The position numbers were made by a program, and so were the translations under genes. This document shows, piece by piece, positions 1-21,884 of a DNA stretch of 21,884 bases; the first letter of the stretch is position 1, and each line of letters starts with the position of its first letter. The stretch is from a virus, in the IMG/VR virus record IMGVR_UViG_3300020421_002725, positions 1 to 21,884 of that record; one strand, 5' to 3'. The notes under the pieces were generated by a model. The model was not told the origin of the DNA. It worked only from the letters and a program-made list of their open reading frames with translations, and did not search any database.

Positions 1-197
1 GGATTGCCACCCATATGATTATCATAATAATATTGCATAAACGATTGCTTTATAATTACCATATTAGATATGTTTACTTGAGTTTGAGTTTGATTCACCG
101 TGCTAAAAAAAGTGGGGATAACCGAACCAACGAGTATCCCCACTAAAGCAATAGTTACTACCAACTCTATCAGAGTAAATCCTTTAGAGTTTTTCAT
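1..197 (-). CDS. type IV pilin-like protein, C-terminus cut by window edge
   Basis: The first 65 codons of a minus-strand gene are visible; the rest lies beyond base 1. The N-terminus is a class III (prepilin) signal: a short basic leader, Gly6 as the cleavage position, then FTLIELVV with Glu at mature position +5, followed by a hydrophobic helix. Members of this family are processed by a prepilin peptidase and assembled into type IV pili or type II secretion pseudopili in the inner membrane and periplasm. It is third in a run of three pilin-like genes reading leftward and starts 11 bases after the stop of the previous one. Family membership is secure; whether it forms a filament is unknown. 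Confidence 0.85.
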   Translation of the reverse strand, partial: MKNSKGFTLIELVVTIALVGILVGSVIPTFFSTVNQTQTQVNISNMVIIKQSFMQYYYDNHMGGN

Positions 198-208
198 TAG
201 TGAAACTC

Positions 209-640
209 CTATAAACTAGCCCTTGTTCCAAGAGTACCGACAGCAGCATTATCTCCTGTTTGTGTTCCCTTGTCATAAGTCCATCCTACACGAGAGTTAT
301 CATTACGCTGATGAGTGATTTTATTGGTAGTGGTGTTGTATGTCCACTCACCATCTGTATCAGCATCATCTGCATCATTGGCATCATATCCAGCAGGCTT
401 TGTTTCTAAAGCATCCCACGGATTAGTAGGCCAAGTTCTACGACCATTATCCATAAGCTGTTCTACCGCATATGTTTCCAACCCAGCTTTAATTGCACTA
501 ATGACCGCATCTTCAGCTGCCTCTTCCGCTTTCGTAACCGATGTCATATATCGAGGAATAGCAACGGCTGCTAAAATACCTAATATGATTGTAACCATTA
601 TAAGTTCGATTAAAGTAAATCCTTTACGGTTGTTAAACAT
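209..640 (-). CDS. type IV pilin-like protein (143 aa)
   Basis: The N-terminus carries a canonical prepilin motif: leader MFNNRKG, cleavage after Gly7, mature FTLIELIM with Glu at +5, then a hydrophobic helix typical of the pilin stalk and assembly domain. The rest is a short polar head containing an Asp/Ala-rich stretch (about residues 88-95) and ending in many Gly/Thr/Asn residues. Length fits minor or major pilins and pseudopilins. AGGAG lies 7 bases before the ATG and supports the start. It follows another pilin-like gene by 11 bases and precedes a third, so the three look like one operon. No cysteines are visible, so the disulphide loop of many type IVa pilins is absent. No assembly ATPase or prepilin peptidase is in the window; host machinery would be needed. 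Confidence 0.9.
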   Translation of the reverse strand: MFNNRKGFTLIELIMVTIILGILAAVAIPRYMTSVTKAEEAAEDAVISAIKAGLETYAVEQLMDNGRRTWPTNPWDALETKPAGYDANDADDADTDGEWTYNTTTNKITHQRNDNSRVGWTYDKGTQTGDNAAVGTLGTRASL

Positions 641-651
641 TTTAGTTCTCC

Positions 652-1299
652 TTACGGTTGTAGTTTCTTTTTAAAGTTATTTGGGTTTTCCAAGTCAGCA
701 ACATACAAGATTGGTGCGTAAGAGGAAGCTCCACTTCCACCACCTGGTATAACTGCGTAAATGTAATGACCATCCTGAAATGGTGTCTTGATTGGGTTTC
801 CACCAAACTGGTCTAAGAATTCCTCTCCACCGTTTGATATTGTAAAGCTACCATCGTTATCAGGATTTTCTGCTGTACTGATACTGTTACCACTTGGAGC
901 TAGAGCTTCTGTATTAAGTGTACCGAATACAGATACCCAATTAGCACCTTCTTCATCATCATAAGATGAGAATGAAGCAACACCAGTCTCTAACAAATCA
1001 GAAGTGGAATATCCACCTATCTGTTCGTCATATTTAATCTGGCCAGGAAATCTTCCACGACCTTCTTCTGTTACTTTGGCATTATAGAAGTTATTAGCAG
1101 ATTTGACAATTTTATCAATATCAGCTAGTGTCTTCTTTTCTTTAGCACCTTCACCAACTCCTGAAAACTTAGGAGCAGCTGTTGTAGCCAACGTAGCCAT
1201 CATCGCTGTCGTTACAGCAAATTCAGCAAGTGTGTTACCACGAGTACTCTTAATTGTTTTGAACATCTTTTTTATGATGTTGATTATTGTTTTGAACAT
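652..1299 (-). CDS. divergent pilin-like protein (215 aa)
   Basis: The start is placed at MFKTIINII because AAGGAG sits just upstream; the longer frame from 1341 has no ribosome site. A 21-residue basic leader (with a duplicated MFKTI) ends at Gly21. The mature end then reads NTLAEFAVTT with Glu at +5, followed by an Ala/Thr-rich hydrophobic helix and Pro, so it resembles a class III signal with an atypical +1 Asn instead of Phe. The head domain of about 150 residues is Gly/Ser/Asn-rich with no cysteines. It is the first gene of the three-pilin operon and sits directly behind the candidate promoter at 1354-1381. Pilin fold likely; assignment as minor, major or pseudopilin is open. Confidence 0.75.
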   Translation of the reverse strand: MFKTIINIIKKMFKTIKSTRGNTLAEFAVTTAMMATLATTAAPKFSGVGEGAKEKKTLADIDKIVKSANNFYNAKVTEEGRGRFPGQIKYDEQIGGYSTSDLLETGVASFSSYDDEEGANWVSVFGTLNTEALAPSGNSISTAENPDNDGSFTISNGGEEFLDQFGGNPIKTPFQDGHYIYAVIPGGGSGASSYAPILYVADLENPNNFKKKLQP

Positions 1300-1331
1300 T
1301 TCAGTTCTCCTTGTATTTATATTATAATCTA

Positions 1332-1378
1332 GTACCACCACGGTACATCTTATACTATATAATGTACAATAACTGTAC
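1332..1378. repeat. paired GTAC palindromes flanking the pilin promoter
   Basis: Two perfect 5+5 bp inverted repeats with 5-base spacers occur: GTACC-ACCAC-GGTAC at 1332-1346 and GTACA-ATAAC-TGTAC at 1364-1378. Their centres are 32 bp apart, close to three helical turns. One overlaps the candidate -35 and spacer and the other lies just past the predicted transcription start. This is the geometry of a repressor operator pair. No regulator is identified. Confidence 0.5.
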
Positions 1379-1381
1379 CAA
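1354..1381 (-). promoter_or_regulatory. candidate promoter of the pilin operon
   Basis: On the minus strand a -35-like TTGGTA (1376-1381) is followed after 16 bases by TATAGT (1354-1359), a five-of-six match to the sigma70 -10 box. A separate TATAAATA (1314-1321) matches the T4 late-promoter box but lies only 14 bases before the ATG, leaving almost no leader, so the upstream pair is preferred. Two palindromes flank this promoter (separate entry). Confidence 0.45.
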
Positions 1382-1460
1382 ACTTTGCGATATTAGAAAG
1401 TTTTTTAAGTTTTTTTTATTAGTTTTTTTAAATCATTATATATCAACAACTTAGGGTATA

Positions 1461-1493
1461 TAATAAAAAAACCTTACTAAAGAGTAAGGTTTT
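1461..1493 (-). terminator. Rho-independent terminator after the thioredoxin-like gene
   Basis: The left arm 1468-1478 (AAAACCTTACT) and right arm 1483-1493 form an 11-bp stem with a 4-base loop. Read on the minus strand the stem is followed by a T run (TTTTTTT). It lies about 35 bases past the stop of the 1528-1905 gene and separates that transcription unit from the pilin operon. Confidence 0.8.
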
Positions 1494-1527
1494 CAAATTG
1501 TTACACCTGTTACAACTTAATGTAACA

Positions 1528-1905
1528 TTAAAATACATCTTCGGCTAACATATCATCAATAGCACCTTTGATGTCCTTAGCAGAACAATCAACCTCACCA
1601 TCCATATCAGCCTTCCAAGTTTCTTTTTTACTTCCATCAAAGAATAAAGCAATTGATGGAAAATTTCTAAATCTTAATTTCTTAACAACCTTTTTTGCCT
1701 GTTCACTTTCTACATAAAGTATTTCAGCATCTTGGTATCCTTCAACACCTTTTAAAATCTTTGTATCCAAATCTTGTTCCTGCCACTCAGCAGTAAAGAC
1801 GGCTACGACCACACCACCATTTATCTTTTCTTTAAAGTTCTTATCATTTACACCCTGGGAGAATGTAACAGAAAGAAATAATAATAATGATAATAAATAT
1901 CTCAT
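1528..1905 (-). CDS. exported thioredoxin-fold protein without CxxC
   Basis: A hydrophobic signal peptide of about 16 residues ends near FSQ, suggesting export to the periplasm. The mature part follows the thioredoxin pattern: VVVAVFTAEW at the end of the central strand, where catalytic proteins continue CxxC but this one reads QEQD; then ILYVESE; then the cis-Pro loop as FPSIALFFDG. Both active-site cysteines are missing, so disulphide oxidoreductase activity is not expected. Only one cysteine is present, near the C-terminus. A chaperone or scaffold role is possible. AGGAGT supports the start; the upstream gene's stop codon overlaps this ribosome site. It is the last gene before the terminator. 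Confidence 0.7.
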   Translation of the reverse strand: MRYLLSLLLFLSVTFSQGVNDKNFKEKINGGVVVAVFTAEWQEQDLDTKILKGVEGYQDAEILYVESEQAKKVVKKLRFRNFPSIALFFDGSKKETWKADMDGEVDCSAKDIKGAIDDMLAEDVF

Positions 1906-1914
1906 ACTAAACTC

Positions 1915-2559
1915 CTATTTATCCCTTTTTCTACGTTCAAGATCTTTAATATCTTTTTGTAAATCTTTAATGGTTTCTTCATATTCATCTAATAAATCAT
2001 AAACAGCATCCATATCTTCTTGCAGACCACCGACTTGGTTTTTATATTGCTCATAAGATCGAGGCCAGTTATGACCTTCTGGTTTTGATGGATACTCGTT
2101 ATTATATAATGTTTCTAAACTTGGTAAATTTTTGGCTTCCTCAATCTCTCCTTGTAATGTATACCACATTCCAATCAATGATGCTAATCCTGTTCCAGCA
2201 CCTATCATTGTTTGTACTGATAATGTAAATTTAGTATCTAAAACCTTATCTTCACTTATTTCTATTGGTTCTTTTTTCTTTGGTTCTACTGGTGGTATAT
2301 CTTTCACCTCTGGCTCTATCTCCACCACTGGTTCAGGATGTATTTCTACTGTTTTCTCTTCGTGTCTTTGTGTGTCAGCTGGAGAATTCATTAAGGTATC
2401 TGTAATATCGTCAAAGGAGCAAAACCCCATCTCTACAAGAATCTCACCAATAGTCCCTTTACGACCTTTGACTTGTTCTTGTAAGGCTTTACTCAACTGT
2501 CTCTTTGTAATAATATCAGCATCACATAACAATTGTCCTAATTTGACTCCATCACTCAA
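1915..2559 (-). CDS. membrane protein with MshEN/GspE-N-like domain (TTG start)
   Basis: Residues 5-60 resemble the N-terminal domain of type IV pilus/type II secretion ATPases. KLGQLLCDADIITKRQL with LxxxLxxQ after it fits the 24-residue MshEN cyclic-di-GMP-binding motif (Arg1 replaced by Lys, the Gly before the two hydrophobics by Asp), followed by a more degraded second copy (IGEILVEMG). No ATPase domain follows. Instead there is an acidic Pro/Glu linker (about 70-105), one hydrophobic segment near residues 112-130 and a charged coiled coil to the end. The start is TTG, chosen because GGAG lies 6 bases upstream and no ATG fits. Its proximity to pilin genes suggests a link to pilus or secretion machinery; nucleotide binding is unproven. 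Confidence 0.6.
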   Translation of the reverse strand: MSDGVKLGQLLCDADIITKRQLSKALQEQVKGRKGTIGEILVEMGFCSFDDITDTLMNSPADTQRHEEKTVEIHPEPVVEIEPEVKDIPPVEPKKKEPIEISEDKVLDTKFTLSVQTMIGAGTGLASLIGMWYTLQGEIEEAKNLPSLETLYNNEYPSKPEGHNWPRSYEQYKNQVGGLQEDMDAVYDLLDEYEETIKDLQKDIKDLERRKRDK

Positions 2560-2561
2560 GG

Positions 2562-2705
2562 TTATCTCCCGTATGTACTTTTAACTACATTACTATTTTT
2601 TTCTAACCACTTCTTATGTTGATTAGCTGTCCTACCTTCTGTCGCCCATTTTTTATTTAACTTAGCTCTTTGCTGTTTTCTTAACTTTGCACCTTTACTA
2701 GGCAT
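2562..2705 (-). CDS. small basic protein (47 aa)
   Basis: This short gene fills the gap between two larger genes. Its ATG overlaps the upstream stop as TAATG, and its stop is followed 2 bases later by the TTG start of the next gene. The product is rich in Lys/Arg with KLRKQQRAKLNKKW and TANQHKKWLEKN stretches and no hydrophobic segment. It resembles, from memory, small basic proteins scattered through marine T4-like phages, but I cannot name a family. The charge would suit nucleic-acid binding; that is only inference. Confidence 0.65.
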   Translation of the reverse strand: MPSKGAKLRKQQRAKLNKKWATEGRTANQHKKWLEKNSNVVKSTYGR

Positions 2706-3301
2706 TAGTTGTCTCCATCGTAGAATGTTCCTTCTGGATCCATTCCTATTTCAATATTCTCAAATACCAATAATGCTATTTGTAATTCATCTCTGTATGG
2801 ATTATAGAACTGACCATTTACTATACCAGAAACTTTGTTATCTTCTATTTTAGTTATTTCAGCTTGACCAAAATTTGTATAATCTTGACTACCAATGATT
2901 TCTAAGTTAATTGTTTTATCTCTATCCAAAGTATCTTCAGCTCCGTAATTTAAGTACATACCAGCATCTATTAAATCACTATTATCTTCGGCATCATTAT
3001 CATACCATATAGTTGCATAATGTTCTAATGTTGGTAGTACCCTACCTACTTCTCTTTGAAAGTGAAAAACCAATAGTTTCTTTATCTTACCATCTTCACC
3101 TAATGATTTGCTTCCAAAAGTTGTTATTGAACCATAGTAAGTATATGGATTTATTGGATCTCCATTTACCCACATCTGCATAGATGGTTCTAATACCACT
3201 TCTTCCTCTACTACTTTATCTTCACAACTTAATGTAAATATAGAAAGTATTCCTATTAAACAAAACAGTTTTACATTATTATATACCTCGTAATATTTCA
3301 T
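2705..3301 (-). CDS. predicted lipoprotein (198 aa)
   Basis: The start is set at the second Met because the GGGG ribosome site is too close to the first. A hydrophobic stretch (about residues 11-24) ends in FTLSC with Cys26 as the likely lipidated residue, so signal peptidase II processing and membrane anchoring are expected. The mature part begins with an acidic EDKVVEEEVV tether and continues as a soluble domain with many Tyr/Asp/Asn residues. The domain is unknown to me. It sits directly downstream of the candidate outer-membrane protein in the same operon, so a joint role at the host envelope is plausible. Confidence 0.6.
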   Translation of the reverse strand: MKYYEVYNNVKLFCLIGILSIFTLSCEDKVVEEEVVLEPSMQMWVNGDPINPYTYYGSITTFGSKSLGEDGKIKKLLVFHFQREVGRVLPTLEHYATIWYDNDAEDNSDLIDAGMYLNYGAEDTLDRDKTINLEIIGSQDYTNFGQAEITKIEDNKVSGIVNGQFYNPYRDELQIALLVFENIEIGMDPEGTFYDGDN

Positions 3302-3312
3302 TTTCATTCCCC

Positions 3313-4605
3313 TTAAAATCCCATGAACTGATAGTTAACACCTAATTTGATATCGTATGCTGGTCGTTCCCAATAATACAGATATCTCCCCTCAGCAAAG
3401 ACTCCAAGATTATCCTGTATCTTTACTCCAAATATTGCACCCATGTCATAATCATTCCAATCATGCCACATAGCATCTTTAAACTCAAACTCATGTGGTT
3501 TACCTTTTAAGTCTAAGTGGTCTTGGTAATGTGCAGCATTGTGATAAGCATGCATGTCATGACCATAATGTATTGGTAACCAATTACCCCAAGTGTGTAG
3601 CCACCAACTATCACCGTAGTGATAAAAATCTAATCCAATTACCAACGAGGTTTCATTTTGATTACCCAATGCTTTTTTCTTACCATCAATATATTCTTCT
3701 AACATACCTGGAAAGTGATATATAAAATATTCTCTATCTGTATATGCAAATATCCTACCTTCAGCATCTCTCCATAACCAATCATGTCCCCAATACTCAC
3801 CACCTTCATTCCAAAATGGACCGTCACCTTCTATTGGAACAAGTTCACCTGTTTCAGTATCATACTCAAATAATTCTTGATTTATCCAATTTCCATCTTC
3901 ATCTATCATTGTTGGATCAAACCACATATTATCATCAACACCAAATGCTGTTTCAGCAAACTTCCACCACTGACCTCTGTACCATGTAGTATCCAATACC
4001 ATCGCATCAAATCCATATACAGGATGTTGCCTATGCTTTACACCAACTGATAAATGTAATTTGTTACCTAATGCTTCTGGTGTTAAATGAACTCTTAAAT
4101 CAGCATGTGTATAATGAATATCTTCTAATCCCAATTCGGTCATACCAACTTTAGCCATTAAATAGTCACCAATGTATCTTAACCAATATTCTTGATTTAC
4201 ATATTCATTACCCCATTGACGACCTTCTGACCATTTGATTAAATATTCCCATCCTTTAACAGGTCCGAATGTTGCACTTTCGTTAGCATTTTGTTCTGAA
4301 CCATCATACCAAGTTCCACCTTTACCAGCACCCTTAACACCACGCTTTGGTTCATATTGAAATCTACCTACCTTTCTCAAACCAAATGATGTTTGGAAAT
4401 CAGGTTTTAAATCTCTATCCGTTCTCTTTACTTCTAAAGTACCTGTGGATAACCCACCAATAATGGCAAACCTATCATCTTGATATCGTGGAGCATTCAG
4501 ACTAAAACTGGCATATGCAGTAGAGTACTTAAAAAAGTCTCCGATTATATTTTGACTTAGTAATGATGTGGTTAATAATAAACCCATCATAAGTTTTTTT
4601 AACAT
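3313..4605 (-). CDS. candidate outer-membrane beta-barrel protein (430 aa)
   Basis: An N-terminal signal peptide of about 17 residues ends near LLSQ. The mature protein is exceptionally rich in Trp, Tyr, His and Gly, with alternating strand-like stretches such as LHLSVGVKHRQH, TSLVIGLDFYHY and DIKLGVNYQF. It ends in Phe, as substrates of the BAM machinery commonly do. No catalytic motif is visible. A long acidic Trp-rich section (about residues 220-300) could be an extracellular loop or plug. AGGAGAG supports the start. It leads a co-directional run with the lipoprotein. Alternatives are a secreted binding protein or a receptor-like decoy. Confidence 0.5.
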   Translation of the reverse strand: MLKKLMMGLLLTTSLLSQNIIGDFFKYSTAYASFSLNAPRYQDDRFAIIGGLSTGTLEVKRTDRDLKPDFQTSFGLRKVGRFQYEPKRGVKGAGKGGTWYDGSEQNANESATFGPVKGWEYLIKWSEGRQWGNEYVNQEYWLRYIGDYLMAKVGMTELGLEDIHYTHADLRVHLTPEALGNKLHLSVGVKHRQHPVYGFDAMVLDTTWYRGQWWKFAETAFGVDDNMWFDPTMIDEDGNWINQELFEYDTETGELVPIEGDGPFWNEGGEYWGHDWLWRDAEGRIFAYTDREYFIYHFPGMLEEYIDGKKKALGNQNETSLVIGLDFYHYGDSWWLHTWGNWLPIHYGHDMHAYHNAAHYQDHLDLKGKPHEFEFKDAMWHDWNDYDMGAIFGVKIQDNLGVFAEGRYLYYWERPAYDIKLGVNYQFMGF

Positions 4606-4620
4606 TATTCTCTCCTAAAG

Positions 4621-4695
4621 TTAACAAGAATCACATTCACAGCTTTCTGGACATTTACCATCAGGTTTCGGTGTACATTTTTTACAATCACACAT
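4621..4695 (-). CDS. metallothionein-like Cys-rich peptide (24 aa)
   Basis: A 24-codon frame starts in a TAATG overlap with the stop of the preceding membrane-protein gene and ends 15 bases before the start of the beta-barrel gene. Seven of its 24 residues are Cys. They form two CxCxxC clusters, CDCKKC near the N-terminus and CECDSC at the C-terminus, joined by a Pro/Lys/Asp linker with one more Cys. CxCxxC-type clusters are characteristic of metallothioneins and other Zn/Cu-binding peptides. There is no aromatic residue and no signal peptide. Metal binding is inferred from composition alone; an unstructured Cys peptide is the alternative. Confidence 0.55.
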   Translation of the reverse strand: MCDCKKCTPKPDGKCPESCECDSC

Positions 4696-4988
4696 TACAA
4701 TACCATCCACCAAGCAGCACCAACTTCTACAATAATATCAGCTGCTGTATTGTATGCCCATTTCTTTTTAGTTCCATAAGTTTCTTCTGTACCTTCGATG
4801 TATACCTCAAATATTTCCCAAGCTACACCGATAATTAATACCCAAAGAACAGCCCATAAATCAGAAGCACCTAACCATTGTGCTACTTTAGCGATAAATA
4901 AACCAGCGGCTAAATGGTATGATGTCCAACCATCTAATTGTCCACTTGATATTTGCCAACTATATAATTTTGCTAATGGATTATTCAT
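4695..4988 (-). CDS. small membrane protein, VanZ-like pattern (97 aa)
   Basis: Three hydrophobic segments are visible (about 22-38, 43-58 and 82-97). A conserved-looking core has His in SYHLAAG, then WEIFEVYIEG, then NTAADIIVEVG. The order H, E..E, N..D inside membrane helices recalls VanZ-like small membrane proteins, but I cannot confirm the family. The GGGAG ribosome site before the ATG lies just after a strong hairpin (5009-5035). The stop overlaps the start of the Cys-rich peptide. Function unknown. Confidence 0.6.
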   Translation of the reverse strand: MNNPLAKLYSWQISSGQLDGWTSYHLAAGLFIAKVAQWLGASDLWAVLWVLIIGVAWEIFEVYIEGTEETYGTKKKWAYNTAADIIVEVGAAWWMVL

Positions 4989-5008
4989 AATTTTCTCCCA
5001 ATTATTAA

Positions 5009-5035
5009 ATAATGGGTGGGTATACCACCCATTAT
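5009..5035 (-). terminator. strong hairpin, possible terminator or processing site
   Basis: An 11-bp perfect stem (5009-5019 with 5025-5035) with loop GTATA lies 10 bases past the stop of the 37-codon gene and just ahead of the ribosome site of the next gene. On the minus strand the downstream tract TTTAATAATT is only weakly T-rich, so it may attenuate or protect the RNA instead of ending it. Confidence 0.5.
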
Positions 5036-5044
5036 ATTAGTTAC

Positions 5045-5158
5045 TTAGAATCCGGTTAACATTCCATTTGCAGAAGCAAATCCAGCTACCAGAAATCCTA
5101 TTACGAATCCAATTCCGATACCCCAAATCTTCTCCAGATGCTTCTTTATGAAATCCAT
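5045..5158 (-). CDS. single-span membrane microprotein (37 aa)
   Basis: The ATG overlaps the upstream stop as TAATG. The product has a basic N-terminus (MDFIKKHLEK) and one Gly-rich hydrophobic helix (about residues 12-30, GIGIGFVIGFLVAGF) and ends shortly after. Topology would be N-in. A hairpin follows its stop. No family recognised; a holin-like or membrane-modulating role cannot be excluded but nothing specific supports it. Confidence 0.6.
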   Translation of the reverse strand: MDFIKKHLEKIWGIGIGFVIGFLVAGFASANGMLTGF

Positions 5159-5352
5159 TATTTGGATCCAAATATCTTAGAAAAGAAACCTTTCTTAGAT
5201 TTCTTACCTTTTTTACCACCAATCTTCTTACCTTTCTTTTTCTTCTTCTTGACCTCTTCCATTCCTGCCATATTCATATCCATAGCACTTACTTGTGGAA
5301 CAGTACCGAAAAGAATTACTGCTGATAAAATTAGTTTAAAAATATGTTTCAT
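5158..5352 (-). CDS. exported Lys-rich peptide (64 aa)
   Basis: A clean signal peptide (residues 1-23, ending VSA) is followed by a short Met/Asp segment and then a strongly basic tail. Residues 35-64 contain 16 Lys with Gly spacers and end GFFSKIFGSK, an amphipathic, antimicrobial-peptide-like terminus. The mature form would be a cationic periplasmic or secreted peptide that could bind nucleic acid, lipopolysaccharide or membranes. AGGAGAC supports the start. It heads a small run with the 37-residue membrane protein. The function is inference. Confidence 0.6.
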   Translation of the reverse strand: MKHIFKLILSAVILFGTVPQVSAMDMNMAGMEEVKKKKKKGKKIGGKKGKKSKKGFFSKIFGSK

Positions 5353-5385
5353 TTTTGTCTCCTATTATAAAAACATTATTACATC

Positions 5386-5395
5386 TATAAATATA
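5386..5395. promoter_or_regulatory. TATAAATATA element, copy 1
   Basis: This AT decamer lies in the 57-base gap upstream of the Lys-rich peptide gene. The same ten bases recur in the gaps at 6749-6758 and 10698-10707, each time upstream of a minus-strand gene. The plus strand contains the T4-late-like TATAAATA; the minus strand, the direction of the genes, reads TATATTTATA. A promoter role is uncertain. Confidence 0.3.
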
Positions 5396-5409
5396 GTCAC
5401 GATAAAAAA

Positions 5410-5649
5410 TTAATTCAAATCTGGTATTAATTGATATTCTTCATCACATACTAAAAACTTTAGTATCCATTTTTTATCCTTACCTTCATCCCATTCCTCA
5501 TATCCTGATAATAAACAGGTATCGGTAGATAGCTTCTCTACAACTTTATCTATCTGTTTTTCAGTATTACATATTACGTTGATTTCATCACCATTGGTTT
5601 TCACCATCACAGTATTTTTAGGATTATTATACACTACATTTTCTTTCAT
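5410..5649 (-). CDS. hypothetical protein (79 aa)
   Basis: The start is placed at MKENVVYNN, which overlaps the upstream stop (ATGA) and has GGAGAAA 6 bases upstream; the longer frame is an artefact. The product is a small soluble protein with alternating hydrophobic stretches (TVMVKT, EINVICNTE, WILKFLVCDEEY) and three Cys. No family recognised. It is the last gene of the PhoH run before the TATAAATATA-containing gap. Confidence 0.65.
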   Translation of the reverse strand: MKENVVYNNPKNTVMVKTNGDEINVICNTEKQIDKVVEKLSTDTCLLSGYEEWDEGKDKKWILKFLVCDEEYQLIPDLN

Positions 5650-5867
5650 TGTTTTTCTCCGTATAAATCCCAAGTCTTAGGTGGTGGTTTGGGAGCTTCT
5701 TTTCCATCGTCTATAAATATTTCTCCATTACCAGCATCAACATCAAATATAGTAACTCCTTCAGATAAATAAATCTGATTTAAACACTCTGTAAGTGATT
5801 CGTAAACTTGATTACCTATCTGCCATCTGTCACCAGGTGGTATTCTTTTTGCATATATTACTTTCAT
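5646..5867 (-). CDS. hypothetical protein (73 aa)
   Basis: A soluble small protein with a beta-like N-terminus (MKVIYAKRI), an acidic central part and a Pro-rich stretch (APKPPPKTW) near the end. AAGGAA before the ATG supports the start, one base after the PhoH stop. It overlaps the next gene by ATGA, so the two are probably translationally coupled. No function can be assigned. Confidence 0.65.
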   Translation of the reverse strand: MKVIYAKRIPPGDRWQIGNQVYESLTECLNQIYLSEGVTIFDVDAGNGEIFIDDGKEAPKPPPKTWDLYGEKQ

Positions 5868-5868
5868 A

Positions 5869-6699
5869 TCAATTCCTTATTTTATAAAAGTAGCGGTTGG
5901 TAACTGTAGGTTCATCGTAGGTTTGTTTTTGAATCCACATTGATAAAGTTTCTTCTGCAGATAAGTGACCAAGTTCATAATTATCTTGATACCTTTCTAA
6001 AAGATCTGCAACTATAGGATGTCTAACAACATCTTCTAAATCGAACTGACTGAAACCAACTCTTCTAATTCCAGTGAATCTTTTTATTGCATCTTCTAAT
6101 CCATTTTCATTTTTTATATCAGACTGCATCAAATCACCATTTATAATATATTTACTCCTATCACCTATACGGGTTACGAAAGTTTTTATCTGTGATGGTG
6201 TGGAATTTTGTGCTTCATCCAATACGACTATACTATCAGTTAGGGTTAATCCTCTCATATAAGCTAAAGGAATAACTTGTACAACTCCAGCTCTTTTTAG
6301 AACTTCTAATCTTTGCTTTCCAATTATCTGTTCCATATTATAATAAAGAGACATCATATAAGGCATTGTTTTTTCGTCAATGTCTCCTGGTAAATATCCC
6401 ATCTTTTCTCCATCCACTTCTACTAATGGTTTTGTTATTACCATCTTATCATACTTACCTTTTGCCAAGTTTTTCAAAGCATAATGTGTTGCAAGAAATG
6501 TTTTTCCACAGCCTGCAGGTCCTACTGAAAAGGTAACATCATTACGACTGATTGTATGATAGAAACTTTTCTGATTTGGTGTTCGAAACTCTAATGATCT
6601 CCAATCAATTCTTTTGATTTGAGAGAGTGCTTGTCTTTTGTTTTCGCAGGTTTGATTTGATTTGACTTGTGTAACAGTTTTTACCTTGGATTTATCCAT
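5869..6699 (-). CDS. phoH: PhoH-family ATPase
   Basis: A P-loop protein of 276 residues. Walker A is GPAGCGKT at residues 60-67, Walker B is VVLDEAQN at 158-165, and SQIKTFVTRIG and IINGDLMQSD follow in the order expected for the PhoH ATPase core. PhoH-like genes are very common in marine phages and are related to the N-terminal helicase-like domain of superfamily 1; the phage role is unresolved, with RNA-related functions suggested. The N-terminal 40 residues are a Lys/Gln-rich extension and the last 40 a helical tail. GAGGAG precedes the ATG. A 73-base gap with a TATAAATATA element lies upstream. Confidence 0.93.
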   Translation of the reverse strand: MDKSKVKTVTQVKSNQTCENKRQALSQIKRIDWRSLEFRTPNQKSFYHTISRNDVTFSVGPAGCGKTFLATHYALKNLAKGKYDKMVITKPLVEVDGEKMGYLPGDIDEKTMPYMMSLYYNMEQIIGKQRLEVLKRAGVVQVIPLAYMRGLTLTDSIVVLDEAQNSTPSQIKTFVTRIGDRSKYIINGDLMQSDIKNENGLEDAIKRFTGIRRVGFSQFDLEDVVRHPIVADLLERYQDNYELGHLSAEETLSMWIQKQTYDEPTVTNRYFYKIRN

Positions 6700-6748
6700 A
6701 GTGATATCTCCTCATCGTTAGTTAATAAACTTAGGTTCTACCTTTTAC

Positions 6749-6758
6749 TATAAATATA
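6749..6758. promoter_or_regulatory. TATAAATATA element, copy 2
   Basis: This is the second exact copy of the decamer, in the 73-base gap 50-59 bases before the PhoH start. Further TA-rich sequence follows to its right. A role in starting PhoH transcription is possible but not shown. Confidence 0.3.
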
Positions 6759-6772
6759 ATATATACTATGGT

Positions 6773-7012
6773 TTAATCTTTGTTTAATATGTTTATTAAC
6801 TCAAGTGTTAAAATATTATACTCTGGATATTTTGATAAAGTTTTTAAAAGATTTTCTACATACTGATGTGGTAAGTAATCTAATTCGTATTCACCAACTA
6901 TTATTGCTTGTTTTATAAATGTATCTACGGCTTTGGCTACATCTTCGGGTAAACCTTTTACAGGTCTTTTACTTTTAAGTGATACTAACTTATCCTTTGT
7001 GTGAGAATCCAC
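6773..7012 (-). CDS. hypothetical protein (79 aa, GTG start)
   Basis: The frame opens with GTG (MDSHTKDKL) preceded by AGGT and ends in the gap before PhoH. It is predicted mostly helical, with Lys-rich ends and a core containing VAKAVDTFIKQAII and YVENLLKTLSKY. It lies 3 bases downstream of the group of proteins with shared N-termini but lacks their N-terminal motif. No family recognised. Confidence 0.6.
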   Translation of the reverse strand: MDSHTKDKLVSLKSKRPVKGLPEDVAKAVDTFIKQAIIVGEYELDYLPHQYVENLLKTLSKYPEYNILTLELINILNKD

Positions 7013-7015
7013 TAC

Positions 7016-7348
7016 CTATATACCACCTCGTATGTCGTGTTGTGCTTTTGTATATTTTTTATCATCAATGTCTGATGAGTCTGCCATTATAGTAACTCCA
7101 GGTGGTGAATTATATCCCTTTTGTATTCCGGCCTTTTTTAATCTATCTTCTACCATATCAGATAAATCACCTGTACCTTCAGGATTCTTCTTTCTAAAAT
7201 AATCTCTACCTAAAGCGATAGTAATTTTATCTTCATCATTTAGATGAATTGTAGCACGAACTTTTATATCCTTTAAAGCTTTGACTATTTTATCAAATGT
7301 TTTTTTATCTGATTTGTTTTCAATTACTAAATCCTTTAACTTAATCAT
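7016..7348 (-). CDS. putative capsid-targeted internal protein, paralogous leader 1 (110 aa)
   Basis: The N-terminus MIKLKDLVIE ends in Glu10, the shared decapeptide of this cluster. The body is a small basic-acidic protein with KALKDIKVRATIHL, DKITIALGRDYFRKK and a Gly/Ser/Asp-rich end. It overlaps the upstream gene by 4 bases. In T4, decapeptides of this form route internal proteins into the prohead and are removed by the prohead protease after Glu10. This copy has Val rather than Leu/Ile at position 8, so it is the weakest match. Body function unknown. Confidence 0.6.
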   Translation of the reverse strand: MIKLKDLVIENKSDKKTFDKIVKALKDIKVRATIHLNDEDKITIALGRDYFRKKNPEGTGDLSDMVEDRLKKAGIQKGYNSPPGVTIMADSSDIDDKKYTKAQHDIRGGI

Positions 7349-7779
7349 ACCTTAACCTTGTATTTGTTTTTTAACATCTTCTCAACATCTTTTTGTGTCT
7401 TTCCGATTACCATATCCATATTTTTAGTAACCTGTATAGATTTATTAGATATGTTCATACCAAACTTTCTTTCTTCTATATCTACTTCGGCTGCAATTGC
7501 ACTCACAAATCTTCTTGGTCCCATATTTACTTTTCCGTGATGTACACCTTTCTCATCATATGTCGCAACCACCTTAGCATTTTCTGCAGCTTCTCTAGAT
7601 AAGTTTCTACCTATCTCAGACTTTAATATTTTCTCAGCAGATTGAGCAGCTAAACCAGCAGCTCTACCTTTAGACATTAGCTTAAAATTTCCAACCGGCT
7701 TGTTAAAGTTTCCCGTACGTGGTTTTGATACTAATGCAACATAGAAACTTTCTTTTAATAATTCTTTTAGTTTAATCAT
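7345..7779 (-). CDS. putative capsid-targeted internal protein, paralogous leader 2 (144 aa)
   Basis: The leader MIKLKELLKE with Leu8 and Glu10 matches the L-x-E pattern of T4-type prohead protease sites, followed by Ser. The mature part is basic, with YVALVSKPRTGNFNKP, a helical SAEKILKSE stretch and a Lys-rich C-terminus. It overlaps both neighbours by a few bases. Sequence beyond the first ten residues is not obviously similar to the neighbours, so the shared leader looks like a targeting tag on unrelated cargo. No enzymatic motif is visible. Confidence 0.65.
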   Translation of the reverse strand: MIKLKELLKESFYVALVSKPRTGNFNKPVGNFKLMSKGRAAGLAAQSAEKILKSEIGRNLSREAAENAKVVATYDEKGVHHGKVNMGPRRFVSAIAAEVDIEERKFGMNISNKSIQVTKNMDMVIGKTQKDVEKMLKNKYKVKV

Positions 7780-8245
7780 ATCTCTTATCCTTTAAGATTT
7801 CTTTCATCATTTTAGCTTTACCCAATATATAATCTATACTATCTACAACATCTTTATCATTTTGAGTTCTAATAGCTTTGTTTAGAGATTTCATCTCCAT
7901 AGCAAGATACTTAGCCTGACCTTTTATCTCAGAGTATCTTCTTGGATTCATTTCCTCTTTAACAGATTCTAACTTACTAAGATTTCTTTTAATAATTTTT
8001 TCAGCTGATTTATCTGCACTTAATTTATCTTTGTGTTTACCTAACTGAATCTCATATCTATTTTTATTTTTGGTGATTATTACAGCAAACCATTCACCAT
8101 TATTCTTTTTATATAACCACGCTTTTCTAAAATATCCTGAAAAAGACATCTCACCAGCATACTCTGCACCAAAGTATTGTACGGAAACATTCTTTACCTT
8201 CTTAATCTGAGGTGCTTCTGTTAGTAAGTCTTTTAAATTAATCAT
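7772..8245 (-). CDS. putative capsid-targeted internal protein, paralogous leader 3 (157 aa)
   Basis: The leader MINLKDLLTEA gives Leu8-Thr-Glu10 followed by Ala, the cleanest prohead-protease-like site of the group. The mature part has a beta-rich half (VSVQYFGAEYAGEMSF, WFAVIITKNKNRYEIQLG) and a basic helical half rich in Lys. The protein is strongly basic overall, as expected for something packaged with DNA. It overlaps its neighbours by 8 bases on each side, so translation is probably coupled. No domain name can be given. Confidence 0.65.
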   Translation of the reverse strand: MINLKDLLTEAPQIKKVKNVSVQYFGAEYAGEMSFSGYFRKAWLYKKNNGEWFAVIITKNKNRYEIQLGKHKDKLSADKSAEKIIKRNLSKLESVKEEMNPRRYSEIKGQAKYLAMEMKSLNKAIRTQNDKDVVDSIDYILGKAKMMKEILKDKRYD

Positions 8246-8537
8246 CTCTAACCTTTTTTAGTTCTTTGATTAAATTTTCTATCGTAAAGTATGTTTGTCT
8301 ATTGAATTGAGAGACTACTAATTCTTTGTGTTTTTTCAGTAAACCTTTAGCATCGTTGACTGTCATATTTTCTAGCTTGCCTTTTCCCGCATTTCTTGTT
8401 ACTAAATTAAAATACTTTTCGTAGCTTTTAAAACCTTCCTCATAAGAGTCTAAATATTTTTTCAAATATTTGATTTGTTCTTTAACTTCTGTTAAATCAC
8501 CTTTGTTTTCGTTTAGTAATTTTTTTAACTTTACCAT
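8238..8537 (-). CDS. putative capsid-targeted internal protein, paralogous leader 4 (99 aa)
   Basis: The leader MVKLKKLLNE again has Leu8 and Glu10. The remainder is a Lys/Glu-rich helical, probably coiled-coil, protein (EVKEQIKYLKKYLDSYEE, LIKELKKVRDD) without Cys. GGAG stands 9 bases before the ATG. It is the first of the four genes with this leader and overlaps the end of the larger basic gene upstream by 7 bases. The role is inferred only from the leader and position. Confidence 0.6.
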   Translation of the reverse strand: MVKLKKLLNENKGDLTEVKEQIKYLKKYLDSYEEGFKSYEKYFNLVTRNAGKGKLENMTVNDAKGLLKKHKELVVSQFNRQTYFTIENLIKELKKVRDD

Positions 8538-9466
8538 TTCTTACAACTCCAATAACGAGCTTTATGTCTTGGTCCTGGTGAATCACAATTATGTCGTGCC
8601 CTAAAGTTAGCTCTTGCCTTAGGATTGGACTTTCTGATTCTCATTGTACCACCTTTGGCATCTCCTCCTTGACCAAAGTTTACCTTTACAACATTACCCT
8701 TATCATTCTTTACATATACTTTAAATTTTTTAGAGTCACCTTGCATTGGCTTATTGAGTTTAACCTTACGACCTTGATACTCAGCTTCTACTAATCCTGT
8801 AAATGTACCGCCGAAAGATCCATCTTCCATCCATATATCATATGCTTCTTCTAAACCTTCTTTCACGCCCTTTCCACCCATTTGTTTGTAAAGTTTAATT
8901 AAGTTGGATAAGTGTTCCTCATCTCTGGCATTAGTAACTCTACCTTGTTTCTCAATTTTCTTTTGAAACATTTTGATAGCATCTTTGATTTTATTTAGTT
9001 CCATAGAAGCTTCATTCACACCTTCTTTCTTTGAGTTACCCCAATTCTTGGCACCAACTTTTCTACATTTTACCAAAGCACCACTTGCATAAGCAGAAGG
9101 CCATACATCGTAACGAGCTTTAACCTTATGGTAACAAGCATCCTTCTTACCAGCAGCCTCATCGAACTGTTCTTCTGTAAGTCTTTTACCTACTACTTCT
9201 TCTAATTTTAATCCCATTTTACTTTCCTCTTGTTTGTCGTAATAATCCTTTGGATGAAATTTCATCTCCACTATCTTTCCATCTTTCGCAATACTCTTCC
9301 CATCTACTATTATCTCAACAGGATATGGTTTATTTGGTTTATCATACCAATAAGCCATCTTATACCCACCGTTATCCAATAGCTCGACTAAAAGACCTCT
9401 ATCATAATCTTCGTCCTCAGCTTTGAGAACCTTTACCTTTCCTCTTGGTAAGATTAAATCAGCCAT
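8531..9466 (-). CDS. probable virion-associated basic protein (311 aa)
   Basis: Three parts are visible. Residues 1-80 form a beta-rich start; 105-150 carry a Cys-containing motif (CYHKVKARYDVWPSAYASGALVKC begins at 111 and is given here only by its ends, C111 and C134); and the last 60-65 residues are a basic region with FRARHNCDSPGP and YWSCKKW. Both the Cys motif and this C-terminus recur, as far as I recall, in proteins of marine T4-like phages, but I cannot name a family. Internal L-x-E sites (LEE at 205-207 and LVE at 225-227, each before Ala) would be possible prohead protease sites. It starts one base inside the stop of the next gene upstream. Confidence 0.6.
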   Translation of the reverse strand: MADLILPRGKVKVLKAEDEDYDRGLLVELLDNGGYKMAYWYDKPNKPYPVEIIVDGKSIAKDGKIVEMKFHPKDYYDKQEESKMGLKLEEVVGKRLTEEQFDEAAGKKDACYHKVKARYDVWPSAYASGALVKCRKVGAKNWGNSKKEGVNEASMELNKIKDAIKMFQKKIEKQGRVTNARDEEHLSNLIKLYKQMGGKGVKEGLEEAYDIWMEDGSFGGTFTGLVEAEYQGRKVKLNKPMQGDSKKFKVYVKNDKGNVVKVNFGQGGDAKGGTMRIRKSNPKARANFRARHNCDSPGPRHKARYWSCKKW

Positions 9467-10671
9467 TATTTCTTTGGTTTAGTAGAAACGTATATTGGCT
9501 TCTTACCCTGTCCTGCAGATTGTTTACCACCTCTACCAGCTTTGTTCTGTGCTGCTCTCTTCCTACGAGTTGCACTAGCTTTTTGTTTCTTTGTCATACC
9601 AGCAGCTTTGGAAGCTGGTACGCATTTAGCATATCCACGCTTCTTACCACTACTACCACAAGGTGGATGACCACCACCTTTTTTCTTTTTACCAATGTTC
9701 ACCCATTTCTGCTTGAACCACTTTCTTAAATTTTCATTTGTAAAGTCACCACAATTAATACAGATGTTATCAGCTATTATACCAGCTTGTTCCATAGTCA
9801 TTGTAGTATCGACTCCTTCTTTCTTTACACAGTTTCTATATCTCTTACCAAACATAATCTTTGTCTTACGGGTAGGATGTGTCATATATCCTTTTTGACA
9901 AGCTTCGTCTAAATCAAATTTTTTCTTAGATTTCAATAACTTCTTTTTTATCAGATGAGATCCTGCTGGTTCTTCTCCCAACTTACCATCTACTCCATAA
10001 CCACAAGTTCCTTCTCTGTAAACTATATTACCTGCTTTAGATTCTATACCGATAACATGGTTTGGATACTTATCTCTCAAATCAGACATTTCTGCTGGAA
10101 GCTCTTTTAGATTTTTTACAAGTACTCTTTTTACTATCTTATTGTTTTTACTTACAATGATATCCCAAGGTCCGACTTTGGGTCCTTTACGAACAGACTT
10201 CATCATACTAGAAGTATTTTTCATATCTTCTTTTATTTTAGACATCCATTCCAAACCAGGAACAACTATATCTTTTACTTTAAATTTCTTCTCAAATTCT
10301 TTTTTAGCTTTTACAAACTTTTTTAAATGAGATGGTAACTCGCCTGTTTTATTAAATTCATCTCGCATATTTTTAATCTGTGATTTTGTCATGCTCTCAC
10401 CTAAGCTTTGAAGTCCTACCAGTGCTATAGCTTTACCTCTTGGAGTTGAGTTTCTATATGTTTTATTTACATACTTTAGATTCTTATTAATCATAGACAT
10501 TGCGTCTTTTTGATTATTCCCGTACTTTAAAAGTAATTTATATATCCTTTTTATTTCAGGATTTACTTTTTCATCAACAGATTCGTTTTTTTGCACTTGA
10601 ATTTTGGCTTTTGATTTTATAAAGTCATTTAGCTCTGATAAAACTAAGCTTTTTAATTCATTTTTGGTCAC
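9466..10671 (-). CDS. probable virion-associated basic protein (401 aa, GTG start)
   Basis: The start is set at GTG 10671, because GGAGATA lies just before it; the TTG at 10683 overlaps that ribosome site. The new N-terminus (TKNELKSLVLSE after the start) resembles the leaders of the cluster downstream and ends in L-S-E at 11-13. The middle is Lys-rich. Around residues 260-290 there is an ACQKGYMTHPTRKTKIMFGK region. The C-terminal 80 residues (KWVNIGKKKKGGGHPPC, YAKCVPASKAAGMTKKQ, then Arg/Lys/Gly) look like the basic DUF5872-type tail of marine phage proteins; that name is from memory. A DNA-associated head component is the best guess. Confidence 0.6.
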   Translation of the reverse strand: MTKNELKSLVLSELNDFIKSKAKIQVQKNESVDEKVNPEIKRIYKLLLKYGNNQKDAMSMINKNLKYVNKTYRNSTPRGKAIALVGLQSLGESMTKSQIKNMRDEFNKTGELPSHLKKFVKAKKEFEKKFKVKDIVVPGLEWMSKIKEDMKNTSSMMKSVRKGPKVGPWDIIVSKNNKIVKRVLVKNLKELPAEMSDLRDKYPNHVIGIESKAGNIVYREGTCGYGVDGKLGEEPAGSHLIKKKLLKSKKKFDLDEACQKGYMTHPTRKTKIMFGKRYRNCVKKEGVDTTMTMEQAGIIADNICINCGDFTNENLRKWFKQKWVNIGKKKKGGGHPPCGSSGKKRGYAKCVPASKAAGMTKKQKASATRRKRAAQNKAGRGGKQSAGQGKKPIYVSTKPKK

Positions 10672-10697
10672 TTCTATCTCCAATAAATCTATACAAT

Positions 10698-10707
10698 TAT
10701 AAATATA
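10698..10707. promoter_or_regulatory. TATAAATATA element, copy 3
   Basis: This third exact copy of the decamer lies in the gap between the uvdE stop region side and the 401-residue basic protein, 27 bases before that gene's GTG. It separates the repair/nucleotide operon from the probable virion block. Confidence 0.35.
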
Positions 10708-10724
10708 TCAGAAGTAGAAAATTG

Positions 10725-11666
10725 TTAATTTAAATGTAACTCTTTATATTTTTGTACGGCTAACTCTTTGTGTTTTGCCTCAATCATAATATCAACATCA
10801 TTACCATAAGTGTCAATGTAATCGTACACATAATCAGAATGGGCTTGAGGTCTAATTGATTCGTCAAGTTGTTCGGCACTACGACTTTCGCTATAGTGAA
10901 CAACTGGTACAATATCCTCTGGCCAAGTAGAACAAGCCAATTCCAAAGCAGCCTTTTCTGATAAGTCACCTGTACAAAACTTATGATGATGATAGTCAAA
11001 AACGATAGGTATACCAATTCGTTTGTAAACTCCATTGTATAACTCCTTTACTGAATACATTGATGCTTTGTCATCATTCTCAACCGTTAGCCTACTCTGA
11101 ACTGATTCTGGTAATCTTTCAAAGTTCTTACAGAATCTTTCCATAGCTGCTGGTTTATCTCCATATGCCCCACCAATGTGTATGTTAATTTTATTATATG
11201 GTGTTCTACCTAAACCAATCATATCAAATACATCACCATGATCGGTTAAGTCACCGATACAGTTTTCGACAACATGCTTGTGTGGTGAGGTGAGAACATT
11301 AAACGGACCAGGATGTGATGTAATTCTAACATTATGTGTTTTAGCTACCCAACCAACAGAATTAAGATATCCTTCAATCTCAACTATATCTTTCAAATCA
11401 TTCCATTTATATTCAGACTTCCACGGTGCTAAGCCTGATGTGATACGAAAGAATTTATACCCATTGATTACATTCCATTGTACAATTTGATTCAAGTCCT
11501 TAACATTCTGTAAAGTTAATTCGCTTGCATAATCCACACCTTTTGATTCAAAGGTTCTTTTAATCATACTACGACCTGTGGTAACTGGTTTTATACCTTT
11601 TTCTTTACCACCATATTTTTGGGGATAACTTAACTGCATATTGATACATGCGTAACCTATATTCAT
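10725..11666 (-). CDS. uvsE: UV DNA damage endonuclease (UvdE/UvsE family)
   Basis: The family cleaves DNA 5' to UV photoproducts and other lesions using a TIM barrel with a metal cluster. The expected motifs appear in order: IGYACIN at the start, SHPG at 117-120, HIGG at 163-166 with GDK after it, ENDD at 196-199, DYHHH at 224-228 and HYSES at 257-261. These supply the His, Glu and Asp metal ligands. Length (313 aa) is normal. The start is set at MNIGYAC, which overlaps the upstream stop as ATGA and has GGAG 9 bases upstream; five extra residues in the longer frame are spurious. It is last in an operon with the MazG-like and dUTPase genes. Confidence 0.93.
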   Translation of the reverse strand: MNIGYACINMQLSYPQKYGGKEKGIKPVTTGRSMIKRTFESKGVDYASELTLQNVKDLNQIVQWNVINGYKFFRITSGLAPWKSEYKWNDLKDIVEIEGYLNSVGWVAKTHNVRITSHPGPFNVLTSPHKHVVENCIGDLTDHGDVFDMIGLGRTPYNKINIHIGGAYGDKPAAMERFCKNFERLPESVQSRLTVENDDKASMYSVKELYNGVYKRIGIPIVFDYHHHKFCTGDLSEKAALELACSTWPEDIVPVVHYSESRSAEQLDESIRPQAHSDYVYDYIDTYGNDVDIMIEAKHKELAVQKYKELHLN

Positions 11667-11908
11667 ACTAAACTGCTCCATTTTTTTAATTTTTCTTTTT
11701 TAATTTTTACTCTTTTTTCAACATCATCCCAACTGATTAAATCATATTCATGTAACAGTTCAATCATACAATAAACATCACCAACTTCTTCAAGTAGTTT
11801 TTTATTGTCATGATAATCATCACATCTAATTGCTTTACTACAGGCCTGTATTAACTCTCCACACTCTTCCATAGTGATGGTTAGTAGTTCTTGTAATTTA
11901 TCATTCAT
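11663..11908 (-). CDS. MazG-like nucleotide pyrophosphohydrolase (81 aa)
   Basis: A short all-alpha NTP pyrophosphatase of the MazG/dUTPase-2 superfamily. The metal-binding pattern ExxE...ExxD is seen as EECGE at residues 14-18 and EEVGD at 40-44. Members hydrolyse (d)NTPs to NMP and pyrophosphate and often clear non-canonical nucleotides; marine phage versions are common. It is at the short end for a single MazG domain. It overlaps dut by 4 bases and uvdE by 4 bases, so all three genes are translationally linked. Confidence 0.85.
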   Translation of the reverse strand: MNDKLQELLTITMEECGELIQACSKAIRCDDYHDNKKLLEEVGDVYCMIELLHEYDLISWDDVEKRVKIKKEKLKKWSSLV

Positions 11909-12360
11909 TTTCCCGTACTCCCAAATCCACCATCACCCCTATCGGTTTCTGAAAGTTTGTCTACAACACCTACCGTAAATGGATATAATGTTGGATGTAC
12001 TATTTGAAATAATCTTTGACCTGGTACTACCATATAATCCTTATCACCGGTATTATCTACAGATGCCATTATCTCTCCACGATAACCAGCATCAATAATA
12101 CCGATAGAGTTAGACATTCTTAACGGTGTTTTAGAAATACTACTTCGTGGAACCAACATATAACTAACGGGTAAATACTCATCTGTCATTTCACAAGCAA
12201 TACCCATTTTGATTAAATATGTTTCACCTGATTCTATTAATAATTGGTCAGGACAATATAAATCTAATCCAGCATCACCATCGTGTATAGCATTCCAATC
12301 ATTATAAAACGGATATAGATTTGAATCATCATCTAATATTTTTATTCTTAAATCTACCAT
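11905..12360 (-). CDS. dut: dUTP diphosphatase (dUTPase)
   Basis: A trimeric dUTPase that converts dUTP to dUMP and pyrophosphate, limiting uracil in DNA. All five conserved motifs are present: DAGLDLY (29-35), PRSSISK (71-77), the NSIGIIDAGYRGEI block with Asp90, PGQRLFQI (113-120) and RGDGGFGSTG (141-150), the Gly-rich C-terminal arm that closes over the active site. The length of 151 is normal. GGGAGAAGAG precedes the ATG, which lies inside the end of a small upstream gene. The enzyme looks intact. Confidence 0.97.
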   Translation of the reverse strand: MVDLRIKILDDDSNLYPFYNDWNAIHDGDAGLDLYCPDQLLIESGETYLIKMGIACEMTDEYLPVSYMLVPRSSISKTPLRMSNSIGIIDAGYRGEIMASVDNTGDKDYMVVPGQRLFQIVHPTLYPFTVGVVDKLSETDRGDGGFGSTGK

Positions 12361-12497
12361 TCTTCTCTTCTCCCAAAATTATTTTTTTCTATTCTCATTT
12401 TTAAATGTCTTTTATAAAGCTGTAACATTAAAAGATTTTTACATAGGCTAAATGTGTCTTCAATAAACCACTTGATTTTTAAAGCGTAATAAATCAT
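12354..12497 (-). CDS. small basic protein (47 aa)
   Basis: This frame fills the gap between dut and the next gene and is tied to both: its ATG overlaps the upstream stop as ATGA, and its last codons overlap the dut start. The product is basic with many aromatic and Lys/Arg residues (YYALKIKWF, QLYKRHLKMRIEK) and no clear membrane helix. No family recognised. Overlap geometry is the main support, so expression is likely but function is unknown. Confidence 0.5.
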   Translation of the reverse strand: MIYYALKIKWFIEDTFSLCKNLLMLQLYKRHLKMRIEKNNFGRREEW

Positions 12498-12730
12498 TTA
12501 CCACCAAGTGTAAGACCAATACTATTTAACCAACTCTCCATGGTATCATCTTCCTCTTCAAACTTGCTGAGTAAAGAATCATATGACGGCATTGTCTCTA
12601 ATTGTTCTATAAATAATGATAAACCTTCTATATCAGAATTTCTTTTTTTTAGTACATATAGACACTGCATAATCCTATTTAGCTGATCTCCGAATAGTAT
12701 ATATGCTTCTTTCTTTGGAAATACTTTCAT
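12494..12730 (-). CDS. hypothetical protein (78 aa)
   Basis: A helical soluble protein with an acidic second half (KFEEEDDTMESW) and two Cys-free ends. GGGAG precedes the ATG by about 9 bases. It sits between a membrane microprotein gene and the small basic protein gene in the same operon. No motif recognised. Confidence 0.65.
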   Translation of the reverse strand: MKVFPKKEAYILFGDQLNRIMQCLYVLKKRNSDIEGLSLFIEQLETMPSYDSLLSKFEEEDDTMESWLNSIGLTLGGK

Positions 12731-12744
12731 TATAAAAAACTCCC

Positions 12745-12840
12745 TTAGAATTTAAAAAAATCATTATAATCATCAGCGTAAAATTTTGCGGTAATATATA
12801 GTATACCGACAAAAGTAATTATTCCAATATATAAATCCAT
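12745..12840 (-). CDS. membrane microprotein (31 aa)
   Basis: AGGAG sits 5 bases before the ATG. The product is a single hydrophobic helix (MDLYIGIITFVGILYITAKF) followed by an acidic/aromatic end (DDYNDFFKF). It lies in a cluster of small membrane proteins between 12.7 and 14.0 kb. Function unknown. Confidence 0.55.
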   Translation of the reverse strand: MDLYIGIITFVGILYITAKFYADDYNDFFKF

Positions 12841-12848
12841 GATATCTC

Positions 12849-13163
12849 CTATATTTGTATTGATTTAATAAAATTACTTTCATTCTCTTTCATGTAATGT
12901 TGTATAACAAATGCTTCAACTACATGAGTAAAGAACCAAAAAAATGTAAGTAGTGGTACGAATATTCTGAAATCTAATTCTAAGTATCCAACACCAAACC
13001 AAGTTAAGAATATCATACCTGTGGTTTTGCTAATAAATCCCATACCAGTAAACCCTAATGACATCAGATTACCTCGTTGTGTAACCACATACAAACCGAT
13101 AATAAGATGCATTAAGTTTAAAAATATGGGTGCTAATATACCTAATAAAAAATATTCAATCAT
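12849..13163 (-). CDS. small polytopic membrane protein (104 aa)
   Basis: Three to four hydrophobic segments are visible (about 3-27, 36-57, 66-88), with a charged C-terminal tail. His residues occur in MHLIIG and FTHVVEA. The ATG overlaps the stop of the upstream microprotein as ATGA. I do not recognise a family. With its neighbours it suggests a set of inner-membrane proteins expressed together. Confidence 0.65.
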   Translation of the reverse strand: MIEYFLLGILAPIFLNLMHLIIGLYVVTQRGNLMSLGFTGMGFISKTTGMIFLTWFGVGYLELDFRIFVPLLTFFWFFTHVVEAFVIQHYMKENESNFIKSIQI

Positions 13164-13249
13164 ACAATCTTATCCCATTGAATTAAAATAAACATTGAAA
13201 AACAAAGTAAAAAAATATAACCTAATGTAAATAATAAAAATTCAATCAT
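13160..13249 (-). CDS. membrane microprotein (29 aa)
   Basis: A 29-codon frame overlaps genes on both sides: its ATG lies inside the end of the 131-residue gene upstream and its stop overlaps the next start as ATGA. The product is one hydrophobic helix (IEFLLFTLGYIFLLCFSMF) with a short WDKIV tail. Double overlap is the main evidence. Function unknown. Confidence 0.5.
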   Translation of the reverse strand: MIEFLLFTLGYIFLLCFSMFILIQWDKIV

Positions 13250-13637
13250 ATTCCCATCCCCAAAAATTAGAAGCACCTGTGTAAGGTATTCTGATTAAAT
13301 GATACATCTGGCCGTCTACTTGAAATAGTCCAGCAGTTTTATCAGGATTAGAAATCTCAAACGCTATTCTTTTATAAATTATTTCTAATGTTTCTTCTTT
13401 CTGAGGTTCTGGTAGGTTCATAATACTTTGAGGGTATATCAACTCAATACCCATCTCTAGCCTACAATCAGGTTCTGGATCTAACGGTACAATTTGATAA
13501 GGTACTAACTCAGGAGGTTTAGGAAGTAATTCAAAATCATTACTAACATAATAATTTAGATTCTGTCCTTTTAACCTCGCACCAAATATAAAAGCAAGTA
13601 ATGCTAATATAATATGTATTCTAGATAAATTTTTCAT
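13242..13637 (-). CDS. exported hypothetical protein (131 aa)
   Basis: The N-terminus has a basic end and hydrophobic core (about residues 8-20) consistent with a signal peptide, with a likely cut near LKGQ. The mature part is Pro-rich at first (LPKPPELVPYQIVPLDPEP) and then mixed, ending in aromatic WGWEYD. Only one Cys remains after the leader. AGGAGAT precedes the ATG. No domain recognised. It is probably periplasmic or membrane-attached. Confidence 0.6.
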   Translation of the reverse strand: MKNLSRIHIILALLAFIFGARLKGQNLNYYVSNDFELLPKPPELVPYQIVPLDPEPDCRLEMGIELIYPQSIMNLPEPQKEETLEIIYKRIAFEISNPDKTAGLFQVDGQMYHLIRIPYTGASNFWGWEYD

Positions 13638-13646
13638 TTACATCTC

Positions 13647-14006
13647 CTATAAATTGCTGATTTGTATTAGTATAATTGCAAAAGCAAGTAAAAGACTAAT
13701 CATAGTTTTAATTGTTGGTATCTCTCCTATCAAGCACCAAGCTAGAAATCCAAATATCATTGTACTTATACCAAAGCCCGCGAGTCTCATATTCCAAAAC
13801 GCACCAAAGTATTCATAAGACCATTTAGTACTCCAAAAGAATAATGGTGCGATGATAAGACTGGTTGTGTATAACCACCATATCGATTTCAAAAAAGGTT
13901 TATCAGGCCACACCACCCATCCTTGTAATTGAAAAAAGGCTGTGACACCACCGATTATCTGAGCAATGATAGCTAAATAAAGTTTATTGGCTAGAAGCTT
14001 TTCCAA
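13647..14006 (-). CDS. four-helix membrane protein (119 aa)
   Basis: Four hydrophobic segments are apparent (about 10-28, 41-58, 72-92, 97-117), with a Trp-rich loop (WVVWPDKPFLKSIWW). The size and spacing resemble small multidrug-resistance-type or DMT-like four-helix proteins, but I see no diagnostic Glu in helix 1, so that is not claimed. It overlaps the PC4-like gene by 16 bases. Function unknown. Confidence 0.6.
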   Translation of the reverse strand: MEKLLANKLYLAIIAQIIGGVTAFFQLQGWVVWPDKPFLKSIWWLYTTSLIIAPLFFWSTKWSYEYFGAFWNMRLAGFGISTMIFGFLAWCLIGEIPTIKTMISLLLAFAIILIQISNL

Positions 14007-14203
14007 TCTGATTCCTCAACTGTTTTTAATATTCCTTCAATAACTTCTTTCGCAATATTAGGGTTAAATGATATACCTTTTTTTGTAGGTTTCATTTCTC
14101 CATTATCATCATACCAAATTCTCAAATCAATAAATTTGTGACCTTCATACTCCGACTCAGAGATTCTAATTGTTTCTCTTTTATTCTTTTGAATTTCAAT
14201 CAT
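13991..14203 (-). CDS. PC4/p15-like single-stranded DNA-binding protein (70 aa)
   Basis: The sequence fits the PC4 (transcriptional coactivator p15) fold: a beta-strand FIDLRIWYDD, the turn NGEMKPTKKGISF, and a C-terminal helix AKEVIEGILKTVEE. Bacterial and phage PC4-like proteins bind single-stranded DNA as dimers and are implicated in transcription or recombination. The length is typical for the minimal domain. The ATG overlaps the upstream stop (ATGA). A transcription role in this phage is inference. Confidence 0.75.
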   Translation of the reverse strand: MIEIQKNKRETIRISESEYEGHKFIDLRIWYDDNGEMKPTKKGISFNPNIAKEVIEGILKTVEESDWKSF

Positions 14204-14379
14204 TCAACCACCCTAAAATAATGCTCAGTACAACTTATAGTTTTACCATTTATATCCTGTATACCTAACCTAACAGTATACATATGGGTGTCTTCATTCG
14301 GTACACTAACTATTGTACCAGTTCCAAGTGAAGATGCTTTGAATTCAACAACATCATTTATTTTTATTTTATCTTTCAT
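14200..14379 (-). CDS. hypothetical protein, SH3-like pattern (59 aa)
   Basis: The frame is held by overlaps on both sides: ATGA with the VOC gene stop and ATGA with the PC4-like start. Alternating strands (KINDVVEF, GTGTIVSVP, MYTVRLG) with a Gly-rich turn suggest a small beta-barrel, like SH3/KOW-type folds. Two residues (Cys and His) near the C-terminus are not part of a clear metal site. Assignment is only structural impression. Confidence 0.55.
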   Translation of the reverse strand: MKDKIKINDVVEFKASSLGTGTIVSVPNEDTHMYTVRLGIQDINGKTISCTEHYFRVVE

Positions 14380-14675
14380 TTTACATCCTTATAAGTAATT
14401 ATTTCTACCATATTACCGTAACCATCGTGTTCATATTTAGAACGGCTACCATCCCTATGTACATCACCACCTTCCAATTCATCATCTATAATAGCAATAT
14501 GTGGTGGGTGTTCTGCGGGTAATACTAAAGCTAGTTTTGTGTTTTCAAATTTCAGTAAGGCCCAAGATTGGTCTTCGTATTCTACTTCACAATTAAAATT
14601 TTTTTTATAAAAAGCTACACCTCTAGCTATATGTGTAACTTGTACAGCAACGTGGTCTATATTATCTAACTGCAT
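14376..14675 (-). CDS. VOC/glyoxalase-fold protein (99 aa)
   Basis: The start is MQLDNIDHVA, supported by AGGAG 5-6 bases upstream; the longer frame runs through the SWIM gene. The pattern is that of the vicinal-oxygen-chelate fold: DHVAVQV with His8, then ARGVAFYKKNF, a strand ALLKFENTKLALVL, His near 59, and GNMVEII with Glu91 near the C-terminus. Possible metal ligands are His8, His59 and Glu91. Proteins of this fold include glyoxalase I, dioxygenases and fosfomycin-resistance proteins; the substrate cannot be told. It overlaps the SWIM gene by 14 bases. Confidence 0.75.
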   Translation of the reverse strand: MQLDNIDHVAVQVTHIARGVAFYKKNFNCEVEYEDQSWALLKFENTKLALVLPAEHPPHIAIIDDELEGGDVHRDGSRSKYEHDGYGNMVEIITYKDVK

Positions 14676-14880
14676 AATGTCTCCTAAAAGATTCTGATAA
14701 TTCTGTAATGTGCCTACACTTCTTTCTATAAATATAACCTTTACATTGACAACTGTATTTTTTATTATATTTATCCCATTCCACAATATACCGCTTACCA
14801 TTAGAACCTTTCATAGTCCATTGATTATCTTCTATAATAACACCATCGAATGTTTCTATTATTTTTTCTAATAGATTCAT
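14662..14880 (-). CDS. SWIM zinc-finger protein (72 aa)
   Basis: A C-x-C-x8-C-x-H pattern is formed by Cys44, Cys46, Cys55 and His57, which is the SWIM zinc-binding motif found in proteins that bind DNA or other proteins. Upstream residues form a strand pair typical of the domain (WTMKGSNGKRYIVEWD). It is basic after the finger (SFRRHYAVR). Start and upstream stop overlap as TAATG. A nucleic-acid-binding accessory role is likely. Confidence 0.75.
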   Translation of the reverse strand: MNLLEKIIETFDGVIIEDNQWTMKGSNGKRYIVEWDKYNKKYSCQCKGYIYRKKCRHITELSESFRRHYAVR

Positions 14881-15143
14881 TATAATCCTTTTGCTAGTGT
14901 CGGTGATGTATTCATAACTTCATCAAATGTAACATCTTCATCAGCCCACCTTTCTATTGGATCTAATTGTTTATCAGTTACAATAGCTTTTTCAATTTCA
15001 TCTTTTAGATGGTACAAGTCACACCTCGCACCATCTATATAACCCTTACCTTCTGAGTTAGCATCGTACTCAGGTAGGTTGTAGTAAGCATCATCTAACT
15101 GACCTTCTATGTCTACAAGCCTTTCTAATATTTTTTTAAGCAA
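14880..15143 (-). CDS. hypothetical protein (87 aa, TTG start)
   Basis: The best start is the TTG at 15143 with GGAG 7 bases upstream; the earlier TTG is only one base from that site, and no ATG is available. The product is an acidic helical protein (LDDAYYNLPEYDANSEG, DLYHLKDEIEKAI). It begins inside the last codons of the upstream gene. No family recognised. Confidence 0.6.
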   Translation of the reverse strand: MLKKILERLVDIEGQLDDAYYNLPEYDANSEGKGYIDGARCDLYHLKDEIEKAIVTDKQLDPIERWADEDVTFDEVMNTSPTLAKGL

Positions 15144-15423
15144 TTGCAATCTCCGGTATATCTCTATCTAAATCAAGCTCTGTGTCAAAGCCATTGTAAC
15201 CACCAACGGTCATGTCGTCCAAAGTGCCACACATCCTATCTTCCATATCCTTCTCCAACCTAGCCATCAACGCCTTGTTACCTTCGGGACTCATCCAATT
15301 GGTTCTATGAAATTTACCATTAACCCACATATCAACCACTTTGATTTCATCTGAAATACTGCTATGACAGTACTCCACTTTAACATTGTCATTACCGACA
15401 ACATATTCATAAACATAAGTCAT
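15136..15423 (-). CDS. hypothetical protein (95 aa)
   Basis: A small acidic protein with a beta-like N-terminal half (YVYEYVVGNDNVKVEYC, KVVDMWVNGKFHRTNW), a helix (NKALMARLEKDMEDRM) and a Gly/Asp-rich end. GGAG precedes the ATG. It follows the gene behind promoter P1 with no gap. No motif known to me. Confidence 0.65.
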   Translation of the reverse strand: MTYVYEYVVGNDNVKVEYCHSSISDEIKVVDMWVNGKFHRTNWMSPEGNKALMARLEKDMEDRMCGTLDDMTVGGYNGFDTELDLDRDIPEIAIA

Positions 15424-15750
15424 TTATGCTTCTCCTTTTACTTTGTTAAAAAATTCTTCTTTTGTGATACCAAGTCTACCTTTGGTTCTCACACCCCAAG
15501 TAAACTCATTCTTTAATTTCTCGTTAGCCAACACTGCAGTATAAAACTCATTGGTTGGATTCTCACAAACAAAATCATAGTTCTTTTGAAACCTCTGAAC
15601 TGCATCTCCTCTGAAGTGATAATCTCTTTCCCACCTAAGATTACAACTATTAGCCCATAACTTAATGTTACCATTCCAATCGGTATCTTGTAAAACATGA
15701 TGGATAGTACCACTTTTTTTATTAACCCAATAACCGTTTAAGTTTTTCAT
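15424..15750 (-). CDS. hypothetical early protein (108 aa)
   Basis: The start is moved to MKNLNGYWVN. The apparent ATG 18 bases earlier lies at the expected transcription start of promoter P1, and AAAAGGGAAAA just before the chosen ATG is the ribosome site. The product begins with a WVNKKSGTIHHV strand pair and has Trp/Asn-rich and charged segments. The same leader arrangement precedes two other early genes (17911 and 19153). No family recognised. Confidence 0.65.
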   Translation of the reverse strand: MKNLNGYWVNKKSGTIHHVLQDTDWNGNIKLWANSCNLRWERDYHFRGDAVQRFQKNYDFVCENPTNEFYTAVLANEKLKNEFTWGVRTKGRLGITKEEFFNKVKGEA

Positions 15751-15773
15751 TTTTTCCCTTTTCGTCATATGTT

Positions 15774-15803
15774 AAGCTACAAAAGAATTGCAATACAAGT
15801 CAA
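15774..15803 (-). promoter_or_regulatory. early promoter P1
   Basis: TTGACT (15798-15803), spacer 18, TAGCTT (15774-15779), with AAAAGAC directly upstream of the -35. It belongs to the family of seven near-identical promoters in this region and would drive the 15424-15750 gene and those to its left. Confidence 0.75.
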
Positions 15804-15958
15804 GTCTTTTCTTTATATTTTTTAAGTTTTTCTTTATCACTAATATCTAACTCTATAACACACTGCAAGCAAAGAGTTGGATAGAATATCATAGTCCCAT
15901 TCAACTCTTGTTTACATACTTCACATTTAGTCAAGATACCACTCATCATCAGTTTCAT
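15800..15958 (-). CDS. small zinc-ribbon-like protein (52 aa)
   Basis: The frame has two CxxC pairs, CEVC at residues 12-15 and CLQC at 30-33, the spacing of a zinc ribbon, followed by a Lys-rich tail. The start MKLMMSGIL overlaps the end of the acidic protein gene; internal Met4 or Met5 are equally possible, since no ribosome site is clear. Its stop codon lies inside the -35 box of promoter P1. Both the Cys pattern and packing between genes favour a real gene. Confidence 0.55.
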   Translation of the reverse strand: MKLMMSGILTKCEVCKQELNGTMIFYPTLCLQCVIELDISDKEKLKKYKEKT

Positions 15959-16121
15959 CAAACTCCATTACATCGGATGACTCATAATCACCTGAGTAAC
16001 CGTCCTTCCTCTCATTGAGAAGATAATCAACGTAGTCGCTGTTATCAGCGATTAGTTCGTTACTGACTTCTACTTCTTCAGCCATCATATCTAAGATAGC
16101 TTCATCTTTTGGATTTTTCAT
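15927..16121 (-). CDS. very acidic small protein (64 aa)
   Basis: 22 of 64 residues are Asp/Glu and only 4 are Lys/Arg, with an acidic C-terminus (EFDETDDEWYLD). There is no Cys and no membrane segment. AAGGAG precedes the ATG. Strongly acidic small early phage proteins sometimes mimic DNA and block host nucleases, but composition alone does not prove it. The gene lies between the phage-type 118-residue gene and the zinc-ribbon-like gene. Confidence 0.65.
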   Translation of the reverse strand: MKNPKDEAILDMMAEEVEVSNELIADNSDYVDYLLNERKDGYSGDYESSDVMEFDETDDEWYLD

Positions 16122-16131
16122 ACTTTACTCC

Positions 16132-16488
16132 TTATAAGTAATTAGGTCCAGTCCAACTGAACCAATTTGTGTTAGTGTCAAAAATACTTCCTCTAGCCCA
16201 TTTAGCTGGAGCTGCCCAACCAGCGGCTTTGAATACATCACCTTTCTTATGTGGTATTCCTTTATGAGTTCCATCGGTATTTGCAATAAACCCCCATACA
16301 GAAGAGCCACAAATTACTTTTGTGTATTTTTTGCCGGTTCTAATATTAATACCTTTGTTAAACCTTTCAATCATATCTTCGCTAGTCATCCAATCAGCGT
16401 AATCTTTTTTAATACCTGTAATTAGATTACCGATACCTTCTGCAAAATCAATTGCTGAATCTTTGAATAATTGTGTTTCTAAACTCAT
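16132..16488 (-). CDS. conserved phage-type hypothetical protein (118 aa)
   Basis: The C-terminal two thirds (TKVICGSSVWGFIAN, KGDVFKAAGWAAPAK, ARGSIFDTNTNWFSWTGP) look like a small domain frequent in T4-like marine phages, recalled by its KxGD-K-AxxWxxPAK-ARG pattern. I know no function for it. The N-terminal 45 residues are helical. It starts one base past the stop of the 56-codon gene. Confidence 0.65.
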   Translation of the reverse strand: MSLETQLFKDSAIDFAEGIGNLITGIKKDYADWMTSEDMIERFNKGINIRTGKKYTKVICGSSVWGFIANTDGTHKGIPHKKGDVFKAAGWAAPAKWARGSIFDTNTNWFSWTGPNYL

Positions 16489-16489
16489 T

Positions 16490-16660
16490 TTATATCCCCA
16501 TCGCTAATTCAGCTTTCATTTCCAAGTGTTCTCTTTCAAGAACATCTTCAACAGGCTCTGAAACTAACTCACCATCTACTTCGTAAGTGTAAATTACTTT
16601 ATCCATTTCTGCGAAAAAATCATCCATATCATTTTGTATCTCTTCAAAAATTTCTTTCAT
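16490..16660 (-). CDS. small acidic protein (56 aa)
   Basis: The ATG overlaps the stop of the upstream 57-codon gene as TAATG, and GGAAATAAG just before it is a plausible ribosome site. The product is an acidic helix-rich protein (EIFEEIQNDMDDFFAEM, EDVLEREHLEM). It ends one base before the next start region. No family recognised; support is gene packing. Confidence 0.6.
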   Translation of the reverse strand: MKEIFEEIQNDMDDFFAEMDKVIYTYEVDGELVSEPVEDVLEREHLEMKAELAMGI

Positions 16661-16833
16661 TACTTATTTCCTTTTCTGTTATTACCAAATAAAAAATCTA
16701 ATATATCATCCGCTGTGATATTCTCCTCAACAACCTCATTTAAGTTGTCGAATAAATTTAACTGATTTTTGTGATTACCATAGTCAGTTCTCTCAACTAT
16801 ATCACCGAAAGCATTTTCAACTAAGTTCTTCAT
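16660..16833 (-). CDS. small protein behind promoter P2 (57 aa)
   Basis: This is the first gene after promoter P2. AAAGGGAG precedes the ATG. The product starts MKNLVENAFGD and is mixed, with an acidic middle (LNEVVEENITADDIL) and a basic end (NNRKGNK). The MKN start recurs in other first genes of this region. Function unknown. Confidence 0.65.
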   Translation of the reverse strand: MKNLVENAFGDIVERTDYGNHKNQLNLFDNLNEVVEENITADDILDFLFGNNRKGNK

Positions 16834-16858
16834 ATTTTCTCCCTTTATTTAACGGCTA

Positions 16859-16887
16859 AAGCTACAAAAACTTTTGCTAAAAGTCAA
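16859..16887 (-). promoter_or_regulatory. early promoter P2
   Basis: TTGACT (16882-16887), spacer 17, TAGCTT (16859-16864), A-rich upstream. It lies between the 141-residue gene and the 57-codon gene and drives the latter group. Confidence 0.75.
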
Positions 16888-17309
16888 GTACTTTTTTGAA
16901 TTTTTTTATTAAATTGTGTAAAAAGTTTATTACAATATAACATTTGTTTCTTAGTCAAGAAACCGGTTCTTGACGCCCACTTCTTCATACTATCTATAAT
17001 CTCTTGCTTTTCCATCTTATACAAGTCGTGGTAATCACATTGTTTTAATTTTGTAGAAAGTACATCCATCTTATCCATAGTTTTTAATCTCTTCATCCTT
17101 ACTTCAGGTGAGGCTAATCTATGGTAGTTATCAATAATTTTTTGGATACTGCTTTGCATCTTACCTGTAATCTTTCTATCAGAAACTAATGCGACATGCA
17201 TATCGGCTACAAAGGTGTGAAAATTACCTAATGATTTACAATAGGGCTCATCCATAAGTACAGTTCGAAGAGCCCTAATCTCTGTTTTGAATCTTTCTTT
17301 ATTACGCAT
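16884..17309 (-). CDS. hypothetical basic protein (141 aa)
   Basis: A basic, largely helical protein with repeated Lys/Arg-Met-rich stretches (RMKRLKTMDKMDVLSTKLK) and an aromatic/Cys C-terminal part (QMLYCNKLFTQFNKK). The ATG lies inside the end of the LPD29-like gene (8-base overlap) with no strong ribosome site, so translation may depend on coupling. The C-terminus reaches the -35 box of promoter P2. No family recognised. Confidence 0.6.
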   Translation of the reverse strand: MRNKERFKTEIRALRTVLMDEPYCKSLGNFHTFVADMHVALVSDRKITGKMQSSIQKIIDNYHRLASPEVRMKRLKTMDKMDVLSTKLKQCDYHDLYKMEKQEIIDSMKKWASRTGFLTKKQMLYCNKLFTQFNKKIQKST

Positions 17310-17673
17310 TAACTATATAAGGTTTATCCCACTTACCAAGGTTAACAGAAATATACCAACCGACATCAAAGTAATCTGTCATTATATCAGAGTTATCGTG
17401 GTTTCCATTATTCATCGCAGGAATCACCTCTGATAAGAAAGCAAGTGCTTCAGGATTATCTTTGAAGTGGTCTTGATACCAATACTCATTTATATTTCTG
17501 ATAGTCCTACCATCTTGACCAGTATACTTGAAGTCGATAGAACCAGATTGAAGAGTCAACCTTAAAGTAGAATAGTTATCGACACTAAGTGTACCTTTCA
17601 TATTATGCTTTTTCAAAGCCTGTTTAATTTTTGGAGCTAACTCTTTTTTCTTTTCTTGATTCATATAAGCCAT
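17302..17673 (-). CDS. LPD29-like domain protein (123 aa)
   Basis: The order of motifs recalls the large polyvalent protein-associated domain LPD29: MAYMNQEKKKELAPKIKQAL, then KGTLSVDNYSTLRLTLQSG, INEYWYQDHF, FLSEVIPAMN, and a final MTDYFDVGWYISVNLGKW. This domain occurs in many phage and plasmid proteins, as a free-standing protein or fused to others; its molecular function is not established. A roughly 120-residue solo version is usual. It is the second gene in the P3 transcript. Confidence 0.65.
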   Translation of the reverse strand: MAYMNQEKKKELAPKIKQALKKHNMKGTLSVDNYSTLRLTLQSGSIDFKYTGQDGRTIRNINEYWYQDHFKDNPEALAFLSEVIPAMNNGNHDNSDIMTDYFDVGWYISVNLGKWDKPYIVNA

Positions 17674-17686
17674 TATTTGTTTCCTT

Positions 17687-17911
17687 TTACTTTGTTGTTT
17701 CTAAATATTCTTCGATGACTTCCCTATCTTTTAAATCAGCCAAGTCATATAACTCAAAACCATCCTCATCAAAACCACCCTCGTCATAGAGAATGTGTGT
17801 TGCGACTCCATCATAAAAGTCAATAGTTCCATCAGCGTTTATCGGATGAGTCATTCCGGTTTTCATATTTAATGCAGTTCCGACACTTTCTAATTTTATT
17901 ATGTTTTTCAT
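17687..17911 (-). CDS. acidic protein behind promoter P3 (74 aa)
   Basis: The start is moved to MKNIIKLES because AAAAAGGGAAAA lies directly upstream; the longer frame starts at the predicted transcription start of P3. The product is acidic, with THPINADGTIDF and a DEGGFDEDGFELYDLADL stretch. It is the first gene of its transcript. No function recognised. Confidence 0.65.
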   Translation of the reverse strand: MKNIIKLESVGTALNMKTGMTHPINADGTIDFYDGVATHILYDEGGFDEDGFELYDLADLKDREVIEEYLETTK

Positions 17912-17934
17912 ATTTTCCCTTTTTATCATGCCTT

Positions 17935-17964
17935 AAGCTATGTATAAAACGCCATACGAGTCAA
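17935..17964 (-). promoter_or_regulatory. early promoter P3
   Basis: TTGACT (17959-17964), spacer 18, TAGCTT (17935-17940). From the A run through AAGG it is identical over about 42 bases to P4. It drives the 17687-17911 gene and those to its left. Confidence 0.8.
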
Positions 17965-17982
17965 GTCTTTTTTAAACTTTTT

Positions 17983-18204
17983 TTAAGGTAACGGGTGTGT
18001 TACCCTTGGTGTAAACTCACCCCAAACAGGAACTTCCGAGTCTGGAAAATTATCTAAAGCATCATGCTTCTCTTGGTCAGTATAGACCTTACTATATGGG
18101 TGTAACCATAAATCAGAATCAACCCAATTCCACTTAACCGAACCATCAGTATTCCTATTCTGAGGATCGTGTAGTGCTTCTATTATTATTTCTTTTAATG
18201 TCAT
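17983..18204 (-). CDS. hypothetical protein (73 aa)
   Basis: A small acidic protein with Trp/Pro-rich segments (VKWNWVDSDLWLHPYSK, VPVWGEF). AAGGAG precedes the ATG. The coding end contains a GGTAAC/GTTACC inverted repeat. It is the last gene before promoter P3. No family recognised. Confidence 0.65.
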   Translation of the reverse strand: MTLKEIIIEALHDPQNRNTDGSVKWNWVDSDLWLHPYSKVYTDQEKHDALDNFPDSEVPVWGEFTPRVTHPLP

Positions 18205-18225
18205 ATAGACTCCTTTTTTATTTTT

Positions 18226-18819
18226 TTACACATAAATAAATTTTTTCTCTCTTACCCATATATTTGCTCCCCACTTCTCACAATCAATTGGTGGTTTAGC
18301 CTCATGAAAACTATCTTCAATTAAATTTCCATCAATTGAATTTCTCCAAAAAACAACTCTACCAGCCAATGGTTTAACTTGAATATTGATATTTGGAAAG
18401 TTTGTCTCACCACCTTCTTTAACATCATTGAGATATAAAAAGGCTGTCCAAGTTCTTTGACCACCACATCTTGCTTCCTCTTTATAGTAATCCATCCACG
18501 GATAAAAGTAATCATGATGTGGTTTGTAAAACTCACCAGACTTATAATGTACAAGTTGCATACCTTCACAATTTTGCAATGGAACTTTTATAATATCAGT
18601 AACCGTACTGAATACTTTGTCAACGGTCTCCATACCATTATTATAATATAAAAAAGTATTAGAGCTTGTTCTGAAATTTTCTTGAACTGGTTCTAAAGTA
18701 CTAGATGGTTCGAGAGTTGGTTTGCCTAAAAGTATTAGTCGTTTGCAGATATCCCTCGATACAAAGTTATCTGCAACCCAACCAAACTCAATACCATCTT
18801 GTGTCTTTAGTCTAAGCAA
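18226..18819 (-). CDS. prolyl 4-hydroxylase-like 2OG/Fe(II) dioxygenase (197 aa)
   Basis: The 2-oxoglutarate/Fe(II) core is clear: His101-x-Asp103 in KPHHDYF and His172 in SFHEAKPP are the iron ligands, Lys182 ten residues later fits the 2-oxoglutarate anchor, and GGETNFPN and AGRVVFWRN sit between. The family hydroxylates protein prolines or other substrates and is frequent in marine T4-like phages; the target here is unknown. The start is set at the TTG 18819 with GGAG 7 bases upstream; the GTG at 18837 has no such site. It starts 8 bases inside the preceding gene. Confidence 0.9.
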   Translation of the reverse strand: MLRLKTQDGIEFGWVADNFVSRDICKRLILLGKPTLEPSSTLEPVQENFRTSSNTFLYYNNGMETVDKVFSTVTDIIKVPLQNCEGMQLVHYKSGEFYKPHHDYFYPWMDYYKEEARCGGQRTWTAFLYLNDVKEGGETNFPNINIQVKPLAGRVVFWRNSIDGNLIEDSFHEAKPPIDCEKWGANIWVREKKFIYV

Positions 18820-19153
18820 TAGTCTGCTCCATCTCACCCCACATTAAAAGACTACAGTAAAGTATCTCATCACCTATAGTCCAATCCCTACCGTGCCATC
18901 CACAACCTTCAAGTTCAGGAAAATTATCTTCCCAATAAATCTCACCAGTATCATGATTATATATCTGTTGAATGTGAACTTCCTCGTCTATATAATTCCA
19001 AACCACAGCAAAGTTCTCACAGTTATCCATATCATCATACTCATTGCAAAACTCATCCATTAGTTGAAAGAAAGGAACTTCTCTAAAAGGCGGGTCTAGT
19101 TCCTCAACACCGATTATATGATTTCTAAAGTAAATTGTTTCGTTTAAGTTCAT
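18812..19153 (-). CDS. acidic hypothetical protein behind promoter P4 (113 aa)
   Basis: The start is moved to MNLNETIY; the AAAAAGGGAAAAAA ribosome site lies immediately upstream, and the longer frame begins at the transcription start. The product is strongly acidic with many Trp/Tyr/Asn residues (NEYDDMDNCENFAVVW, DTGEIYWEDNFPELEG) and four Cys, with no clear pattern. It is the first gene of the P4 transcript, followed by the dioxygenase. Unknown function. Confidence 0.65.
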   Translation of the reverse strand: MNLNETIYFRNHIIGVEELDPPFREVPFFQLMDEFCNEYDDMDNCENFAVVWNYIDEEVHIQQIYNHDTGEIYWEDNFPELEGCGWHGRDWTIGDEILYCSLLMWGEMEQTIA

Positions 19154-19179
19154 TATTTTTTCCCTTTTTCTCATACCTT

Positions 19180-19209
19180 AAGCTATGTATAAAACGCCAT
19201 ACGAGTCAA
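19180..19209 (-). promoter_or_regulatory. early promoter P4
   Basis: TTGACT (19204-19209), spacer 18, TAGCTT (19180-19185), preceded by AAAAAAAGAC. It lies just downstream of the strong terminator at 19244-19276, so the P4 transcript is insulated from upstream transcription. Confidence 0.8.
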
Positions 19210-19243
19210 GTCTTTTTTTAAAAAAAGTTAAAATAATTTTAGG

Positions 19244-19276
19244 CAAAAAAATAGGATGGGCCGAAACCCATCCTAA
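19244..19276 (-). terminator. strong Rho-independent terminator
   Basis: A 9-bp perfect stem (19252-19260 with 19267-19275, TAGGATGGG) and a six-base loop are followed on the minus strand by TTTTTTT (19245-19251). It lies 11 bases after the stop of the 92-residue gene and ends the P5 transcript. Confidence 0.9.
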
Positions 19277-19286
19277 TTTTAGAGAG

Positions 19287-19565
19287 TTATGAAACCCTCA
19301 CACAATCAAAGTACCGACTCCAAGAGTTTTGGATTCGAACACTATTGGTTTTGATTGGTTTAAAAGAATCAGAAGTCGCTTTCAAAACATATGTTTCGAA
19401 GTGATTTCCTTTCGTCATCTGATAGTAGTTCTTAAACCTTTTAACCAATACCAAATCATTCTTTCGAACCTCACCAATCCTATGTTTCTTCTCACCGTAT
19501 TGGTAAGAATCTCCTAGCTTGATGTTCGGTAGTTTCCAAGTGTTAAGTGTTGTTGAATAGTTCAT
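19287..19565 (-). CDS. hypothetical basic protein behind promoter P5 (92 aa)
   Basis: AAAAGGAG precedes the ATG. The product is basic and beta-rich (KLGDSYQYGEKKHRIGEV, NDLVLVKRFKNYYQM, NHFETYVLKA), like a small SH3/OB-type fold. It has a dedicated promoter on one side and a strong terminator on the other, so it is a single-gene transcript. No family recognised. Confidence 0.7.
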   Translation of the reverse strand: MNYSTTLNTWKLPNIKLGDSYQYGEKKHRIGEVRKNDLVLVKRFKNYYQMTKGNHFETYVLKATSDSFKPIKTNSVRIQNSWSRYFDCVRVS

Positions 19566-19615
19566 ACGAACTCCTTTTATTAAGTGTTAAAAAAACAGCC
19601 TTTTAGTGGCCCCCT

Positions 19616-19645
19616 AAGTTAACGCCTAAGCCATATTCAAGTCAA
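19616..19645 (-). promoter_or_regulatory. early promoter P5
   Basis: TTGACT (19640-19645), spacer 18, TAACTT (19616-19621), with AAAAGAC directly upstream. It drives the single-gene transcript of the 92-residue protein. Confidence 0.65.
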
Positions 19646-19663
19646 GTCTTTTGGGAAACTTTT

Positions 19664-19822
19664 TTACTTTTTCTTAACCTTAATCCTTACCTTGTGCGGT
19701 CCACCTTCGGTGGTGGTTCGACAATTCTCATCACTATAAACGTGTATCGTCTTGTATTTATACTTCGTGGGGAATAGCCATTGGCGAAACTTGGTATAGA
19801 TATGTAATAAAGTATTTATCAT
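19664..19822 (-). CDS. small basic protein (52 aa)
   Basis: The ATG overlaps the upstream stop as TAATG. The product is basic (KFRQWLFPTKYKYKTIHVY, VRIKVKKK). A TATAAATA in its coding strand encodes part of KYKYK and is not taken as a promoter. Its stop lies just ahead of the A-rich start of P5. No family recognised. Confidence 0.6.
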   Translation of the reverse strand: MINTLLHIYTKFRQWLFPTKYKYKTIHVYSDENCRTTTEGGPHKVRIKVKKK

Positions 19823-19998
19823 TAGTCAACGAAGTTAGGTTTATCTCGGACAATTGATTCAATAGGGTGATGGTGGCCCTTACGATTTAATATATCTCTA
19901 ATATGCTGTTCACTATCTCCCCAAAGCCAAAACGTTATCCACATCCCACCGTTTTGTTTATCAATGGATAAATCCTTTGCCCTAATCCTAAACCACAT
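19822..19998 (-). CDS. small hypothetical protein (58 aa)
   Basis: The gene is held by a TAATG overlap with the downstream gene. The product is Trp-rich (MWFRIRAKDLSIDKQNGG, MWITFWLWGD) with a His cluster (GHHHP), possibly a small helical DNA- or metal-binding protein. No ribosome site stands out upstream. Function unknown. Confidence 0.55.
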   Translation of the reverse strand: MWFRIRAKDLSIDKQNGGMWITFWLWGDSEQHIRDILNRKGHHHPIESIVRDKPNFVD

Positions 19999-20004
19999 GA
20001 TGGG

Positions 20005-20079
20005 TTAATCCATACTTAGCATAAGATACAAACATATTGAGATACAGAATACTATAAGGAAGAGAGATAGATATATCAT
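20005..20079 (-). CDS. membrane microprotein (24 aa)
   Basis: A 24-codon frame whose ATG overlaps the upstream stop as ATGA. The product is one hydrophobic helix (IYLSLFLIVFCISICLYLM) with a two-residue charged tail. It sits directly after a protein with the layout of an inner-membrane spanin; pairing in lysis is a guess only. Confidence 0.5.
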   Translation of the reverse strand: MIYLSLFLIVFCISICLYLMLSMD

Positions 20080-20324
20080 CTTAACCTCTGTTCTAACTTT
20101 GCTATCTCTAGCCTAATCGAATCCTGTAACTCCCATTTCAACTCCTTTAACCTTCTGGCAGTTCTGAGTGAATCAATTTGATACCGAGCCTTCTCAGCCC
20201 TTTTGATAACCAGCTGTTGTGAGATTTGAAGTTGAGCATCGGATTGCAACTTATAGTACCCACCGGCTAGGGCACCGATAAATCCGACTATGCTAGTCAG
20301 ATTTTTCCAATCTATTCTCTTCAT
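20076..20324 (-). CDS. membrane-anchored coiled-coil protein (82 aa)
   Basis: The start is moved to MKRIDWKN, which has GGAGAG upstream. After a short basic end there is one hydrophobic segment (about 9-24, LTSIVGFIGALAGGYY) and then a long charged coiled coil (residues 35-82) with no Cys. One N-terminal membrane helix plus a periplasmic coiled coil is the layout of Rz-type inner-membrane spanins, but the length is short and no outer-membrane partner is seen, so the function stays open. Confidence 0.6.
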   Translation of the reverse strand: MKRIDWKNLTSIVGFIGALAGGYYKLQSDAQLQISQQLVIKRAEKARYQIDSLRTARRLKELKWELQDSIRLEIAKLEQRLR

Positions 20325-20384
20325 CTTAACTCTCCGATAATACGCAAAATAAATTTTATCATTATGATACGAAAGATATATCAA

Positions 20385-20503
20385 TTCCTATAGGGAAAAA
20401 AACTTGCCTCGATATACGCTTCAATATGAGCGTGTGACAATCTGTCACCTGCTCGCGATTAACGACTTAATGCTATGGCCGGGCCCCCATGTCTGTCATT
20501 CCG
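20385..20503. other. non-coding spacer with short inverted repeats
   Basis: No gene is seen. Two short inverted repeats are present: TGACAATCTGTCA and ACGCT(tcaatatg)AGCGT. A run of seven A on the plus strand lies at the left end. The segment is unusually G+C-rich near 20470-20490. It could contain a weak terminator or promoter, but neither is clear. Confidence 0.4.
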
Positions 20504-20692
20504 TCATGCTTCCCCAACCACCATACCTAGCTCCCTATAGTGCTTCCTATCCATGATTAGGCTAACCATCGATACAGCCACGTACTCCGGGTCCTCCTGC
20601 ATGAATCCCACTACCTCTCCGCTGTGGTATAGCATTATTAAATCCTCTTCCATCTTTAGTATTAGTTCTGTAAATCGTTTAAAGTCTTTCAT
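20504..20692 (-). CDS. hypothetical protein (62 aa)
   Basis: The frame opens with MKDFKRFTEL and has a helical, moderately acidic body with MLYHSGEVVGF and AVSMVSLIM stretches. No ribosome site is obvious before the ATG. Codon choice here is richer in G/C than in the rest of the window. It could be real or a chance frame in a G+C-richer region. No family recognised. Confidence 0.45.
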   Translation of the reverse strand: MKDFKRFTELILKMEEDLIMLYHSGEVVGFMQEDPEYVAVSMVSLIMDRKHYRELGMVVGEA

Positions 20693-20791
20693 ATATATAA
20701 GTATTAGGTTTGCGTAGCAAAAATCTTTTTAGGCTACCGAGTTTATTCCAATAAGGGAGTCGGTGGCTGGGGAATAACCAAACCCAACCAC

Positions 20792-20917
20792 CTATGAACA
20801 CAACAAATTCTTTGGGGCTCCAGATGTCAGACATTTTGACAGACGGTGGCTCTTAACCCTAGCCCCTTTTATTTGGGAACTCCAGAAGAACTTTATAACC
20901 TCAGAGTCGGTTATCAT
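20792..20917 (-). CDS. doubtful small ORF (41 aa)
   Basis: An ATG overlaps the end of another short open frame as ATGA, and 41 codons follow (MITDSEVIKFFWSSQ...). One copy of the direct repeat lies inside it. It has no ribosome site and no homology I can recall. It is reported because promoter P6 points into it, but the region may be non-coding. Confidence 0.25.
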   Translation of the reverse strand: MITDSEVIKFFWSSQIKGARVKSHRLSKCLTSGAPKNLLCS

Positions 20918-20950
20918 AAGGTAGTTCTAGCAGTGGCTCTTAACCCTAGC
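20846..20950. repeat. 18-bp direct repeat, two copies
   Basis: GTGGCTCTTAACCCTAGC occurs exactly at 20846-20863 and 20933-20950, 87 bases apart (29 codons), with the next bases also nearly the same. In the plus strand both copies are in one open frame; in the minus strand they fall in different gene-like frames. The spacing is too long and the number too low for a CRISPR array. Confidence 0.85.
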
Positions 20951-21004
20951 TCCCTTAATTCTTTTCTCTCTAATTCATTGTCATTTCCTCAATCATTACC
21001 CCTT

Positions 21005-21033
21005 AAGCTACGAAGAAATAAGCTAAAAGTCAA
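21005..21033 (-). promoter_or_regulatory. early promoter P6
   Basis: TTGACT (21028-21033), spacer 17, TAGCTT (21005-21010). Downstream there is GAGGAA but the only ATG in phase with it opens ATG-AAT-TAG, so the transcript's first product is unclear. Confidence 0.7.
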
Positions 21034-21126
21034 GGGTTTTTTTCAATTATTTTCACTTTTTTTCAATTAATTAGCCGCGTGCAGTCGAACCGCCGCATAA
21101 AATATGGTGTTTTTTACAAAAAAGAC

Positions 21127-21156
21127 TTGACTTATATGGCAAAAATGCGTTAAGCT
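21127..21156 (+). promoter_or_regulatory. early promoter P7, plus strand
   Basis: TTGACT (21127-21132), spacer 18, TAAGCT (21151-21156), with AAAAAAGAC upstream and the TATGGC tract after the -35 that P3-P5 share. It is the only family member on the plus strand. It points into the 3' end of the 21181-21693 gene, so its RNA would be antisense to it. Confidence 0.6.
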
Positions 21157-21180
21157 TAGGCCTATTGATATTGGGATTCC

Positions 21181-21693
21181 CTACTCAGTTGGGTCGGTGG
21201 AGAAGGCTTGGTTGATTGCTTTGGTGAAACTCTGCACATTCGAGGGTATCTCCACCTGATTTCTCCTTACCTTGAGTATATAATAACAGTTAAAGCATAA
21301 CAATCTTAGGTTGCTAAGCTCCTTATTGGTGGTATCATCGTCTATATAGTCTAATTGCAAGGGTTTGGTCATATCAAATGTCCTATACTCATCGTATCCA
21401 CAGTTCGAACATTCCTCAGCTACGTATCCTTCTCGGATTAATCTGTACTGAAGTTTAGCTGTGGAGTAGCTAGGGTTCTTACCACCTAATACATCCATTA
21501 TCTCAGGCTGTTTAAACCCCCCTACGTGACCCTTTTGGCGTGGTCCATTAAGGTTGGGTTGCCATAATTCATACATCTTAGCATACTTTTTAAAAGTATT
21601 GTAGGCTACATCTAACAAAACGGCAGCTTGTCTCATACTACGAGTCTCATTAATGGCCCAAATCATCCTATCCTTGCTTAAATTCTTAGGCAT
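21181..21693 (-). CDS. HTH plus degenerate HNH-type zinc-finger protein (170 aa)
   Basis: The start is moved to MPKNLSK with AGGAG 8 bases upstream. Residues 5-45 fit a helix-turn-helix (TRSMRQAAVLLDVAYNTFKKY). Residues 93-140 have the layout of an HNH/zinc-finger homing endonuclease: CSNCGY (Cys95, Cys98), LQLDYIDDD (115-120), Asn123, NLRLLCFNC (Cys133, Cys136). The zinc ligands are kept, but the usual catalytic His in L(D)HxDG is Tyr116 and the one after the last CxxC is Tyr137, so cleavage is unlikely. It probably acts as a DNA-binding regulator. GTATGTC repeats lie upstream. Confidence 0.7.
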   Translation of the reverse strand: MPKNLSKDRMIWAINETRSMRQAAVLLDVAYNTFKKYAKMYELWQPNLNGPRQKGHVGGFKQPEIMDVLGGKNPSYSTAKLQYRLIREGYVAEECSNCGYDEYRTFDMTKPLQLDYIDDDTTNKELSNLRLLCFNCYYILKVRRNQVEIPSNVQSFTKAINQAFSTDPTE

Positions 21694-21706
21694 TTCATCA
21701 TCTCCT

Positions 21707-21769
21707 GACATATTGACATACTGATTATATTAAAACTTATGGCTAAAAAAGTATGTCATAAAGACATAC
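21707..21769. repeat. GTATGTC/GACATAC half-site cluster
   Basis: Four near-identical heptamers lie upstream of the HNH-like gene: GACATAT (21707-21713), GACATAC (21715-21721), and an inverted pair GTATGTC-ATAAA-GACATAC (21751-21769). This is consistent with an operator, possibly for the product of the adjacent gene. The first copy overlaps the ribosome site of that gene. Confidence 0.6.
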
Positions 21770-21884
21770 ACACACTATATTCTAGCTCATCCTCTATATC
21801 AATAAGTATATCAAAGTGTCAAAAAGTGGGTAAAAGTGGTTCAAGGTGTGTCAAAGGGGAGATGGAGCTGAATCTGATGGAATT
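21770..21884. other. window end, no assignable gene
   Basis: No supported frame is seen. The plus strand has several loosely similar AAAGTG/AAGGTG-like words and a GGGGAG followed by ATGGAGCTG near the end, which could open a plus-strand gene outside the window, but the remaining seven codons are too few to judge. Confidence 0.3.

Follow-up and report, generated by a model that had tools for sequence, protein, structure and literature searches.

A shared N-terminal decapeptide on adjacent phage proteins as a probable T4-like capsid-targeting propeptide with variable cargo

Why do four adjacent phage proteins begin with nearly the same ten residues? The window, the whole stretch of DNA analysed here (the complete IMG/VR record IMGVR_UViG_3300020421_002725, 21,884 bases, itself a genome fragment without head genes), carries four consecutive minus-strand ORFs that raise this question: 7016-7348 (110 residues), 7345-7779 (144 residues), 7772-8245 (157 residues) and 8238-8537 (99 residues). 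They begin with MIKLKDLVIE, MIKLKELLKE, MINLKDLLTE and MVKLKKLLNE (leader codons at 7319-7348, 7750-7779, 8216-8245 and 8508-8537), followed by cargos of 100, 134, 147 and 89 residues. All four have ATG starts, and neighbours overlap by 4, 8 and 8 bases. The net charge is positive in every cargo, the second and third being basic and the fourth Lys-rich; Pfam and PHROGs searches with the four cargos gave no function and no match worth naming.

A first-pass annotation had aligned the four decapeptides without gaps, with Glu10 throughout and Leu8 in all but one, which has Val8; the alignment is as quoted there, and translation of the ORFs confirms the residues. In BLOSUM62 comparisons over residues 2-11, the six pairs of leaders score 22-32, and when the window's 44 N-termini were shuffled 5000 times, six pairs all at 22 or above never occurred, which rules out chance similarity. 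The conserved residues are written in differing synonymous codons (for example Lys3 as AAG or AAA, Leu4 as TTA or CTA, Leu8 as TTA or CTA); conservation therefore acts on the peptide, and a DNA-level start element is ruled out as well. Positions 4, 7 and 8 are hydrophobic and position 10 is Glu, as at the targeting and processing positions of T4. The leader ends in [L/I]-x-E exactly in three of the four ORFs; in 7016-7348 the P3 residue is Val8 rather than Leu or Ile.

We consider it very probable that M-[IV]-[KN]-L-K-x-L-[LIV]-x-E is a cleavable, T4-like capsid-targeting propeptide for packing into the head, with cargo that is probably ejected into the host. During prohead assembly the decapeptide would dock small basic proteins, otherwise unrelated, to the scaffold inside; a T4-type prohead protease (gp21, Peptidase_S77) would then cut after Glu10, and the mature cargo would stay in the head with the DNA until its probable ejection. 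Docking, cleavage, encapsidation and injection are steps that we infer from the observations below.

The leader genes form a variable cassette between two conserved markers, a PhoH-like ATPase (5869-6699, minus strand; PF02562, 226 bits) and a UvdE-like endonuclease (10725-11681, minus strand; PF03851, 195 bits): the PhoH gene is followed by the leader ORFs, two large basic proteins and then UvdE. This order is identical in one relative, G001, and the position of PhoH is kept in relatives. Six related contigs (G001-G006, PhoH 88-92% identical) each have in the same neighbourhood roughly 3-6 short ORFs bearing the leader or a close variant. Their cargos turn over, some having orthologs at 51-100% identity and others no counterpart. 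The ORF at 7016-7348 has an ortholog in G006 (31638-31970; 80% identity in the leader, 73% in the cargo), 7345-7779 has orthologs at 99% and 57% identity, and 7772-8245 has an 86% identical counterpart in another relative, with the leader MIKLKKLLTE.

The two large basic neighbours touch the same theme. The 311-residue protein at 8531-9466 (minus strand; phrog_727) lacks the leader, but its last ~88 residues are found in three other loci (L173, L242 and L204; 69-75% identity over 88 residues) behind leaders of the window type, which we call class I, and over all phages with such modules the identity is 64-75%; it is therefore a candidate head-internal protein. The very basic protein at 9466-10683 (minus strand) has 405 residues from a TTG start at 10683, and modules of it lie behind class I leaders in L242 and L213 (45-56% identity). 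The first-pass annotation, counting 401 residues, had suggested it as a possible fifth member. It does not carry the decapeptide; what stands of the suggestion is that its N-terminus, MEIEVTKNELKSLVLSEL, is class-II-like, a weak fit to the second leader type described below with no Glu at the expected place. The G001 homolog has an ATG start and the N-terminus MEITVTKNEFRNLVVSEL.

Other genes of the window deserve brief mention. A 430-residue protein with a signal-like N-terminus (3313-4605, minus strand) and its lipoprotein-like neighbour (2705-3307, minus strand) recur near PhoH in relatives; for the former there was no Pfam match, and a search of bacterial genomes, made as a host search, found no relative. 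A phage-encoded type IV prepilin-like protein (209-640, minus strand) carries the PF07963 methylation motif, GFTLIELIMVTIILGILAAVAIPRY; it has relatives in G001 (54240-55115) and G006 (29873-30762), two such genes are adjacent in relatives, and a third protein, with NTLAEFAVTTAMMATLATTAAPKFSG, adjoins it in the window (652-1341). Anything similar to the prepilin-like proteins occurs in only three phage records of the annotated collection. The minus strand also encodes a 2OG-Fe(II) oxygenase (18226-18837), a dUTPase (11905-12360), MazG (11663-11908) and a protein with a weak thioredoxin match (1528-1905).

Does this lineage have the protease that such a leader would need? The 125.6-kb relative G001 has a T4-type portal (phrog_213, 240 bits), but both it and the window stop before the protease, so that the head module falls outside both. 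An S77 profile search of G001-G008 gave no match because these contigs end before the head module or miss it. Two contigs whose portal is 92% identical, L045 and L046, continue into it: L045 encodes a Peptidase_S77 protease (14324-14923; PF03420, 95.3 bits) and a Gp23 capsid protein (PF07068, 250 bits), and the protease and capsid evidence in relatives includes a phrog_207 match (184 bits). The Gp20 portal (G001), S77 protease and Gp23 (L045) thus stand in T4-like order, as in a T4-like myovirus. The first-pass annotation had held that a lineage lacking any gp21-type protease would speak against a capsid-targeting tag; in the nearest relatives with a head module, the protease is present. The window's own genome presumably has one too, since relatives with a 92% identical portal do.

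The head module itself contains the leader. The gene order in L045 and L046 is protease, a protein of 206 residues with MIKLKDLLKE at its N-terminus, a gp22-like protein (named by position and N-terminal character alone) and the major capsid protein. In the relatives read, a leader M[AS]NIKLKDLLxE heads a conserved protein between the protease and the gp22/gp23-like genes, and this protein is kept in portal loci that reach its position. An alignment of 12 sequences shows no change at Lys3, Leu4, Lys5, Leu7 or Glu10 but free variation over residues 11-15. The AlphaFold2 model of this protein (mean pLDDT 51) has a low-confidence helix at residues 4-11; it and the model of window ORF 7345-7779 (mean pLDDT 41) are too poor for a fold search. 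The capsid protein has an I-x-E site of its own near the N-terminus (LENQATQLIKE, followed by A). In one locus (L119:9888-10934) the head protein with the leader continues, as an in-frame fusion, into another domain, which opens with an internal MLKLKDLINE, as if the product were a polyprotein of two cargos to be cut apart.

We compared the leaders with T4 propeptides. In the T4 capsid-targeting sequence (CTS), residues 4 and 7 account for most of the targeting and residues 8 and 10 govern processing; with Asp10 the sequence still targets, but processing is blocked (PMC9026906). T4 gp24 starts with MAKINELLRE, and its first ten residues are reported to be removed by the prohead protease (PMC9958956); the T4 internal proteins likewise lose about their first ten. 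With the gp24 propeptide as query against 2,496 N-termini (20 other genomes or contigs), the best match is window ORF 7345-7779, and leaders of the window type fill all of the top 14 places. For the second-best window match, 8238-8537, only 9 N-termini (its own among them) score as high or higher, and for 7016-7348 and 7772-8245 the number is 57. The first-pass annotation had drawn its parallel with the T4 internal-protein leader MKTYQEFIAE, which scores only 3-7 against the window leaders, at about the 90th-96th percentile of all N-termini. The parallel thus holds for a T4-type propeptide, best seen through gp24, but not for the sequence quoted: the classical internal-protein leader was rejected as closest relative because gp24 fits better. 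MKTYQEFIAE is the T4 version and no requirement of the mechanism. Unbiased clustering of N-termini recovered the T4 ipII/ipIII leader as a positive control. T4 itself (NC_000866) has a 54-residue minus-strand ORF at 18966-19130 whose start, MKTFKEFIKE, resembles the internal-protein leader.

To see how far the leader extends, we scanned IMG/VR for MIKLK[DENK][LIMF][LIMF]xE as degenerate DNA. The scan gave at least 120 loci with at least 153 sites; among the matches listed, 149 of 153 sites lie at the start of an ORF that is 60 residues or longer (median 152). Other cargo behind the leader in related phages, which the first-pass annotation had proposed to look for, was abundant: at least 145 distinct proteins in at least 93 families without detectable relation. 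Two or more sites, often 2-4, occur in 23 of the 120 loci among the matches listed, and Leu or Ile stands at position 8 in 137 of 145 leader proteins, again among the matches listed. With residue 10 alone changed to Lys, the control matched 119 loci, each with a single site, and ORFs of at least 60 residues in 56 of 119; with Asp instead, the whole collection contained 57 sites, without any cluster. Glu10 is thus strongly preferred over Asp10, although some true leaders have no Glu at position 10. Recapture of 4 of 22 independently known Glu10 sites among the matches listed puts the total at ~800, a rough figure based on four recaptures. S77 was present in 15 of 24 long Glu10 contigs versus 11 of 26 Lys10 controls, an excess that is not significant; its frequency fails to discriminate because T4-like phages are common in both sets. 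In a general test of the N-terminal core motif, a significant Glu excess appeared only in the window clade and in G040 (below), with none in T4, Melnitz, immuto, Mel-JY01, RM378, G019, G035 or the G009 group, which makes the test unusable as a detector on its own. The cultured relative Microcystis phage Mel-JY01 has MIKLKSLLQE on one 216-residue protein (ORF 60276-60926).

The cargos elsewhere include RimK-type ATP-grasp proteins, phage lysozyme, M23 peptidase, NUDIX, exonuclease and HD proteins, and a P-loop kinase of zeta-toxin type. Pfam gave no support to an ADP-ribosyltransferase identity suggested by eye for some others (YYHGT, LYHFTS). In the genomes at hand, leader proteins have a median of 128 residues versus 176 for others and are more basic (+0.044 versus -0.013 net charge per residue; p = 2.5e-10, uncorrected for relatedness). 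The kinase is especially informative. Its front ends are MIKLKDILNE, MIKFKKFMTE, MIKLSDILKESNIIE, MIKLKNLLSKKALNE and MDKLTEFLIKPFLTE, and MKTFAELQE in the Kyanoviridae phage Melnitz; leaders differ between phages in length and type while the junction stays constant. In 13 of 14 variants, most of them chosen without regard to Glu10, the residues immediately before the conserved start G-x-x-D-P are [L/I]-x-E, and in the remaining one they are M-x-E. Such a pattern is expected from a protease that cuts just in front of the cargo.

A second leader type occurs in relatives. One contig, G040 (IMGVR_UViG_3300007770_000522, L503-L504), has the class I leader on 8 ORFs and MKITKSQLRQIIREEIQxLNE on 9 within 25942-36535, the nine being placed around the prohead protease. 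An IMG/VR scan for this class II leader (MKITKxQLKxIIKE) used MKITKx[QE]L[KR and others]xII, leaving Glu14 outside the pattern, and found at least 120 loci, two or more sites in 47 of 119 analysed, and at least 187 proteins in at least 156 families. Glu14, which gives I-x-E, is present in 184 of 187 among the matches listed. The class II spacing L-x-x-I-I-x-E equals L4-x-x-L7-L8-x-E10 of class I and Y4-x-x-F7-I8-x-E10 of T4. Each class resembles a head protein, class I the one just upstream of gp22 and class II one downstream of the portal, MSKMDKLKEIIRELIK. The cultured Flavobacterium phage immuto has class-II-like leaders; MKKSQLRxIIKE and MENFDLKKFLVE are among its leaders, and KNV73_gp095, gp094, gp092, gp080, gp076 and gp072 are its candidate leader proteins. 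Its genome (NC_055915) also has a third candidate leader, MENFDLKKFLVEN, with MENFDLKKFLVENKLTxNSKL on three ORFs (1803-2318, 103806-104354 and 118632-118931).

Could the shared N-terminus have another origin? The strongest competitor, itself improbable, holds that the leader is an uncleaved helix by which proteins dock to some complex of phage or host (with scaffold, RNA polymerase or membrane as examples), giving no route into the virion. A short leader of hydrophobic and basic residues, with a helix in the head-protein model, would suit such a role, but cleavage inside the head is indicated by the preference for Glu over Asp at position 10, the Glu14 of class II, [L/I]-x-E exactly before the kinase start, a leader on a head-module protein and the resemblance to a known protease substrate. 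It is much less probable still that the four genes are tandem-duplication paralogs whose N-termini have diverged least. The cargos of 7345-7779 and 7772-8245 are indeed weakly similar (28% identity over 104 residues; Smith-Waterman score 59, where shuffled sequences average 33; p = 0.003 with six pairs examined), but the other five pairs are at chance, and the same leader heads many unrelated families (RimK-type ATP-grasp, lysozyme, NUDIX, exonuclease and kinase among them), so that tandem paralogy of all four is rejected. The earlier remark that the cargos are not obviously related beyond residue 10 thus stands for five pairs of six, and the leader is a short one common to proteins with otherwise unrelated mature parts. 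A translation-start element in the DNA, or a coincidence produced by coding rich in AT and Lys with starts embedded in short overlaps, has a negligible probability and is already refuted by the codon variation, the shuffles and the loss of clustering when residue 10 alone becomes Lys or Asp.

We return to the capsid-targeting propeptide. The swappable tag proposed in the first-pass annotation is largely supported by the protease in relatives and by the leader on a head-module protein and on many unrelated cargos. The tag system is real and extensive. Its best interpretation is a new version, specific to this lineage, of the T4 capsid-targeting propeptide, and its range of cargo is unusually broad. 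A wider reading is possible, and we offer it tentatively and with some doubt: uncultured T4-like phages may share a general delivery system, in which leaders of at least two types, MIKLKDLLxE and MKITKxQLKxIIKE, would load different cargo sets into the head; the two resemble the N-termini of different head-module proteins, and together they would mark hundreds of injected effector families, including enzymes acting on host ribosome, nucleotides and cell wall, and counter-defence proteins. Because the leader stands on so many unrelated kinds of protein, it could be used to predict which phage proteins are injected. For most of the small genes in environmental phages neither a function nor a relative is known; a leader meaning "packed and cut" would sort such genes, and it is simple enough to be searched for in any genome. 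Proteins that carry it would be candidates for delivery just as infection begins, the stage at which host takeover and defence evasion happen.

Our search of open PubMed Central papers turned up no report of the leader, though one may exist elsewhere; the nearest known systems are those of T4 and the giant phages. T4 internal proteins are small and basic (PMC9026906), and like IPI, IPII and IPIII the window proteins join a ten-residue leader, hydrophobic at 4, 7 and 8 and with Glu10, to otherwise different small basic proteins, with a variable cargo set and an S77 protease in the lineage. Unlike them, they have another leader sequence, far more cargo families and cargos unrelated to the internal proteins, and their encapsidation is a prediction. 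The gp24 vertex protein likewise has a propeptide of ten residues, which is the closest sequence match; however, its propeptide sits on one shell protein, while the window leader sits on a swappable set. In T4-even phages, variable defence proteins lie behind one conserved CTS (PMC3012670), and here too the leader is constant while cargos turn over; what differs is the locus between UvdE and PhoH, the leader, the uncultured lineage and the second leader type in relatives. In SPN3US and phiKZ, cleaved head and ejection proteins are cut after Glu by diverged homologs of the T4 protease, and identical propeptides occur on the diverged paralogs gp53 and gp54 (PMC5694885). Those propeptides are long, with sites of the A-x-E type, in contrast to the short decapeptide found here on unrelated proteins.
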